Source: Haloarcula sp. CBA1127
GTDB taxonomy: Archaea; Halobacteriota; Halobacteria; Halobacteriales; Haloarculaceae
Length of the DNA: 64,000 nucleotides
Reading direction: 5' to 3'
Assembly: GCF_001485575.1 (NCBI RefSeq)
Contig: NZ_BCNB01000006.1
Coordinates: 744,001 to 808,000 of the forward strand
Below, in pieces: positions 1-64,000 of this stretch. The first letter of the stretch is position 1; each line of letters opens with the position of its first letter. The notes under the pieces were generated by a model. The model searched no databases. It was not told where the DNA came from and was given only the letters and a program-made list of their open reading frames with translations. Position numbers and translations under genes: made by a program.

Positions 1-696
1 CGCCCGCTGGAGAAGCGCGCTTCCGTGGGCCAGTGGCAGGACCCGCGTCCAGCCGAGTTCGAACACGGGCGCGGAGATAAGAATAATGAACCCAAACTGG
101 AGCAGATTGAGCCAGTTCCCGATGCGCTTGTACAGCACCGCGACGCCGCCGGCAGCGAACCCCAGACCCAGTACCGACGCGATAGTCAGCGACGCGACAA
201 CGACGACAGTCAGGACATTCAACTGGAGCGTCGTCCCGGTAATCGCAAGCATCACCGCAAGCACTACTGTCGAGGTGAGGAACGTCCGGACGACTTTCGC
301 GACGCCCTTGCAGAACGCGACCGGCGCGAAGCCAAACGGCGTCATGACGTGCCGTTCGAGCGTTCCCCACTGGGCCTCGCTCCCGATATCGTTCGAGATT
401 GCTTGGTACGCGCCGACGGAAAGCGACCACAGGAAGTAGCCGACGATGATACCCTCGATAGAATCCGTTATCGCCTGCCCGGCAAGCATCCGGCCGCCGT
501 AGAACAGTAGGCCAAAGAAGAACACCGAGATGACAATGCCGCCGATGGCGTTGGCCGGATACCGGACGAAGATGAGATACTCGCGGTACAGCACCGCTCG
601 CGCAAGGTCGAGATAGCCCGCCTGCATGGCGGCACTGACAGTCTGGCCACTGGCACCGTCATTGTCGTCCGCGTGCGTGCCGGCGCTTGCGGTCAT
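1..696 (-). CDS. ABC-2 type transporter permease, partial (C-terminus beyond left edge)
   Basis: Integral membrane subunit of an ABC exporter, predicted in the cytoplasmic membrane. The visible 232 residues start MTASAGTHAD, have an acidic polar N-terminus of about 40 residues, and then hydrophobic spans at roughly residues 50-68 and 82-100, with more in the second half. The pattern and the segment GSEAQWGTLERHVMTP are typical of ABC-2 permeases. It lies 19 bp downstream of the ATPase gene on the same strand, so the two very likely form one transporter operon. The substrate cannot be told from sequence. The reading frame is open to the window edge, so the true length is unknown. Confidence 0.85.
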   Translation of the reverse strand, partial: MTASAGTHADDNDGASGQTVSAAMQAGYLDLARAVLYREYLIFVRYPANAIGGIVISVFFFGLLFYGGRMLAGQAITDSIEGIIVGYFLWSLSVGAYQAISNDIGSEAQWGTLERHVMTPFGFAPVAFCKGVAKVVRTFLTSTVVLAVMLAITGTTLQLNVLTVVVVASLTIASVLGLGFAAGGVAVLYKRIGNWLNLLQFGFIILISAPVFELGWTRVLPLAHGSALLQRA

Positions 697-715
697 CTGC
701 CTGATTCCGCCTCCC

Positions 716-1732
716 TCATCGTCCTTGTCCCGTGATCTCGACGAACACGTCTTCCAGGTCCGGTTCGACCGTGCCGACACCGGTCAGCGTCACGTCGTGG
801 TCTCGACACAGGGCCAGCAAGCGGTAGAACCCGTCGCTGTCGGTCGCCACCTCGACGCGCCGACCCCGCTCGACGGTCGTCACGTCGGCCACCTCGAACC
901 GCTCCCGGATCGTCGCAAGCAGGCCCTCGGTGATGTCTGGACTGGTGACGGCGAACGCGTTCGCGGTGAACTGGTCAAGCACGGCCGCCACGCTGTCGTC
1001 TGCGATGATCTCCCCGTCGTTCATGATGATGACCCGGTCACAGACATCTTCGATGACATCCATATCGTGGCTACTGACAATGGCCGTGATGTCGCGCTCG
1101 TCGACGATCCGGCGCAGTTCTCGCCGTAGCGTCAGCGAGCTTTCTACGTCCAGCCCCAGCGTCGGTTCATCGAGAAACACCAGATCGGACTCGCTGGCCA
1201 GCACACTCGCCAGCGACACCTTCTGTTTCATCCCGCGGGAGAGGTCTCGAACCGGCACGTCGGCCTTCTCCAGAAGGTCGAGTTTCGCCAGCAGGCGCTC
1301 GTGCCGGTCGGCGACGGCATCCGGCTTGACACCCTTGATGGTCGAGAAATAGCGCAGGTTCTCCCGGACGGTCAATCGCCAGTAGTCGTTTCGCGCCCCT
1401 TCGAGCATCCCGTCGACGTGGCGGTAGGCCGCTCGCGGGTGTTCGCTCATGTCGATACCCTGTATCCGAACACGCCCGGAATCAGGCAACACCAGCCCGA
1501 GAATCGACTTTATTGTCGTCGTCTTGCCCGCGCCGTTGGGTCCCAGCAGGCCGACGACCGTTCCCTGCTCGATGCGAAACGACACGTCATCGACGGCCGT
1601 CACCGCGTCCGCACCGCTACCGAACTGCTTTGACAACCCCTCGACGGCGAGTGCGGGCGTTGCTCCGTCCTTCGCTGTGGACGGTTGCTCGGCGGTCCGC
1701 GAGCCCTGCCGCGGAGGGCGCTGGGATGACAT
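716..1732 (-). CDS. ABC transporter ATP-binding protein (exporter type)
   Basis: Cytoplasmic ATPase that powers the permease encoded just downstream. Walker A GPNGAGKTT lies near residue 64, followed by the ABC signature LSRGMKQKV, Walker B LVFLDEPTLGLD and the switch histidine in IVSSHD. The C-terminal 90 residues form the extra domain usual in CcmA/DrrA/NatA-like ATPases. I chose the ATG at 1732 (MSSQRPPRQG) because the upstream in-frame extension is arginine-rich and lacks haloarchaeal acidity. The length is 338 residues. The role as an efflux or lipid/polysaccharide exporter is inferred from the family only. Confidence 0.9.
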   Translation of the reverse strand: MSSQRPPRQGSRTAEQPSTAKDGATPALAVEGLSKQFGSGADAVTAVDDVSFRIEQGTVVGLLGPNGAGKTTTIKSILGLVLPDSGRVRIQGIDMSEHPRAAYRHVDGMLEGARNDYWRLTVRENLRYFSTIKGVKPDAVADRHERLLAKLDLLEKADVPVRDLSRGMKQKVSLASVLASESDLVFLDEPTLGLDVESSLTLRRELRRIVDERDITAIVSSHDMDVIEDVCDRVIIMNDGEIIADDSVAAVLDQFTANAFAVTSPDITEGLLATIRERFEVADVTTVERGRRVEVATDSDGFYRLLALCRDHDVTLTGVGTVEPDLEDVFVEITGQGR

Positions 1733-1827
1733 TACCCACACTGAGGGCTTCAGAACCAAAAGGCCAGCCACGTCCCGCGATGGTCTGCTGGTGTTGCTGG
1801 CCCGCACTTGGCGACTGGCCTGTCTAC

Positions 1828-3768
1828 TCAGGCCGGTTCGAGGCCCGTCACCTCGAACCGCGCGCCGCCGGCCTCGCTCTCGGTGGCTGTGACTGTCCAA
1901 CCGTGGACCTCAGCAATCCGCTGAACGATTTTGAGTCCGAACCCGGTCCCGCTCTCGCCGGTCGAGTAGCCCCCTTCAAACACCTGTTCACGGTCGGCCG
2001 CCGGAATGCCCGGCCCGTCGTCGGCGACGTAGAAGCCGTGTCGGTCCGTGTCCTCGATGACACCGACTCGTACAGTTGCGCTCCCGCCACTGTGGTCGGT
2101 GTTGTCGTCAGCCGTCGTCTGAGCGCCTGTGGTCCCGTGTTCAACACTGTTTCGAAGGAGGTTCGCTAACAGCCGCCGGAGTTTTGCCATATCTGCCCGA
2201 ATCTGACGGTCACCCTCGACGACGAGCGTTGCCCGGTCATCTTCGACACTCTGCCAGCACTCTTCAACGATGCCGGCGAGCGCGACAGATTCGAGGTCGG
2301 TCGCCGTTTCGCCGGCGCGTGCAAACGTCAAGAGGTCGTCTATCAGCGCTCGCATTCGTTCGTGGGCGCGTGACACCTTGTCGAGCGCGTCGCTGTCGTG
2401 TTCCGCTCTGGCCAGTTCCAGGTTCCCCTCCGCGACGGTAAGCGGGTTTCGGAGGTCGTGGCTGACGATGCTTGTAAACTCGTCGAGACGCTCGTTCTGG
2501 CGTTCCAGCTGCTGTTCGTACGCCTTGCGCTGGGAGATATCCCGGCCGATACCTACGGTCCCGGCTGTCGCCCCGTCAGTGTCGGTCAGCTGGGTTCCAG
2601 CAAACTCATACGGAATCCGCTCTCCATTGGCAGTCAGAACCTCCGCTTCGACAGTTACCCGGCCGCTGGTTCGCGTCTCATTTATCGCCGCAGCGATTGT
2701 CTCATGCTCGTCACCCGGGAAGAACTCGGAGACTGGCATATCGTCAATCTCGTCATTGCTGTATCCTGTAACTTCAGGGATGCGCTCGTTCCATCGCCGA
2801 AGGCTCCCGTCTGTGTCGATGACGTAGAACAGGTCGTCAAGCGTATCGAGCGCCTGATCGATGAACTCGCGTTCCTCGCGGAGCTGACGGTCACGGTCGA
2901 GACGGCTAAGCGCCGCCGTCGCGTGGACTGAGAGCGTCCGCGCGAGTGTGACATCTGTGTCATCGAATGCACCGACCTCGCTCGACCCGATGAGGAGGAC
3001 GCCGTGGTCCCCGAGCGGAAGGATGAGCTCGCTTCGGATATTCGTCTCCGGATTGTACCGGTCCGGGCTCGACGTGATATCGTCGTGGACCCGGGCCTCG
3101 CCGGTTTCGAAAGCCTGCCACGCGAGCGCCTCTCCGGCCTCGAACACTGGTGGCGTGCCGATGAGCTCCTCGACCTGTTCGGTCCAGGCGACCGGATACA
3201 GGCTGTCGCCGTCCGCGAAGTGGACGCCGTTGGCCGGCATATTGAGGATGGTTCTGGCGGTGTCCACTGTGATCTGCGCAACCGCATCCTCAGTCGTGGC
3301 CCGCATGAACGCCCTGGCAGTGGAGTGTAGCTCCTCGATAGCGCGCTCGCGCCGCGTGCTCTGTGCGTGTTCGATGTCGTCGGCTGTCCGCTCGACGGCG
3401 TCGACGACGGTGTGTGCGAGTCGTGCGTGCGGCTCGTTGCTGCCGTCGACCCGGAGATACTCGGTGACACCGGCGGAAATCGCGTCACTGGCGGCTGCTT
3501 CATTTCCATCGGTAGTGAACAGAACGAACGGCAGGTCCGGCGATTGCTTTCGGACCGCGTCGAGGAACTCGACGCCGGTCTGCTCCGGCAGGTCGTAGCC
3601 GGCGACGACACAGTCGAACGCTTCGCTGTCGAGCCGTTCGATGCCGTCGGCCACGTTCGACTCCGTTTCGACCGTGATACCACAGTGCGCCTGTTCCAGA
3701 GCGCTTGTGGCCGCTTCGACGACAGCCGGGTCGTCGTCGACGTGAAGAACGCGGATCCGGTCGGGCAT
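1828..3768 (-). CDS. Sensor histidine kinase with degenerate N-terminal receiver, GAF and PAS domains
   Basis: A 646-residue soluble signalling protein. Order: receiver-like domain (1-125), a linking helix, a GAF-like domain (about 150-290), PAS (about 300-420), HisKA with H-box SHDLRNP, then HATPase_c with N-box NLLRNSVEHG, G1 DDGPGIP and G2 GTGFGLKIV. No membrane span is seen. In the receiver the phosphoacceptor position holds Gly57 (context VVAGYDLP) and the conserved Lys position is Val107, while the acidic pocket DDD at 11-13 is kept. It probably cannot be phosphorylated there. A GTATAC element at about 3793-3798 sits 26 bp before the ATG. The signal and the partner regulator are unknown. 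Confidence 0.88.
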   Translation of the reverse strand: MPDRIRVLHVDDDPAVVEAATSALEQAHCGITVETESNVADGIERLDSEAFDCVVAGYDLPEQTGVEFLDAVRKQSPDLPFVLFTTDGNEAAASDAISAGVTEYLRVDGSNEPHARLAHTVVDAVERTADDIEHAQSTRRERAIEELHSTARAFMRATTEDAVAQITVDTARTILNMPANGVHFADGDSLYPVAWTEQVEELIGTPPVFEAGEALAWQAFETGEARVHDDITSSPDRYNPETNIRSELILPLGDHGVLLIGSSEVGAFDDTDVTLARTLSVHATAALSRLDRDRQLREEREFIDQALDTLDDLFYVIDTDGSLRRWNERIPEVTGYSNDEIDDMPVSEFFPGDEHETIAAAINETRTSGRVTVEAEVLTANGERIPYEFAGTQLTDTDGATAGTVGIGRDISQRKAYEQQLERQNERLDEFTSIVSHDLRNPLTVAEGNLELARAEHDSDALDKVSRAHERMRALIDDLLTFARAGETATDLESVALAGIVEECWQSVEDDRATLVVEGDRQIRADMAKLRRLLANLLRNSVEHGTTGAQTTADDNTDHSGGSATVRVGVIEDTDRHGFYVADDGPGIPAADREQVFEGGYSTGESGTGFGLKIVQRIAEVHGWTVTATESEAGGARFEVTGLEPA

Positions 3769-3842
3769 TGGCTGCTAGCAGTGACAACTCCCGTATACAC
3801 CTTCCGCCGTGAGTATCTTCGCTGAAAATCGGACGCTGTCTG

Positions 3843-6608
3843 CTACTCGTCGTCCAGTTCGGCCTGCCACTCCTGTACTTTCGCCATCAGTTCGACCGGC
3901 GGCGTCTCGTTGACATCCAGTTCTGTTAGTTCCGAGAGGACAGCCTCGGTCTCAGAATCGAGCGACGCTGCCCTCTCGTTGCCTTTGGGGCCTTCAGCCG
4001 CGGACTCGCCGAGCGTGTGTTCGGGGTCGCCGTCGGTCACCATCGGCTCAGCTGTCGAACCGGCTGCTGTGTCACCGGACTTGGACGCGCCGTCCCTGAA
4101 CTGCCCCGAATCCAGGTCGAAGACGGCCTGTGTCGTTCCGCCGTCGTTCCCCTCGCTGCCGCGAATCTCGATAGCTTTGTCGTCGCGTAGCCGGTCAAGC
4201 ACCGCCTGCGAGCGGTCGACGACTGGTTCAGGGACGCCGGCGAGGTCGGCGACGTGGACGCCGTAGGAGCGGTCGGTCGGGCCGTCCCGGACCGTTCGGA
4301 GGAACGTCACGTCGCCGTCGCTGCCTGCGGAGCGGGGCTCGCCGTCGACCGCGACGTGGACGTTCTCGACGGTCGGTAGTTCCTCGCCCAGCGCCGTCAG
4401 CTCGTGGTAGTGAGTCGCAAACAACGTTTTCGACTGGATGGAGTTGACGATGTACTCCGTCGCCGCCCAGGCGATTGAGATGCCGTCGAATGTAGCTGTC
4501 CCGCGACCGACCTCGTCCAGTATCACGAGTGATTCTTCGGTAGCCGAGTGGAGGATGTTTGATAGCTCCTGCATCTCGACCATGAACGTCGAGCGGCCCT
4601 GTGCGAGTTCATCCAGCGCGCCGACGCGGGTGAAGATGCCGTCCACCAGTCCGACGGTTGCCGACCGTGCCGGCACGAAACTGCCCACCTGCGCAAGCAG
4701 CGTGATGAGCGCGGCCTGGCGCATATACGTCGACTTCCCGCTCATGTTTGGCCCGGTAACGATGAGGAACTGCCGGTCGTCGTCCATGTAGAGGTCGTTC
4801 GGAACGAACTCCGTCGTTTGCTCGACGACCGGGTGGCGGCCGGCCTCGATGGAGAGTTCATTGCCGTCGACGACCGCCGGCCGGGTCCAGTTGTTCTCGA
4901 CGGCGTGGACAGCCAGTGATGCGAAGGCATCCAGTTCCGCCAGCGTTCGGCCCACATCTTGCAGCAGCGTCGCGCGCTCGGCCACGCGCTCCCGCAGTTT
5001 CTGGAAGCGCTCGTACTCCATGTCGTGGCGGCGCTCCTCTAAACGCAACACGTCTCGCTCCTTCTCGTCGAGTTCGGGCGTGGTGTACCGTTTGGAGTTT
5101 TTGAGCGTCTTGATGTGCTTGTACTTCTCCGGGACGGCGTCGGTCTCGCTCTTGCCGACCTGAATGTAGTAGCCGTCGGTCTTGTTCCGGTCGACCGAGA
5201 GGTGGGTGATGCCGGTCCGCTCCTTCTCGCGGTCCGGCAGCGTTTCCAGCCACTCCAGCGCGGCCTCGTGCTCGTCGATAATCTCGTCGAGGTCGTCATC
5301 GTACCCCCGTTTGAACAGGCCGCCCTGACGCACCGTCCCCGGCGGGTCCGCGACCAGTGCGCTGTCCAACTCGGCGGCCAGCGCGTCGGCCGCCTCGCGG
5401 TCGGCACCGTCGAGGGAATCAGCGAGGGGCGACTCGGCCAGCCGCTCGGTTTCGGTCACGGCGTCGGCGACCTGCCCCAACAGTGCCAGTGTCTCCTGCA
5501 CTGCTCGCAGGTCCCGCGCGTCCGCACTGCCCGACGTGGCCCGTGCGGCCAGCCGTTCGAGGTCGTAGGCGTCCGACAGCGTCTCTCGAATCCGCTCGCG
5601 GGCCATCGCCGCCTCTGACAGCGCCGCTACGCAGGACTGCCGGCGCTTGAGTTCGGCCCGGTTTCGCCGTGGTCGCTGGAGCCACTGCTGGAGCAGTCGC
5701 CCGCCGGCAGCCGTGACGGTGTGGTCGATCGTGTCGAACAGCGACCCCGAACTGTCGCCCTGCATCGTCTCGGTGAGTTCGAGATTGCGCTGGGTCGTCG
5801 CGTCGAGGTCGACGTGGTCGCGCTCGCCGTACGCTTGCAGGCGCGTGACCGCTGCCAGCGTGCCGACACCGGTGTCCTCGACGTAGGACAGCACCGCGCC
5901 GGCGGCCCGCAGTGCCACGTCTTGATCGCCGATGCCGACGCTGTCGACTGTCTCGCTCCCGAACTGCTCGCGGACGGTGTGGCTCGCCCGCCCCGGCTCG
6001 AACGACGCCGAGTCGTGAAGCGTCAGCGCCGCGTCAGTCCGCTCGCGCAGACGGTCCAGAAATTCGTCGTCGTTCCGGAGCTCCGGGCCGGGAAGAATCT
6101 CCGCCGGCCCGAACGTGTACAGCTCTGTCAGCGCCTCGCCCGCGTCGGCGTCGTCCAGTTGCGTGACCTGGAACTGGCCGGTGGTCACGTCTGTCGCGGC
6201 GATGCCGTAGGTGTCGCTGCTGTCCCGGCTGGCCTCCCGAACCACCGCGGCGAGGTACTGCGCCGACTCGTCGCCGGTCTCCAGATGCGTCCCGGGCGTG
6301 ACGACCCGCGTTATGTCGCGGGCGTGGCCGTTCTCGGTCTCGTGCTGGTCGGCGATAGCGACCCGGTAGCCCCGCTCGACCAGTGCGGAGACGTACGGCG
6401 TCAGGTCGTCGACCGGAACCCCCGCCATCGGGTACGACGAGCCATGCGAGGACTTCTGACTCACCTTCAGGTCGAGTTCGTCGGCGACGATCTCGGCGTC
6501 CTCATCGAAAAACTCGTAGAAGTCGCCACACTGCATCGCCAGCAGGTCCGCGTCGGTCCCCTCCTTGAGCGTGAGGAACTCCCCGACGATTCCCGTCGCC
6601 TCTGTCAT
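3843..6608 (-). CDS. mutS: DNA mismatch repair protein MutS (MutS1 type)
   Basis: Mismatch-recognition ATPase of 921 residues. The N-terminal mismatch-binding motif GDFYEFF is present, so this is MutS1 and not MutS2. Connector, lever and clamp regions follow, then Walker A TGPNMSGKST and Walker B LVILDEVGRGT, and a C-terminal helix-turn-helix. An acidic, low-complexity insertion of about 80 residues lies between the ATPase core and the last helices. The protein begins MTEATGIVGEF at the ATG at 6608. No mutL is found in this window, although the two often lie close together in haloarchaea. The gene is 74 bp upstream of the kinase gene. Confidence 0.97.
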   Translation of the reverse strand: MTEATGIVGEFLTLKEGTDADLLAMQCGDFYEFFDEDAEIVADELDLKVSQKSSHGSSYPMAGVPVDDLTPYVSALVERGYRVAIADQHETENGHARDITRVVTPGTHLETGDESAQYLAAVVREASRDSSDTYGIAATDVTTGQFQVTQLDDADAGEALTELYTFGPAEILPGPELRNDDEFLDRLRERTDAALTLHDSASFEPGRASHTVREQFGSETVDSVGIGDQDVALRAAGAVLSYVEDTGVGTLAAVTRLQAYGERDHVDLDATTQRNLELTETMQGDSSGSLFDTIDHTVTAAGGRLLQQWLQRPRRNRAELKRRQSCVAALSEAAMARERIRETLSDAYDLERLAARATSGSADARDLRAVQETLALLGQVADAVTETERLAESPLADSLDGADREAADALAAELDSALVADPPGTVRQGGLFKRGYDDDLDEIIDEHEAALEWLETLPDREKERTGITHLSVDRNKTDGYYIQVGKSETDAVPEKYKHIKTLKNSKRYTTPELDEKERDVLRLEERRHDMEYERFQKLRERVAERATLLQDVGRTLAELDAFASLAVHAVENNWTRPAVVDGNELSIEAGRHPVVEQTTEFVPNDLYMDDDRQFLIVTGPNMSGKSTYMRQAALITLLAQVGSFVPARSATVGLVDGIFTRVGALDELAQGRSTFMVEMQELSNILHSATEESLVILDEVGRGTATFDGISIAWAATEYIVNSIQSKTLFATHYHELTALGEELPTVENVHVAVDGEPRSAGSDGDVTFLRTVRDGPTDRSYGVHVADLAGVPEPVVDRSQAVLDRLRDDKAIEIRGSEGNDGGTTQAVFDLDSGQFRDGASKSGDTAAGSTAEPMVTDGDPEHTLGESAAEGPKGNERAASLDSETEAVLSELTELDVNETPPVELMAKVQEWQAELDDE

Positions 6609-6968
6609 ACACGTCCGTGTGGCCGTCCGCGGCGTAAGGATTGCGGGTCCGGCGTCGGCCGATGTTGATGTGGCCGGCGACCCGAACAGCTAAAAAACCC
6701 CTGCCGTCGCGACGCACTCCGGAAAACAAGGGCCGTAGGCCAGCGGCCGCGAACCGTAGCGATCCGCAGAAGTCGAGACGGCAGCCCCGTCTCACCCTCT
6801 GGATCGGACAATCGGCTTTCTATGGGACTCAAACGTGCTGTGCTGTCGCTGAACCCGGATACCGTGATTGACTGAAGGCCAGTAGACGCTATCATGGACA
6901 GTTGGCTGCCGGCAGTGATCAACCCGGGCGGTTTCATCCCGGTGTGACACTGGAGTTCTGTTTCGACT
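6609..6968. other. Intergenic region of 360 bp without a recognised gene
   Basis: This lies between the mutS start and the stop of the HTH regulator gene. Open frames crossing it are basic and rich in Arg/Ser, so they do not look like haloarchaeal proteins. I see no tRNA or tandem repeat. The left half should hold the mutS promoter. Confidence 0.6.
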
Positions 6969-7625
6969 TCATCGCACGAGTGCTGCGTCCACCAGTGCTT
7001 GCTCGGCCCTTCTGAGTAGCGATGACGCTGCGCTCTCTGAGATGTCGAGTTCGGCAGCCACCTCCGCCAGCGAAGCTGTCCGAGGGACCGCGTAGTAGCC
7101 GAGGTCACGGGCAACTTCGACAGCCTCGAACTGGCGGCGAGTGAGTCGCCCCGCGAGGGACCCACCCAGGCGACCGTGGTCGCTGACGCGTTCGATGCTC
7201 ACCGAGACGTCGTCGTGAACGCGCGCTACCACTGACGAGAGCGTATCCTCTTCGCCCAACACAGTCACCTGCATCGTCGCTTCGTCGGTGTATACGACCG
7301 GCGGGACGAGAACAAGTCCCGGGATTTGCAGTGTGTTCATGAGCGCACTGTCTGCCTCCCGGTTTTCCATCGTGACGTAGGCATAGAACGTCTCGTCATC
7401 GATGGATGTGAACGAGGTCCGCTGGATGACCTCAATGTCGTCAGCCGCGGTCTGACTTGCGGCAAGGTCGCCGACCACCAGCGAGAGGAACGAAACTGTC
7501 TCACCGTCTGGGTGGACTTGCCACGAGAGAAGTTCTTCCCGAACCACGGCATCGGATGCGATGTGGTCCGGCATTGGCAACTGCATCCACGCTGGCAACG
7601 AGAGCGTGAGGTCGACCGATTTCAC
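6969..7625 (-). CDS. Bat-type HTH_10 transcriptional regulator
   Basis: A DNA-binding regulator of 218 residues. The C-terminus carries the bacterio-opsin-activator HTH_10 module: LTRRQFEAVEVARDLGYY, a proline turn, then AEVAAELDISESAASSLLRRAE. The N-terminal 150 residues form the sensor-like part usual in this family, with no recognised cofactor motif. I chose the GTG at 7625 over the GTG at 7646 because a TTTAAA box at 7648-7653 is centred about 26 bp upstream, right for a leaderless transcript, and because family members begin with a similar Lys-Ser-Val segment. It is divergent from the P450 gene, which is a plausible target. Confidence 0.85.
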   Translation of the reverse strand: MKSVDLTLSLPAWMQLPMPDHIASDAVVREELLSWQVHPDGETVSFLSLVVGDLAASQTAADDIEVIQRTSFTSIDDETFYAYVTMENREADSALMNTLQIPGLVLVPPVVYTDEATMQVTVLGEEDTLSSVVARVHDDVSVSIERVSDHGRLGGSLAGRLTRRQFEAVEVARDLGYYAVPRTASLAEVAAELDISESAASSLLRRAEQALVDAALVR

Positions 7626-7647
7626 AGCCGTCCATTGCGGGTACACA

Positions 7648-7653
7648 TTTAAA
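7648..7653 (-). promoter_or_regulatory. TATA-box of the HTH_10 regulator gene
   Basis: TTTAAA centred about 26 bp before the GTG at 7625. The spacing fits a leaderless haloarchaeal transcript and decides the start chosen for the regulator. Confidence 0.55.
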
Positions 7654-7708
7654 GAAGTTCACTGCTTCACGGCACCGACGAGGGCCGTTGCGCACTACTG
7701 TTTCACTG

Positions 7709-9154
7709 ATGACTATATCTGACCCTCACACCGGGGACGAACGCGGCGGAGAACCGGATGACGCTGAGACAGCCGTCGATACCGACTCGGAGAGAGCAGT
7801 TTGCAAACCTACCTTGGACACGGCCCCGACGCCACCGGGGCCACGTGGACTTCCAGTGCTCGGGTCGACTATCTCGCTTGCACGAGACGCTATCGCGTTC
7901 GAACGAGGGCTCCGAGAGTACGGCCCAGTCGTCGGCTACAGCGCGTTCGGTGAACGGTTCGCGGTCATGTACGACCCCGAGATCGTTGAAGACGTGCTGG
8001 TCACCCGGAACGACGCGTTCAGCAAGGGGGAGTTCGAGCAGGAATTCGGGGAGCTGATAGCTCCGGATGGCCTTGTTTTTGCCGAGGGCGACCAGTGGCG
8101 TCGCCAGCGGCTGGCTCTTCAGTCGGCGTTCACGCCCGCCCGTATTCGCTCGTATACGCAGGTGATGGTCGACGAAACGGCCGAACTGGTCGGGTCTTGG
8201 GCGAATGCTACCGAAATCGAACTGAGTGACACGCTCTCGACACTCACACTTCGCATCCTCACACAGGCGCTGTTCGACCTCGATCTGGACGCTACCCGCG
8301 GCGCAGTGGTCCGCGAGGCGGCCGAGAGCATCGACGCCATGGTCGATAGGATGGGACTGATTTCGTTTCTGCCGGAGTGGGCCCCCCGGACGCCAACGGA
8401 GCGCCGGCACGACCGCGCGATGGCCGACCTAGACGACCTCGTTGACACGCTTATCGCCACCCGTCGAGACGAAACCGGAGAGCGTGACGACCTGCTTTCG
8501 ATGCTCGTGGACGCCGAGTACCCCGATGGGACACAGATGGCTCCGACTGTCGTCCGGGACCAACTCGTCACGTTCCTGTTTGCGGGACACGAGACGACTG
8601 CCACCACGCTTACCTACGCCTGCTGGCTACTCGCAGGGCATCCTGGCGTGCAGGACAGACTCCGCACCGAAGCGACCACTCTCGACGGTCCACTCGGGTT
8701 CGATGACCTGTCTGATCTGCCGTACACTGAAGCTGTAGTACGGGAAACACTGCGGCTCTATCCGCCGGTCTACTCGCTGTATCGGCAACCAGACAACCCA
8801 CTCGTCCTCGGTGGCTACCGGATTGACCCTGACGTGACTGTACAGCTTCCGAGCGTCGCTCTGCAGCGCGACGACCGCTACTGGGACGGGCCTGCACAGT
8901 TCCGACCGACGCGATGGCTCGACGAAGACCGCAATATCACAGACAACGCACCTGACCGTCCTGATTACGCCTATTTCCCCTTTGGCGGCGGGCCGCGCCA
9001 TTGTATCGGTATGCGTTTTGCGATGACCGAACTCAAACTGGTTCTGGCAACGATGTGCCGACGCGTCGAGTTCGAACGTGTGACCGACGAACTGGACATC
9101 TCGATGGGGTTGACGCTGGACCCCGGACGGGTGACGGTGGGCGTGAACCGGTAG
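7709..9154 (+). CDS. Cytochrome P450
   Basis: Heme-thiolate monooxygenase of 481 residues. The heme-binding loop FPFGGGPRHCIGMRFA supplies the cysteine ligand. The I-helix oxygen-activation motif is AGHETTATT and the K-helix ExxR motif is ETLR. A proline-rich hinge PTPPGPRGLPVLG lies near residue 45 but no membrane anchor is seen, so the enzyme is probably soluble. The ATG at 7709 is preferred over an in-frame TTG at 7688. The substrate is unknown; haloarchaeal members have been grouped in the CYP174 family, which I cannot confirm here. The ferredoxin at 18540 is a possible but unproven electron donor. Confidence 0.95.
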   Translation: MTISDPHTGDERGGEPDDAETAVDTDSERAVCKPTLDTAPTPPGPRGLPVLGSTISLARDAIAFERGLREYGPVVGYSAFGERFAVMYDPEIVEDVLVTRNDAFSKGEFEQEFGELIAPDGLVFAEGDQWRRQRLALQSAFTPARIRSYTQVMVDETAELVGSWANATEIELSDTLSTLTLRILTQALFDLDLDATRGAVVREAAESIDAMVDRMGLISFLPEWAPRTPTERRHDRAMADLDDLVDTLIATRRDETGERDDLLSMLVDAEYPDGTQMAPTVVRDQLVTFLFAGHETTATTLTYACWLLAGHPGVQDRLRTEATTLDGPLGFDDLSDLPYTEAVVRETLRLYPPVYSLYRQPDNPLVLGGYRIDPDVTVQLPSVALQRDDRYWDGPAQFRPTRWLDEDRNITDNAPDRPDYAYFPFGGGPRHCIGMRFAMTELKLVLATMCRRVEFERVTDELDISMGLTLDPGRVTVGVNR

Positions 9155-9238
9155 CCGTCTGCACTGGCAACGTCCGGTGAACCTCATGCTCAGCCGCCAA
9201 GTGTGTCAGTGAAGTGGCTGGCCCCTGTACGGAAACGC

Positions 9239-9631
9239 ATGAACGCAACCGGGACTATCGAGGCGTACTACGCGGCGTTGCGGGCCGGCGAGCCGCTCGG
9301 TCCGTTCTTCGCCGCCGATACGGACCGCTCGGTGGTTAAGTTCGGCATCTCCGAGCAGTTGAATGGGGCCGACGCTATCAGGGACGGACTGCAAAAGCAG
9401 ACTGAGACGACGGGCGACTGGACTGTCGACAGCCATGCGCTCCAGGTGACAGAACGCGAGGACTACGCGTGGTTCAGCGACGACGTCGAGTTGTGCTGGA
9501 CCGACGCCGAGGGCACGGTCCGCCACGAGTACGACACGCGCTGGAGCGGGACGCTCGAAGCCACCGGCCGGGACCGGCCGTGGCAGTTCGTCGGGATGCA
9601 CGTCAGCACCGCCGACGATTTGGGGAAGTAG
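9239..9631 (+). CDS. NTF2-like / SnoaL-like domain protein
   Basis: A small soluble protein of 130 residues. It starts with a helix (TIEAYYAALRAG) followed by a curved sheet pattern and the segment YDTRWSGTLE, typical of nuclear transport factor 2-like proteins in which a ketosteroid-isomerase fold binds a small ligand or acts as a stress or calcium/calmodulin kinase-like association domain. The ATG at 9239 is preferred to an upstream GTG at 9203. Enzyme activity cannot be inferred. Its stop lies 8 bp from the stop of the convergent methyltransferase gene. Confidence 0.75.
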   Translation: MNATGTIEAYYAALRAGEPLGPFFAADTDRSVVKFGISEQLNGADAIRDGLQKQTETTGDWTVDSHALQVTEREDYAWFSDDVELCWTDAEGTVRHEYDTRWSGTLEATGRDRPWQFVGMHVSTADDLGK

Positions 9632-9638
9632 GGAGTCA

Positions 9639-10241
9639 CTAATCGCCGTCGAGCGTGGCGAAGACGAACTCGCTATCGCTCCCTAGCGGGTCCGTCGCAG
9701 TGACGGTCTCCGTGTCGGTGAAGCCGGCGTCGGCCAACTGCTCGAGCGTCGCCCGCCGACCCGGCGCTGAGAAGAACATCGATCCGCCCATCCAGCCGCG
9801 ACGCACGGTCTCGAACTGGCCGCTTGGCAGCGTCATCAACACGGTGCCGCCCGGCCGGAGCACACGGGCGAACTCCTGGTAGACGGCCGAGTGCTGGTCT
9901 CGCTGGACGTGAAAGACGGCGTGATAGGCCGTGATCGCGTCCACGCTGTCGGTTGCGATGGGGAGCGCCGTCATATCACCCTGCACCAGCCGGCTGTCCG
10001 GCACTGTCTCGGCGGCGAGGTTCAGTCCCGCTCTGGAGAAGTCGAGGCCGACGCTGTTCGGCGGGAGGTTCGCAAGCGTCCGCGCGCCGTCGCCACAGCC
10101 CACGTCGAGGACGGTCGGCGCTTCGGCGAGGCGTTCGAGCAGATCGTCGAGCAGGGCTGCGTCCGACCCGGTCGGGTCGCGCCGCTCGGCGTAGGTCTCG
10201 GAGACACTGTCCCACGCGCGGCGAACCTCGTTGCGGTCCAT
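9639..10241 (-). CDS. Class I SAM-dependent methyltransferase
   Basis: A 200-residue cytosolic methyltransferase. Motif I is VLDVGCGDGART, the second acidic loop is VGLDFS, and the later motifs are GDMTALP and VLRPGGTVLMTLP, close to the UbiE/Methyltransf_11 pattern. The residue before the loop in the catalytic region and the segment YHAVFHV are usual for small-molecule methyltransferases. The start is set at the ATG at 10241 (MDRNEVRRAW); the in-frame extension upstream is not needed. The acceptor substrate is unknown. Confidence 0.88.
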   Translation of the reverse strand: MDRNEVRRAWDSVSETYAERRDPTGSDAALLDDLLERLAEAPTVLDVGCGDGARTLANLPPNSVGLDFSRAGLNLAAETVPDSRLVQGDMTALPIATDSVDAITAYHAVFHVQRDQHSAVYQEFARVLRPGGTVLMTLPSGQFETVRRGWMGGSMFFSAPGRRATLEQLADAGFTDTETVTATDPLGSDSEFVFATLDGD

Positions 10242-10360
10242 ATCTACACTATGGGTGCGAGCCGGATAGGCGTTCAGCACCTTCACAGCCCAACTATACC
10301 GGGATATTCAGGGCAAATCCGATATCCAATTACTAACTGGTACGTAATTCTAGGTGAACT

Positions 10361-10369
10361 TTTATTATT
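10361..10369 (+). promoter_or_regulatory. TATA-box of the GH97 gene
   Basis: An AT-rich TTTATTATT stretch lies about 27 bp before the ATG at 10392, in otherwise GC-rich DNA. It supports that ATG rather than the long open extension upstream. Confidence 0.55.
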
Positions 10370-10391
10370 GATCCGCAGCAGGAACGACTCG

Positions 10392-13300
10392 ATGTTTGAA
10401 GAAAGATCACAGCCCAAATCTAACCTAAGCCGAAGACAGTTCCTCGGTGGGGTCGGTTCGCTGCTGGCCGCGTCGGCGTTCTCGGTCTCTGTCTCCGACG
10501 ACGCTGCCGCACAGGTGACAGCGGGCGACGACTCGGCCACACAGACTATCTCGTCACCCAACGGGGCAGTAACACTCACTGTCGATGTCAGCGACGGTGT
10601 GGCAACATACGAGGTTGCACACAACGGGACGGCGCTCATTGAGGAGTCAGAACTGGGCTTCGAGTTCCAGAATCAGGACACGTTCCGCTCGGGGCTGGCA
10701 GTCACCGGGAGCGAGCGAACCGAGGTCGATACCACTTGGATGCCGGTCTGGGACCGCTACGACGAGATCGAGGAGCGGTACATGGAACTCCGGCTGGGGG
10801 TTGTGGAATCGACCGGGGCAGAGCGGTTCGGGACGCTCGTCTTCCGGGTGTTCGACGACGGCGTCGGCTTCCGGTTCGTCTTCGGGGAGCCGTTCGGCGA
10901 CCAGTTCGTACTCTCGTCTGAGCGGACCGAGTACAACTTCGCCGGGGACCACACCTCGTGGTGGATTCCCAACGACTACAACAACTTCGAGGTGGAGTAC
11001 GAGGAGACGCCGCTGAGCGAGGTCGCTGGCGAACTGGACGGCACTGGCTTCGACGGCATCCACACGCCGATGACGATGCGGACCGACGACGGCCGCTACC
11101 TTGCCGTCCACGAGGCCGATCTCACGGACTACGCCTCGCTCGCGCTCACGCCGGCGGACGCCGGCGACACGCTCTTCGAGTCGACGCTCGCGTCGCTGCC
11201 CGACGGGACGAAAGTCTCGGCGTCGGCCCCGCACGTGACCCCGTGGCGAACGGTACAGGTCGGGACCAGTGCGGGCGACCTCGTTGAGTCGAATCTGGTG
11301 GTGAATCTCAACGAGGACTACGACGAGGCGGTGTTCACGCAGGGCGTCGACTGGATCGAGCCCCAGAAGTTCATTGGCGTCTGGTGGCTGATGATTACCG
11401 GTCGAGCGCAGTGGGAGTATCAGGGTCCACAGACCGGCAACCACGGCGCACAGACCGGGCGCGCCACGCAGTACATGGACTTCGCCAGCGAGCACGACAT
11501 CCCCGGCGTCCTCGTCGAGGGCTGGAACGAGGGCTGGTCGAGCTATCCAGGCGATGGCAGCAGTTTCGATTTCTCCACACCGTATCCGGACTTCGATCTG
11601 GCGGCAGTGACCGACTACGGCGCGAGCCTCGACCCACCGACCCAGATGACGATGCACAACGAGACGGCCGGGGACTTCCGGAACTACGAATCACAGCTCG
11701 ACGAGGCGTTCTCGCTGTATGACGACCTCGGAATCCGGACCATCAAGAACGGCTACGTCTCCGACAGCGGCGACCTCGCTGGCGAGAGCTACAGCCACCA
11801 CAACCAGATACTGGTCAACCACCACACGCTGGTCGCCGAGACGGCGGCGGCCAACCGACAGATGCTCGATATACACGAGCCGATTCACCCGACTGGCCGT
11901 CGGCGAACCTATCCAAACCTGATGACCCGCGAGGGGGTCAAGGGCCAGGAGTACGACGCCTTCGGCGACGTGAGTCCCGAGCACCACGTCACATTCCCCT
12001 TTACGCGGATGCTGGGCGGGCCGGTGGAGTACACGCCGGGCATCTTCGACATGGACTCGGGGTCGGGCGGCATCGAGACCACCCGCGCCAAGCAACTGGC
12101 GATGTATCCGACGTACTTCAGCGGCCTCCAGATGGTCGCCGACCTGCCGAGTTCCTACCTGGCCGACCAGCCGTCGACCGCCGCCGTCGGCGAGGTTGTA
12201 CAGGCCGAGTGGGGGGACCTCGACGGGTTCTCGACGGCCGCCCGCTGGGCCAACGCCCAGGGCGAGCAGTACGTCGCCATCGACCCCAACAGCGCCGCGC
12301 CCGGTGCGACCGTCTCCTGGACCGTCGAGGACGCCAGCGAGGGCGAGTACGACCTCCACTTCCGGTACGCCAGCGACGCCGAGGAGAACGCCGTCGGTCC
12401 GGATACTGACCGCACTGCGACGGTGCTGGTCAACGGCAGCGCCGCCGGCCAAGTCACGTTCCCACCCACCGACTACTGGGATGTCTGGGGGAGCGTCTCG
12501 ACGACCGTCTCGCTGTCCGGCGACGGGGACGAAATCGCCCTCTCGCTGACCGCCGAGGACACCGGCGGTTTCAATCTCGATTCGATGGCGGTCACCGAGT
12601 CCGGCGAATCGATGCCCGAACCCGAGACCGCTCCTATCCGCGGCGAGACCGTCGACGCGTTCCAGTTCATCGAGGACGTGCCGGCCGCCGGCTGGGACGA
12701 CACGCGCGTCATCGACGCCGAAATCGGCGATTACATGGCCACTGCACGGCAGAAAGACGACGAATGGTACCTCGGCGCGATGACCGACGAGGGCGGCCGC
12801 GCCGTCGACGTGCCCCTGTCGTTCCTCTCGCCCGCCTCGGACAGTGACGGGCAGGGGCCGGGGAACGACAACGGCAAGAAGAACGGAACGAACGGGGCCA
12901 GCGGCAACGGCAAGAAGAACGGCACGGGCAATGGCAACGTCCCCAACGGCCCGAAGTACGTCGCCGAAATCTACGCTGACGGCATCGACGCGGCCTACGA
13001 CGAGAATCTGACCGACGTTCGCGTCGACGAGGCCATCGTCACACCGGGCACGACCCTGCTCGCGTCGATGGTCGGCAGCGGCGGGACGGCTGTCCGCTTC
13101 CGACGCGCGACGGGCCAAGATATCAACGACCTGCCGGAGTACAAGCGGCCCGAGCAGGACTTCGACGTCACCATCGGCGACGAGGTGTTCATCCAGGAGC
13201 TGTTTATCCGGGCCACCGGGCGCAACGACGGGGCGTTCATCGGCGGGACCACGGTGACGCTCCGCGTCGACGGTGAGGCCGTCGGGACGGAGAACGTCCG

Positions 13301-14126
13301 CTTCCCGCCCAACGCCAGCGACGCCACCTACGACTTCGGCTACAGCATCGACGCAGCCGGCGACTACGACGTGTCAGTCGCGCTCCCGGACGGCACGACG
13401 CTCGCCAGCGGAACGGTGACGGTCAAGCCGCCGGCGACGGTGGCCGAACTCGCCGACCCGTCTGGCGACGACACTGGTCCCGGCGGCTACACGTATCCGG
13501 CCAGCGGTGACTTCGAGGACGGCGCGTTCGATCTGGAGTCGCTGACTGTCGAACAGACGCCGAGCCTCCACCGCTTTACTTTCGAGGTGGCAAACCTCTA
13601 CAACGCCTTTGGCAGCAGCCGCAGCTTCTCGCCGCAGTGGTTCGTCCTCTGGCTGCGCGACCCGACTGCCGACAGCGGGTCGACGAGCAGTCTTGCGGAC
13701 CTCGGCGCGAACGTCGACTTCGAGTCGCCGTGGCAGTACCGCCTGGAGATCAGCGGCTTCTCCAAGAGCGCGACCGACGCCAGCGGTGCCACACTGACCG
13801 ACGCCGATGGGGACGCGGTCTCACTCGGCGAGGCCGTCGACGTGGACGCGGGCACAGTCACACTCTCCATCGATAGAGAAGCCGCCGACGGCACTGACGC
13901 GGAGGACCTGGAAGTCGTTGCGATGGTGCAGTCCGAGGACCGCGGGTCGCTGCGCCCCGTTGCCGAAGAAGCCGAAGGCTACGTCTTCGGCGGTGCCAAG
14001 CCGGATGCAGTTGAGAATGCCCCGCGTATCATGGACCTGACGACGCCGGAGGGCGTCAGCCAGTCCGACGCGCTGGCTTATGGCGCTGACTCGCGGGCGA
14101 CGCTGCCGTTCGTCTCGCTCGATTAG
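10392..14126 (+). CDS. Secreted glycoside hydrolase family 97 protein with carbohydrate-binding insert and glucodextranase-type C-terminal domain
   Basis: A 1244-residue exported enzyme for alpha-linked glucans or galactosides. It starts with a Tat signal (SRRQFLGG, then a hydrophobic stretch and an Ala-rich cleavage region) and has no lipobox Cys. Residues about 45-290 form the GH97 beta-sandwich, about 300-600 the barrel with segments GVLVEGWNEGW and IHEPIHPTGRRRTYPN. A CBM6/35-like module (about 625-735) interrupts the route to the GH97 C-terminal domain, and a Gly-Asn-Lys linker (about 820-850) splits that domain again. Then follow a CARDB-like sandwich and a C-terminal domain starting DPSGDDTGPGGYTYP, as in the glucodextranase/DOMON end module. 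Family GH97 contains both inverting and retaining members; I cannot tell which. Confidence 0.9.
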   Translation: MFEERSQPKSNLSRRQFLGGVGSLLAASAFSVSVSDDAAAQVTAGDDSATQTISSPNGAVTLTVDVSDGVATYEVAHNGTALIEESELGFEFQNQDTFRSGLAVTGSERTEVDTTWMPVWDRYDEIEERYMELRLGVVESTGAERFGTLVFRVFDDGVGFRFVFGEPFGDQFVLSSERTEYNFAGDHTSWWIPNDYNNFEVEYEETPLSEVAGELDGTGFDGIHTPMTMRTDDGRYLAVHEADLTDYASLALTPADAGDTLFESTLASLPDGTKVSASAPHVTPWRTVQVGTSAGDLVESNLVVNLNEDYDEAVFTQGVDWIEPQKFIGVWWLMITGRAQWEYQGPQTGNHGAQTGRATQYMDFASEHDIPGVLVEGWNEGWSSYPGDGSSFDFSTPYPDFDLAAVTDYGASLDPPTQMTMHNETAGDFRNYESQLDEAFSLYDDLGIRTIKNGYVSDSGDLAGESYSHHNQILVNHHTLVAETAAANRQMLDIHEPIHPTGRRRTYPNLMTREGVKGQEYDAFGDVSPEHHVTFPFTRMLGGPVEYTPGIFDMDSGSGGIETTRAKQLAMYPTYFSGLQMVADLPSSYLADQPSTAAVGEVVQAEWGDLDGFSTAARWANAQGEQYVAIDPNSAAPGATVSWTVEDASEGEYDLHFRYASDAEENAVGPDTDRTATVLVNGSAAGQVTFPPTDYWDVWGSVSTTVSLSGDGDEIALSLTAEDTGGFNLDSMAVTESGESMPEPETAPIRGETVDAFQFIEDVPAAGWDDTRVIDAEIGDYMATARQKDDEWYLGAMTDEGGRAVDVPLSFLSPASDSDGQGPGNDNGKKNGTNGASGNGKKNGTGNGNVPNGPKYVAEIYADGIDAAYDENLTDVRVDEAIVTPGTTLLASMVGSGGTAVRFRRATGQDINDLPEYKRPEQDFDVTIGDEVFIQELFIRATGRNDGAFIGGTTVTLRVDGEAVGTENVRFPPNASDATYDFGYSIDAAGDYDVSVALPDGTTLASGTVTVKPPATVAELADPSGDDTGPGGYTYPASGDFEDGAFDLESLTVEQTPSLHRFTFEVANLYNAFGSSRSFSPQWFVLWLRDPTADSGSTSSLADLGANVDFESPWQYRLEISGFSKSATDASGATLTDADGDAVSLGEAVDVDAGTVTLSIDREAADGTDAEDLEVVAMVQSEDRGSLRPVAEEAEGYVFGGAKPDAVENAPRIMDLTTPEGVSQSDALAYGADSRATLPFVSLD

Positions 14127-14857
14127 TCCTCGGCGAGCGCGTCAATCGCCGCGTCGAGCGTGAACTGCCCCTCGTAGAGCGCGCTGCCGACGACGACGGC
14201 GGCGGCCCCTGCTGACCGAAGCGCAAGTACGTCATCGATGGTCGCGACGCCGCCGCTGGCGATGACCGGGATGTCGACGCTGTCGACCAGCCGGCGGACC
14301 GGCTCGGTCCGGACCCCTTCGAGTTGCCCCTCCACGTCCACGTCGGTAAACAGGATGCCACCTGCCCCGAGGTCGGCGTACCGCTCGGCGGCGTCGGCGG
14401 GGTCCAGACCGGTCCCCTCGGTCCAGCCCGACACCACGACCTCGCCGTCCTTTGCGTCGAGGCTCACGAGCACACTGCCGGGGTGTTCGTCGCTGATTTC
14501 GCCGACGATTTCCGGCCTTTCGACGGCGGCGGTCCCGAGGATGACGCGGTCCAGCCCGCGGTCAAGCAGCGACACGGCGTCCTCGGCGGTCCGGATACCG
14601 CCGCCGAGTTGCACGTCCACGTCGGCTCCCACCGCATCGAGGACGGCGTCGATGGCCGCCGCGTTCTGTCGCTCGCCCTCGAACGCGCCGTCGAGGTCGA
14701 CGAGATGGAGTGTCCGCGCACCGGCGTCGACCCATCGCTGTGCGGCCTCGACCGGGTCGCCGTAGGTTTTCTCCGTGCCGCGTTCGCCGCCGACCAGCTG
14801 GACCACCTGTCCGTCCTGCATATCGACCGCGGGAACGACCTCGAACTCGGGATACAT
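14123..14857 (-). CDS. hisA: Phosphoribosylformimino-5-aminoimidazole carboxamide ribotide isomerase
   Basis: HisA catalyses the Amadori rearrangement of ProFAR in histidine biosynthesis. The 244-residue protein is a TIM barrel with two half-barrel repeats: VVPAVDMQDGQVVQL with the first catalytic Asp, and LDAKDGEVVVSGW with the second. Phosphate-binding glycine loops are QLGGGIR and IASGGV. The ATG at 14857 (MYPEFEVVP) is chosen; the upstream extension is not conserved in this family. Its stop codon overlaps the stop of the convergent GH97 gene by 3 nt (TTAG). hisI lies 5 kb away, so the his genes are scattered. Confidence 0.95.
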   Translation of the reverse strand: MYPEFEVVPAVDMQDGQVVQLVGGERGTEKTYGDPVEAAQRWVDAGARTLHLVDLDGAFEGERQNAAAIDAVLDAVGADVDVQLGGGIRTAEDAVSLLDRGLDRVILGTAAVERPEIVGEISDEHPGSVLVSLDAKDGEVVVSGWTEGTGLDPADAAERYADLGAGGILFTDVDVEGQLEGVRTEPVRRLVDSVDIPVIASGGVATIDDVLALRSAGAAAVVVGSALYEGQFTLDAAIDALAED

Positions 14858-14967
14858 GGCCGTTGGTCCGGAGGCGGCCGTCGAAAGCGTGTCGGTCCAC
14901 CGTATACGGGCGGCTGTCTGCACAAATCCACCCCCATCCTTTTACGGCGTGATGGGAAAGGTCCGAC

Positions 14968-15840
14968 ATGGTTACTGCTACACTCGTCCTCACACCGCTC
15001 GCCCGTCGGCTCGAAGCGATCATGTTCGGACCGTACGAGCGCGAGTACCAACTCTTCGAACAGGCCGTGATGGTCGTCGCCGTCGGCCTGGCACTGGCCT
15101 GGGGGCTGGTCGCGTTCGGCGCTCTCCCGCTTGGTGCCGGCACGGAGTCACTGCTTGCGACCGCTGCGAGCATCGCTATTTCGGCGTTCGTCGTTGTTGG
15201 CTTGCTACAGTTCCTCGTCCTCGCGAACGTTCTCGAGCGGACGAACGAGGATGTCGCCACCAAGGCCGCTGAGCTCGAAGAGGCAGCCGAGCAACTAGAG
15301 ACGACCGCCGAAGAGCTGGAAACGACCGCTGACGAGGTCGAAACCGCCGCTGAAACGGTTGACGAGGCTGCAGAGGATGTTGAGCAGACAGCGGACGAAG
15401 TCGAGCAGACGGCCGACGAGGTGGAACAGACCGCGGGCGAGGTGGAAGAAACCGTCGACGAAGTCGAACAGACAGCCGAGGAGGTCGAGCAGACGGCCGA
15501 CGAAGTCGAACAGACTGCGACCGAGACCGGCGACGAAGACGCCGCCGAGAAGGTCACCGAGGTCAAGGACAAGACGACCGAAGTCAAGGACAAGACAACG
15601 GAAGTCAAAGACAAGACGACTGAGGTCAAGGACAAGGCGACGGAAGCGAAAGACAGGACGACCGAAGTCAAAGACAAGACTACGGAGGTCAAAGACAAGA
15701 CCAGCGACGCGAAACAGACCGCCGAATCGGTCACCGACGAGGTCGAAGCGGCCAAAGAGACGGCGAGTGAGGTCGAGGAGACAGCGTCGGAAGTCGAGGA
15801 GACGGTGCCGGCTGACAACGGCGATGACGACCGCGACTGA
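14968..15840 (+). CDS. Membrane-anchored heptad-repeat (LEA-like) protein
   Basis: A 290-residue protein of unknown function. Two membrane helices (about residues 33-53 and 62-88) are followed by about 200 residues of regular 7-residue repeats. The first block is acidic with units like DEVEQTA; the second alternates charge with units like TEVKDKT repeated at least seven times; the end returns to SEVEETA. The pattern predicts a long amphipathic helix or a late-embryogenesis-abundant-like disordered helix former on the membrane surface. DNA repeats of 21 bp underlie it, so copy number may vary between strains. The start is the ATG at 14968 (MVTATLVLTP). Confidence 0.8.
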   Translation: MVTATLVLTPLARRLEAIMFGPYEREYQLFEQAVMVVAVGLALAWGLVAFGALPLGAGTESLLATAASIAISAFVVVGLLQFLVLANVLERTNEDVATKAAELEEAAEQLETTAEELETTADEVETAAETVDEAAEDVEQTADEVEQTADEVEQTAGEVEETVDEVEQTAEEVEQTADEVEQTATETGDEDAAEKVTEVKDKTTEVKDKTTEVKDKTTEVKDKATEAKDRTTEVKDKTTEVKDKTSDAKQTAESVTDEVEAAKETASEVEETASEVEETVPADNGDDDRD

Positions 15841-15993
15841 GTGGCTGTGACGGCCGGCCATCGATTGGATAGCGAGGATGGTCGTACGGGATGTCTGCGG
15901 TCTGTGATGACGAGACATCCCGACGCGAACCGTTTGACTCCGAGAGCGGTCACGAACGGTATTGTTTAGACCCGTCGGGGTTTGCTGTTGGAC

Positions 15994-17151
15994 ATGGTCT
16001 CGATTCTCTTTGCTGTTGGGCTTCTGGTTGCCATCTTCGTCGGTTTCAACATCGGTGGGTCCTCGACCGGTGTTGCCTTTGGTCCGGCAGTGGGGTCGGA
16101 CACCATCGGGAAGGTCACGGCTGCCGCCCTGATGTCCTGCTTCGCGGTGCTGGGCGGCGCGACCGTCGGGACCGAGGTCATCGACACGATGGGTGGACAG
16201 ATTGTCCCGAGCAGCCAGTTCACGCTGCTTGCCAGCGTGACAGTCCTCTTCTTCGTGGGACTGGCGCTGCTGGTTTCGAACCTCTTCGGTGTGCCCGCCT
16301 CGACGTCAATGACCGCCGTGGGCGCTATCGCCGGCCTCGGCGTCGCAAGTGGAACCATCGACTGGGACGTGATGGGGCGCATCGTCTCTTGGTGGCTGGT
16401 CGCCCCCATCATCGCGTTCTGGCTATCGGCGGTCGTCGGTCGCTACCTCTACCCGCATCTGGCGGCCCGCATCGTCTTCGAGACTGACGGGCCGGAGACG
16501 ACTCGACGCGAGCGTATCGGGCAGTTCCTCGTTGTCGCCATTGGCTGCTACATGGCCTTTTCGGCGGGGGCGTCGAACACCGCAAACGCCGTCGCACCGC
16601 TGGTGGGTAACGGCTCGCTGGGACTGTACCCCGGCGTGCTTCTGGCCGGCGGTGCCATCGCCGTGGGCGCGTTCACCATCGCCCGGCGGACCCTCGATAC
16701 GGTCGGCAACGACCTCACCGAACTGCCGATTCTCGCAGCGCTCATCGTCGAGACGGTAAGCGCGACAATCATCAGTCTGCTGTCGGCTGCGGGCATCCCC
16801 GCGAGTCTTGCGGTGTCGGCGACAATGTGCGTCGTCGGCCTGGGATGGGGGCGGGCGACCCGGACGACAACGTTGACCGACGCTGCCGGCGCGGCGGTCA
16901 AGGGCACGCCAGCCGCTAGCGGCGACGGCGGCGTCTCGGTCAACGCGCTCGCGGCCGACCACGACGAGGACAGCCCGGCGGCCGGCGGGGAGTCCGAGGT
17001 CCCGGGCATCGGCGAAGAGGCTCCCGAATCGGCGACCACCGCCGCCGACCTGTTCAACCCCGCAGCGACGGGCCGAGTTGTGATGCTGTGGATACTGACC
17101 CCAAGCATCTCGGCGGTCGCCTCCTATCTGGTCTTCCAGTACGTCCTCTAG
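15994..17151 (+). CDS. Inorganic phosphate transporter, PiT family (first of a tandem pair)
   Basis: A 385-residue polytopic membrane permease for inorganic phosphate, probably driven by a cation gradient. The two PiT signature halves are present: GFNIGGSSTGVAFGPAVGS near the N-terminus and GASNTANAVAPLVGNG in the middle. An acidic loop near residues 300-350 lies before a last membrane helix. The ATG at 15994 is chosen over a TTG at 15982. The next gene encodes a closely similar paralogue 54 bp downstream, so the pair arose by tandem duplication. No PhoU-like accessory gene lies beside them. Confidence 0.93.
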   Translation: MVSILFAVGLLVAIFVGFNIGGSSTGVAFGPAVGSDTIGKVTAAALMSCFAVLGGATVGTEVIDTMGGQIVPSSQFTLLASVTVLFFVGLALLVSNLFGVPASTSMTAVGAIAGLGVASGTIDWDVMGRIVSWWLVAPIIAFWLSAVVGRYLYPHLAARIVFETDGPETTRRERIGQFLVVAIGCYMAFSAGASNTANAVAPLVGNGSLGLYPGVLLAGGAIAVGAFTIARRTLDTVGNDLTELPILAALIVETVSATIISLLSAAGIPASLAVSATMCVVGLGWGRATRTTTLTDAAGAAVKGTPAASGDGGVSVNALAADHDEDSPAAGGESEVPGIGEEAPESATTAADLFNPAATGRVVMLWILTPSISAVASYLVFQYVL

Positions 17152-17205
17152 TCGCCGCCGGACGCCAGACCGTACCCTTTACTCCCCGCCACGTCTGCAC
17201 TACAT

Positions 17206-18414
17206 ATGGTTGAGGTTCTCTTCGCGCTCGGCATCATCGTCGCTATCTTCGTCGGCTTCAATATCGGGGGATCGTCCACGGGTGTCGCGTTCGGGCCTGC
17301 GGTCGGGTCCAACACGCTTTCGAAACTCTCGGCAGCGGCCCTGATGACGATATTTGCGATGGCCGGCGGGCTCATCGTCGGCCCGGCCGTCGTCCAGAGC
17401 CTGGGCAGTGACCTCGTCGCCACGCAGTTCTCGCCGTTGATCAGCATTGTTGTCCTGTTTTTCATCGGCGTCGCGCTGTTCCTCTCGAACGTGGTCGGGG
17501 TTCCGGCGTCGACGTCGATGACGGCCGTTGGCGCTATCGCCGGGCTGGGCCTCGCCCGCGGGACGTTGAACGCCGCCTTGATGCTCGAAATCGTCTCGTG
17601 GTGGCTCGTCTCGCCGATTATCGCCTTCTGGGTCAGCGGCGTTATCGGACGGTACTTCTACCCGACACTCGTCGAGTGGTTCGCTGTCTCACAGAGCGAA
17701 GGAGCGCTGCTGGATTTCGATCGCTCCGGTGCGATTCCGCGGCCGGGGCTCGGCGAGAACACGACACCACGTGAGTTTGTCGGGACCGTCGTCGTCATCG
17801 GTATCGGCTGTTACATGGGTTTCTCGGCGGGGGCGTCGAACGTCGCCAACGCCGTTGCGCCTCTCGTTGGCAACGGCTCACTGGAGTTGTACCCGGCTAT
17901 TCTGCTCGGCGGCGGCGCTATCGGCCTCGGTGCGTTCACCATCGCCCGCCGGACGATGGACACGGTCGGCAATGACCTGACTGATCTCCCGCTGGTCGCT
18001 GCCATCGTCGTCGCGGCAGTCGCCTCTACCATCGTCACCTTCCTCTCTGCACTGGGTATCCCGGCGAGTTTCGTCATCATCGCCACGATGAGCATCGTCG
18101 GGCTCGGGTGGGGCCGTGCGACGCGAACGACGAGCCTTTCGGACACTGTGCAGGGCGCGTCTCCCGCCGCTTCCGTTGGTGCGCTGACCACTGACGCGGA
18201 GGCCGCGGACGCCCCGACTGTTGGCGGGAAAAAGGGGACGCCGAAGCAGGCCGAGACTGAGCCCATCGGCGAGGAGTCGCGGGAGGACATCCCGTCAGCG
18301 TCGGATCTGTTCGAACCCGGGACCACCGCCAGAGTGATTTTCCTCCAGAACATCGTCCCGTCGATTGCGACGCTCGCTGCGTATCTGGTGTTCAAGTTCC
18401 TGCCGATCGCCTGA
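17206..18414 (+). CDS. Inorganic phosphate transporter, PiT family (second of a tandem pair)
   Basis: A 402-residue polytopic phosphate permease, very similar along its length to the product of the preceding gene: GFNIGGSSTGVAFGPAVGS and GASNVANAVAPLVGNG are nearly the same. It differs by a longer central loop (after about residue 150, with QSEGALLDFDRS) and a longer acidic loop before the last helix. The start is the ATG at 17206 (MVEVLFALG). Cotranscription with the first copy is likely, but a CCTTTACT stretch 28 bp upstream could give it its own promoter. Confidence 0.93.
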   Translation: MVEVLFALGIIVAIFVGFNIGGSSTGVAFGPAVGSNTLSKLSAAALMTIFAMAGGLIVGPAVVQSLGSDLVATQFSPLISIVVLFFIGVALFLSNVVGVPASTSMTAVGAIAGLGLARGTLNAALMLEIVSWWLVSPIIAFWVSGVIGRYFYPTLVEWFAVSQSEGALLDFDRSGAIPRPGLGENTTPREFVGTVVVIGIGCYMGFSAGASNVANAVAPLVGNGSLELYPAILLGGGAIGLGAFTIARRTMDTVGNDLTDLPLVAAIVVAAVASTIVTFLSALGIPASFVIIATMSIVGLGWGRATRTTSLSDTVQGASPAASVGALTTDAEAADAPTVGGKKGTPKQAETEPIGEESREDIPSASDLFEPGTTARVIFLQNIVPSIATLAAYLVFKFLPIA

Positions 18415-18539
18415 GCTAGAATCGGCCCCGAACAGCAGTCCTCTATTCACGACGAATCCCCGCGTTGTCCCTCATTATTTTGCACGACCTAAAACCGAAG
18501 GGCAAAGTCTAACAGGGCGGGGTTCGAACCAATCAGGTG

Positions 18540-18929
18540 ATGCCCACGGTAGAGTACCTTAACTACGAAGTAGTGGACGATAACGGCTGGGACATGTACG
18601 ACGACGACGTCTTCGCAGAGGCGTCAGATATGGACCTCGACGACGAGGACTACGGGTCCCTCGACGTGAACGAAGGCGAGTACATCCTTGAGGCCGCTGA
18701 GGCACAGGGCTACGACTGGCCCTTCTCGTGTCGTGCCGGTGCCTGTGCGAACTGTGCCGCCATCGTTCTCGAAGGCGACATCGACATGGACATGCAGCAG
18801 ATCCTCAGCGACGAGGAAGTCGAAGACAAGAACGTTCGCCTGACCTGTATCGGCAGCCCGGACGCCGACGAGGTCAAGATCGTCTACAACGCCAAGCATC
18901 TCGATTACCTGCAGAACCGCGTCATCTAA
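18540..18929 (+). CDS. fer: [2Fe-2S] ferredoxin, plant type with halophilic insert
   Basis: A 129-residue electron carrier that in haloarchaea serves 2-oxoacid:ferredoxin oxidoreductases. The cluster cysteines are in [10 protein letters not shown] and, further on, LTCIGSP, the plant-type C-x4-C-x2-C-xn-C arrangement. The N-terminal acidic insertion ([13 protein letters not shown]) is the hallmark of halophilic ferredoxins. From memory the sequence is nearly identical to the Haloarcula marismortui protein, which is my main taxonomic clue. The ATG at 18540 is used; a GTG directly before it is in frame but superfluous. Confidence 0.97.
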
Positions 18930-19031
18930 CGCGGCTCCTGCAGCGCACTACACTTTCTTCTTCCAGCAGCGACTGCGTCCGATAGCCGTCGTACCGGAAC
19001 CATTAGGGGGGCCGCTGTACTGCGTATAGCC

Positions 19032-20057
19032 GTGCTCGGGTCGATACCGGACCTGCTTCGGCTGGTCGCTGTCCCGGTGTTCGGGTGGGCGGCCTACCGC
19101 GACGTGAAAACTCGCCGGGTGCCCAACCGGACCTGGACCCCGCTTGCCGTGCTGGCGGTCGTCCTCCTGCTGTGGGACGCCTACACCGTCTGGACCGGCC
19201 CGACAGCAGTCGGCCAGCGGCTGTTTCTTATCAGGGTTGCAATCAGTCTCGGCTTCGTCATTCCACTGTCGTACGGCTTCTGGCTCATCGGCGGCTTCGG
19301 CGGGGCCGATGCGAAGGCGTTCATGCTCATCGCCGTCCTCTTTCCCATCTATCCGGTGTACTACCTGCCCATGCCAAGCGTCGCCCTCCCGCTTCAGCAG
19401 ACCGCTATCGGCGTCTTCTCGCTGACAGTGCTCTCGAACACCGTGCTTGCCGGCGTCGTCTATCCGCTGGCCGTCGCCGCCGGGAACCTCGCCCGGGGAC
19501 GATTTTCGCTGGCGATGTTCATCGGACGGCCCGTCGCCACCGCCAACGTCACCGAGGAGTATGGCCGGCTGCTCGAATCGCCCGACGGGTTTGACCGCGG
19601 CGGCCTCGACCTCGACGCCCTCCGGATGTACCTCCAGTGGCGCGGCTGCTCGCTCGCTGATATCCGTGCCGACCCCGAGCAGCATCGGCTTCCGACCTCC
19701 CTTCCGGCAGTCCCGAACGACCCCGGTGACGGGTCTCTGGCGACCGATGGCGGCGACTCGGCGTCCGGCGATGTGGCCGAACCGTCAGCGAACGACATCG
19801 GGGCCGATGGGGCCGATTATCCCGACCAAATCGACGACCCATGGGGTGCCGAGCGGTTCCTTGACGATATCGACCACTCGGCCTACGGCACCTCACCCCA
19901 GCAACTCCGTGATGGACTGGACGTGCTTGCCGAACAGGACGAGGTGTGGATTTCGCCGGGGATTCCGTTCCTCGTTCCGATGCTCGCCGGGCTGGTCGTC
20001 TCGCTCACCTACGGTGACGTGCTGTTCTCGCTGTTGCAGGCGGTCGGGCTGGCCTGA
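19032..20057 (+). CDS. pibD: Prepilin/preflagellin peptidase (A24 family, PibD-like)
   Basis: A membrane aspartic protease that removes class III signal peptides from archaellins and pilins. The first catalytic Asp is in [12 protein letters not shown] and the second in the GGFGGADAK motif, both in the usual positions after membrane helices. The protein has 341 residues. The C-terminal part carries an acidic cytosolic region (about residues 235-305) and a last membrane helix, as known from haloarchaeal members. The start is a GTG at 19032. No pilin or archaellin gene is beside it. Confidence 0.9.
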
Positions 20058-20104
20058 CCGCTGACAGCAGAAGACCTATTTTGCGGACACGCCTCGGCCC
20101 GAGT

Positions 20105-20467
20105 ATGACCGATGTCGACCTCGCGTTCGACGAGCAGGAGTACATCCCGGCAGTCGCGCAGGACGCCGACTCCGGTGAGGTACTCATGCTCGCCTACGTC
20201 ACCGAGGAAGCGCTCCGGAAGACCCGCGAGACGGGGGAGGCCCACTACTACTCGCGGAGCCGGGACGAACTCTGGCACAAGGGCGGGACGAGCGGCCACA
20301 CGCAGGCCGTCGAAGAAGTGCGGGTCGACTGCGACGGAGACGCACTGCTGTACATCGTCGACCAGACCGGCGGGGCCTGCCACACCGGCTACGAGTCCTG
20401 CTTTCACCGGACCGTCGACGGCGAGACAGTCGGTGAACAAGTGTTTGACCCAGACGACGTGTACTAA
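20105..20467 (+). CDS. hisI: Phosphoribosyl-AMP cyclohydrolase
   Basis: HisI opens the adenine ring of PR-AMP, the third step of histidine biosynthesis. The 120-residue protein has the zinc/magnesium site sequence in [18 protein letters not shown] and the cysteines in [12 protein letters not shown], plus [14 protein letters not shown]. There is no fused HisE domain. The ATG at 20105 is chosen, with a CTATTTT element about 28 bp upstream. The stop overlaps the next gene by one base (TAATG), so the two are translationally coupled. Confidence 0.96.
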
Positions 20468-21618
20468 TGGCACAATCCGATACTGAGATCGAAAGCGGCG
20501 CGGGACCCCCCGACGCCGTGGCGGAACTCGAACAGGCCGCCGACGCGTACGCCCGAGCACAGGCGCGCGTCGAGAAAATCGGTGCGGACGCGCTCCGTGA
20601 CTGCCGTGACATCTACCGCGAACTGTGGAACCTGCTCGAAAGCTACGACGGCCGGGCAACCGGCGGTGGCGACTTCGAGGCGTTCATGGAGTTTCAGGGC
20701 CGGGTCGGGACGTTGACCGACGACCTCTCCGAAGACCTGCCCGAACGGGAGACCTTCGAAGAAATCGACGATTTCCTTCAGCAGCGGCGGCTCACCGAGA
20801 GTGACTTCGAGCAGGCCCGCGAGATGCTCTCCCCTATCGGCGACCTCGTCGGGCGACTCGACGAACTTGACGACGCACGCGAGCAGTACAAGAAAGCCCG
20901 AACGGACGCCGGCCGTCGGCGCGACGAACTGCGCGACCGCATCGACGACCTCGAACGCCTCCAGCGGCTCGGCGACGCCGACCTCGACGCGCCGGTCGAG
21001 CACCTTCGTGAGCCAATCGAGCGCTACAACGACGCCGTCACCGAGGCGTTCACCGAGTTCAGGCGCAACACGCCGGCCAGAGACGTGCTGGCCGTCATCG
21101 ACCAGGCGGACGCGTATCCGTTAGTCGAGTTCCGGTCCCCGCCCTCGGAACTGCTGACGTACGTTCGCGAGCACGACGCCGGGACCGAGCCGATTCCGAA
21201 ACTACTGGAGTACGCTGACTACTCCGCCTCAAAACTGGACCACTACGTTGACGACACCGCAGCGCTCCGCAGCGCTGTCGCCACCCGACAGACGTATCTC
21301 CGGCGGCTTGACGCCGAGCCGGTGCGGATTGACTGGCCGCCGCCATCGGCGACCGCTCTGCCATGGCTCTGCCGAGCGTACCGCTCGGTTGTTGCCCGTT
21401 TCGCCGATGAGTCAGTCGTTGCCGCGCTCCGGGAGGTGCGTGGACTTGCGGAGCGAGACGACTACGAGCGGCTGCGGGAGAGCGCCCTCGCTCGCTCGGA
21501 ACTCACAGAAACCGAACGCGAGCGGCTGGCAAGCGGTGCTGTCGAACAAGAACTATCGGCTGCCCGCAAGGCCAGAGCGGCTATCGATGACGCGCTGGAC
21601 ACCTATTCGCCGCTGTAA
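20467..21618 (+). CDS. Conserved haloarchaeal coiled-coil protein of unknown function
   Basis: I do not recognise a function. The 383-residue acidic protein is almost all helical, with long coiled-coil stretches around residues 10-60, 110-170 and at the C-terminus, and no membrane span. The spacing to hisI (TAATG overlap) means it is expressed with it, but no link to histidine synthesis is known to me. A conserved-looking central segment with DVLAVIDQADAYPLVEFRSPPSELL may be a small folded domain. Its 3' end overlaps the end of the convergent phosphohexomutase gene by 16 bp. Confidence 0.75.
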   Translation: MAQSDTEIESGAGPPDAVAELEQAADAYARAQARVEKIGADALRDCRDIYRELWNLLESYDGRATGGGDFEAFMEFQGRVGTLTDDLSEDLPERETFEEIDDFLQQRRLTESDFEQAREMLSPIGDLVGRLDELDDAREQYKKARTDAGRRRDELRDRIDDLERLQRLGDADLDAPVEHLREPIERYNDAVTEAFTEFRRNTPARDVLAVIDQADAYPLVEFRSPPSELLTYVREHDAGTEPIPKLLEYADYSASKLDHYVDDTAALRSAVATRQTYLRRLDAEPVRIDWPPPSATALPWLCRAYRSVVARFADESVVAALREVRGLAERDDYERLRESALARSELTETERERLASGAVEQELSAARKARAAIDDALDTYSPL

Positions 21619-22982
21619 GTATTCGTTTGCTGGGTCGCTCGGCTAACCATCGTTTCGGCGAGTTCCTCGGCGCGGTCAAGCGTGCGCGCTTCGGCGTAGA
21701 CCCGGACAACGGGCTCCGTACCGGACGGTCGGGCAAGTACCCAGCCGTCGCCGTAGTCAAGGCGGTAACCGTCTGTCGTATCGAGGTCAGCTGTCGCCTC
21801 GTTCGCATGGGCCTCGATACCTTCGAGCATCGACTCGCGCTCTTCTTCGGTTTCGTATTCGAGGTTCCGCCGGACGTTGTAGTAGTCGTCGTAGTCCGCA
21901 GCAACCTCGCTTGCAGGCCGGTCAGCGACGAGTTCGAGGAACTTCGCGGCGGTGAACGCGCCGTCTCTGGCGATGCGGTAGTCGGGAAAGAGAATGCCGC
22001 CGTTGCCTTCGCCGGCAATCGCGACGTGGGTCCCCTCGTTTTGCAGTTTGCGGATGCGACTGACGATGTACGTCGACCCGATGGGGGTCAGCGAAAGGGT
22101 CGCGCCGGCGTCCTCGACGACATCGACCAGTCGCTGTGAGGCGTTAACTGCCGAGACGACGCCGTCGCCGGACTCGATTTTCGCCGCCGCGAGCGCGGCC
22201 AGCGCGGCGTCGCCTTCGATGTGGGTTCCGGTCTCGTCGACGAACATCCCGCGGTCGGCGTCGCCGTCGTGGGCGAATCCGAGGTCGGCGTCGGTCGCGC
22301 GGACAAACGCCCGCAGGTCTTCGAGGTTCTCGGCGACTGGTTCGGGGTCACGGCCGGGGAAGTGGCCGTCGGGCTGGGTGTTGACGGTGTGGACTTCACA
22401 GCCGAGTTCGCGGAACAGGTCGGGGCTTGTAAGAGAGCCAGCCCCGTGGCCGGAGTCGACGACGATAGTGAGGTCGGCGTCGGCGATGCGGTCGCGGTCG
22501 ACGGCAGCAAGCACCTGCTCGCGGTATCGGCGGCGGGCGCTCTCGATGGCGGTGTCCGACCCGACTGTCTCCCAGTCTGCGTAGTTTGGAGTGTCGTCCC
22601 GGAGCGACTGCTCGACGCGGTCGAGCGTGCTCCGTGTCAGTTCAACCCCGTCGGCGCCGATGAGCTTCACGCCGTTGTACGCGGCCGGATTGTGGCTCGC
22701 AGTAATCATTACGCCCGGGACCGCCTCACGCTCGCAGTAGGCCTGCAGTCCCGGCGTCGGCACGACGCCGAGGCGGTCGACATCGAACCCGACGGCCGTC
22801 AGCCCGCTTGTCGCGGCATTGATAAACGTCCGCCCGGTCGTCCGCGTGTCCCGGGCGATCGCCACGCGGTCGTGGTCGTCACGCCAGACGTCCCCGGCGG
22901 CCTGTGCAACCCGAAGGACGTACCGCGGTGTCAGCTCATCGCCCGCGACACCTCGGACGCCGCTCGACCCGAACACTTGCAT
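21603..22982 (-). CDS. glmM: Phosphoglucosamine mutase / phosphomannomutase-type phosphohexomutase
   Basis: An alpha-D-phosphohexomutase of 459 residues. The catalytic phosphoserine loop is ITASHNPAAYNG, the magnesium loop is AHDGDADRG, the sugar loop contains GEGNGGI, and the phosphate-binding loop is ARPSGTEPVVRVYAE. The start FGSSGVRG and the GEGNGG loop fit archaeal GlmM-like enzymes better than bacterial PMM/PGM, but the exact substrate is not fixed by sequence. The likely role is making UDP-sugar precursors for cell-surface glycosylation. The start is the ATG at 22982, 86 bp from the divergent pyrE. Confidence 0.88.
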   Translation of the reverse strand: MQVFGSSGVRGVAGDELTPRYVLRVAQAAGDVWRDDHDRVAIARDTRTTGRTFINAATSGLTAVGFDVDRLGVVPTPGLQAYCEREAVPGVMITASHNPAAYNGVKLIGADGVELTRSTLDRVEQSLRDDTPNYADWETVGSDTAIESARRRYREQVLAAVDRDRIADADLTIVVDSGHGAGSLTSPDLFRELGCEVHTVNTQPDGHFPGRDPEPVAENLEDLRAFVRATDADLGFAHDGDADRGMFVDETGTHIEGDAALAALAAAKIESGDGVVSAVNASQRLVDVVEDAGATLSLTPIGSTYIVSRIRKLQNEGTHVAIAGEGNGGILFPDYRIARDGAFTAAKFLELVADRPASEVAADYDDYYNVRRNLEYETEEERESMLEGIEAHANEATADLDTTDGYRLDYGDGWVLARPSGTEPVVRVYAEARTLDRAEELAETMVSRATQQTNTYSGE

Positions 22983-23068
22983 TCGAGCGAGTGTCTGAGG
23001 CGGAAGGGCTTAGGAATGTCGCTGTCTGAATCCAACAGTCATTAGCCCCGTGACCGTTCAGTGAGCGT

Positions 23069-23620
23069 ATGGCAAACGACGAACTCATTGCGGCGCTACG
23101 AGACGCTGACGCCGTCAAATTCGGAGAGTTCGAGCTCTCCCACGGCGGCACATCGAACTACTATGTCGACAAGTACGTCTTCGAGACCGACCCCGACTGT
23201 CTGGACAGCATCGCCGCGGCCTTCGCCGAGCGCATCGCCGAGTGGGACACGGACGCCACGCTGGCCGGCGTTGCCCTCGGCGCGGTCCCGCTGGTCGCGG
23301 TCACCAGCGTCGAAACCGGTATCCCCTACGTTATCGCCCGCAAGCAGGCCAAGGAGTACGGGACGGGCAACCGAATCGAGGGCGATCTGGCCGACGGTGA
23401 GGAAGTCATCATCCTCGAAGACATCGCGACGACCGGCCAGAGCGCGGTCGACGCCGCCGAGGCGCTCCGCGAGGCCGGCGCTGTCGTCAACCGCGTGCTC
23501 GTCGTCGTCGACCGCGAGGAAGGAGCCAGCGAGAACCTCGCCGACCACGACCTCGAACTCTCGTCGCTCGTAACCGCGTCGGACCTGCTCGCCGACGCAC
23601 CCGACGACATCGACGCGTAG
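23069..23620 (+). CDS. pyrE: Orotate phosphoribosyltransferase
   Basis: Transfers the phosphoribosyl group from PRPP to orotate in pyrimidine synthesis. The PRPP motif is [17 protein letters not shown] and the flexible-loop region is [13 protein letters not shown]. The N-terminus [16 protein letters not shown] is the classic OPRTase start. The length is 183 residues with an acidic end. This type corresponds to the gene used as a selection marker in haloarchaea (pyrE/pyrE2); I do not assign the paralogue number. Start ATG at 23069. Confidence 0.96.
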
Positions 23621-23705
23621 CGCAGGTGGAACTGCTGCCGACGGTGCGCGGCTGGGACACACCACCGATGTGTTCTTGACGCTGGCTCGCCTATTTGCGT
23701 GTGCA

Positions 23706-23954
23706 ATGGCCAATCTCGAACTCTACGAACTCGAAGGCTGTCCGTACTGTGCGAAGGTAATCAAGAAGCTCGACGAACTCGGACTCGACTACGAGTCCCA
23801 CATGGTCCCGCGGTCCCACGGCGAGCGGACCGAAGTCAAGGAGGTTTCGGGCCAGACCGGTGTTCCGGTACTCATCGACGAGGACAACGGCGTCGACGGA
23901 ATGCCCGAATCCGACGACATCGTCGAATATCTCGAAGAGACGTACGGACAGTAG
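23706..23954 (+). CDS. Glutaredoxin-family thiol-disulfide protein
   Basis: An 82-residue cytosolic redox protein with the active-site motif CPYC near residue 11, the cis-Pro segment TGVPVLID and the C-terminal ESDDIVEYLEETY of thioredoxin-fold glutaredoxins. Haloarchaea use gamma-glutamylcysteine rather than glutathione, so the thiol partner is uncertain. The ATG at 23706 is chosen; the in-frame extension upstream is hydrophobic and without family similarity. Confidence 0.9.
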   Translation: MANLELYELEGCPYCAKVIKKLDELGLDYESHMVPRSHGERTEVKEVSGQTGVPVLIDEDNGVDGMPESDDIVEYLEETYGQ

Positions 23955-24012
23955 ACCCGGCGCTTACGCTGTCTCTCGTTTTTACTTGGTAGCGAAGACA
24001 GCTAGCCGCCGC

Positions 24013-24981
24013 TCAGGCCACTTCTTCGCGGTCCTCGCCGCGCTCCATAATCAGGTCCCGCAGATCGATGGCGTCCTCGATGTTCTCCATCTCCTCTTTC
24101 TCGATGAGCGCAGTCCCTTCGACAGACTCCTGCCGGAGTTCGTCGACGACGTACACCGACCGGGTCCGGGTCACCTCACCGACCGATGACATGATGCGGG
24201 CCCGTTTCTCGGCCGTTTCGGTGAACGCCGAGTGACCGGCAAGGACCTGTCCGTGCTGGTCGTCACTCTCGTTGACGCTCTTGAAGGGCGCACGGTCCGT
24301 CGGATGCACCTCAAAGCCGATGCGGGTGAACACCGTCACAATCGGCTCGTCCTCCGGCGCGACATCGGGGTCGTCCGGTGTCGGCTCGTCGTCCCGGACC
24401 TCCTCGGCGCCGTCAAGGACGCTCACCGGCGAGGTCAGCGGCGCGTCGAACAGGTCTTCGAGTTCGGCGGCCACCTCGACGGAGGCGTCCATCCCGTCCT
24501 CGTATTTCGAGACTGTCCGCCGGGAGACGCCCAACTCCTTCGCTAAACGGCCAAGCGACCAGTCGCGGTTCTCGCGCACGTCGGCGAGAATCTCGGAGTC
24601 GATGTTGACGTAGAGTCCGCCCGGCGCGGCGTAGATGAGCGGCGGGACCTCCTCAACGAACAGGTCCATCGCGGTGTCGGGTGACAGCACGGGAACGCCG
24701 TGCCGGAAGTAGACGACACCGGGCTTCAGTTCCTCGTCGCGCGTTCGGAGGCCGATCACGATCGGGGTGGCATTCAGATACGTGCCCAGTCGCCGCATCT
24801 CGCCCCCGGTCTGTGCATCGAAGGCGTCGATGTTGCCCAGTATCTTCAGGAGCAACACGTCCTCACCGCGACGGGCAGCGATGTCGAAACTCTTCGGCCG
24901 AATCGCACAGCGGTCGCTGACGAGGAAGCCAGCGTCTTCGAGCATCGCCATGACGTTTTCCACCAGCGCCGACCGTGACAT
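24013..24981 (-). CDS. HTH-domain transcriptional regulator (COG1395-like)
   Basis: A 322-residue archaeal regulator. The N-terminal half resembles a restriction-endonuclease-like fold ([19 protein letters not shown]). It is followed by a Cro/XRE-type helix-turn-helix ([20 protein letters not shown], near residues 130-150) and an acidic linker, then a C-terminal domain (about 225-322) of unknown function. The HTH is typical of the family annotated as a putative archaeal transcriptional regulator. Targets are unknown. ATG at 24981 is used; a short in-frame extension to 25017 exists. Confidence 0.85.
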
Positions 24982-25113
24982 AGTACTCTGTACCTCTACT
25001 GAGTCTAGCCCGCTCACCCATTATATGTATTGCGCCGTCCGTTGCTCTCTCAGGCCGAATCGAGGGCCGGGCGTGACGAAAGGCGTTTGACCGCTTCGGG
25101 GCTACAGCGTAGC

Positions 25114-26379
25114 GTGACTGTCGTCGGCCTCGATGATACGGACTCGCGCGAACGGGGGATGTGTACGACCTACGCTGCCGCGACCCTCGCCGAGTCGATC
25201 CGGGATGCCGGGGGGACCGTCGAGCGACTGCTCCTCGTCCGGCTGAATCCCGCCGTCGAACACAAGACCCGCGGGAACGCGGCGCTGGCGGTGCATACGG
25301 ACCTCGATGCCGACACAGCGCTTGGACTGGCCGAGGACACACTCGACATGGCTGAAACCGATGACCCACGGACCAACCCCGGCGCTATCGTCGCTGACTG
25401 CGACCCCGAAGATGTCCCGCCGCAGGTCGCAACGTTCGCCCGCGAGACCATCCGGTCGATACAGGACCCGATGGCCGCGACGACGCTAGCTGATGTAGTC
25501 GGGTTCGCCCGCTGCCAGCGGGGCAACGGCCGCGGGCTCGTCGGCGCGCTCGCGGCAGTTGGTGCCTGGGCCGCGCTGTCGGACTGGACCTACGAACACA
25601 TCGCCTATCGGGAGCACGACCGGTGGGGCACTGAGCGAGCGGTCGACAGCGAGAGCGTCCGCGCGGCGGCAGAGGAGTACTACCCCGACGTGTGGGATAC
25701 CGTCGACCGCGAGTCGGCCTATCCGGTCTGTGTGCCGCGGACGCCCTGCCCGATTCTCTACGGGATTCGCGGCGACGACCCGACCGCCTGTCGCGCCGTC
25801 GCGGATGCAATCGACAGCGAACCCATCGCTCGCCGGGCGACGTTCGTGACGAACCAGGGGACCGACGTGCATCTACAGGACGCCGCTGTCGACGCAGTCA
25901 CGGCCGACAGCGCCTACCGCGTCACCGGCGACGTGGTCGATGCCCCCGAAACGCGGGAGGGTGGACACGTATTCGTTACGCTCAAGGGCGACGATGCGAC
26001 TCTCGACTGTGCGGCCTTCGAGCCGACGAAGGGCTTTCGCGACCGGGTCCGATCGCTCAGGGTCGGCGACCGAATCACCGCGTGTGGCGAAGTGAGCGAC
26101 GGGACGCTCAAACTGGAGAAGCTCGCGGTTCGGGAACTCGTTCGGACGGAAGCCGTCACACCGGACTGTCCGGACTGTGGCCGGTCGATGAAATCCGCCG
26201 GCCGGAACCAGGGCTATCGGTGTCGGGACTGCGGGACTAGCGCTGACGGCAAGACTGAGCAGTCCATCGAGCGAGGACTGGAACGCGGCTGGTACGAAGT
26301 CCCGCCGGTCGCGCGCCGCCATATCGCGAAGCCGCTGGTCCGTGGCGGGTTCGATGCGCCAACCCACCCGTCTCGCTGA
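25114..26379 (+). CDS. tiaS: tRNA(Ile2) 2-agmatinylcytidine synthetase
   Basis: TiaS modifies the wobble C of tRNA-Ile(CAU) with agmatine so that it reads AUA. The 421-residue protein begins GLDDTDSRERGMCTTY, the characteristic ATP-using kinase-like N-terminus, continues through a ferredoxin-like region, has an OB-fold (about residues 270-345) and ends with a zinc ribbon (CPDCG and CRDCG near residues 350-375). The GTG at 25114 is the natural start because the family begins just before GLDDTDS. It is divergent from the COG1395 regulator. Confidence 0.94.
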   Translation: MTVVGLDDTDSRERGMCTTYAAATLAESIRDAGGTVERLLLVRLNPAVEHKTRGNAALAVHTDLDADTALGLAEDTLDMAETDDPRTNPGAIVADCDPEDVPPQVATFARETIRSIQDPMAATTLADVVGFARCQRGNGRGLVGALAAVGAWAALSDWTYEHIAYREHDRWGTERAVDSESVRAAAEEYYPDVWDTVDRESAYPVCVPRTPCPILYGIRGDDPTACRAVADAIDSEPIARRATFVTNQGTDVHLQDAAVDAVTADSAYRVTGDVVDAPETREGGHVFVTLKGDDATLDCAAFEPTKGFRDRVRSLRVGDRITACGEVSDGTLKLEKLAVRELVRTEAVTPDCPDCGRSMKSAGRNQGYRCRDCGTSADGKTEQSIERGLERGWYEVPPVARRHIAKPLVRGGFDAPTHPSR

Positions 26380-26465
26380 GGCGGAGCGGTTCGAACCGGC
26401 TACCGGTGAGTAAGCACCACGAATATTCCGGTAATATGGGGATATACCTCGATTTAGACTACGGA

Positions 26466-26479
26466 TAACAATATTGATA
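26466..26479 (+). promoter_or_regulatory. Promoter of the first small DUF7511-like gene
   Basis: TAACAATATTGATA begins 31 bp before the ATG at 26497. A nearly identical 14-mer (TAACAATAATGATA) begins 32 bp before the ATG at 26760, so the two genes share a promoter element in the same position. Confidence 0.55.
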
Positions 26480-26496
26480 TACCGTTATGTGCGGCC

Positions 26497-26703
26497 ATGA
26501 GCACCGAAGGGGCAGACACCCAGCGGCGAAATACGGCCGACAGCGAGGTCGCCGAGAAGCTATTGACTGTCGAACACGAGCCGGCTGCGGGCGGCGGCCA
26601 GCGCTCGATCCTGTATCCGCCCGGGAGCACGCCCTCCGAACTGGAAGCGAACTGGCTGGCCGTTTCGTCGGACCTTCTCGTTCCGCTTGACGACGTTCAG
26701 TAG
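26497..26703 (+). CDS. Small conserved haloarchaeal protein, DUF7511-like (copy 1)
   Basis: A 68-residue acidic protein without known function. The C-terminal half has the pattern SILYPPGSTPSELEANWLAVS followed by a conserved Leu-Asp-Asp end, which matches small haloarchaeal proteins of the DUF7511 type as I remember them. The next gene encodes a paralogue with the same plan (LICYAPDVDTADVEDQWLSVD). The start at the ATG at 26497 fits a leaderless transcript from the TATA-like element 26 bp upstream. It could be a small regulatory or partner protein; this is not shown by the sequence. Confidence 0.75.
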   Translation: MSTEGADTQRRNTADSEVAEKLLTVEHEPAAGGGQRSILYPPGSTPSELEANWLAVSSDLLVPLDDVQ

Positions 26704-26720
26704 CCCTTACGCCCGATAAT

Positions 26721-26748
26721 CGACAGGTAACAATAATGATACCTGTCG
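26721..26748 (+). promoter_or_regulatory. Inverted repeat enclosing the TATA element of the second DUF7511-like gene
   Basis: CGACAGGTA (26721-26729) and TACCTGTCG (26740-26748) form a perfect 9-bp inverted repeat around ACAATAATGA, which sits at the TATA position of the ATG at 26760. This is the layout expected for a dimeric repressor operator that blocks TBP. Confidence 0.6.
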
Positions 26749-26759
26749 TGAACCGAGAC

Positions 26760-26963
26760 ATGGACTCCGATACCCGGTCGACGAGTGAGGTGACGGCAGC
26801 GGCTGACGCTGACGAGGGAACACTACCTGCCGTGGTACGCTCCCGTCCCGACGGCAGCGAGCGACTCATCTGCTACGCCCCGGATGTCGACACGGCAGAC
26901 GTTGAGGATCAGTGGCTCTCCGTCGATGCCGAGTTCCCGGTTTCGACACTGCTGATGCGTTAG
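26760..26963 (+). CDS. Small conserved haloarchaeal protein, DUF7511-like (copy 2)
   Basis: A 67-residue acidic paralogue of the preceding product, with the shared core SERLICYAPDVDTADVEDQW and a hydrophobic end. I use the ATG at 26760 because the TATA-like element is 26 bp upstream; an in-frame ATG at 26736 would lie inside the inverted repeat. Its stop overlaps the stop of the convergent threonine-synthase-like gene (TTAG at 26960-26963). The function is unknown. Confidence 0.72.
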   Translation: MDSDTRSTSEVTAAADADEGTLPAVVRSRPDGSERLICYAPDVDTADVEDQWLSVDAEFPVSTLLMR

Positions 26964-28030
26964 TCATTTCGTCCGGTCAACGCAACAACCACGTCGTCAC
27001 CGTCCTGGAGTTCTCCCCGCTCTCTGAACTGAGGGAGCGCCGCCGTCGCCGTCGCACACGTCGGCTCAACGTGAAACCCTGCCCCACTGAGCCGGTCGCG
27101 CTCTCGCTCGGTTGCCGCCGCAGAGACGGCGACGGCGGCACCACCGGTTTCGTCGATGGCGTGCCGTATCTGCCGGCCGCGTGGTGGGTCCCGGATGTGG
27201 ATCCCGTCGGCGAGGTCGTTGGCGGCAGCGTCGTCCGGCACAGTCCCGCCCTCGTCATCGTCGGCGATGGGACTGTACCCGACCGCTTGCGTTCCCAGTA
27301 TGCGCGGGATAGCGTCCGTCCACCCAGCTTGCTCCAGTGCCCGAAATCCGCGGTAGAGGCCCAGAAACAGCGTCCCGTGACCGAGCGGCGTGACGACAGC
27401 GTCCGGAACGCTCCAGTCCCGCTGGGCGGCGATTTCGTAGGCGGCCGTCGCTGTCCCAGCGAAGAACGCGGGGTTCCAGGCGTGGCTGGCATACCACCCC
27501 GCCCCGTTCTCCACGGCGTCGATACAGGCTACGGTTACGGACTCTCTACTCCCCTCGACCGGGACGACATCGGCCCCGGTTCGTTCGATGCGGCGCACCT
27601 TCGTTTCCTTCGCGCTCGCCGGGACGTATATCTCCGCGTCCAGGCCCGTCTGCGCCGCGTAGGACGCGACTGCCAGCCCGGCGTTGCCTGAGGAGTCTTC
27701 GAGCACGCGGTCGGCTCCGACTTCGAGCGCTTCGGCGATGACCGTCGCGGCGCCGCGGTCCTTGAAACTCCCCGTCGGGTGGAGATACTCTAGTTTGAAG
27801 CTGGCGTTCCATTCGGGTGCGTCGACCAGCGGCGTCCAGCCCTCGCCTAAACTGACTCGCTCACTCATTGGGAGGAAGTCAGCGAAGTCCCAGACCCCGC
27901 TGGTCCGTGAGAACTGTGCTGGTCGGCTGTCGGGCAGGGGCTGGCTGGCGTAGTCAAGCGGAGCCCCGCAGGAACACCGCCAGGGTTCCGCACGGGGGTA
28001 CTCTCGGTTGCAGACGCTACAGATGCGCAT
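26960..28030 (-). CDS. Threonine synthase-like PLP-dependent enzyme
   Basis: A 356-residue fold-type II pyridoxal-phosphate enzyme. The N-terminal zinc ribbon (CSVC and CSCG) and the cofactor lysine in TGSFKDRGA are those of archaeal threonine synthases, which make threonine from O-phosphohomoserine. The conserved SSGNAG loop is also present. Related paralogues in haloarchaea make other products, so the symbol thrC is withheld. The ATG at 28030 (MRICSVCN) is chosen; the longer open frame upstream is not acidic. Confidence 0.88.
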   Translation of the reverse strand: MRICSVCNREYPRAEPWRCSCGAPLDYASQPLPDSRPAQFSRTSGVWDFADFLPMSERVSLGEGWTPLVDAPEWNASFKLEYLHPTGSFKDRGAATVIAEALEVGADRVLEDSSGNAGLAVASYAAQTGLDAEIYVPASAKETKVRRIERTGADVVPVEGSRESVTVACIDAVENGAGWYASHAWNPAFFAGTATAAYEIAAQRDWSVPDAVVTPLGHGTLFLGLYRGFRALEQAGWTDAIPRILGTQAVGYSPIADDDEGGTVPDDAAANDLADGIHIRDPPRGRQIRHAIDETGGAAVAVSAAATERERDRLSGAGFHVEPTCATATAALPQFRERGELQDGDDVVVALTGRND

Positions 28031-28228
28031 GAGCTTGCTCTGTGGCGAACCGTCCAAAAGCTGGCGGCGTCTGCGGTCGCGGTAGTCGGTGCCTGCGGCC
28101 AGGTTGGCGGAGCGAACAGAGCGGTGGCCGGGCGGCCGCTCCGTCGGCCGCCACGGGGAAAGGCAGGTCTGTGAGCGGGCATACGCGGCGCTTTGTGCCA
28201 CGCGAACCCCGGAATAAAAACGCGAGTC

Positions 28229-29185
28229 CTAGTAGGTATCGATGTTCGTCCCGACCGAGCAGACGTACTCGCCGGTTGCGACCTGTGGGAGCCGGCGCGC
28301 ACGCCAGAACACGCCACTGGAGTCGGCAGTGATTTCGGCCTTCGGCTCGCCGAACACGTCGGTCACTTCGAACAGCGTCTCGCCGCGGGAGACGCGGTCC
28401 CCGAGATCGGGCTTGAGGTCGATGAGGCCGCCGACGGGGGAGCCGTACTGTTCGAACCCGGTGGCGCGGGTCTGGGGGCGCGTGTCGTGGTGGCCATCGA
28501 GGAAGCCGTAGTAGTGCAGTACGTTGAACACGCCGTCGACGCCCCGCTGGATGGAGTCTTCGTCCCAGCCGACACAGCCGCCGAGTTCGGGGTCGATTGT
28601 TGGCACGCCCTCGTCAGGGGCAGCGCGAGCCAGCTGTCCATCGGGGCCTTTCTGGTCGAGGATGTAGCCACAGCCAAACACTTTCGCGAGTTCGAGACAC
28701 TCCTCGTGGAGGCGGTGGCGGGTGCCACACCGAACTCGCACCTCGTCGATCATCTGCGAGGTCGACCCCTGATGCAGATCGAGCACGTAATCAGCGCTGA
28801 TGGCGGCGTTGAACGTCGCCGCAGCGATGCGCTCGCTCGATGTCCCTGTCTTATCGCCCGGATACGCCCGATTCATCTTCGTGTCGTCGACCGGGTTGCG
28901 GTGCTCGGCGACCTGGAACGCGTGGTAGTTGACGACGCCACAGACCAGAATCGTCCCCGATAACTCCATCGGGTCGAGCTGTGGGAGCGTCCGCTGGATG
29001 ACGCCGACACCGTTCAGTTCGTCACCGTCGCTGGCCGCCTGGATGTAGAGGGTCCGTCCGTCGTCGACACCGTTGACGACGGCGACCGGTAGCCCGAACG
29101 TCGACCCGTCGCGGGTCTCACCGACCTCCAGCCGCCCCGTGTCTTTCTCACCGGGGGCGGCGGTCGCCGTACCGAAAGTAACCAT
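28229..29185 (-). CDS. Succinylglutamate desuccinylase/aspartoacylase family deacylase
   Basis: A zinc carboxypeptidase-fold protein of 318 residues. The metal and substrate regions are GDELNGVGV, the histidine in VLDLHQGS, and CGVVNYHAFQ; a C-terminal barrel-sandwich part (DLGDRVSRGETLFEVTDVFG) resembles a biotinyl/lipoyl-like hammerhead, usual in AstE/AspA COG3608 members. Such proteins remove acyl groups from amino acids or ectoine-like compounds; the real substrate is unknown. ATG at 29185 is taken, though an in-frame TTG at 29233 cannot be excluded. Confidence 0.85.
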   Translation of the reverse strand: MVTFGTATAAPGEKDTGRLEVGETRDGSTFGLPVAVVNGVDDGRTLYIQAASDGDELNGVGVIQRTLPQLDPMELSGTILVCGVVNYHAFQVAEHRNPVDDTKMNRAYPGDKTGTSSERIAAATFNAAISADYVLDLHQGSTSQMIDEVRVRCGTRHRLHEECLELAKVFGCGYILDQKGPDGQLARAAPDEGVPTIDPELGGCVGWDEDSIQRGVDGVFNVLHYYGFLDGHHDTRPQTRATGFEQYGSPVGGLIDLKPDLGDRVSRGETLFEVTDVFGEPKAEITADSSGVFWRARRLPQVATGEYVCSVGTNIDTY

Positions 29186-29284
29186 TGTTCCCACGTTTGC
29201 CTTGGGAGCCTTTACTGGTTCGGATTTCGCCAACAGTTGCGCCGGACCGACGGCATCTTGGGGCCGCCGACCCTACCAGTTGGT

Positions 29285-29536
29285 GTGTCCCAGTCCGAGC
29301 CACAGAGCGGCAAAGCGGCGATGGTCGCGGCGCTGAACGTGCCACGCAACGCGAAAATCGGCTTCGTGCTCGCTGGCCTGTTCACGGCGGGGCTGTTCGC
29401 CCTGTTCGTCCTGCCGGGAGCCCAGCGACCGATTGGATTCTACGTGGCGCTTTCGTTCGTCCTTGCGACGTCGCTGGGCGGGCTGCTGACAGCTCTGTTC
29501 ACGGCTGTATCGGCTGCTCGACTTGCCAGACAGTAG
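29285..29536 (+). CDS. Small two-helix membrane protein
   Basis: An 83-residue protein with two membrane helices (about residues 25-45 and 50-75) after a short polar start. It resembles small haloarchaeal membrane proteins of the DUF7536 type that begin with a segment like MAAALNVPRNAKIG. The GTG at 29285 is the probable start; an ATG at 29321 is possible. Its stop lies 7 bp from the stop of the convergent PhoU/TrkA-C gene. No function can be assigned. Confidence 0.7.
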   Translation: MSQSEPQSGKAAMVAALNVPRNAKIGFVLAGLFTAGLFALFVLPGAQRPIGFYVALSFVLATSLGGLLTALFTAVSAARLARQ

Positions 29537-29543
29537 TAGAAAG

Positions 29544-30767
29544 CTATGCGTCCCTTGCCAGGTCGGTAAGCCGGTCGCCGCCGGTTCGAGTCCCCTTCGC
29601 GATGAGCACGTCGCCCGTCTGGATCTGCGTTTCCGGGCCCGGCGAAACGACCCAGTCGCCCCCTTCGCGTCCGGTCCGCTCGCTCTCTCCGGCGCCGCGC
29701 CGTATCGCGATGATTCGCATGCCTGTCGCTGTCTTGACCTCCGCGTCGCCGATGGTCGTCCCCGCGAGGTCGCTGTCGGGGTACACTGTCGTTCGGACGA
29801 TGATCTCGTCGGACTCCTGCACGGCCTCGGCGACGACCGGATGCGTCGATAGCCCCCGCAGGACGCCCTCGCTCATTTCCAGTGCGGCGTCGGAGATGAC
29901 CTCCGTTGACCGGGCCAGATGAACAAGCCCTCGCAGGGAGACGGGGTCATCGATGTCGGCGGCGGCCCGGAGCGTCCAGGCCTCGAACCGTGACTGGAGC
30001 GCATCGACCTCGGCTTCGAGTTCGACGACTTCCTCGGCGACTTCTGTGCTGTCGAACAGGACCGCGCCGTAGGCCAGGTCGACGGCCAACTCGCCCATAT
30101 CCTTCATCAACACGATGGAGTCGACGGCCCGTTCGAGGTCGCGAACGCCGCCTTTCGGGGGCTCCGGCGGTTCGTACACCTCGCCCATCGCGTCCTGATA
30201 CACCTCGGCAATACCGTCTTCGGGTCCCCGGAACAGCACCACGTCGCCCGCTTCGAGGCGCGTCTCCCGGTCGGGGTTGAGCAACCAGTTCCCCTGTCGG
30301 CGAATCGCCAGCGCTCGGACCCCCGTTTCGGTTTCGAGGTTCAGACTGCCCAGTGTCTCGCCGGCCAGCGCGGATTCAGAACTGACTGTCGCTCGCACGA
30401 GCGTCTCGACAGCCTCAGGCAGGGCCGCCCGCATCGTATCCGGCAGACCGATGTCCTCTAGCACTATTTTGGCGATATCGCCAGCGGCGTCGCTGATTTT
30501 CTCCGCGGCCCCAACCATCCCCAGAACCGGGGCGAGCGATTCCGCGTCCGCCGTCGACCGGCAGGCCATCAGGAGACTCATGCGTGCGCGTAACTGGAGC
30601 ACGTCCATTTTCTCCTCTAATTCCAGCACCTCCGCGGCCACGTCGTCGCTACCCAGCAGGACAGCCGAGTACGAGAGGTCAATGAGCAACTCAGCGGTGT
30701 CTTTCATCTCGGCCAGCACCTGCTTGACGCTGACCGGTTCGTACTCAACCGTCCCTGTCGGGTCCAT
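29544..30767 (-). CDS. Tandem PhoU-TrkA_C (RCK_C) domain protein
   Basis: A 407-residue soluble protein made of two similar halves. Each has a PhoU-like helical bundle (VKQVLAEMKDTAELLIDLSYSAV and, in the second half, LMKDMGELAVDLAYGAV) followed by a TrkA_C/RCK_C beta domain that in other proteins binds nucleotides or c-di-AMP and gates potassium or anion transporters. The halves share DLxYxAVL, so the gene arose by internal duplication. It has no membrane domain, so it likely regulates a separate channel; the RCK channel at 32461 is 1.7 kb away. ATG at 30767. Confidence 0.87.
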   Translation of the reverse strand: MDPTGTVEYEPVSVKQVLAEMKDTAELLIDLSYSAVLLGSDDVAAEVLELEEKMDVLQLRARMSLLMACRSTADAESLAPVLGMVGAAEKISDAAGDIAKIVLEDIGLPDTMRAALPEAVETLVRATVSSESALAGETLGSLNLETETGVRALAIRRQGNWLLNPDRETRLEAGDVVLFRGPEDGIAEVYQDAMGEVYEPPEPPKGGVRDLERAVDSIVLMKDMGELAVDLAYGAVLFDSTEVAEEVVELEAEVDALQSRFEAWTLRAAADIDDPVSLRGLVHLARSTEVISDAALEMSEGVLRGLSTHPVVAEAVQESDEIIVRTTVYPDSDLAGTTIGDAEVKTATGMRIIAIRRGAGESERTGREGGDWVVSPGPETQIQTGDVLIAKGTRTGGDRLTDLARDA

Positions 30768-31001
30768 AGCCGCCGGTTCGATGGCCCCGAGCAAAAACGT
30801 TCCTCACTGTGTGGAAAGATAGCGCGCCCCGATATGAGCCGTGACTGGCCGTTTGCACACAAGTATGGGTGATATGCTGGGGCACCAGCCCGGATTTGAC
30901 GGGAAGCTGCTGGACAGTTGTCCAATAACTGTTCTCTGACATTGTGCCACACACGCTCGGAAAGAAAATGTTTTTCCCGGAAGGTAGGGAACTGATTGCG
31001 T

Positions 31002-32147
31002 ATGTCCGACGACCTCAAGAAGGGACTCGAGGGTGTCATCGTCGCCGAGTCCGAACTCAGCGTTATCGACGGCGACGCTGGCAAACTCGTGTATCGGGGG
31101 TACACCATCGAGGACCTCGCGAAGGGTGCCAGCTACGAAGAGGTGCTGTACCTGCTTTGGCACGGCCACCTGCCGAACCGGGACGAACTCTCCGAGTTCA
31201 AGCAGGCGATGGTGGACGCGCGCGGCGTGGACGACGACGTCATCTCGACCGTGCGACAACTCGCCGAAGCGGACGAGAACCCGATGGCAGCGCTCCGGAC
31301 TGCGGTGTCGATGCTCTCGGCGTTCGACCCTGCGCCCGAGGACGCCGAACCGACCGACGAGACGGTCAATCTCGAAACTGGGCGGCGAATCACGGCCAAG
31401 ATTCCGACCATCATCGCGGCGTTCACCCGCATCCGCGACGGCAAGGAGCCCGTCGAACCCCGCGACGACCTCGACCACGCGGCGAATTTCCTCTACATGC
31501 TCAATGGTGAGGAGCCCGACGACGTGCTCGCCGACGTGTTCGACCAGGCGCTCGTGCTCCACGCCGACCACGGCCTCAACGCCTCGACGTTCTCGGCTAT
31601 CACGACGGCGTCGACGCTGTCGGACGTTCACAGCGCAGTCACCTCTGCCATCGGGACCCTGAAGGGGCCGCTCCACGGCGGGGCGAATCAGGACGTTATG
31701 GAGATGCTAAAGGAGGTCGACGACGCGGAATCCGACCCGCTCGACTGGGTCAAGAACGCCCTCGACGAGGGCCGCCGTGTCTCCGGCTTCGGCCACCGTG
31801 TCTACAACGTCAAGGACCCGCGCGCGAATATCCTCGGCGAGCGCTCGAAGGAACTCGGCGAGGCCGCCGGGACGCTCAAGTGGTACGAGATGTCGACCAC
31901 CATCGAGGACTACCTCATGGAAGAGAAGGGACTGGCCCCGAACGTCGACTTCTACTCGGCGTCGACGTACTACCAGATGGGTATCCCCATCGACATCTAC
32001 ACCCCCATCTTCGCGATGTCCCGCGTCGGCGGCTGGGTCGCCCACGTCTTCGAGTACATCGAGGATAATCGCCTGATCCGCCCGCGTGCCCGCTACACCG
32101 GCAAGAACACCGACGAGACGGAGTTCGTGCCGCTGGACGAGCGATAG
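31002..32147 (+). CDS. gltA: Citrate synthase
   Basis: Condenses oxaloacetate and acetyl-CoA at the entry to the TCA cycle. The 381-residue protein has the active-site histidines in HADHGLNAS and GFGHRVYNVKDPRA, and the catalytic Asp in NVDFYSAS, all as in archaeal type-I citrate synthases. The start ATG at 31002 is preceded by an AT-rich stretch GAAAATGTTTTT about 30 bp upstream, a likely promoter. The haloarchaeal gene is often called citZ. Two residues of extension from a TTG at 30996 are unlikely. Confidence 0.97.
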   Translation: MSDDLKKGLEGVIVAESELSVIDGDAGKLVYRGYTIEDLAKGASYEEVLYLLWHGHLPNRDELSEFKQAMVDARGVDDDVISTVRQLAEADENPMAALRTAVSMLSAFDPAPEDAEPTDETVNLETGRRITAKIPTIIAAFTRIRDGKEPVEPRDDLDHAANFLYMLNGEEPDDVLADVFDQALVLHADHGLNASTFSAITTASTLSDVHSAVTSAIGTLKGPLHGGANQDVMEMLKEVDDAESDPLDWVKNALDEGRRVSGFGHRVYNVKDPRANILGERSKELGEAAGTLKWYEMSTTIEDYLMEEKGLAPNVDFYSASTYYQMGIPIDIYTPIFAMSRVGGWVAHVFEYIEDNRLIRPRARYTGKNTDETEFVPLDER

Positions 32148-32460
32148 GCCCCTACCGTTACTGTTCGTCTGAAGAGTGGATTGCTGATGGCCGTGAGCGC
32201 GTTTCATCGCGCGAACCGGGGAAGGGCAGGGCGGCCAGTATCCGGCGGCGACGCCGCCGGTTCCCGGAATCAGCACAGAATCCATTTCTTGTCGAACCTC
32301 TCTGATATCGAACGTTGTGGTAACGGACGCGTAGTGACTGTCCGCGAACGAAGTGAGCGGTTCACCGAACGCGAGCGTAGCGAGCGTTCGGCCTTTTTCG
32401 CCCACGTTTTTGCGCGGGGGTTGAGGCGCGTAGCGCCCGAACCCCCGTGGAAAAAGGTGG
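32148..32460. repeat. Intergenic palindromic repeat region
   Basis: A 313-bp stretch with no gene. It contains GGCGGCGACGCCGCC near 32246, a palindrome GAACGCGAGCGTAGCGAGCGTTC near 32370, the motif GCGAACGAAGTGAGCGG, and a GC stem ending in GAACCCCC near 32440. The segment GCCTTTTTCGCCCACGTTTT at about 32392 recurs inverted at about 49061. These are the dispersed palindromic repeats familiar from haloarchaeal intergenic regions. It may act as a terminator for citrate synthase and the channel gene, which converge here. Confidence 0.6.
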
Positions 32461-34095
32461 CTAGCCAAACACCGAGTTGAACCGTGTCACGCCGTCGTCG
32501 GTGCCAGCGATGACGAGCTTATCAGTCGGTTCGATAGTCACGTCAGGACTGAGCTCGGTGATGACAGCACCGTTGCGCTCGATTGCGACGACCGTACAGC
32601 CCGTCCGTGAGCGGACATCGGCCTCGCCGATCGTCGTATTTCCGAGGCCGTTAGCGGCGACGCGGATGACTTCGACTTGCTGGTCCATCGAGATAACGTC
32701 CTCGTCTTCGAGAATTGTGGAGGCGAGCATTCGGCCGCTGACCGTCGACAGCGCGAGGACGTAGTCAGCGCCTGCCCGGTACATTTTCTGGACGTTTTCG
32801 CTTTCCTCGGCGCGGGCGATGATTTCGACGTCCGGGTTGAGGTCACGGATAACAAGCGTCGCGAACTCGGTATCGGTATCCGACGACAGGGCGAGGATAA
32901 CCGTTCTGGCTGTGCCGACGCCAGCGTGTCGTAGCTCTTCGGGATCTGTGGCGTCGCCGACAACATCGACGCCCGGCGCGTCGGTCTGGTCAAGCACCGT
33001 ATGCGGCACGCCGGCGTTCGTAAGCGCCGACGTGATCGTCTGGCCGACCTCGCCGGCACCGATAATCACCGTCTCCCCGCGGCGGAAGCCACGCACGCTG
33101 GAGAGGGTCATCTGTTTGAGCTGTTCCAGTTGGGACTCGGTCCCCGACACCAGTAGGACCGTGCTGCCGTCAAGCTCGGCGTCGGGGTCGGGCGGACTCA
33201 CGAACTGGCCGCGGAACCACGCGCCGATGACGTTGACGCCGGTCTGCTCGCGGATGCCGCTGTCGGCCAGCGTCGTTCCGACGAGGTCACTCCCGCGGTG
33301 GATCGGCAGTTCGGCGATGTCGAAGTCCTCGCCGATCTCTATTGAGTCCCCAAGCGTCGTCGAGACGCCGGTTGTGACCTTGCTCGCGAGGCTCTCACCG
33401 AGCAGTCCGCGCGGCGACAGGACGGCGTCGGCACCGGCGAGGTCGTGATACTTCGCCCGGTCGGGCTCCTTGACAACGCTGACGGTCTGGACGGACTCGT
33501 CGACCTCGCGGGCGGTGAGGATGATACTGGTGTTCACCTGGTCGGACGCGTCGGCCACGACCGCGCGGGCGGACGACAGATGGGCCCGTTCGAGCCCGTC
33601 AACGGACTGCGGGTCGGCGTGGATGACGTAGTACCCGTCTTCGTAGAGGTTGTTGGCCCGGTTCCGGTCCGGTTCGACGATGACGTAGTCGACGTTCCAG
33701 GTGTCGAGTTCGGTGACGAGCGTCTCACCTCGGGGAGAAAACTGACAGATGACGACGTGGTCGCTGAGGCCGTTCTCGACGGTGTTCGGGGCTGTCGTCG
33801 TCATCGCCTCTTCGAACAGCGGAAACAGCAACACCGGAAGCGCGAGGAAAATGAGCACGACGCCGGTGATATCCATGACAATGACGAGCAGCCGCATCTC
33901 CGTGGTGCTCCACGGTGCGTCCGAGCCGTACCCAGTCGTGGTGAACGTTTCGACCACGACGCGAAGCGACCGCAGGAACGGTTGCGGGTCGTTCTCGAAC
34001 GTCGCCATTCCGTAGTCGTACGCGAACGCGTACCCCAGAATAATGCCGCCAAGCGCGACGATGTACAGTAGCGTCCGTCGCAGCCAGGTATCCAT
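32461..34095 (-). CDS. Potassium channel with tandem RCK (TrkA-N/TrkA-C) domains
   Basis: A 544-residue ion channel. Two membrane helices flank the pore loop with selectivity filter TTGYGS (near residue 53). The long cytosolic part has two RCK units: the first begins DHVVICQFSPRGE, which has lost the GxGxxG of a normal Rossmann fold, and the second begins ETVIIGAGEVGQT with a canonical GxGxxG. TrkA_C domains follow each. The second RCK half is the likely ligand sensor. Its channel opening is expected to control potassium, the main osmolyte of haloarchaea. A TAAAACA element at 34121-34127 is right for a leaderless ATG at 34095. Confidence 0.93.
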   Translation of the reverse strand: MDTWLRRTLLYIVALGGIILGYAFAYDYGMATFENDPQPFLRSLRVVVETFTTTGYGSDAPWSTTEMRLLVIVMDITGVVLIFLALPVLLFPLFEEAMTTTAPNTVENGLSDHVVICQFSPRGETLVTELDTWNVDYVIVEPDRNRANNLYEDGYYVIHADPQSVDGLERAHLSSARAVVADASDQVNTSIILTAREVDESVQTVSVVKEPDRAKYHDLAGADAVLSPRGLLGESLASKVTTGVSTTLGDSIEIGEDFDIAELPIHRGSDLVGTTLADSGIREQTGVNVIGAWFRGQFVSPPDPDAELDGSTVLLVSGTESQLEQLKQMTLSSVRGFRRGETVIIGAGEVGQTITSALTNAGVPHTVLDQTDAPGVDVVGDATDPEELRHAGVGTARTVILALSSDTDTEFATLVIRDLNPDVEIIARAEESENVQKMYRAGADYVLALSTVSGRMLASTILEDEDVISMDQQVEVIRVAANGLGNTTIGEADVRSRTGCTVVAIERNGAVITELSPDVTIEPTDKLVIAGTDDGVTRFNSVFG

Positions 34096-34120
34096 CTACT
34101 ACGTTCTGGGATACCGAATG

Positions 34121-34127
34121 TAAAACA
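34121..34127 (-). promoter_or_regulatory. TATA-box of the RCK channel gene
   Basis: TGTTTTA on the minus strand, centred about 29 bp upstream of the ATG at 34095. Confidence 0.45.
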
Positions 34128-34347
34128 GTTCTGTCCGGATAGTCGACGGCCCCGCAGGAAACGAGCAACAGGGTGAGTCCCTCACCCGGCCGCTATCCTG
34201 CACTTTCACTTTCACCGCGCTACGACGGGATTTAAGTCAATCGCGTTCGTTCTCCCGCGTGCAGTCACACGCTCCCCCTTTCCGTTTCAGGACACTACCC
34301 GTGTAGTTGCGACTGTCGCAGCCGTCGCGACCGCATAGTCGGCCCAC

Positions 34348-34355
34348 AGTATAAC
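34348..34355 (+). promoter_or_regulatory. TATA-box of the threonine dehydratase gene
   Basis: AGTATAAC centred about 28 bp before the ATG at 34380, consistent with a leaderless transcript. Confidence 0.5.
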
Positions 34356-34379
34356 ATGGTCCGGTGAATAGGCACTCCC

Positions 34380-35591
34380 ATGCTCTCATTTGAGGATGTC
34401 CTCGCGGCACAGGACACCGTCTCCGAGACGGCTAGGCACACACCGCTTGATTACTCGCACACGTTTTCGGCGATGACGGGCGCGGATATCCATCTCAAAT
34501 TAGAACTGTTCCAGCGGACGGGGTCGTTCAAGATCCGGGGCGCGACCAACCGCATCGCATCGCTCTCGGACGCTGAACGGGAAGCCGGTGTCGTCACGGC
34601 GAGCGCCGGCAACCACGCTCAGGGAGTTGCACTGGCCGCCACGCGAATTGGTGTCGACTCGAAGGTCGTGATGCCGGAACGAGCACCAGTATCGAAGGTG
34701 AAGGCGACCCGGAGCTACGGCGGTAACGTGGTCCTCCACGGCCGGGACTACGACGCGGCCGCCGAACACGCCCACGAACTCGAGCGCGAGGAGGGCCGGA
34801 CCTACGTCCACGCCTTCGACGACGAGAAAGTGATGGCAGGGCAGGGGACCATCGGACTGGAGATCTACGAGGACCTTCCCGGCGTTGATACGGTCGTCGT
34901 TCCCATCGGCGGCGGCGGACTCATCAGCGGCATCGCCACGGCGCTCAAAGGTAAGGACGAACGCATCCGCGTCATCGGTGTCCAGGCCGAGGGGGCGTCT
35001 AGCGTGGCCGAATCTCTGGAGAAGGGCCACCGTATCGAGCGTGATAGCGTCGAGACCATCGCCGACGGCATCGCCACTCGTACTACCGGCGAGCAGACGT
35101 TCGAGGTCATCAGCGAGCGCGTCGACGAGGTCGTGACGGTGTCGGACTCGGAAATCGCTGTCGCCCTGACGACGCTGTTAGAGCGCTCGAAAACACTCGC
35201 CGAGGGCGCGGGTGCCGTCGCGCTGGCCGCCGTCATGGAGGAGAAGTTCGACTTCGGGGACGACGAGACGATTGTCCCCGCGCTGTGTGGCGGGAACATC
35301 GATCTGAATATGTTGACCAACGTCATCATGCGTGGCCTCGTCGAGACTGGCCGCTATCTCAAGATCCGAACCGTCCTCCAGGACCGGCCCGGCGCGCTGG
35401 AAGAGCTCGTCGAGGTCCTCTCGCGCGAGCAGGTCAACATCTACGGCATCGAGCACGACCGGACCAGTCGCGACGTGGCGATGAGTTCGGCCGAGGTCGA
35501 ACTGGACCTGGAGACTCGCGGCCACGACCACGTCGATGAACTCATTGACGCGCTCACTGACGAGGGGTACGAGGTCGACGTGCTCGTCTGA
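34380..35591 (+). CDS. ilvA: Threonine ammonia-lyase (biosynthetic type, with ACT domain)
   Basis: Deaminates threonine to 2-oxobutanoate, the first step to isoleucine. The 403-residue PLP enzyme has the cofactor lysine in RTGSFKIRGA, the phosphate loop SAGNHAQG and the GGGGLI motif. A C-terminal ACT domain (about residues 325-400) suggests allosteric control, although catabolic TdcB-like enzymes with ACT also occur. An alternative name is tdcB. Start ATG at 34380. Confidence 0.93.
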   Translation: MLSFEDVLAAQDTVSETARHTPLDYSHTFSAMTGADIHLKLELFQRTGSFKIRGATNRIASLSDAEREAGVVTASAGNHAQGVALAATRIGVDSKVVMPERAPVSKVKATRSYGGNVVLHGRDYDAAAEHAHELEREEGRTYVHAFDDEKVMAGQGTIGLEIYEDLPGVDTVVVPIGGGGLISGIATALKGKDERIRVIGVQAEGASSVAESLEKGHRIERDSVETIADGIATRTTGEQTFEVISERVDEVVTVSDSEIAVALTTLLERSKTLAEGAGAVALAAVMEEKFDFGDDETIVPALCGGNIDLNMLTNVIMRGLVETGRYLKIRTVLQDRPGALEELVEVLSREQVNIYGIEHDRTSRDVAMSSAEVELDLETRGHDHVDELIDALTDEGYEVDVLV

Positions 35592-35766
35592 CCCGAAGCG
35601 GCCGCGTCGCGGCTCTCCCGCTGTCAGCTTCCTCTTGATGCAGGCTCTCGCCATCGTCCTGCGCTGATTCCGGCGGGGTTTTAGCCGCGGCGGCCACCGC
35701 TTCGTCTATGGGACGGCCCGCACGGACAGTACCTGCCGAGACAACAACACGGAGCGGAGGGCGCTG

Positions 35767-35970
35767 ATGGACCCGCGAACGAAGGCCAGCCTCCTGTGGG
35801 GCGTCGTCGGGGGCCTCGCGTTTCTGGTTCTCATTCAGGGCTACGAACTGCTGGCCGGGACGCCGGTGTCGATACCAGCCAAAGCTGGTGTCGCTGTCGC
35901 CGTCGGTGTCGGGGCGACGTTTGCCGCCAACCACATGCAGTCACGGCTGTTCGGAAACGAAAGCCCTTAA
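35767..35970 (+). CDS. Small two-helix membrane protein
   Basis: A 67-residue hydrophobic protein with two membrane helices (residues 9-29 and 38-56) and a short polar tail. It looks like a conserved haloarchaeal DUF7981-type protein. It sits just before tRNA-Ser. No function is suggested by the sequence. Confidence 0.65.
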   Translation: MDPRTKASLLWGVVGGLAFLVLIQGYELLAGTPVSIPAKAGVAVAVGVGATFAANHMQSRLFGNESP

Positions 35971-35999
35971 TCGCCCGCCCTCGCACTCTTGAAACACGA

Positions 36000-36081
36000 G
36001 CCAGGATGGCCGAACGGTAAGGCGCACGCCTGGAAAGCGTGTTCCCTTTCGGGATTCTGGGTTCAAATCCCAGTCCTGGCG
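36000..36081 (+). tRNA. tRNA-Ser (anticodon GGA)
   Basis: Acceptor stem GCCAGGA pairs with TCCTGGC (36074-36080), discriminator G. The D-arm is GCC/GGC, the anticodon stem CACGC/GCGTG encloses the loop CTGGAAA, so the anticodon is GGA, reading UCC/UCU. A long variable arm confirms a class II tRNA. No intron is seen. Part of the 3' end is copied downstream (see repeats). Confidence 0.95.
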
Positions 36082-36229
36082 TCTTCTGCGACTGACTGCG
36101 AGTAAGGAGCGACAGCGACGACCGAGCCAGCAGTCGTGAAACGCTGACGACTGGGATTTGAGCACGGTAGTCGCAGCCCCGGAACGGCCGAACGAAGTGG
36201 CGGCCACACGCCCGGAACGTCTCCCATCT

Positions 36230-36252
36230 GTTCAAATCCCAGTCCTGGCGTC
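36230..36252 (+). repeat. Direct repeat of the tRNA-Ser 3' end
   Basis: A 23-bp perfect copy of 36061-36083 (T-arm, acceptor 3' strand and 3 flanking bases). Downstream flanking sequence also recurs: 36081-36101 and 36320-36340 match at 20 of 21 positions. An inverted, 14 of 15, partial copy lies at 36149-36163. This is compatible with an attachment-site relic or local tandem duplication. Confidence 0.75.
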
Positions 36253-36430
36253 GCGAGGTTCGAATGAAGTGAGAACCTCGGAAAACGCGAACGGTGAACG
36301 AAGTGAGCCGTGAGCGGGTGTCTTCTGTGACTGACTGCGAACGAGGAGCACCCGCTCCTGGCACATGGGTGTGTCTCCTGCCACTGTAACCACCGCACCG
36401 TTTTCCGCCCCCAGCACTGATACTCGGTCG

Positions 36431-37909
36431 ATGGTCGAACAGCGCGACGGCAACGAGATAGACCTGCTGGATTCCTCTATTCTGACGACCAGCGGAGCGT
36501 TGCTGTCGACGACGCTGTTCGTTCTCAGCGGCATCGTCTACGCGTTCGTCACGTCGCCTGCGGCGACCGGGACGTATTTTTTTATCGCCCTCTCTGTCTC
36601 GCTGGTCCTGCGTCCGATTCGGGGTATCAGCCAGACACTGAAGAAGGTCGGCAGCGAACGGGGCGAACTCGTCGGCCCGTATCTCGGCCTCGCCGCGCTG
36701 TTTGCCCTCGGATATCTCCTCATCGTCGGTGTAATCGTGGCCGCGCTGGCCGGCGCAATCGTCCGCAATACGGTGGTTTCGCCGGGGCTTCTCGCCCCAA
36801 TCGGCCTGTTTGCGGTTTCGGTCGCGCTGTCGATGATTGTGTCGAGCCTGGTCGGTGCCATCGGCTACCCGAGCGTGGAGACATGGCTCACCAGTACGCA
36901 GAGCGCTATCCAACTCGTCATCTTGCTGGCGCTGGCCCCGACACTGGCGACCGCTGGCGACTTGCTGCTTATCGTCGCCGGAGTTCGGCTTGCAGTGCTC
37001 GGTCCTGTCGCTGTCGCGCTGGGTGTCGTCCCGACCCTGCCGGACCGACACGCCGCCGAGCGCGCCTGGGACTTCGCCAAGTGGAGTGTCCCAGACCAGA
37101 TTTTCGACCGCCTGTCGTACAATATGCCGGTGTACGTGCTGGGCATCGTCGCGACCCCGGCGGCCGTCGGCATCTACGAGGCCGCTGACCGGTTCGCCGA
37201 CTTCGGCGCGACGATTTCTTGGCATCTCTCCTCCCCACTGCTCACGAAGGTCAGCGGGGATTCCTCCGCTGGCGACACGCACCTCGCCTATCTCGACGGC
37301 GCGGTCACCGGCGGGACAGGTGTCACCTTCGTCGTTTTCGGCTACTTGCTAGCCGCCCACGACGTGGTTGCGCGGATCGCCTTCGCCGGTTCGGAGACCG
37401 TCTTCTCGGCGACCGTCCTGCTCGTCGGGGGCGTGAACATTCTCCGCGGCTTCTGGACGCTCGCCTCACACGCCATTGAGGGTGTCGGGAAACCGAGCGT
37501 GAGCTTCCGCACGAAGCTCTACGGGCTTGTGTTCAGCGTTCCAGTCCCAGCGATATTCGGTGCGGAGTTCGGAGCCGTTGCCGGGGCCGCCGGATACGCC
37601 GTCATGAATCTGGTCATCTTTGGATACGTCCTCTACTACTCCCGGTCTGTCTTCGGACGGATTCCGATAGAACCCAAGGTAGCAACAGCCCTCACCGTCG
37701 GCCTCGGCGTCTCGTTTGCACTCACGACCGGGGCCGTTGCGGGCCTTACGCGTGCCGGCTTCTCCCCGATTGTCGTTGCCAGCGTGGCCGCCGTGACGTG
37801 TCTCGTCGGCTTCGGCGGCTTCCTCGTTGCCGTGTCCACGTCGGCCCGACTCGTCGCCGTCCGGGCGGCAACGCTGTGGCGCAGTCGCGCTCGCTCGCTG
37901 TTCGGGTGA
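36431..37909 (+). CDS. Polysaccharide/oligosaccharide flippase (MOP superfamily)
   Basis: A polytopic membrane protein of 492 residues with about 12-14 predicted helices and no soluble domain, the plan of Wzx/RfbX-like flippases that move lipid-linked glycans across the membrane (for N-glycosylation or surface polysaccharide). The family assignment comes from topology and from segments such as WSVPDQIFDRLSYNMPVYVLG and the paired helical halves. ATG at 36431 is preferred over ATG at 36365 because it starts the acidic polar head directly before the first helix. No glycosyltransferase lies beside it here. Confidence 0.8.
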   Translation: MVEQRDGNEIDLLDSSILTTSGALLSTTLFVLSGIVYAFVTSPAATGTYFFIALSVSLVLRPIRGISQTLKKVGSERGELVGPYLGLAALFALGYLLIVGVIVAALAGAIVRNTVVSPGLLAPIGLFAVSVALSMIVSSLVGAIGYPSVETWLTSTQSAIQLVILLALAPTLATAGDLLLIVAGVRLAVLGPVAVALGVVPTLPDRHAAERAWDFAKWSVPDQIFDRLSYNMPVYVLGIVATPAAVGIYEAADRFADFGATISWHLSSPLLTKVSGDSSAGDTHLAYLDGAVTGGTGVTFVVFGYLLAAHDVVARIAFAGSETVFSATVLLVGGVNILRGFWTLASHAIEGVGKPSVSFRTKLYGLVFSVPVPAIFGAEFGAVAGAAGYAVMNLVIFGYVLYYSRSVFGRIPIEPKVATALTVGLGVSFALTTGAVAGLTRAGFSPIVVASVAAVTCLVGFGGFLVAVSTSARLVAVRAATLWRSRARSLFG

Positions 37910-37942
37910 CCATCACCCGCTCGTTCGTACGGACGCCGCTAC

Positions 37943-38314
37943 TCAGAGCCAGTGGTAGAACTCCAGCGTGTACCCCTCGGGGTCCTCGACGAAGGCGGCG
38001 AACGCGTCGGCGGCGTCGACTTCAGTCGGTTCGAGCACCGGCGCAGCGCCGGCGTCGATGGCCGTCTCGAAGGTTTCCGCAACATCGTCGACGGTGAACG
38101 CGATGTGGTCCACGTCGGCGCGGTTCGGCGCGACCGGGGTGGTTCGGTCGGGGTCGTGGCGCAGTTGCAAGTCTCCGTCGCCGTCCCGGCCGAGATAGAC
38201 GTTCTCCACGCCGTCTAGCGTGAAACGATTCGTCTCTTCGAAGCCCAGCGCCTCGTAGAAATCCATCGTGTGGTCGAGGTCAGAGACGCAGATTGCGGTG
38301 TGTGCGAGGTCCAT
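37943..38314 (-). CDS. Glyoxalase/VOC superfamily protein
   Basis: A 123-residue vicinal-oxygen-chelate protein with the two beta-alpha-beta-beta-beta repeats. The first begins MDLAHTAICVSDLDHTMDFYEALGF (His5 as likely metal ligand) and the second contains HIAFTVDDVAETFETAIDAG; the end PEGYTLEFYHW has the last Glu ligand. Lactoylglutathione-lyase-like or a related isomerase is likely. The stop lies 33 bp after the flippase gene, convergent with it. Confidence 0.9.
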   Translation of the reverse strand: MDLAHTAICVSDLDHTMDFYEALGFEETNRFTLDGVENVYLGRDGDGDLQLRHDPDRTTPVAPNRADVDHIAFTVDDVAETFETAIDAGAAPVLEPTEVDAADAFAAFVEDPEGYTLEFYHWL

Positions 38315-38373
38315 GCCGCGGCGTTATGGACGGGACGAAATGAGTGTGCCGGAAACCCGGCTGTCGCGGCTAC

Positions 38374-39252
38374 TTACAGCAGGTCGCCGCGAGCGACGGC
38401 GACGACGCTGCCGCCGACTTGGACGCCGATATCCTCGCCGCTGCCGTCGGTCGAGAGATGCAACAGCGACGGTCGCCCCATCTCGTAGCCCTGCTCAACA
38501 CGGGCCTCGACGGCAGGGCTTCCGAGCATCTCGTGGCGGGCGAGATACGCGGCCAGACAGCCGTTCGAGGAGCCAGTCGCGGGGTCCTCCAGTACGTTGT
38601 AGAACGGCGCGAACACGCGGACGGCGAGGTCGTTGTCCTCGCTCCGCGGCTCTCGACAGACCGCCAGAACGTTCTTCGCGTCTCGGTCGCCGGTCACGGC
38701 GTCGTAGGCGTCGCGGTCCAGGTCGATGGCTTCCAGCGCGTCGCGGTCGGCCACCGGGACGACAATCGTCGCCAGCCCTGTAGAGACGATTTCGACCGGC
38801 CAATCGTGGTCCAGTTGGTCAGCCGGCAGGCCGAGCACAGCGGCGAGGTCCTCGTGGGCCAACTGCTCGCCGAACTCGGGGGCCTGCTGTGTCATCCACA
38901 GGGTCTCGCGGCCGTCGCGCTCTCGCACTTCGACCGGGACCTCGCCGACAGGCAAGTCCAGCGTCACCGTTTCGGGGTTTCCGTCGGCCAGATGATCCCG
39001 GATGACCTGGACCGTCCCGAGCGTCGGGTGGCCAGCGAAGGGTATCTCGGCCGCCGGAGTGAAGATGCGGACCGGCCACGCACCGTCGGTCGGCTCGCCG
39101 GTAACAAACGTCGTTTCGGAGTAGTTCATCTCGGCGGCGATGGCCTGCATTTCGTCCTCGTGGAGGTCGCCGGCATCGGTCACGACGGCGAGCTGGTTCC
39201 CGGCGTATCGCTCCTGTGCGAATACGTCGACGATGTGAAACGGATGGGACAT
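38374..39252 (-). CDS. PhzF family isomerase/epimerase
   Basis: A 292-residue protein of the diaminopimelate-epimerase-like fold. It begins HPFHIVDVFAQERYAGNQLAVV, the hallmark PhzF start; the catalytic Glu is expected in YSETTFV, and RIFTPAAEIPFAGHPTLG is the conserved loop of the family. The second half has DPATGSSNGCLAAYL, the opposite loop. In phenazine producers PhzF isomerises DHHA, but here no phz operon exists, so the substrate is unknown. ATG at 39252; the divergent DJ-1-like gene starts 108 bp away. Confidence 0.93.
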   Translation of the reverse strand: MSHPFHIVDVFAQERYAGNQLAVVTDAGDLHEDEMQAIAAEMNYSETTFVTGEPTDGAWPVRIFTPAAEIPFAGHPTLGTVQVIRDHLADGNPETVTLDLPVGEVPVEVRERDGRETLWMTQQAPEFGEQLAHEDLAAVLGLPADQLDHDWPVEIVSTGLATIVVPVADRDALEAIDLDRDAYDAVTGDRDAKNVLAVCREPRSEDNDLAVRVFAPFYNVLEDPATGSSNGCLAAYLARHEMLGSPAVEARVEQGYEMGRPSLLHLSTDGSGEDIGVQVGGSVVAVARGDLL

Positions 39253-39360
39253 ACCTACTCGCTCGGTGGCGTCCTCAAAGAACACTCCGGATGCCTGTCG
39301 GATGGTACCGAGTCGCTTGAAGCCACCGGGCTATTTCTCGCCGTCAGCCGTATCGAGGGC

Positions 39361-39972
39361 ATGGACACTGTTGCAATCGCCTGTTTCGACGGGTTCGACG
39401 AACTGGATGCCATCGGCCCCTACGAGGTGTTCGAGAACGCGGCGCGCTTTGGCGCGTCGTGGGATGTGACGCTCCGTTCAGCCCGAGAGAGTGACATCGT
39501 CACTGCGAGCCATGGGCTCCGAATCGAACCTGACGGGCCGCTCGCCGACGTGGCCCCAGACCTGCTTGTCGTGGCCGGCGGCGGGTGGAACGACCGAAGC
39601 GAGGCCGGCGTCTGGACGGAGACCGAACGCGGGGACCTGCCCGACGCTGTCGCAGCGGCACACGACCGAGGTACGACTGTCGCCGGCGTCTGTACCGGCG
39701 GGATGGTTCTCTCCCGGGCCGGCTTGCTCAAGGGTCGACCCGCAGTGACACACGGCGGCGCAATCGAGGACTTGCGGGCGACCGAGGCGACGGTGGTTGG
39801 CGCCCGGGTCGTCGACGACGGCGATGTTCTAACCTGTGGCGGTGTCACGTCCGGGCTAGACCTCGCTGTCCACCTCGTCGAACGCGAGTGGGGCGCGGAT
39901 GTGGCCGACGCTGTCTGTGAAGAGATGGAGTACGAGCCCCGCGGTGGCGTGTTCCGGGGTGAATCGGCGTAG
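39361..39972 (+). CDS. DJ-1/PfpI family protein
   Basis: A 203-residue protein with the DJ-1/PfpI fold. The nucleophile Cys is in GVCTGGMVLSRAG, the usual elbow, and the start TVAIACFDGFDELDAIGPYEVF belongs to the class-I glutamine amidotransferase-like group that also occurs fused to AraC-type regulators; here no HTH follows. Possible roles are chaperone, deglycase or isonitrile hydratase-like; I cannot choose. The ATG at 39361 is taken, since the longer open frame upstream is antisense to the PhzF gene. Confidence 0.9.
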   Translation: MDTVAIACFDGFDELDAIGPYEVFENAARFGASWDVTLRSARESDIVTASHGLRIEPDGPLADVAPDLLVVAGGGWNDRSEAGVWTETERGDLPDAVAAAHDRGTTVAGVCTGGMVLSRAGLLKGRPAVTHGGAIEDLRATEATVVGARVVDDGDVLTCGGVTSGLDLAVHLVEREWGADVADAVCEEMEYEPRGGVFRGESA

Positions 39973-39981
39973 CGCCTGAAA

Positions 39982-41055
39982 TCAGGCGTTTGCGCGGGCG
40001 TCGTCAAGCAGCGCCTGCACGTCAACGGCCTCGCCGGTTTCGCTACTCTCGATGGCGGCGAAGACGATAGCCATCGACTGGAGGACGCTGTCGACGTTCG
40101 TCGGCATCGGCTCGCCGCCGTCGACCCAGTCACAGAACTGCTCGATGAGCCAGGCGTTCTTCCAGTGGGGCCGTTCGGCCAGCGGCACCGTCTTGCCGTC
40201 GCCCTTGCCGATGCTCTCGAAGTTCCCGGTGTCGTACGCGTCGGCGTGGAATCGCTCGACATCGCGGCGGTCGAGGAGGACCGTCTGGTCCGAACACTCG
40301 GCGCGGACCTGTTCGTGTCCCCAACCGTTCAGCGTCGTCGCGTTGGCATAGCTGCCCTCGTACTGTGCACGGGTCCCGTCGGCGAAGTGCAGCGTCACGA
40401 GGCCGCTGCAGTCACCGTCGTAGTCTGCTTCCTCCGGCGTCCACGTCTCGGCGTACACCCGCTCGCAGGGCGAATCAGCCAGCGATGCGAGGATGTCGAG
40501 GTGGTGGATTGCGCCGTCGAGCAGGAGCATATTGTCCATCTCGTAGACGTAGTCGGCGTAGAAGCCGCGCTCGCGGACGTTGCCCGTGTACCGGGCCGTC
40601 AGATAATCGATGTCGCCGGCTTCCTCGACGGCCCGGCGGAACGTCGTCTTGTCGCGGTCGAACCGGTGGCTCATGGTGACGCCCATCTTCTTGCCGGCTT
40701 CTTCGACCTTCTCGGCCACCCGAACCGACGCCTCCAGTGTGTCGGCAATCGGCTTCTCCGAGATGATATGCAGGTCGTGGGCGAGTGCTGTCTCCACCAC
40801 GGCCTCGTGGGTCGACGGCGGGGTCACGATAGAACAGATGTCGGCCGGCCGCTCCGAGAGCGCGGTTTCGAGGTCGGTGTAGCACTCCTCGGGCGACAGT
40901 CCGAGTTCCTGCTCTGCCAGTTCGTGCCGTTCCGGGTCGGTATCGACCGCAGCGACGACCTCGATTCGGTCGTCGTGAACGTTCGGCGGAATCGCGTCTG
41001 TCGCCCAGGTGGACCCCTGGCCCCCCAGACCGACGTGGACTAATCTGTGTGTCAT
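39982..41055 (-). CDS. Gfo/Idh/MocA family oxidoreductase
   Basis: An NAD(P)-dependent dehydrogenase of 357 residues. The N-terminal Rossmann fold begins HVGLGGQGSTW and continues VVAAVDTDPER; the conserved SEKPIA motif with the catalytic Lys is at about residue 100. The C-terminal alpha/beta domain (VRERGFYADYVYEMDNMLLLDGAIHH) binds the sugar or inositol-like substrate. The likely substrate is a sugar or a cyclitol. An AT-rich TTTATTCC on the minus strand about 27 bp before the ATG may be the promoter. Confidence 0.92.
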   Translation of the reverse strand: MTHRLVHVGLGGQGSTWATDAIPPNVHDDRIEVVAAVDTDPERHELAEQELGLSPEECYTDLETALSERPADICSIVTPPSTHEAVVETALAHDLHIISEKPIADTLEASVRVAEKVEEAGKKMGVTMSHRFDRDKTTFRRAVEEAGDIDYLTARYTGNVRERGFYADYVYEMDNMLLLDGAIHHLDILASLADSPCERVYAETWTPEEADYDGDCSGLVTLHFADGTRAQYEGSYANATTLNGWGHEQVRAECSDQTVLLDRRDVERFHADAYDTGNFESIGKGDGKTVPLAERPHWKNAWLIEQFCDWVDGGEPMPTNVDSVLQSMAIVFAAIESSETGEAVDVQALLDDARANA

Positions 41056-41097
41056 GGCTTCGTTATCGCTTCGAGGAATAAATGCTGCACTATCTCA

Positions 41098-42033
41098 TCA
41101 GTACTCGTCCGCGTCCGGGAACTCGACGCGGCGCTCCATCCCGTCTTCGGCGAGCACGACCTCGCCGTCGAACGCGTCGCGGGCTTCGTCGACTAGCTCG
41201 TCGGCGCTCGCGGCATAGCGCGTCGAAATATGGGTTAGTGCCAGCGTCGATGCGCCGGCCTGTCGCGCCACGTCGGCGGCTTCCCGGGCAGTGGAGTGGG
41301 CCGTCGCCTTCGCTCGCTCTTTCCGGTCCTCTGCGAAGGTAGCGTCGTGGATGAGGAGGTCTGCGTCCTCGCTCGCCTCGATGACACTCTCCGTCGGCAG
41401 CGTATCGCCGGTGTAGACGAATCGGCGGCCCGGACGGGCCGGACCGACGACGGCCTCCGGCTGGATAGTCTCACCCTTGTGTTCGACGGCCTCACCGCGG
41501 TGGAGCTTGGAGTACTTCGGCCCCGGCGGGATGCCGAACTCCTCTTCGGCTTTCTCCCGGTCGAACTTCCCCTTCCGGTCGTCTTCATCGAGGACGTAGC
41601 CGACGCTGGCACAGCGGTGGGCCGTCTCGATGGCCCGAATCTCGTACTCCGACCGGTCGAGGACTACGTCGCCGGCCGACACTTCGTTGATACGGACGGG
41701 AAACGAGGGGGTCGTCCCGTTGGCCTGAATGAGCTGTTTGATGTTCCCGCGTGTGCCTGCTGGCGTGTGGATGGCGATGGCGCGCTCGCGCTCGTTGAAA
41801 TCCCACGTCTGGAGCAGTCCCGGAATCCCGAGCACGTGGTCGCCGTGGAGATGCGTGACGAACAGGTGGTCGATAGCGAAGCCAGTGCCGTAGCGCATCA
41901 TCTGTCGCTGTGTGCCCTCGCCGCAATCGAAGAGGAGGTAGTCGCCGTCGCGGTTGACGAAGATGCTGCTCGTGTTGCGCTGGGTCGTCGGCACGGCCCC
42001 ACTCGTCCCGAGAAACGTCACGCGCATGGTCAT
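41098..42033 (-). CDS. rnz: Ribonuclease Z (tRNA 3' endonuclease)
   Basis: A metallo-beta-lactamase-fold nuclease of 311 residues that trims tRNA 3' trailers. The zinc motif is HLHGDHVLG, the entry TFLGTSGAVPT and the later AHRC and HSTAREAA segments supply further ligands and the exosite region. A TAAACC-type element lies about 24-30 bp upstream. The start is either the ATG at 42033 (MTMRV) or the ATG at 42027 (MRV); I list the longer. Given the three tRNAs of this window, its substrate class is self-evident. Confidence 0.95.
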   Translation of the reverse strand: MTMRVTFLGTSGAVPTTQRNTSSIFVNRDGDYLLFDCGEGTQRQMMRYGTGFAIDHLFVTHLHGDHVLGIPGLLQTWDFNERERAIAIHTPAGTRGNIKQLIQANGTTPSFPVRINEVSAGDVVLDRSEYEIRAIETAHRCASVGYVLDEDDRKGKFDREKAEEEFGIPPGPKYSKLHRGEAVEHKGETIQPEAVVGPARPGRRFVYTGDTLPTESVIEASEDADLLIHDATFAEDRKERAKATAHSTAREAADVARQAGASTLALTHISTRYAASADELVDEARDAFDGEVVLAEDGMERRVEFPDADEY

Positions 42034-42402
42034 CGCATCCTCTACTGTCGACGGGTAAACCGGTGTCGAAAGGGTGTCGTCACAGGTGCGGTAGCACTCT
42101 CCGTCTGGTCACTGCGATGCTCGTTTGTGTGTCTGAAAGTGACATGGACACTCCTACTGAGCGGTAACAGCGGCTGCTTTCCGGCGTTACACACTGTCTC
42201 GCGAGCTTCTCCGTCGAGATCTTAACCACCAGCAAAACAATTTAACACTGGGTGAGTGTCGCTCAGCCTCACTTTCCCGAGCCGGCAGTAACGGATGACG
42301 GCTTAGCAGGTTGTTATGATCTATTGAACTGTCTCGCCGGTTTATGTGTTGCTCATTCGTTGCATCGTTCGCATTGCCTGCCGATCACTGCATGACCAAC
42401 TC
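42034..42402. other. Intergenic region of 369 bp without a recognised gene
   Basis: This lies between the divergent rnz and secreted-protein genes. An AAAACAATTTAACA stretch at about 42233-42246 is AT-rich and could be part of a promoter, but is far from the ATG at 42403. No tRNA and no clear repeat is seen. Confidence 0.55.
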
Positions 42403-43545
42403 ATGATAAACACTCGCACACTTGCCGTTTTCGCTGCGCTACTCGTCGTCGGCGGCCTCACCGCACAGGTCGGGGCTGTACCGGGCGTGACAGCGCAACA
42501 GGCATCGCCATCGGAACAAGCCGGGAACACAGGCGTCGCCGTCGACTCCCTGACTGCCCCGGAGAGCGTCGCACCGAACTCGACTGCTGACGTAGCCGCA
42601 ACGGTCACGAACAACGAGAACACCTCGGTGACTGAATCCGTGGCGTTCCGGTTCGACGGCGCTGTCGTCGACCGGACGCTCGTCACGCTTGAGCCCAACG
42701 AGACCACCACAGTCCAGTTCTCCACGGAGACGACCGGCATTGAATCCGGTGACTACCGCCACGGTGTCTTCACTAGCGACGACGGACAGGTCGCCGCGAT
42801 TACTGTCTCCGACCCGTTCACGCTGGAGAGCCTTGACGCACCGACGAACGCTACCGCCGGTGACAACGTCACCGTCGACGCGTCCGTCGCCAACCCGAAC
42901 GACTTCAACACGACACAGGCCGTTGAGTTCCGACTGGGTGGCCAGCCGCTGGCCTCCGAGTCTGTGACCCTCGACGCGAACGAATCCACCAACGTGACGT
43001 TCACCGTCGACACGACCGGTGTCGAGCCGGATACGTACACTCATAGCGTCTTCACGCGCGACGACGGCGCGTTCGCCGAGATCACTATCGAGCCGGCCGT
43101 CGACGTGCCTGAAGAGCCGACTGAGAACGAGACTGAAGAGCCGCCAGTGGACGAGACTGAAGAACCGCCAGTGGACGAGACCGAAGAGCCGCCAGCGGAC
43201 GAGACCGAAGAGCCGCCAGCGGACGAGACCGAAGAGCCGCCCGCGAACGAAACTGAAGAGCCGCCAGCGGACGAGACCGAAGAGCCGCCCGCGAACGAGA
43301 CTGAAGAGCCGCCCGTGAACGAGACCGAGGAACCGCCAGCGGACGAGACTGAAGAACCGCCCGCGAACGAGACTGAAGAGCCGCCCGCGAACGAGACCGA
43401 GGAACCGCCAGCGGACGAGACCGAAGAGCCGCCAGTGGACGAGACTGAAGAGTCGACCGAAGACGGAACCGAGGAGACTGACGAAAGCGACCAGACTGAC
43501 GAAACGGACAACGCGACCGAAGAAGCCGCGACGACAGAAGGCTAA
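42403..43545 (+). CDS. Secreted CARDB-like protein with Pro-Glu-Thr repeat tail rich in N-glycosylation sequons
   Basis: A 380-residue exported protein. A Sec-type signal peptide (INTRTLAVFAALLVVGGLTAQ, with a small-residue cleavage region) is followed by two related beta domains of about 90 residues (each ends DGxxAxITxxxxF/I) that look like CARDB or DUF11-like Ig modules. The last 140 residues are at least 13 units of ETEEPP(A/V)(D/N), then an acidic end. No C-terminal PGF-type anchor or membrane helix is seen, so it is probably released or non-covalently held. Many NxS/T sequons occur in the folded part, and several tail units place N before ET. ATG at 42403; a frame upstream to 42346 is unneeded. 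Confidence 0.82.
   Translation: MINTRTLAVFAALLVVGGLTAQVGAVPGVTAQQASPSEQAGNTGVAVDSLTAPESVAPNSTADVAATVTNNENTSVTESVAFRFDGAVVDRTLVTLEPNETTTVQFSTETTGIESGDYRHGVFTSDDGQVAAITVSDPFTLESLDAPTNATAGDNVTVDASVANPNDFNTTQAVEFRLGGQPLASESVTLDANESTNVTFTVDTTGVEPDTYTHSVFTRDDGAFAEITIEPAVDVPEEPTENETEEPPVDETEEPPVDETEEPPADETEEPPADETEEPPANETEEPPADETEEPPANETEEPPVNETEEPPADETEEPPANETEEPPANETEEPPADETEEPPVDETEESTEDGTEETDESDQTDETDNATEEAATTEG
43125..43457 (+). repeat. 24-bp tandem repeat coding for ETEEPP(A/V)(D/N)
   Basis: Tandem 24-bp units inside the secreted-protein gene. I count 13 full units and one degenerate unit at the protein level. The last two positions vary (Ala/Val and Asp/Asn), as do synonymous sites, which argues that the array is old and expanding or shrinking by slippage or recombination. 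It is coding, not CRISPR. Confidence 0.85.
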
Positions 43546-43602
43546 CGCGCGCCACCCTGTCACCCGTTCACATTTTTAATGGTGGCCGTCGTACCGTCGT
43601 CC

Positions 43603-44268
43603 ATGAAGTTCGTTATCGTTGGCTATGGCCGCGTCGGCATCCGGACCGCACGGATTCTACAGAGCGAGGGCCACGAGGTTGTTATCGTCGACAACGACCC
43701 TGTGAAAGTCGAACGGGCCACGGAGACCGGGTTCGAGACTATCCAGGGTGACGGCAACGAAGAGAGCGTCCTTATCGATGCTGGCATCGAAACTGCGGAC
43801 GCTATCGGTGGTCTCACGGGCGACCTGAACACGAACTTCACCGCCTGTATGATCGGTAAGGAGTTTGGCTGTCGGACCGTTCTGCGGATTGACGCCGACT
43901 ACCGTGAGGAGATCTACGAGAAGTACGCCGCCGACGTGGACGAGATCATCTACCCCGAGCGGCTGGGCGCGGCCGGCGCGAAGACGGCGCTGCTGGGCGG
44001 TGACTTCAACGTCCTCGCCGACCTGACCGAACAACTCTCGGTCGCGAGTATCCGCATTCCCGACGGCTCGCCGTTTGTCGGGAAACGCGTCGTCGAAGTG
44101 GAACTGCCCGGCGACGCACACATCTACGCACACGGCAAAGACCACGAACCGATGACGATTCCGCTCCCTCAGACTGAAATCGAACCCGGCGACAGTGTCG
44201 CGATCATGGCTGATCCCGGCGGGCTGGACGACATTCGAGCGACGCTCCGGGGCGACGCGTCAGCCTGA
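43603..44268 (+). CDS. trkA: TrkA-type potassium uptake regulator (RCK_N + RCK_C)
   Basis: A 221-residue soluble regulator with one TrkA-N Rossmann domain (FVIVGYGRVGIRTARILQ, then VVIVDNDPVKV with an acidic residue for NAD binding) and a C-terminal TrkA_C domain (residues about 140-215). It gates a Trk/Ktr-type potassium transporter, whose membrane subunit is not in this window. The CATTTTTAATGG promoter-like sequence at 43571-43582 favours the ATG at 43603 over the ATG at 43579. Confidence 0.9.
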   Translation: MKFVIVGYGRVGIRTARILQSEGHEVVIVDNDPVKVERATETGFETIQGDGNEESVLIDAGIETADAIGGLTGDLNTNFTACMIGKEFGCRTVLRIDADYREEIYEKYAADVDEIIYPERLGAAGAKTALLGGDFNVLADLTEQLSVASIRIPDGSPFVGKRVVEVELPGDAHIYAHGKDHEPMTIPLPQTEIEPGDSVAIMADPGGLDDIRATLRGDASA

Positions 44269-44329
44269 GATTCTGGGGGCATCTCTCGCGTTATCGCCTC
44301 TTTGCAGGACGATAGCGCTTGCTGTCTGT

Positions 44330-44480
44330 GGCAAAAGCCGGGGGGAGTAGAATATGAAAGGGAGGATCGCGGTGTCCGGGCGCGTCTGGGGAGGATAGGA
44401 TGGCACGCAGTGGCACCGACGTCCACTGGAGCCGTGGAAGCGCGCCCGTACCGGGTGGAATGCTACCGGTAGACATAAAT
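44330..44480 (+). ncRNA. Candidate structured intergenic RNA
   Basis: Between the TrkA and PIN-pair genes nothing codes. GGGCGCG (44377-44383) can pair with CGCGCCC (44440-44446) around an inner hairpin CAGTGG/CCACTG (44407-44412 and 44422-44427), itself bracketed by GGC/GCC. A second hairpin TACCGG/CCGGTA (44448-44453 and 44465-44470) is followed one base later by ACA. This could be an H/ACA-like or other RNA, but the usual long H/ACA stems are not evident. A strand assignment is tentative. Confidence 0.3.
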
Positions 44481-44551
44481 GCCCGTCAGACAGGCGGCCG
44501 ACGGACGACAGACGACACGGCTTTTTGCCCGTTCAGCTACTGCTTCCTGCT

Positions 44552-44656
44552 ATGACCTGGGCGACGTTGTTCGAACGCGCGGCGGACCACCAGACCACGG
44601 TCGACGCTGTCCGTGCGGCCCTCGACGAGCACCGGGCGGAGGACGACGATGCGTGA
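44552..44656 (+). CDS. 34-residue small protein upstream of PIN-like gene (putative antitoxin-like partner)
   Basis: A short acidic protein (MTWATLFERA, then a helical DAVRAALDEHRA segment and an acidic end). A CGGCTTTTTGC stretch about 26-30 bp upstream could be its TATA-box, supporting a leaderless ATG at 44552. The last codons overlap the start of the next gene by 8 bp, so translation is coupled. Its size, position and helix-only content suit the small partner of a VapC-like PIN protein, as I have seen in other haloarchaea; no motif proves this. Confidence 0.55.
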   Translation: MTWATLFERAADHQTTVDAVRAALDEHRAEDDDA

Positions 44657-45125
44657 GCCGTCCCCGGCGCGTGTCGTCGCCGACGCCGATGTCCTCGCCG
44701 CCGATCTGCTGTGTGGGCCAGACAGCGATGCCCGTGCCGCTATCGACCATATCCGCCGGCACTCGTGGGTCACGCTCGTCGCGAGTGACGACCTGTTAGA
44801 CGATGCCAGCGCCGTCATCGCCGACCTCGCCGACGCCGACCTGGCGGCTGACTGGCGGGCGCGGATCGAACCCGACTGTGACATCGTCGACCATCCGGCC
44901 GGCGACCAGCCCGCGCTGGCTTCGGCCTACCGGGGCGGCGCACAGCACCTGCTCTCATACGATGACGACCTGCGGAGCGCCCGGACCAGCGCGTCGCTCA
45001 ACCGTCATATGTCTTTGAGTGTCAGACCACCGGACGCCTTCGCCCGCCTGTTCGACCCAGAGTCACTGTACCCAGTCGTCGAGGACGGCGAGTATCCCGG
45101 TCCGGACCGGGACCCACGCGCGTAG
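44649..45125 (+). CDS. PIN-like domain protein (VapC-like, DUF7384-type)
   Basis: A 158-residue protein with PIN-fold acidic positions: Asp in VVADADVLAADLL near residue 13, Asp in LVASDDLLDDA near residue 40-48, and Asp in LLSYDDDLR near residue 113, which normally bind magnesium in RNA-cutting PIN nucleases. The C-terminal tail is proline-rich. The start at 44649 is inside the 3' end of the upstream small gene (8-bp overlap). Nuclease or toxin activity is inferred only. It is convergent with the transducer gene, 16 bp apart. Confidence 0.75.
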   Translation: MREPSPARVVADADVLAADLLCGPDSDARAAIDHIRRHSWVTLVASDDLLDDASAVIADLADADLAADWRARIEPDCDIVDHPAGDQPALASAYRGGAQHLLSYDDDLRSARTSASLNRHMSLSVRPPDAFARLFDPESLYPVVEDGEYPGPDRDPRA

Positions 45126-45141
45126 CCGGTGACTTTGCTGC

Positions 45142-46845
45142 TCAGTCGTCAGCCGTCGTTACGGTGGTTGTGGCGCCTGCTCCCGATGGCCCGTTCGTGC
45201 CCTCGGCAACGTCAAATTTCGCAAGTACCTCACGCAACTCGTCGGTCTGGGCCGCCATCTCCTGTACTTCGGTGGTCACTTCGGTAATTGTCGCGGTCTG
45301 TTCCTCGGTCGCGGCGGCGACGGCCTCGGACTCCTCGTTGGTCTGCTCGCTCACAGTCGCGACTTCATCGACCATATCGACGACCTCCTGCGTGGTCTCT
45401 GCCTGTTCGGAGGTAGCTCCCGATATCTCCTGAATCGAATCGTTGACCTCGCCGAGCACGTCGACGATGTCCTCGAAGTCCCGGAGCGCCGACTCGATGG
45501 TCGCGGCGCTGTCGGTCACTTGCTGATTCGTCGCCTCTACGTCGCTGACGGTCTCGCTGGCCTCGTGCTGGACTGATTCGATGCGGTCCGACACGTCCGT
45601 CGCGGCGTCGCGGGTCTCCTCGGCGAGCGTCTTCACCTCGTCGGCGACGACAGCGAATCCGTCTCCGCTTGCGTCCGCGCGAGCCGCCTCAATGGAGGCG
45701 TTCAGTGCGAGCATGTTGGTCTGCTCGGCGATGTCCGTGATGACCTCGACGATGTCGTCGATTTCGCTGATCTGATCGACCAGACTCTCGACCGCAACGG
45801 CGATGTCGTCGATACGAGCCTCCATCTCGTCGAGTTCGTCGATCGCCTGCTCGGCGTCCGCACGTCCCTCGCGGCCACGTCGTGTCGCCTTCTCGGCGGT
45901 GTCGGCCGCGTTTTCCGCGGTTGCGGCGATCTCTTCGACGGTGGCAGACAGCCTGTTCATCTCCGAGGCGACGTCGTCGTGACGCGACGCCTGCTGGCTG
46001 GCTCCGGCCGATATCTCCTGCACCGACCGGGAGATCTCGTCGCTCGCGTCGTCTATCTCCTTGACGCTCCGGGTGACATGATCGCTCGTCTCGTCGACGT
46101 CCTCTGCGAACGCGGCGACGGTGGCGACTGTCTCCCCCAGCGTCGTCACGAGGTCGTTGTAGTTCTCGACGACAGCGTCGAACTGCTCGTCGTCGGCCTG
46201 GAAGTTCTCGTCGATAGTGGCCGTCAGGTCCCCGTCTTTCGCCTGCTCGGCGGCGTCACCGAAGGCGACGACGAGGTCGTTGAGCGCCTGGGAGCGCCGT
46301 TCGAGATCGCTGGTCATGGTCTTCAGTTCGGTGGTGTAGTCGTCCATACTGGTGGCCATCTTCTCCAGCGACTGTCCGAAAGCTCCGGGGACGTCCTCGT
46401 CGAGGACATCGGCGTCGAACTCCTGTCGGGAGAGCGCGTCAGCCTGTCGGGACACCGTCAGCAGGTAGGACTGCATCGATCGAAACGATGAGAGCAGTTC
46501 GGCGACCTCGTCGTCCCGCTCGCTCTCGGGCAGTTCGACATCAAGCTCGCCGGACGCGATGTGGTCCGCACCCGCGGCCATGGCTGTGATTGGCTCGACG
46601 AAGTCCTCGCGGGTGATGAACACCGTGTTGGCGAACGCGACGATAGCACCAGCGAGCAACACGCCCGTGACGACGAATCGGACGGTCCCGCTGGCGACGA
46701 GAGAGACGACTGCCAGCGCGACCGAAGCGGCAAACTGCAGACCGACGGCTGCAAGCACCTTCCGTTCGACCGAACCGGAGACGCCGAAGAGGTCCAGTGA
46801 TTCACGTATCACCGTTTTGTACTGTCCGACCGGGTCTGTGAGCAT
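45142..46845 (-). CDS. Methyl-accepting chemotaxis/phototaxis transducer (Htr)
   Basis: A 567-residue signal transducer. Two membrane helices (about residues 25-47 and 52-72) are joined by only 3-6 residues, so there is no extracellular sensor domain. HAMP-like linkers follow (residues about 73-130 and a second region near 200-250), then a long methyl-accepting coiled coil with the conserved hairpin tip NMLALNASIEAARADASGDG. This topology is that of rhodopsin-coupled or intracellular-sensing transducers; no rhodopsin gene is adjacent. GTTTAATAA at 46866-46874 puts a TATA-like element 25 bp before the ATG at 46845, which is chosen over a GTG at 46851. Confidence 0.9.
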   Translation of the reverse strand: MLTDPVGQYKTVIRESLDLFGVSGSVERKVLAAVGLQFAASVALAVVSLVASGTVRFVVTGVLLAGAIVAFANTVFITREDFVEPITAMAAGADHIASGELDVELPESERDDEVAELLSSFRSMQSYLLTVSRQADALSRQEFDADVLDEDVPGAFGQSLEKMATSMDDYTTELKTMTSDLERRSQALNDLVVAFGDAAEQAKDGDLTATIDENFQADDEQFDAVVENYNDLVTTLGETVATVAAFAEDVDETSDHVTRSVKEIDDASDEISRSVQEISAGASQQASRHDDVASEMNRLSATVEEIAATAENAADTAEKATRRGREGRADAEQAIDELDEMEARIDDIAVAVESLVDQISEIDDIVEVITDIAEQTNMLALNASIEAARADASGDGFAVVADEVKTLAEETRDAATDVSDRIESVQHEASETVSDVEATNQQVTDSAATIESALRDFEDIVDVLGEVNDSIQEISGATSEQAETTQEVVDMVDEVATVSEQTNEESEAVAAATEEQTATITEVTTEVQEMAAQTDELREVLAKFDVAEGTNGPSGAGATTTVTTADD

Positions 46846-46865
46846 ACGCACCCTTTTCTTACAGT

Positions 46866-46874
46866 GTTTAATAA
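46866..46874 (-). promoter_or_regulatory. TATA-box of the transducer gene
   Basis: TTATTAAAC on the minus strand, centred 25 bp upstream of the ATG at 46845; decides the start. Confidence 0.55.
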
Positions 46875-46976
46875 TGTTCCAGTCTAATTCTCGGATATTG
46901 AAAAAGAATTAGTGGACGAAGGCCTAGTACAAAGCGACACAAGCCCAGGTCCGATGGCGTTCTCGTACTTGATTAT

Positions 46977-47774
46977 TTACCGATCCTGATTGACCAGCGC
47001 TGCGACGCGCCGGACGACCCAGCGCGGCGTCACCCTGACCAGCCGGTCGATAAGCCGCATCGACCGCCGCGGAATCACGACAGTCTCGCCAGCGGCGGCC
47101 CCTTCGTAGGCCGCCGTTGCGACTGCCTCGGGCGTATTCGAGGCGACGGACCCGACTGTCGAGTCCCCCATCCCAGCCCGTTCCTGGAACGCCGTGTCGA
47201 CCGGGCCAGGACAGACCACCGTCACGTCGACCGGTGTCTCCCGTAATTCCTCGGCCAACGCCTCGCTGAAGCTGTTGATGTACGCTTTGCTCGCGTAGTA
47301 GCCAGCGAGGTTCGGCCCCGGCTGGAACCCGGCGACCGAACCCACGTTGATAACCGCGCCGCCGTCGTCGAACTCGTCTATGAACAATCGCGTCAGCTCG
47401 ACGGGGAGCATGACGTTCAGCTGCAGTTGCGTTCGCTCCTCGTCGAGGTCACTTTCGGCGAACGGCCCGTAGGTCCCCACGCCGACGTTGTTGACGAGGA
47501 CATCGATGTCCAGACCGCGCTCGGTCACCTCCTCGTACAGATCCTCGGCGGCCGCCGCGTGATCGAGGTCCATCGTGACTGGCGTCGCCGTGATGCCCCT
47601 CGTTTCGAGGTCGTCGGCCAACCGCTCCAGTTTCCCCTCGCTCCGGGCGACCAGTACTACGTCGTGTCCGCGTGCGGCGAATTCGCGTGCCAACGCTTCG
47701 CCGATGCCCGCTGACGCACCGGTTATCAAAGCAGTGCCACCGGTCCCGACGACCGGTACGTCGCTACCGCTCAC
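46977..47774 (-). CDS. Short-chain dehydrogenase/reductase (classical SDR)
   Basis: A 265-residue NAD(P)-dependent oxidoreductase. The cofactor motif is TGASAGIGEALA, an Arg in VARSEGKLERL suggests NADP(H), the catalytic Ser is in INVGSVAGF and the YxxxK motif is YYASK. Its C-terminal part is basic-rich for this genome (RLVRVTPRWVVRR), perhaps a membrane-association helix. The GTG at 47774 falls in a 28-bp sequence that is repeated at the 3' end of the next gene (see repeat); the true start could be a few codons downstream. Confidence 0.88.
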   Translation of the reverse strand: MSGSDVPVVGTGGTALITGASAGIGEALAREFAARGHDVVLVARSEGKLERLADDLETRGITATPVTMDLDHAAAAEDLYEEVTERGLDIDVLVNNVGVGTYGPFAESDLDEERTQLQLNVMLPVELTRLFIDEFDDGGAVINVGSVAGFQPGPNLAGYYASKAYINSFSEALAEELRETPVDVTVVCPGPVDTAFQERAGMGDSTVGSVASNTPEAVATAAYEGAAAGETVVIPRRSMRLIDRLVRVTPRWVVRRVAALVNQDR

Positions 47775-47790
47775 CGTACCACTCCGCGAC
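47763..47790. repeat. 28-bp direct repeat, copy at SDR gene start
   Basis: CGCTACCGCTCACCGTACCA plus 8 more bases, repeated perfectly at 47875-47902, where it is the 3' end of the ITPase gene (ending Trp-Tyr-Gly-Glu-Arg-stop on the minus strand). The copies are 112 bp apart. Confidence 0.85.
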
Positions 47791-47874
47791 CGTTGTCGCT
47801 CCGGGTTCCAGCGCCATCGGTCCCTCGTCGCTGGAACTTCCGAGGGATGAGTCCCATCCCTCGACGGACGGTTC

Positions 47875-47902
47875 GCTACCGCTCACCGTACCACTCCGCG
47901 AA
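47875..47902. repeat. 28-bp direct repeat, copy at the ITPase gene end
   Basis: Second copy of the sequence at 47763-47790. This copy carries the last nine codons and stop of the ITPase gene, so it is the likely source. Confidence 0.8.
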
Positions 47903-48547
47903 CTTCGCCAGTGCCCGCCCGCGGTGGGATATCGCGTTCTTCTGCTCGGTGCTCATCTCCGCGAACGTCGTTCCGTCGTGCTCGAAGATGGGGTCGAAGC
48001 CGAACCCGCCCTCGCCGCGCGGGGCGACGATTTCGCCGTTCACGCGCCCCTCGAACAGTTTGACCGGGACTGTCTCGCTGCTCTGCGCTGCGCTTCCGTC
48101 GTGGACCTGCTCGTCCGTCGTCGCTGCACCGCGGTCGTCAGCCGACAGGTCCTGTCCGCGCCGGTCCTCGCGGTCGATGCCGTCCGGGTCCGGTGTCGCC
48201 TCGAAGCCATCCCCGTCGCAGTAGGCGATGACTGTCTTGAACGCCGCCGTGCGGTCGTCCTCCGGCTCGGTCATGCGCCAGACGCGTTCCACGCCGACAG
48301 TGTCCTCGACGTAGGAGGAGTACGGCCCGGGGAACCCGTCGAAGGCGTCGATGAACAATCCCGCATCGTCGACGATGACCGGCCCGTCTGCCGCTCGGTA
48401 GGCCGCCCGCGCTCCCTCGGCTGCGACCGTTTTCAGGTCGTCAGCCTGGACTTCCGGATAGTCGAAGTCGAACTGTTCGACCTCGTCGTCGAGATACTCG
48501 GTCGCCTCTCGGACTTTTCCGGGGTTGGTCGTGACAAAATTGAGCAT
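47876..48547 (-). CDS. Non-canonical purine NTP pyrophosphatase (RdgB/HAM1-like)
   Basis: Hydrolyses XTP and dITP to keep damaged purines out of nucleic acids. The 223-residue protein begins FVTTNPGKVREA, continues VIVDDAGLFIDAFDGFPGPYS, and ends with GGFGFDPIFEH and SHRGRALAKF, all core HAM1 signatures. About 40 residues of polar, low-complexity sequence (from DPDGIDRED to AAQSSE) are inserted before VPVKLFEG, where other archaeal members have a short turn. The start ATG at 48547 (MLNFVTTN) is clear. Confidence 0.92.
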   Translation of the reverse strand: MLNFVTTNPGKVREATEYLDDEVEQFDFDYPEVQADDLKTVAAEGARAAYRAADGPVIVDDAGLFIDAFDGFPGPYSSYVEDTVGVERVWRMTEPEDDRTAAFKTVIAYCDGDGFEATPDPDGIDREDRRGQDLSADDRGAATTDEQVHDGSAAQSSETVPVKLFEGRVNGEIVAPRGEGGFGFDPIFEHDGTTFAEMSTEQKNAISHRGRALAKFAEWYGER

Positions 48548-48673
48548 ACCGGCACACAGCGACCGGCGATAAAAGAGCCGTCGAAAGTCAGTTCAGACGG
48601 ACTGTTGTAGATTCGTTCCGGACAGTGCCGACCCTGGGTCGGCAGTACCGGGAAACCGCTACAACACTCTGTA

Positions 48674-48949
48674 TCAGTCGACGACGACTTCGACCGGTTC
48701 GTCCTCGCTCTCGGAGTCGAACTCCTCGCTGCTGCCGCCGCGTTCGAGATACAGCATCACGCCGGCGACCGCCAGCACGACCCACGAGCGCCAGTTCGCC
48801 AGGTTCAGGGTGTAGCCGATGCCGAACGGCTTCTCGACCAGCATATCATCGCCCGGCTTCCAATAGGCCGACACCAACCGCTTGAGGCTCGGTCGTTCGA
48901 AGTTGTACGGCACGCCGAACAACGTTCCCGACTGGGGTTTTTCTGCCAT
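48674..48949 (-). CDS. Small membrane protein, DUF5808-like
   Basis: A 91-residue protein. The N-terminal segment FGVPYNFERPSLKRLVSAYW is the DUF5808 signature known from small archaeal and bacterial membrane proteins. One membrane helix follows (about residues 55-68) and the tail is strongly acidic. Function unknown. The start ATG at 48949 is consistent with the family. Confidence 0.85.
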   Translation of the reverse strand: MAEKPQSGTLFGVPYNFERPSLKRLVSAYWKPGDDMLVEKPFGIGYTLNLANWRSWVVLAVAGVMLYLERGGSSEEFDSESEDEPVEVVVD

Positions 48950-48979
48950 ACTGCGTTCTATTCGGGCCGAGGTTAAACC

Positions 48980-49130
48980 ATTTGTCCACCACCTTTTTCA
49001 TCGTCACCGTTCCTCGCTCGCTTCGCTCGCTGCGGGGACGGCTCCTCGAAAAACGTGGGCGAAAAAGGCGCGAATCGCTCCGCGATTCGCGTGAAACCGC
49101 GGCCTCCGGCCGCGGTATGCGTACCACCAC
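48980..49130. repeat. Intergenic palindromic repeat region
   Basis: GC-rich inverted repeats: TCGCTCGCTTCGCTCGCTGC near 49015, GCGAATCGCTCCGCGATTCGC near 49077, and CCGCGGCCTCCGGCCGCGG near 49100. GAAAAACGTGGGCGAAAAAG at about 49051 matches inverted a segment at about 32392. These are dispersed haloarchaeal palindromes; the region may act as terminator for the tail of the DUF5808-like gene or of Kae1-Bud32 transcript. Confidence 0.55.
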
Positions 49131-49164
49131 TGACAGTTATTCACTCCTTCAATTGCGTCCCCTT

Positions 49165-50826
49165 CTACTGATACCGGCCCCGACCCTCGATGTCGTCGAG
49201 GCTGGCGAACACCGCATCGGCGTGGTCGCTCTCGGTCCGGTAGGCGTCCTCGGCGGCCGACAGCAGCGTCTCGGGGTCGTCCGCGGTTCCGGCGAGCGAC
49301 TGGGCGAGGACGTGAAGGTCCATCGCATGGTCCTCGGCCTCCTGCGTGTAGTAGCCGAGGCCGAAGTCGATGAGGAACGTCCGGTCTGCCTGCTCGCCAT
49401 GGCTACCGACCCGGACGTTCCGCGTCGTCGGGTCGCCGTGCACGAAGCCGTCGTCGTGGATGCGAGCGAGCCAGCGGCCCACGTCCGCGACACGGGCTTC
49501 TGACAGCCCCTCGCGGAGGTCTGTGTTGCCCACGCGCTGGAAGACAATGCGTGACTCCTGTGGGTCTACGTCCCGCACGAGCGGCGTCGGGACGCCGTTA
49601 CGGCGCGCCTCGCTGGTGAGCCGGGCTTCCTGACGGGTCCGCTCAATCCTGAGGCGCTCGTCCAGCGTCGGGTGGCGGTAGCTCCGTGGCACGCGTTCCT
49701 TGATGACTCGGTCGCCGTCAAAGCGGACAGTCGCCTCCGCACCCTGAACTTCGTCGCCTCCCATCCGGTAGCTGTCCACCGACTCCTCGGTACCGCGCCA
49801 GGTGACAGCCACCTCGTCTGGCCGGAAGTTCGAGTCGATGCGCGAGTCCTCGATGGCGACGGTGTCGCCGGCTGCGTACATCTTTGCACCGAGCATCGCT
49901 ATCATCCCGGCGTTGTCCCGCAGGAAGCGGTTTTCCGGAGCGTAGAATTCTGCCCCGCGTTGCTCGCACATCTCGCCGAGCATCCGCTGGAGGCGGTCGT
50001 TCTGGCCGACGCCGCCGCCGAGCACCAGTTCGTCGGCCCCGGTCAGCGACAGCGCCCGCTCGGAGACTTCCGTCAGCATCGCGAAGATGGTCTCCTCCAT
50101 CCCGCGACAGACATCGTCTATCGGGACCCCGTCGTCGACGGCCTGCTTGGCGGCGCTCATGATGCCCGAGAAGGAGAAGTCCATCCCCTTGACGACGTAG
50201 GGCAGTTCGTGGTACTCGCCGTTGCGGGCGTGCTGTTCGACCTTCGGCCCGCCGGGATGGGACCAGCCGATGTGGCGCGTGAACTTGTCGATGGCGTTGC
50301 CGACGCCGGTGTCCATCGTCTCGCCCAGCACGCGGTACCGGCCGTTCCGGTAGCCCAGAATGTGGGCGTTCGCGCCGGAGGCATTCAGACACACCGGCGA
50401 ATCGAAGCCCGAGCGATGGCGGCCCACTTCGAGGTGGGCGACCATGTGGTTCACGCCGACCAGCGGCACGTCGAAGCGCTGGGCGACCGCCCGGGCAGCC
50501 GTGGCGACGATTCGCAAGCAGGGTCCCAGTCCCGGACCGCGGGCGAAGGCGACGGCATCGATTGGTGCACCGGTTTCGCCGCTCCCGTCCACCCCGCCAG
50601 CAGTCGCTCGCTCGTGTGCGTGCTTGATGGCCGTCTCGACGACGGTCGGGATGGCTTCGCCCATGTGCTCGGCGGCCTCGCGCGGGTGGATGCCGCCGCT
50701 GTCTGGCGCGTACGCGTCAGTTTCGATGAAAACGTGGTTGTCGTCGGTTACCTGCGCTGGGTCCGGCGTCTCAAACACCGAAGCACTGGCTGCCCAGGCA
50801 GTACCTTCGATACCCAGAATACGCAT
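49165..50826 (-). CDS. tRNA threonylcarbamoyladenosine synthase Kae1 fused to Bud32 kinase
   Basis: A 553-residue fusion of the two catalytic KEOPS subunits. Residues about 1-335 are Kae1, with the iron-binding VNHMVAHLEVG and the ATP-binding GGVGQNDRL; residues about 350-553 are the Bud32 kinase, with the HRD-like IHDDGFVHGDPTTRN and DFGLGYY magnesium loop. The pair places t6A37 on tRNAs that read ANN codons. The fusion is standard in haloarchaea and many Euryarchaeota. It lies 9 bp after the S27ae gene, in one operon with the two ribosomal protein genes. Confidence 0.97.
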   Translation of the reverse strand: MRILGIEGTAWAASASVFETPDPAQVTDDNHVFIETDAYAPDSGGIHPREAAEHMGEAIPTVVETAIKHAHERATAGGVDGSGETGAPIDAVAFARGPGLGPCLRIVATAARAVAQRFDVPLVGVNHMVAHLEVGRHRSGFDSPVCLNASGANAHILGYRNGRYRVLGETMDTGVGNAIDKFTRHIGWSHPGGPKVEQHARNGEYHELPYVVKGMDFSFSGIMSAAKQAVDDGVPIDDVCRGMEETIFAMLTEVSERALSLTGADELVLGGGVGQNDRLQRMLGEMCEQRGAEFYAPENRFLRDNAGMIAMLGAKMYAAGDTVAIEDSRIDSNFRPDEVAVTWRGTEESVDSYRMGGDEVQGAEATVRFDGDRVIKERVPRSYRHPTLDERLRIERTRQEARLTSEARRNGVPTPLVRDVDPQESRIVFQRVGNTDLREGLSEARVADVGRWLARIHDDGFVHGDPTTRNVRVGSHGEQADRTFLIDFGLGYYTQEAEDHAMDLHVLAQSLAGTADDPETLLSAAEDAYRTESDHADAVFASLDDIEGRGRYQ

Positions 50827-50835
50827 CGGGCGGCC

Positions 50836-50970
50836 TTACTTCCACTCGGTGTAGCCGCACTTGCCGCAGTGCTGGCGGTCCTCGTGCTCGGCGAGGACGG
50901 TGTCACCGCACCGGGGACAGGTCTCGCGGTCGAGTTCGCCGTCGTCGCTGTAGTACTCGTTGTGTGGCAT
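50836..50970 (-). CDS. rps27ae: 30S ribosomal protein S27ae
   Basis: A 44-residue zinc-ribbon ribosomal protein: start [16 protein letters not shown], cysteines CPRC and CGKC, end YTEWK. The archaeal form lacks the ubiquitin fusion of eukaryotes. Start codon at 50970 directly follows the S24e stop. It is too short to be spotted easily but the motif and context are unambiguous. Confidence 0.96.
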
Positions 50971-51279
50971 CTATGCTTCCTCCGCCTCTTCTTCGCCGTC
51001 GGCGACGATCTTGTTGCGTTCGAGCATGTGGTCCTGCTCGACGTCGCGGGCGTACTCGGGGTTGTCGTAGACCTTCGCGTAGCCGACCGTCTTCCGCATG
51101 CCGAACTTGGTGTCGAGCTTGTGGATGACGACTTCCTCGGCATCCTTGTTCAGCGTGGCCGCAAGAGAGTCGCGGACAGAGAGACGGGAGGGGGTGGCTT
51201 CGTCGTGGACGACCTCGAACCGGACGTCCGTGCGGTGCAACATGGGATTCTCGTCTTCTTCGATGATGTCGATATCCAT
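50971..51279 (-). CDS. rps24e: 30S ribosomal protein S24e
   Basis: A 102-residue protein of the small subunit. It begins DIDIIEEDENPMLHRTDVRFEV and has the family block HKLDTKFGMRKTVGYAKVYD; the C-terminus is an acidic halophilic tail. It is the first gene of the S24e-S27ae-Kae1/Bud32 operon, and an AT-rich TCCTTTTACG on the minus strand lies about 35 bp upstream. Confidence 0.97.
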   Translation of the reverse strand: MDIDIIEEDENPMLHRTDVRFEVVHDEATPSRLSVRDSLAATLNKDAEEVVIHKLDTKFGMRKTVGYAKVYDNPEYARDVEQDHMLERNKIVADGEEEAEEA

Positions 51280-51464
51280 GGTTCGTTGTCCGTATCTACC
51301 CGTCGAAGCGCGTAAAAGGATTTCGAAGCGGTTGACGCCGTCTCCGTCCGCGATTCCGTATCACCGTGCTGTGCGGCGATTCGGCGATGGGACGGGAACG
51401 TGCCGTAGCGGCTAGCTGTGTCCGGTACAGCACTTCCAGAGCGATAGCGGCTGGACGCCGGCCC

Positions 51465-52472
51465 TTACCGCTCGCCCAGCTGTGCGAGGAGGTGCGAGAG
51501 ATGGATTCGCTCGTTTGCTGCGTCGACGAGCGCCATATCGGTCTCGCCGGCCATCGTGTGAATCTCGGCCAGCCGGTCCCCTGAGTAGCGTGACCGGGCC
51601 ACTTCCAGCACGTCGTCGAGGATGTCGGACGCGCCGTACCCCTCGTCGACGAGCAAGTCATCGAGTGTCGACCGGGCGTCGGTAAAACGCCCGTCTTCCG
51701 CCGCGTCGACCATCTGCTCGACCTGGTCGTCGGCTTCGACGGCGTTCAGCGTCTCGAAGGCGGCGTCCATCGTCACCTCGCCCTCTGCTTCGGCGGTGGT
51801 CTGGGCGGCCAGCACTGCCGTCCGGAGGTCCCCCTCTGCGTACCCGGCGACGTACTCAATGCCGTCGTCGTCGTGGTCGACGCCCTCCGCGGTGACGATC
51901 TCTTCCAGTACCGACGCCGTTTCCTCGTGGGTCGGCTCGCGCATCACGACCGGGAAACACCGCGAGCGGATCGGCGGGATGACCGCCGAGGGCTGACGCG
52001 TCGCGATGACGAACTGCGTCGCTTCGTAGTACTGCTCCATCACTCGACGCAGCGCCTGCTGGAAGTCTTCGCGCATCCCCTCGGCGTTGTCCAGCAGAAT
52101 GGTCTTGTAGCTGCCCGACACCGGCGAGTAGCTGGCAGACTCCTTGAGAACGTGGTTGATGAGGTCGGCCTTCGAGGACTCGCGCCGTCGTTTACTGTCG
52201 ATGAACGACGCGAACCGCGGGTCGTTCGAGACCTCCTTTTTTGTCATGCCGAACACGTCGGCCATGTTGAGTTCGGTAAAATCCGCGTCGGGATTCTCGT
52301 GGACCTCCCGGGCAAAGGCCCGGACAGCGGCCGTCTTCCCGCTCCCCTTCGGCCCGTGGACCAGGAGATTCATCGGCTCCTCGATGGCTCCTTGCAGGTG
52401 CTCGCGGGCCTTCGGCTGGCGGATCTCCGACAACTCCGGGGCGTGTGTCTCCGTCCACAGCGGCGCGTCCAT
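51465..52472 (-). CDS. Replication factor C small subunit 2-like AAA+ protein
   Basis: A 335-residue AAA+ clamp-loader subunit, likely cytoplasmic at the replication fork. Walker A is HGPKGSGKTAA (near residue 40), sensor/arginine finger region is PPIRSRCFPV, and the RFC C-terminal collar follows. The Walker B strand ends LLDNAEGM where an active loader has a DE pair, so ATP hydrolysis by this subunit may be weak. Haloarchaea encode two RFC small subunits; this resembles the divergent one (RfcC in Haloferax terms). Start ATG at 52472. Confidence 0.85.
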   Translation of the reverse strand: MDAPLWTETHAPELSEIRQPKAREHLQGAIEEPMNLLVHGPKGSGKTAAVRAFAREVHENPDADFTELNMADVFGMTKKEVSNDPRFASFIDSKRRRESSKADLINHVLKESASYSPVSGSYKTILLDNAEGMREDFQQALRRVMEQYYEATQFVIATRQPSAVIPPIRSRCFPVVMREPTHEETASVLEEIVTAEGVDHDDDGIEYVAGYAEGDLRTAVLAAQTTAEAEGEVTMDAAFETLNAVEADDQVEQMVDAAEDGRFTDARSTLDDLLVDEGYGASDILDDVLEVARSRYSGDRLAEIHTMAGETDMALVDAANERIHLSHLLAQLGER

Positions 52473-52636
52473 CTGTTGGCACTGGGTATGCCCGGCCCCG
52501 ACAAGTATCCCGCGGTCCGCGGGCTCACACTACCCGCTGGTACTTATGGGACAGTAGCGGCGCGTTCGGTGACCTCTCTCACAACCGAGATCCAGCAGCG
52601 ACCGACACACTGGGGCCGGTAGTCCTCGATCCTCGC

Positions 52637-52777
52637 TTAGGAGAGCAGACTGTCCTCGGCTGGCTGCCAACCGCATTCCACGCACTCGAACTCCTCGTCG
52701 CCCGTTTTAATTACCGGCTCGTCGCACTTCTTACATTCCCGGAAGGGATTGTGGGGCCGAGTGGATGGTCGCGGCAT
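52637..52777 (-). CDS. 46-residue zinc-ribbon microprotein
   Basis: A very short protein, MPRPSTRPHNPFRE followed by CKKC, then about 15 residues, then CVEC and GWQP, ending ESDSLLS-like with an acidic tail. Two CxxC pairs make a rubredoxin/zinc-ribbon knuckle that would bind one zinc. Haloarchaea carry many such microproteins, mostly of unknown regulatory role. The stop is at 52637-52639 and the ATG at 52777; AT-rich DNA at 52790-52815 could hold the promoter. Confidence 0.75.
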   Translation of the reverse strand: MPRPSTRPHNPFRECKKCDEPVIKTGDEEFECVECGWQPAEDSLLS

Positions 52778-52869
52778 ACGTTAGCTAACTACACATTCTT
52801 CTCATATAACAATTTTCTCTACGTACATAGAACAGCACCGTTGCGACCGACTGAAACGACCGCAGGGAG

Positions 52870-52940
52870 TGCGCCGGCCGGGAATTGAACCCGGGCTATT
52901 GCCTTGGGAAGGCAATGTCCTACCACTGGACCACCGGCGC
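52870..52940 (-). tRNA. tRNA-Gly (anticodon CCC)
   Basis: On the minus strand the acceptor stem GCGCCGG pairs with CCGGCGC, the anticodon stem TTGCC/GGCAA encloses TTCCCAA, giving anticodon CCC, and the T-arm is CCGGG/CCCGG with TTCAATT. The discriminator is A. No intron is seen. Confidence 0.95.
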
Positions 52941-53150
52941 GCACCGTCCACTTGCGCACCGAGGCTCGCGGTTCCTGCGGAACCGTTCACCACCGGCGCG
53001 CTGTGGTAGACTGCAGGTCGGTCGGACCTGCGAACCCTGTACCGAACTGTCAACAGCGACTGCACTTGAACGTAGCGTTTTGACTGGACGCGCGTCCGAA
53101 AATATCAGGTCGATAGATGGGTATTAGTTCCGTCCGTCTAACTAGAAGAC

Positions 53151-53984
53151 ATGGCAACGGCCGAATCCATTGTCCGTGCCGATGAGCCGCTGAATCTGAC
53201 GTTCTCCGAGGCTGAGTTGGAGGCGCACCGCGACCATATCACCTCGTTCATCGAGGCACAGGTCGACGCCGCCGGTGTCGACACCGTGGTGCTGGGGCTT
53301 TCTGGCGGCATCGACAGTACACTCGTCTCGCATCTGGCCGTCGAAGCGCTTGGCCGTGACGCCGTTCACGGACTCGTAATGCCCAGCGAGGTCAACCGGG
53401 CTGACAACATGAGCGACGCCGAGCGGGTGGCTAACGACCTGCTCGGCATCGAGTACGACGTTATCGAAATCAACCCGCTGGTCGACGCGTTCCTTGATGC
53501 CTATCCAGACGCCGAGGGCGACCAGCTCGCTGTCGGCAACCTCCGGGTTCGCTGTCGGGCAGTGCTGAACTATCTCGTTGGCAACCACGAACAGGCGCTC
53601 GTCCTCGGGACCGGGAACCGCAGCGAGGCGCTGGTCGGCTACTACACGAAGTACGGCGACGGCGCGGTCGACTGCCATCCTATCGCGCCGCTGTACAAAC
53701 AGCAAGTCCGGCAGTTGGCGAAACACATCGGCGTCCCCGACGACCTCGCCGAAAAGACCGCCAGCGCCGAGATGTGGGCCGGCCAGACCGACGCTGACGA
53801 GATGGGGATGGACTATGACACACTCGATTCTATCCTCGCTCTGCACATCGACGGCGGTGTTCCGGCAGCCGGGACAGCTGACCAGCTCGGTGTCCCGCTC
53901 GATGTTGTCGAGACTGTCCGTGAGATGTACGAATCGAGCGCCCACAAGCGAGCGATGCCGCCGGGTCCGGACCCGCTGTACTGA
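53151..53984 (+). CDS. nadE: NH3-dependent NAD+ synthetase
   Basis: Amidates deamido-NAD with ammonia in NAD synthesis. The 277-residue protein has the PP-loop GLSGGIDSTLVSHL and the conserved GTGNRSEALVGYYTKYGDGA loop. There is no glutaminase domain, as in ammonia-type enzymes. ATG at 53151 with an AT-rich GGTATTAGTT 22-30 bp upstream as probable TATA region. Confidence 0.96.
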   Translation: MATAESIVRADEPLNLTFSEAELEAHRDHITSFIEAQVDAAGVDTVVLGLSGGIDSTLVSHLAVEALGRDAVHGLVMPSEVNRADNMSDAERVANDLLGIEYDVIEINPLVDAFLDAYPDAEGDQLAVGNLRVRCRAVLNYLVGNHEQALVLGTGNRSEALVGYYTKYGDGAVDCHPIAPLYKQQVRQLAKHIGVPDDLAEKTASAEMWAGQTDADEMGMDYDTLDSILALHIDGGVPAAGTADQLGVPLDVVETVREMYESSAHKRAMPPGPDPLY

Positions 53985-54004
53985 GTCTGTTTTCGTTTTA
54001 GTCG

Positions 54005-54772
54005 CTATCGAACCGGGTTCTCCGGGCCGCGACCAAGATACTCCGAGAGGAACGCGTGGACCGTTTCGGCGTCGTAGCTGTCCATCGTTAGCTCATGCTG
54101 CCACGCCGTCACAACGTAGGTCGCCCGTGGGTCGTCGTTGGGGTTTGGAACGGCGACGACGCTCCGCCAGGTACCGGTATGAACGCTGGAAAACTCCCGA
54201 AGGCTCTGTCTGGCTTCGGGGGAAATCTCTGCAGGGTCGTAGTAGACGATGACCGCGCCGTGTTCGAGCGTGTGGACGAGCGAGCCAAGCAATGGCGTCG
54301 CCTCGTAAAAGCCTGCATCCTCCGTTGAGGCGTAGTGTGTGCCGGAGAGTGGCGGGAACCGCTGGTAGTCGATAGCACTCCCGTCTTCGACGTGGTTGGC
54401 CCCTCTGTCAGGGAACTGCTCGACGCCGGCCAGTCGGTCGCTGTCGCCGGTGTCGTCCAGTGGCGACGCTTCGACTCCGGAGGCCTCGACTGCGGAAAGT
54501 GGCTGTGCGCCTGCCGTCCCGACGAGGTCCGCGTCGCTGCTGCCGCCGCCACTCAGCTGAGTCGCGTACACTGTGAGTCCGATAGCGAACACGACGACGA
54601 TGCCGATGATGATTGGACCCATCGGAAGGGTCCCATCGTCCTCGCCCCCGGTATGCTCCTCGACGCGCCGACGGTCGATAGCCCCCAGTTCGCCCTCGTG
54701 GGCGTCGGCGAGGTGGTCGAGATAGGCGTCGTCGCCGTCGAACGATTCCGTGCAGTACTCACAGTCGACCAT
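54005..54772 (-). CDS. DUF3105 domain protein with N-terminal zinc finger and one membrane helix
   Basis: A 255-residue protein. It starts with a C2H2-type finger (CEYC...HLADAH, residues about 4-25), then one membrane helix (about 52-72), then a DUF3105 domain with THYAS, HTLEHGAVIVYYDP and a C-terminal helix. The finger would be cytosolic and DUF3105 outside. DUF3105 proteins are of unknown function, mostly in bacteria and archaea, with the HTLEHG histidines suggesting a metal site. Its stop lies 20 bp past the nadE stop. Confidence 0.85.
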   Translation of the reverse strand: MVDCEYCTESFDGDDAYLDHLADAHEGELGAIDRRRVEEHTGGEDDGTLPMGPIIIGIVVVFAIGLTVYATQLSGGGSSDADLVGTAGAQPLSAVEASGVEASPLDDTGDSDRLAGVEQFPDRGANHVEDGSAIDYQRFPPLSGTHYASTEDAGFYEATPLLGSLVHTLEHGAVIVYYDPAEISPEARQSLREFSSVHTGTWRSVVAVPNPNDDPRATYVVTAWQHELTMDSYDAETVHAFLSEYLGRGPENPVR

Positions 54773-54810
54773 TGGCGGCCCGTATGCGAGGCGTCGTCTT
54801 GTACCCTTCC

Positions 54811-55485
54811 CTACTCCGTCTTCGCGCTGAGGTCGGCGAAGGCCTGCTGTTCACGGCGCTCCTGCGTCTGCCTGTCGGCGTCGTCCCGCATCCGGGCTTT
54901 CAGTACTCGAAGCGCGTCCGCGTCGACGGCCGCTACCTCCTCGGCGACGGCTCGTGGCTCCGTAGTCACCCGTGAGACCAGTCCCATCTGTTGTGCCGTC
55001 TCGGCGTCGAGCGTTCGGCCGGAGAGCGCGATGTCCAGCGCCTCGCCGGTCCCGACGATGTCGGGGAGCCGTGCCGTCCCGCCCCAGGCCCCGAACAGGC
55101 CGAGTTTGACCCCCGTTTCCGCGAAGGTCGCGTCGGGCGTCGCGATGCGGATATCACAGGCCAGCGCCAATTCGACGCCGCCGCCCCGTGCCGCGCCGTC
55201 GATACCGGCAACAACAGCCCCGTTGTAGGATTCCAGTGCGTGAGCGACGCGCTGGCCCAGCGCCGCGAACGCCTCGGCGCTCTCCGAATCGAGGGCCTTG
55301 ACCTCGTCGAGGTCCGCGCCGGCGCAGAACGCCTCGCCAGCGCCGTGGAGGTACAGCACTGGCTCGGTCGCTGACTCGACTGCCGCTTCGAGGTCACGTA
55401 ACGCCGCACTGGTGAGCGCATTGCGCTGGTCGGGCCGGTCGAGCGTCAGGGTCCGGATACCATCGCCGCTCGTGGTCTGTACCAT
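54811..55485 (-). CDS. Enoyl-CoA hydratase/isomerase family protein
   Basis: A 224-residue crotonase-fold enzyme. The oxyanion-hole segments are FCAGADLDEV and IDGAARGGGVELALACD, the classic motif pair; the catalytic Glu of the first hydratase position sits in the second segment region. Fatty-acid or amino-acid catabolism is likely, with the exact substrate unknown. Its ATG at 55485 (MVQTTSGDG) is used; a much longer open frame upstream is antisense to the next gene. Divergent from that gene. Confidence 0.9.
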   Translation of the reverse strand: MVQTTSGDGIRTLTLDRPDQRNALTSAALRDLEAAVESATEPVLYLHGAGEAFCAGADLDEVKALDSESAEAFAALGQRVAHALESYNGAVVAGIDGAARGGGVELALACDIRIATPDATFAETGVKLGLFGAWGGTARLPDIVGTGEALDIALSGRTLDAETAQQMGLVSRVTTEPRAVAEEVAAVDADALRVLKARMRDDADRQTQERREQQAFADLSAKTE

Positions 55486-55545
55486 GGCTGCTGTGACTCT
55501 GCGGTTTCCAAAGGTCTTTGCCCTTCCCGTCGCTAGACCCTCATA

Positions 55546-56202
55546 ATGGAGGAAGTGGCGGCAGTTCGCCGAGCGGCGTTGGCGGCAGTCGACGATGTCG
55601 AGCCTGACCGGCTTCACGAGCGCATCGACGCTCGTCTTGACGACGCGTCGCTGGCGCCCGGCGTCCTGACGCTCGTCAGCGCGGGCGCAACCAGCGACCC
55701 ACCGGTTGACCTGGCTGACGGCGTCGCTGACAGAGCCGCCGGCGTTCAGCTTATCTACGAGGGGCTCTCGCTCACCCGGCAACTGGCCCACGACGACCCC
55801 TGGGTCAACGGCAACCGCGACACAGCCGATCTGGATATCCTCATCGCCGATATCCTCGTCTCGCGTGGGTTCTACCTGCTCGCCAGGACCGAAGCCGCCG
55901 ACGCCGCTGTCTCTGTCGTCCGCTCGTTCGGCCACGACCAGACAGTCCGTCAGACGACTGACGACGAGAGCCTCGACACCGCGCTCGAAACTGACATTCT
56001 GGAGCTCGCCGTGGTCGCCGGCGTCACCGCCGCCGGCATCCGTCCCACCCCGACACTCCGCGAATACGCGACCGAACTGGCCGTCGACGGCCTCCCGCCG
56101 AACGCCCACCTGCTCGGTGAGGACGTCGCCGACGCCCTTCGGGCCCGTGCGGGTGCCGAAAAGCCATCCGGGGACGGAACCGAGGCCGCCGCCGACCACT
56201 GA
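55546..56202 (+). CDS. Conserved haloarchaeal protein, DUF7114-like
   Basis: A 218-residue acidic, all-helical soluble protein. The middle segment GVQLIYEGLSLTRQLAHDDPW and DLDILIADILVSRGFYLLARTEAA has the look of a helical bundle distantly like polyprenyl-synthase or terpenoid folds, but no DDxxD motif for prenyl diphosphate is seen. I do not assign a function. Start ATG at 55546; no partner gene on its strand before tRNA-Thr. Confidence 0.7.
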   Translation: MEEVAAVRRAALAAVDDVEPDRLHERIDARLDDASLAPGVLTLVSAGATSDPPVDLADGVADRAAGVQLIYEGLSLTRQLAHDDPWVNGNRDTADLDILIADILVSRGFYLLARTEAADAAVSVVRSFGHDQTVRQTTDDESLDTALETDILELAVVAGVTAAGIRPTPTLREYATELAVDGLPPNAHLLGEDVADALRARAGAEKPSGDGTEAAADH

Positions 56203-56269
56203 TACTAACCGACACACCGGCCCTGAATCGAAACGACTTTAGACAATTGCCGGATACACATTGATGCGT

Positions 56270-56341
56270 GCCTGGGTAGCTTAGCGGTAAAGCGCGTCCT
56301 TGGTAAGGACGAGACCCCGGATTCAAATTCCGGCCTAGGCT
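56270..56341 (+). tRNA. tRNA-Thr (anticodon GGU)
   Basis: Acceptor GCCTGGG pairs with CCTAGGC with one G-U pair, anticodon stem CGTCC/GGACG encloses TTGGTAA, so the anticodon is GGU, reading ACC/ACU. T-arm CCGGATTCAAATTCCGG is intact. The discriminator is U. An integrase gene begins 155 bp downstream, which marks this tRNA as the likely integration site of the element to the right. Confidence 0.95.
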
Positions 56342-56495
56342 TACGCGGTCTTAGCGTCTCTATCGGCTGATTTCGACCTTCTCAGGAGAGGCGAACCATG
56401 CCCAACAACTTCTGAAAAGACTACAACCCGATAGCCGCGCAGTCTTGCGATTCCAAAACGTGTCATGGCACACAAACAAACCGAGGGGTTTGCCG

Positions 56496-57812
56496 ATGAC
56501 CAACCAGCCAGATCCCCTCAACAACCTTCTCGCCGGAGATGGCACTCCAAGGGAGGGTCTTCCACCAGCTCCGGAGTCCGTGGAGTTCGACTTCCCGCTC
56601 GTCAGCGAACGCTCCCGCGAAGACCTCGAAGCATATGGGCTCAACATGGTCGAGGACTACCACGACTTCAAGAAGGAACTCCTCTGGTGGCTTGCCACAT
56701 ACGGCAAGCACCCAGAGAAAGGGCAAGGCCTCGCAGAAAGTACCCTTCAGTCAACACACTACAAGCTTGAGATCGTCTTCCGATGGCTCTGGGAGGACGA
56801 AGACGCCTACACCACAGCTCTCACTCCAGACCACGCAGACCGGTTCATCCGCCTCCTGAATCGCTCAGACGATATGGCGGACTCCAGCGTGCTTCACTAC
56901 GGCAAAGCGGTACAACGGTTGTTCAAGTACCAGAACCAGATCCACGGGACCGACTACGACTGGGAGCCGAAACCAGAGCTTAGTCAGGCTACCGGCGACA
57001 AACGTGATTACCTCCGGCGGACAGCCTTCAAGCCGCTATACCAAGCCGCGCTGGAATACAACTCTGTCAAGATCTATCATAGTGAGATGTCCTCCGAGGA
57101 GCGTGATCGGCTCAAAACGCACGTCTCACAGCGACTCGGTGTCCCCAAGTCTGAGGTCGGACCCGAACAGTTTGAACAGGCGAACTCGTGGAAGGAGCCT
57201 TCGATTATCGCTGTGACGCTGGACACTGGACTCCGTCCCATCGAAGTTGGTCGAGCCACCATAGACTGGATCGATCTTGAGAATAACGAGATCACCATCC
57301 CCAAAGACGAGTCCATCAAGAACCAAGCTCATTGGAACTGCTCGATCAAGAAACGCACATCGAGAGTCCTCGAACGGTGGTTAGAGGAGCGAGCAACGTA
57401 TGACAAGTACGACGACCGGAACGGACTCTGGCTCACGAAGCAAGGTAGCAAGTATAGCTCCAAGTCTTGCAACTACCTATTGAGCCGTCTCGTCGATGAG
57501 GGTGATCTTCCGATTCCCGACCACAAGGAGATCGCGTGGTACTCGATTCGTCACGGGGTAGCAACCTACTGGGCGAACCACATCGGTCCTCATCACGCAA
57601 AGGAACAGCTTCGTCACAAAAGCGTCACCACGACGATGAAATATCTTCACTCCGACGCGGAAACGAAGACATCGAGACAGGCGGTGCGAGATCGTGAAGA
57701 TAAGGACGACCATTTCGCGCGCTACCTGCTGTCGCGACGTCCACTGATCAACGAGCCTGCGAGTACCGCTATCTTAGTGTTTGTCTCGACAACTGGTTTC
57801 GCCTCCTCCTAA
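56496..57812 (+). CDS. Tyrosine recombinase (phage-type integrase)
   Basis: A 438-residue site-specific recombinase. The N-terminal half has a SAM-like core-binding domain (about residues 65-155). The catalytic domain has Arg in LDTGLRPIEVG, a lysine in the beta-hairpin that contains IPKDES, YSIRHG as box II with Tyr where most members have His, LRHKSV as box III, and the nucleophile Tyr in TMKYLHSD. The gene is lower in GC than its neighbours, and a slightly different codon choice fits an acquired element. ATG at 56496 is preferred over a start at 56445. Confidence 0.92.
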   Translation: MTNQPDPLNNLLAGDGTPREGLPPAPESVEFDFPLVSERSREDLEAYGLNMVEDYHDFKKELLWWLATYGKHPEKGQGLAESTLQSTHYKLEIVFRWLWEDEDAYTTALTPDHADRFIRLLNRSDDMADSSVLHYGKAVQRLFKYQNQIHGTDYDWEPKPELSQATGDKRDYLRRTAFKPLYQAALEYNSVKIYHSEMSSEERDRLKTHVSQRLGVPKSEVGPEQFEQANSWKEPSIIAVTLDTGLRPIEVGRATIDWIDLENNEITIPKDESIKNQAHWNCSIKKRTSRVLERWLEERATYDKYDDRNGLWLTKQGSKYSSKSCNYLLSRLVDEGDLPIPDHKEIAWYSIRHGVATYWANHIGPHHAKEQLRHKSVTTTMKYLHSDAETKTSRQAVRDREDKDDHFARYLLSRRPLINEPASTAILVFVSTTGFASS

Positions 57813-58014
57813 TAAATATCTTAGATAGGATACCAGAGTACATAGCTTCTGAGCACGCTACAGTCAATATTCTCAGGGTTAGACGTATCTAATACCCTAC
57901 AACTCTAATTTGCAAACACGGGGACTCCCAGAGCCACAGCTAACAGTCGGCTCCGGAGCAAACCCGGTGTAGGCGCACCGGGGCTCTGTGGGCTCCTTCG
58001 GAGGCAAGAACTCA
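57813..58014. other. Non-coding gap inside the integrated element
   Basis: About 200 bp between the integrase stop and the first small gene. It is AT-rich up to about 57910, a likely promoter area (for example AATAAATATCTTAGATAGG at about 57811-57829). A GGAGG at about 58000 is the ribosome-binding site of the next gene. Confidence 0.5.
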
Positions 58015-58248
58015 ATGAGACAAACGAACTCGATAGAGGAATCACTGTCGGACAGACACCCAAATGCGGAACGAGTCGGCCCGCATCTGGTCATCGATAA
58101 AACGGACTGGGTGCCCGGAAAGCATCCTGATCCCCACCGTCAACATGAGTCCCAGAGCGAGTATCTGGAACGGTACATTCGGTGTATCCAGTGTGGCGTT
58201 GAGGTACTGAACAAGGACGATCTCCCTCAGGAGTGTGGTGCGACGTGA
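58015..58248 (+). CDS. Small zinc-binding-like protein of the integrated element
   Basis: A 77-residue protein of unknown function. The segment RYIRCIQCGVEVLNKDDLPQEC has a CxxC pair and a later Cys, so it may bind zinc. GGAGG lies about 11 bp before the ATG at 58015, a Shine-Dalgarno start unlike the leaderless chromosomal genes. The stop overlaps the next start by 4 bp (GTGA), so translation is coupled. Similar short proteins accompany haloarchaeal proviral integrases. Confidence 0.65.
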   Translation: MRQTNSIEESLSDRHPNAERVGPHLVIDKTDWVPGKHPDPHRQHESQSEYLERYIRCIQCGVEVLNKDDLPQECGAT

Positions 58249-58745
58249 GGGTGTTGGATTGCCAAATCGATTGGCGAGAGGATGTCGCAAACGATCCAAG
58301 GCTACAGGTGTTGGTAGACGAAACACCTGACAGATCCGAGCTTCGGTTCGAAAACGAGGATGGCCTGTGGGTTGGCATCGACAACGGCTATGTCGAGTAC
58401 TTCGCGTATTCAGGCGACGGCAACGACGGCGGTTACAGTGGCCGGTGCTTCGAGATTACCACTGTTGATGATGAGCAGGTCACGCTCAAAGGCCCGTGGT
58501 CGAGTCGCGCGGGGTGCGTGAACCAGCGATCATTTGGCCCAGTGGTTGACGTTGCGATCACCACTGATCCATCAACACTGGAGCGCGGTCATACCTTCCG
58601 GACAGGGACACTGACCTTAGAGGCCGCAAAGCAAGCAATCGATCTTGTTGACGAACCGTGCCACTTGGAGCAACGGCTCAAGTACTCGGATGACGAGCCA
58701 GTGTGGGTAGCGGTGCGGGAGCAGAAGGAGGTTGAGCCAGCCTGA
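58245..58745 (+). CDS. Hypothetical protein of the integrated element
   Basis: A 166-residue protein starting with GTG at 58245 inside the stop of the previous gene. It is acidic, mostly beta, with several Cys and Trp residues and no motif I recognise. The context (integrase, SWIM finger, DUF6166 remnant) points to a mobile-element accessory gene. Function unknown. Confidence 0.6.
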   Translation: MRVLDCQIDWREDVANDPRLQVLVDETPDRSELRFENEDGLWVGIDNGYVEYFAYSGDGNDGGYSGRCFEITTVDDEQVTLKGPWSSRAGCVNQRSFGPVVDVAITTDPSTLERGHTFRTGTLTLEAAKQAIDLVDEPCHLEQRLKYSDDEPVWVAVREQKEVEPA

Positions 58746-58769
58746 GTTCCGAATCGATCCAGCCGGACG

Positions 58770-58789
58770 TCGAACCGCGGACGGTTCGA
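58770..58789 (+). promoter_or_regulatory. Hairpin between element genes
   Basis: TCGAACCG, loop CGGA, CGGTTCGA: a perfect 8-bp stem with a 4-nt loop, 15 bp before the SWIM protein start. It may be an operator or an mRNA structure; no T-run follows, so it is not a typical terminator. Confidence 0.4.
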
Positions 58790-58804
58790 ACGGCTACCGA
58801 GATA

Positions 58805-59131
58805 ATGACCGTTATCGAGGAAGCACCTACGATTTTTAGCGTTACGACTCAGTCAGGTTCGGAGTACTCCGTGGACATACGTGAAGGTGTCTGCTCCTGT
58901 CCCGACTACCGCAATCGGGAGCCTAAGGGTGGCTGTAAACACCTCTGTCGGACCCGGATGGAGGTCGGACAAGTGGATGTAGATGCACTGGAGTCCGAAC
59001 TCGAACGTACTGCCAGTGAACTCCAAATGAGTGCCGAACAACTCAAACAGCAGGCCAACGATATCCACACTGGGGCCTCGAACCTGGAGGACGCTATCGA
59101 CCGGCTTCAGGAGGTGGCGGGTCATGAGTAA
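58805..59131 (+). CDS. SWIM zinc finger protein
   Basis: A 108-residue protein. The SWIM motif is in VCSCPDYRNREPKGGCKH (CxC...CxH), a zinc-binding module for nucleic acid or protein contact. The second half is a coiled coil (residues about 57-105). Small SWIM proteins are frequent in haloarchaeal viral and plasmid regions. Its end overlaps the next start by 8 bp. Confidence 0.8.
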   Translation: MTVIEEAPTIFSVTTQSGSEYSVDIREGVCSCPDYRNREPKGGCKHLCRTRMEVGQVDVDALESELERTASELQMSAEQLKQQANDIHTGASNLEDAIDRLQEVAGHE

Positions 59132-59551
59132 AAAGGAGCCGGATGTTCCATCCGAAAGCAGGGGGTTGGGCGGGGAGAACACCCTGAAACCCCTCTCAAC
59201 TGCGGGTAGTACAGAGCGTGTCGTAACGGCGGAGCAGACCGCCTATCGAGGCCGCCGTGACCCAGCCGCGTCGACCGGTGAGGAGGTTGAGGTAACGGTC
59301 GATGGTGAGCCTTTGGACTGTGGTACGATCTGCTCAGTGCCAGTCCCTCTGGGTTTGAGTTCGGTTACGGTGGATCGGGGCCAGCCCAGTTAGCGATAGC
59401 GATACTTGCCCACGCTTTCGATGATGAGGTCGCCTGCGAGTGGTATTAGCAGTTCAAGTATGAGGTCGTGTCGGAACTCCCCGAAGACGGATGGACGCTG
59501 ACGAAGCAGGATCTCGATGCGTGGCGGCGGGAGGTGGTCGGCGATGCTTAG
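59124..59551 (+). pseudogene. DUF6166-like protein gene, frameshifted and with an internal amber codon
   Basis: A ribosome-binding site GGAGGTG lies before ATG 59124. The first frame reads to 59393 and holds the N-terminus (TAYRGRRDP, VTVDGEPLD). The conserved core GFEFGYGGSGPAQLAIAILAH is found one frame away, from about 59348 to 59446; then TAG at 59447-59449 interrupts, and the same frame resumes QFKYEVVSELPEDGWTLT to a TAG at 59549-59551. So the ancestral gene has at least one frameshift (near 59310-59335) and one nonsense change. It is dead unless these are sequence errors. DUF6166 recall is from memory of the GYGGSGPAQLA core. Confidence 0.72.
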
Positions 59552-59708
59552 CGTGGATACGCTTCTTGCGCTTGAATATCTGTCTTTGGTATCCGGTTCT
59601 CCGGTTGCTGGGTCGGCTCACCGGTCAGGAAGATCCTGTCTGGTGACGAGACTTACTGAGAAGAGCTTACATAATACCCTCAGCACAATAGAAGGAGGTG
59701 ACGAATGA
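59544..59708 (+). CDS. Short hypothetical protein downstream of the DUF6166-like remnant
   Basis: A 54-residue frame from ATG 59544 that overlaps the stop of the pseudogene by 8 bp and ends in ATGA overlap with the next start. Nothing known: MLSVDTLLALEYLSL is hydrophobic and the rest is polar. The overlap chain suggests it was a real cistron of the element, possibly also decayed. Confidence 0.45.
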   Translation: MLSVDTLLALEYLSLVSGSPVAGSAHRSGRSCLVTRLTEKSLHNTLSTIEGGDE

Positions 59709-59752
59709 CCCAAGTAGGCTCAGAGGTGGCACTCGGTGGTGGCGAGCTGTAA
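59705..59752 (+). CDS. 15-codon stub at the end of the element gene chain
   Basis: ATG at 59705 with a strong GGAGGTG 8 bp before it and a 4-bp ATGA overlap with the previous gene, but the frame stops after 15 codons (MTQVGSEVALGGGEL). It looks like a gene start cut off by the join to AT-rich DNA at about 59755. Confidence 0.4.
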   Translation: MTQVGSEVALGGGEL

Positions 59753-59764
59753 CGGGTTATATAT

Positions 59765-62566
59765 TTATGCTGTTAGATTGTATTCAATGACCTCAACACG
59801 ACCATTGTTCATAGATACGTTTCCAGTGGCGACATTTGGATCAAGTCCTTCACTAGCATCCGGATTCCAGACTCCCATCCTTACTACTACAGAGGTTCGC
59901 TCATCTATTGAGGGGGTCTTAACAAACGAACTCGTCATTATTATATCTCCTGGCTTACATTTACTGGTTGGATAGTCAATCGTGTGACTACCTCGAAACC
60001 TATTTCGGCTATTAACTTTCCTATTCTTTCCCTCATGATGACTGAACAGAATGTAATCTCTGTCCATTTCCTGCTGACATTCAAAATAATACTTGGGATA
60101 AATTTCTGTTCCAGATTCTATATCCTTCGATTGTAACTCGTATCCAACTAAGTCTAATTTATCTGAGAATTCTACCCTCACAGAGGTCGCATTCTCCGGT
60201 ACTTTTTCATACACAAATTCGCTATACCGTATCTTAGGATGGTGTTGAATTTTGGTTCTCTTTCTTATTGCTTCTGAATTTTTGCCGTATACCGTTACGG
60301 CTGTTTTGTACATTTTATATGCTCCAGATATATTCCCTTGTTTTTTGGCAAGATCTCCCTTTTTTACGTATTCATTAGATACTTTTCGCCGGAGGTTATT
60401 TGCGGTTCTGTTATCCAATAAATTATTACCAACTTTATTAATATATTCTCGCGCAGTATTATAGTCGCCATTTTGATATGATTTTTTGGCTAACTGGATA
60501 TATTCATAATCGTAATTATCCTCAAATTTATTTGATAATAACTGATATGTTTTATTGTTGGGGTTTAATTTATGGGCCTGTTCTGCTAATTGGAGTTTCT
60601 GTTTGGTGCTCTCACTATCTGCGATAGATCTATATTTTTTTTCAGCCAGCGCTGAAGATCGATTACTGCTTACTATTATCTCATCGTCAACGATTTTTTT
60701 ACTGAAAGATGACGATGATGATTCGATAATAATACTCACATTATAAGTGCCATTATTTAGTGACTCTGGAACATTATATTTATAATGCTCAAAATATGTC
60801 TTGTTTATTTTCCACTGGCTAGTCGGATACCATCCATATATGATCTCTCTATCATATTCCTTTAGGGTATTATCTTGTTTTGTGATTTGAACTTTGATTC
60901 TATATGATTGATTGGTTTTTTCTATTTTACCCCAATACCCAGTATAATGAATATTTCCGCCAGGGTAAGTGACATTCCTTTGATTGGTATACCCTGAAAA
61001 CTTAATATGGTTATTTATAGAAGTATTTGTATCGGTTTGTGGTTCAGTCGTTGAAGATGTAAAGATAGACTTTCGGACATACCAGCCATGAATCCCAGCT
61101 GACGTATAATCTCTCTGGAATTTATCATATGAATTTATGTAAGATCTTTCTGCCCAAGTACCGCGAGCCTGAATTATAGTGGGTTTCTTTTGTTGAAAAA
61201 TATAATTCCCGAATATATTTCTCTCATACCCATTATGCCCAATTGTGACATCAGCTAATCCGGCTAGGTCAATATATCTGAGATCACCATAGTAAGCATG
61301 AGCTCCCATATCCGGTACTAATAGTGTTGCGTTGTCCAAGGTATCCGATTTTTGTGCTATTGAGTACGATTTTTTTTCATGAGTCTCAACATCTTCAATT
61401 GGGACAGTTGGATTTGCCGAGGCCTCAGGAGAAGCTGAAAGACTGGGTGAAATCACTAACCCTGAAACTAGGATGACTACGATAGCTAATGATGCGAATT
61501 GGATATTCGACCTTTGAATAGATTTAGATATAACCGACGCCGTTTCTCTCATACCGATATAAACAAGAATGACGGCAAACGGAACGACTGGAGCTATAAA
61601 TCTCAATTCCATCATCCAGTCGCCACCAGTTGCCAGAGCAAATACAATTCCACCAAGTACCATCAACAGTATCACTAATCTGCTGTAGAATCGATTAGCT
61701 AGGACAGGCAGACCTGATTTGAGTGAATTAATGAATATGATGGGGATGAATAAAACTAGTAGCCACATCCTGTACTGAATGAAAAATGGTAAAATGTAAC
61801 GATATCCGCTCCTTATGTCCGAGAAAAGAGACCCACCCGTTTTATAATAAAAAGTATTCGGCATGATAAATCCGAAATACGAATAATGCCATGCGTGGTA
61901 TAACCCAAACGGAATTATAAACAGTAGTAGCCATATTATATCTCTTTTGTCAACTCCATTATTATACGAATATATCGATCTATGGGCCAACATCAAGGCA
62001 AAAAACCCAAAGCCTTCAGGTCGAGTAACTGCGACTAAAAATAACAATAATCCAGAAGTGGGGTATTTTGATTTTCCTTCCAATTCTAATATATATGTAT
62101 AGGCCGATAGAACTAGTAGTAGTGAATATAGTGGAGTCTCAAGGCCTGATAAGCTCCACGCAACAAAGGGTGTTGAGAAAGCCAAGAAAACAGATGGCAA
62201 GCCGATTAATATTGATTCCTTATTGGAAACTAATTTCCTTGTTAGAAGGTATGTGACAACCAAATTTGTCACACCAAGTAACAGGCCAAGAATATTAGTT
62301 GTTAGATACGGTTCAAATATATTTGCTCGGATAAATATCGAAATAATCAATACCCACAGCGGGTTTGAGTACCCCTCAACAACCTCGGAACCCGGGTTTA
62401 ATACAGCACCATAGCCATTTGCGATATTTTTTGCAAATCCAAAACTAATTCCAGCATCGTCAACAACCCAGTCAAAAAACAAAGATGAATGGTATACATA
62501 GACAACTATGCCAATAACAACCAATAAGTATTCAATATACCTTCTTTTTTTTAACTTGACGTTCAT
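59765..62566 (-). CDS. AT-rich GT-C type glycosyltransferase with C-terminal helical-repeat and beta domains
   Basis: A large membrane protein of 933 residues. Nine to twelve membrane helices fill residues about 10-400. The first extracellular loop has the catalytic DDAGISFGFAKNIANGYGAVLN, then NPLWVL, a pattern seen in GT-C arabinofuranosyl/mannosyltransferase-like proteins (AftB-like, GT39/83-like). A TPR-like helical stretch (about 690-790, with EQAHKLNPNNKTYQLL) and a C-terminal beta domain follow. Base composition is much lower in GC than the rest of the window. The ATG at 62566 (MNVKLKKRR) is chosen; it begins 6 bp after the epimerase stop, so the two genes form an operon. It likely transfers a sugar outside the cell. 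Confidence 0.8.
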   Translation of the reverse strand: MNVKLKKRRYIEYLLVVIGIVVYVYHSSLFFDWVVDDAGISFGFAKNIANGYGAVLNPGSEVVEGYSNPLWVLIISIFIRANIFEPYLTTNILGLLLGVTNLVVTYLLTRKLVSNKESILIGLPSVFLAFSTPFVAWSLSGLETPLYSLLLVLSAYTYILELEGKSKYPTSGLLLFLVAVTRPEGFGFFALMLAHRSIYSYNNGVDKRDIIWLLLFIIPFGLYHAWHYSYFGFIMPNTFYYKTGGSLFSDIRSGYRYILPFFIQYRMWLLVLFIPIIFINSLKSGLPVLANRFYSRLVILLMVLGGIVFALATGGDWMMELRFIAPVVPFAVILVYIGMRETASVISKSIQRSNIQFASLAIVVILVSGLVISPSLSASPEASANPTVPIEDVETHEKKSYSIAQKSDTLDNATLLVPDMGAHAYYGDLRYIDLAGLADVTIGHNGYERNIFGNYIFQQKKPTIIQARGTWAERSYINSYDKFQRDYTSAGIHGWYVRKSIFTSSTTEPQTDTNTSINNHIKFSGYTNQRNVTYPGGNIHYTGYWGKIEKTNQSYRIKVQITKQDNTLKEYDREIIYGWYPTSQWKINKTYFEHYKYNVPESLNNGTYNVSIIIESSSSSFSKKIVDDEIIVSSNRSSALAEKKYRSIADSESTKQKLQLAEQAHKLNPNNKTYQLLSNKFEDNYDYEYIQLAKKSYQNGDYNTAREYINKVGNNLLDNRTANNLRRKVSNEYVKKGDLAKKQGNISGAYKMYKTAVTVYGKNSEAIRKRTKIQHHPKIRYSEFVYEKVPENATSVRVEFSDKLDLVGYELQSKDIESGTEIYPKYYFECQQEMDRDYILFSHHEGKNRKVNSRNRFRGSHTIDYPTSKCKPGDIIMTSSFVKTPSIDERTSVVVRMGVWNPDASEGLDPNVATGNVSMNNGRVEVIEYNLTA

Positions 62567-62571
62567 CTTAG

Positions 62572-63663
62572 TTATATCCACTTGAATATCTCTTTCACCG
62601 GTTTGAGCGCTCCTTGTTCCCACGCAACCCGATGGTCTTTGCCAGCCTCCTGTTTAGTTTCTTCATATTCTTCCAAATACCACCGATACGTGTCAACCAA
62701 TGCCTTTTGATTCGAGTATTCTGGCTCCCACCCGAGATCGCACAACTTCTCAACGGAGACGTACGAGTCCTCATGAGCAGTTTCATAGACCCACGGATAG
62801 AGTGGTGACAGACTGAGTTTATCCAGTATTCGGAGAGCAAAGCGGGTCAGCGTCGCTGGTGTTCCGACAACCTGCTTCCCTGTTCCTGCCTCATCAATCG
62901 GGGCTTGGAAATCTTCTCTCATCGTCCCGTATTCGGTCGCACCCACGTTGAACGTGTCGTTCACCTCACTCCCGTCCAAAGTGAACATCATCTTGATTGC
63001 CCGAACGAGATCATGCACGTGGAGTAATTGATACTTGTTGTTTCCCCATCCGACCATCGGGATGTTTGCCCCATCCTCAATCCAGTCAAACAATACCTGA
63101 AACACGCCAAGCCTCTGTGGCCCGATAAATGTCTTCGGGCGAATGATAGGTACACACATCCCTATCCGCCGGAAGTCTCGACAGACGTTCTCGGCTTCGA
63201 TCTTCGCGTCCCCATACGGCCCCACTCCGTCTAACGGAGATTCCTCGGTGATTGGATGTGTATCGTGAGTGCCGTAGACAGCCGTGGACGAAATATAGAC
63301 CACTCGTTCAACGTCGTGCTCTTTTGCGGCCCACAACACCGAACGAGTTCCCTCAACTGTTACCTCCCAGATCTCGTCGTCGTCCCACAGAGGAAGTGCC
63401 GCCGCACTGTGGACGATCACATCTGCGTCTGCTTCCTCGATTGCCTCGGACACTCTTTCTTCGTCACGCACGTCCCCCTCTATGAATTCGATGTCTTCTG
63501 TATTGTCTTCCTCGTTGAACGGTTTGAGATCGAGTGCGGTTACGTCCCAACCCTGCTCAGCAAAGAACTGGCACGTGTGAAGTCCCAGAAAGCCAGTTCC
63601 ACCAGTGACCACGACAGAATCATACTGGCTATCCGTGGAGTCCATCTGCTCAGTCGTACTCAT
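62572..63663 (-). CDS. NAD-dependent epimerase/dehydratase (extended SDR)
   Basis: A 363-residue nucleotide-sugar enzyme. The NAD motif is VVTGGTGFLGLHT, a second acidic site DLKPFNEED follows, the catalytic site is SSTAVYGTH and the YxxxK motif is PYGDAKIEAE. It is like UDP-glucose 4-epimerase or a related dehydratase; the product sugar is unknown. It precedes the glycosyltransferase on the same strand. It is more GC-rich than the transferase, so the two probably have separate histories. Start ATG at 63663 (MSTTEQMDST). Confidence 0.9.
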   Translation of the reverse strand: MSTTEQMDSTDSQYDSVVVTGGTGFLGLHTCQFFAEQGWDVTALDLKPFNEEDNTEDIEFIEGDVRDEERVSEAIEEADADVIVHSAAALPLWDDDEIWEVTVEGTRSVLWAAKEHDVERVVYISSTAVYGTHDTHPITEESPLDGVGPYGDAKIEAENVCRDFRRIGMCVPIIRPKTFIGPQRLGVFQVLFDWIEDGANIPMVGWGNNKYQLLHVHDLVRAIKMMFTLDGSEVNDTFNVGATEYGTMREDFQAPIDEAGTGKQVVGTPATLTRFALRILDKLSLSPLYPWVYETAHEDSYVSVEKLCDLGWEPEYSNQKALVDTYRWYLEEYEETKQEAGKDHRVAWEQGALKPVKEIFKWI

Positions 63664-63828
63664 TATGCTCGGAAAGTTAGCGTAATCTCTTTATACTTCC
63701 TATTGCCGCATACCGATGAGCCCTGACACCTGTTTTCGCCCCTACTCATCAAGCGGATTTGCTTCAAGTCGACTGAGACCAGAAGAACGGTAAAACTACG
63801 AGTCCCTTATGAACACTATGACCGTACA

Positions 63829-64000
63829 ATGTATTCGCGGAGCCATGCGATTATTTCTGCTGTAGTAGGTGTCCCATTGGCCGTTACTGCGCCAGAACTT
63901 CATCACCCGATCTACGTATTGACGTATGTGGTTGTTCTGGGAGTCGGAATTGACCTGGATCATTTCGTGATTGGACGCATTAATCGCGGTGATTGGTCTA
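63829..64000 (+). CDS. Membrane protein, YdjM/DUF457-like, partial (C-terminus beyond right edge)
   Basis: The first 57 residues are visible: MYSRSHAIISAVVG, then a hydrophobic span and GVGIDLDHFVIG. The motif GxxxDLDH and the hydrophobic helices resemble the family called membrane-bound metal-dependent hydrolase (YdjM/DUF457). The ATG at 63829 is the only good start. The rest is outside the window. Confidence 0.6.
   Translation, partial: MYSRSHAIISAVVGVPLAVTAPELHHPIYVLTYVVVLGVGIDLDHFVIGRINRGDWS

Follow-up and report, generated by a model that had tools for sequence, protein, structure and literature searches.

Is a gene that changes frame partway through and then runs into a stop codon translated by recoding, misread in the assembly, or already dead? 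The question is raised by a DUF6166 gene (PF19663) at 59124–59551 (+) of the 64,000-nucleotide stretch of Haloarcula sp. CBA1127 DNA at C6:744001–808000 analyzed here (hereafter, the window), which exists as three pieces across two frames with an in-frame TAG codon. It is almost certainly a recently inactivated gene at the truncated, decaying end of a mobile element. By itself, the lesion is ordinary and of an already known kind: another accessory gene in decay, of little importance except as a warning against annotating recoding here. The part of the locus worth a specialist's time is a structured RNA leader further upstream, whose fold and spread are well supported and whose function we infer. 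The features discussed below are collected in Table 1.

Table 1. Features of the mobile element and its cassette, in window coordinates.
Feature	Position	Strand	Basis
tRNA-Thr (GGT), probable attachment gene of the element	56270..56341	+	ARAGORN; Rfam RF00005; integrase 104 bases downstream
Tyrosine integrase	56445..57812	+	PF00589, E 1.9e-15
Conserved structured leader RNA ending at the ATG of up1	57912..58017	+	Model R1, E 8.4e-7; model R2, 55.6 bits
Cassette gene 1 (up1), 77 aa, weak DUF7130-like C-terminus	58015..58248	+	ORF; 74% identical to Halolamina rubra
Cassette gene 2 (up2), no named family	58233..58745	+	ORF; present in 16/392 sampled genomes of the order
Cassette gene 3, CxC...CxH, SWIM zinc-finger kind	58805..59131	+	Motif by eye, Pfam SWIM unmatched; 77% identical to H. 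rubra
DUF6166 N-terminal part, first frame	59124..59321	+	ORF and relatives; frame stops at 59391-59393
DUF6166 core, −1 frame (open from 59309)	59324..59446	+	PF19663 positions 24-65
In-frame TAG; Gln codon in 5/5 aligned intact relatives	59447..59449	+	Alignment
DUF6166 C-terminal part and natural stop	59450..59551	+	PF19663 positions 67-92
Next cassette gene remnant (54-aa hydrophobic protein)	59545..59708	+	ORF open; middle in wrong frame

The first frame of the DUF6166 gene begins with an ATG at 59124 and ends at a TAG stop. The −1 frame reads ...YDLLSASPSGFEFGYGGSGPAQLAIAILAHAFDDEVACEWY up to the internal TAG and, beyond it, QFKYEVVSELPEDGWTLTKQDLDAWRREVVGDA, ending at a stop at 59549–59551. 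As the original prediction had stated, the N-terminus and the conserved core GYGGSGPAQLA lie in different frames, and the internal TAG has coding sequence on either side; the core is in the −1 frame. Searched separately, the two pieces flanking the TAG both matched Pfam DUF6166, the upstream one at E 1.1e-12 and the downstream one at E 6.2e-4, with the core piece scoring 48.3 bits against a PF19663 gathering score of 27; a six-frame search recovered positions 24–92 with one TAG inside (78.9 bits, E 9.3e-22). That consecutive parts of a single domain flank the TAG is not a matter of chance. No single ORF spans the whole domain, given the frame change near 59322 and the TAG. The switch falls between the conserved LDC, which ends at 59321, and YDLL, which starts at 59324, so that a break previously placed somewhere within 59310–59350 is now confined to 59321–59324. 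In a six-frame search of the genome, the broken gene was the sole DUF6166 match, with no second, intact copy.

Homologues in the same setting show what the gene looked like before it was damaged. Seven distinct cassettes (L065, L066, L117, L119, L120, L122, and L131) carry an unbroken DUF6166 gene directly after the SWIM-like gene. A base-by-base alignment with five intact loci shows a single base missing from the window at about 59322, and a TAG where all five have CAG or CAA (Gln). The window gene thus carries inactivating changes relative to intact homologues found in the same gene order, as a pseudogene does. Substitutions that separate it from its relatives fall mostly at third codon positions, even in the core and C-terminal pieces; the lesions are therefore young or, less likely, the DUF6166 gene still works. 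The next gene, which encodes a 54-aa small hydrophobic protein in H. rubra, has two indels that shift its middle to another frame in the alignment, while the three genes upstream of DUF6166 align without a break and are undamaged. The intact homologues, their shared gene order, and the further damage in the next gene all bear out the earlier proposal of recent decay of a mobile-element gene. That proposal had overlooked the damage to the 54-codon gene, as well as the truncation on either side of the cassette.

The same proposal had left sequencing errors as an option beside decay, i.e., the DUF6166 gene would be intact and its breaks would come from assembly or sequencing. One of the differences is indeed a single-base indel, the commonest type of error, but the four changes lie within about 320 bases, one of them is a substitution to TAG, and the three genes upstream have none. 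In addition, there is no homopolymer of five or more bases at the lesions, ORFs of 100 aa or more make up 85% of the window, and this same end of the element is physically truncated. Because the lesions cluster in two genes and leave three upstream genes unbroken, error is the less likely of the two options, and we consider it improbable; decay is the one that stands.

A programmed −1 frameshift followed by stop readthrough, together yielding the full protein, had already been called improbable and now appears extremely so: a slippery heptamer, GGGTTTG at 59351, does lie in phase for the needed shift and within the frame overlap, and the third-position bias would also fit a working gene, but homology changes frame near 59322, about 30 bases upstream of the heptamer, none of the seven intact relatives needs either event, recoding signals are not conserved, neither Pyl machinery nor a CTA tRNA was found, and the next gene is damaged as well. 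GGGTTTG is the only slippery heptamer in phase, and by our estimate chance alone would place one in roughly a tenth of such overlaps. A slip at this heptamer cannot restore the protein because the conserved YDLLSASPSG preceding it is already in the −1 frame, and programmed frameshifting at GGGTTTG was rejected on that ground. Pyrrolysine or amber suppression was rejected too: there is no CTA anticodon among the 42 of 44 genome tRNAs read by ARAGORN (L094 and L114 being the unread two), and the pyrrolysyl-tRNA synthetase model matched the genome only below its cut-off. In the window, TAG is an ordinary stop that ends 18 of 45 long ORFs.

Decay also fits the wider state of the element, which lies beside tRNA-Thr and is truncated on either side of the cassette. 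Residues 1–408 of the integrase share 86.5% amino acid identity with the integrase of Halolamina pelagica; the last 47 residues are unrelated, and no significant match to this tail was found in the relatives. At the DNA level, the match to the H. pelagica integrase (82% identity) stops at 57665, and homology resumes at about 57931. About 6.6 kb separate integrase and cassette in H. pelagica, whereas the window has unrelated sequence over this interval. On the distal side, the DNA can be matched to H. rubra only as far as 59640, and the gene that normally follows the small hydrophobic gene is absent from the window. A search of the genome and the rest of the element for a second copy of the tRNA-Thr 3′ end (the attachment site) found none, as expected if the right end of the element was deleted. 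GC content drops from 64% to 56% on entering the element, and the AT-rich gene that follows has 37%. The latter, directly beyond the element remnant (59765–62623, −), encodes 952 aa with a hydrophobic N-terminal half and is foreign-looking in composition. An NCBIfam search with nine proteins named only the integrase, below the cut-offs.

In the decay scenario, the DUF6166 gene would be the former fourth gene of a cassette carried by haloarchaeal integrative elements and laid out as leader RNA, up1, up2, SWIM-like gene, DUF6166, small hydrophobic protein, and further genes. The element would have been stripped of the DNA between integrase and cassette and of all that lay beyond the small hydrophobic gene; afterwards, its distal end would have gained the one-base loss, the nonsense change, and the two indels in the neighboring gene. 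The full DUF6166 protein would no longer be made, its function presumably being lost, and no more than an N-terminal piece of about 89 aa would remain. Expression of cassette genes 1–3, which are intact, may continue from the leader.

Loss of DUF6166 is not confined to the window. Independently, locus L118 has lost most of the gene, keeping a truncated remnant (2393–2503), and it is therefore dispensable there; L069, L121, and L123 have the first cassette genes and no DUF6166. The family itself is widespread, present in 127 of 392 sampled genomes of the order and 17 of 60 near-relative genomes. A scan of named genomes for up2 gave seven loci. Among the DUF6166 matches listed from the 60 genomes, 29 of 30 have no internal stop, the exception being the window gene; two of those listed from the 392-genome scan contain a TGA. 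The DUF6166 core matches 22 plasmid records and no phage record; up2 has a single distant match in plasmid records and none in viral contigs. Close DNA relatives of the cassette within the genus amount to weak partial matches in 2 of 31 other genomes, and a literature search on DUF6166 returned nothing. Compared with the PF19663 proteins of haloarchaeal plasmids and elements, the window gene shares positions 24–92, but its frame is broken and holds an internal stop, whereas its relatives are intact.

The cassettes of H. rubra (NZ_BBJN01000034), H. pelagica (NZ_FOXI01000003), and Natrarchaeobius chitinivorans (NZ_REFZ01000016/17) have the leader and the order up1-up2-SWIM-DUF6166 as in the window and, unlike the window's, are intact. 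Downstream lie a type I restriction-like HsdR protein in H. rubra, a large methylase-like protein in H. pelagica and in genome G222, and, in the latter, a PLD-helicase-like protein too (all named by eye). These large genes adjoin the relatives' cassettes at 1–2798 and 2701–6807 of L062, 10406–13366 of L065, and 12194–16393 of L066, and judging from their sequences they are probably defence cargo.

The leader came to light as about 100 noncoding bases upstream of up1 that are common to the relatives and fold similarly. Model R1, built from four leaders with the window copy left out, recovers that copy and finds 20 places in 19 of the 392 genomes, 11 of these 19 having no up2 match. Model R2, trained on 22 matches including the window's, extends the leader to 190 of 392 sampled genomes of the order (E 0.01 or better). 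Seven matches lie in the window's own genome; the 64-kb window holds no further copy at E 10, and none turned up at E 1 in 92 kb drawn from 30 other parts of the genome. No Rfam family matches the leader. An alignment was assembled from 58 matches (56 sequence sources). Two with poor scores, at E 0.092 and 0.099, were then removed; the latter runs antisense to another match and lacks a terminal ATG. The 56 that remain all end in ATG, as do all 20 of the weakest R2 matches listed, 17 of which are followed by a frame that stays open throughout the short stretch retrieved. The ATG endings are partly built in because the ATG belongs to the model, which includes neither the open frames nor the promoter. 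A TATA-like box precedes 31 of 56 leaders, against 13% in shuffled sequence, and in 23 of the 31 it starts exactly 24 bases before the motif. The first codons, which lie outside the model, are alike even before unrelated proteins (G at base 22 in 45/56; C at 35 and G at 37 in 46/56), although many of the leaders are close relatives. A hairpin within these first codons was viewed by eye only and is not claimed.

The leader structure was set by hand from single folds and then tested on other leaders. Over the 58 matches, in an alignment fitted to the model and its structure, standard pairs fill 94.1% of cells; shifting the partners by one to three columns lowers this to 36–43%. Both sides have changed in 24 of 25 pairs. 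Similarly, the 22 R1-found matches, again in an alignment fitted to the structure, are 95.0% paired, with 24 of 26 pairs changed on both sides. The hairpin P4 is 82.8% paired in these 22, versus 25–56% when slid. In a MAFFT consensus fold of six leaders, misalignment of the 5′ strand left no double changes visible. The leader is, then, a covarying secondary structure placed directly before start codons, as cis-regulatory leaders are. The 3′ strand of helix P1 has a second possible partner: its longest Watson–Crick run with the 11 bases before the ATG averages 6.54 in the 56 leaders, against 4.51 when partners are swapped (sd 0.17, highest of 500 swaps 4.96), and 6.11 against 4.25 (highest 4.79) in 38 dereplicated leaders. 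Because its runs exceed those of the swaps, the 3′ strand of P1 covaries with two different partners, a pattern expected of a switch.

These competing pairings suggest a mechanism. A three-helix fold, with P1 closing P2 and P3, would compete with P4, which would close just before the ATG around the ribosome-binding GGAGG. The leader would make up the entire 5′ UTR, beginning about 24 bases past the first base of the TATA-like box and ending at the start codon, with the first dozen codons conserved too. It would act as an on–off control of translation that responds to a host signal common to many plasmids and integrated elements, whose leader-preceded genes encode ssDNA-binding OB-fold proteins, SWIM proteins, a PadR-like regulator, and others. 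On balance, we favor the view that the leader represents an undescribed haloarchaeal class of regulatory RNA, in which the mutually exclusive P1 and P4 would switch translation on such a signal. In the copy from the window, the P4 run is just 3 and several P1 and P2 pairs are non-standard, perhaps owing to decay as well.

The leader can be compared with known systems. Archaeal ribosomal-protein leaders (S15 in Halobacteria, eL15, and L4) are described, in the portion of PMC7247131 consulted, as structured, cis-acting, proposed regulators; they precede ribosomal genes, whereas the window leader precedes mobile-element genes and has no Rfam family. According to part of PMC8241225, a theophylline riboswitch in Haloferax volcanii illustrates that translation can be switched by a structure in the 5′ UTR close to the start codon, although that riboswitch is synthetic and the window leader is a natural, predicted switch. 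The Weinberg 2017 survey aside, we found no description of such a leader in the literature searched, including portions of PMC7247131, PMC2864571, PMC8241225, and PMC7002113, and it seems not to have been described before. With its strong covariation, its presence in about half of the sampled genomes, and its position before unrelated mobile-element genes, it would offer a ready system for studying archaeal translational control.

The genes that directly follow the leader are diverse. They include up1; OB-fold proteins annotated as SOSS complex subunit B on Haloarcula plasmids; SWIM proteins, matching PF04434 in L180 and falling just below the cut-off in L188; and a PadR-like regulator in L174. 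A GC-rich variant of the leader (L173, L175, L176, L181–L184) precedes ORFs of odd, basic composition that are perhaps not real proteins. By blastn, the G222 leader matched no plasmid or phage record; the leader from a plasmid of the window's own genome matched 12 Haloarcula plasmid records and no phage record. One of this genome's plasmid-sized contigs matches a plasmid of Haloarcula sp. CBA1115 without a difference over 153 bases of its leader region. On contigs C5, C9, C4, and C3 (L169, L170, L171, and L172), all plasmid-sized and from the window's own genome, the leader stands before an OB-fold gene of the SOSS-B kind, whose proteins share the N-terminus MY(A/V)(T/S)NSSGKKAS.
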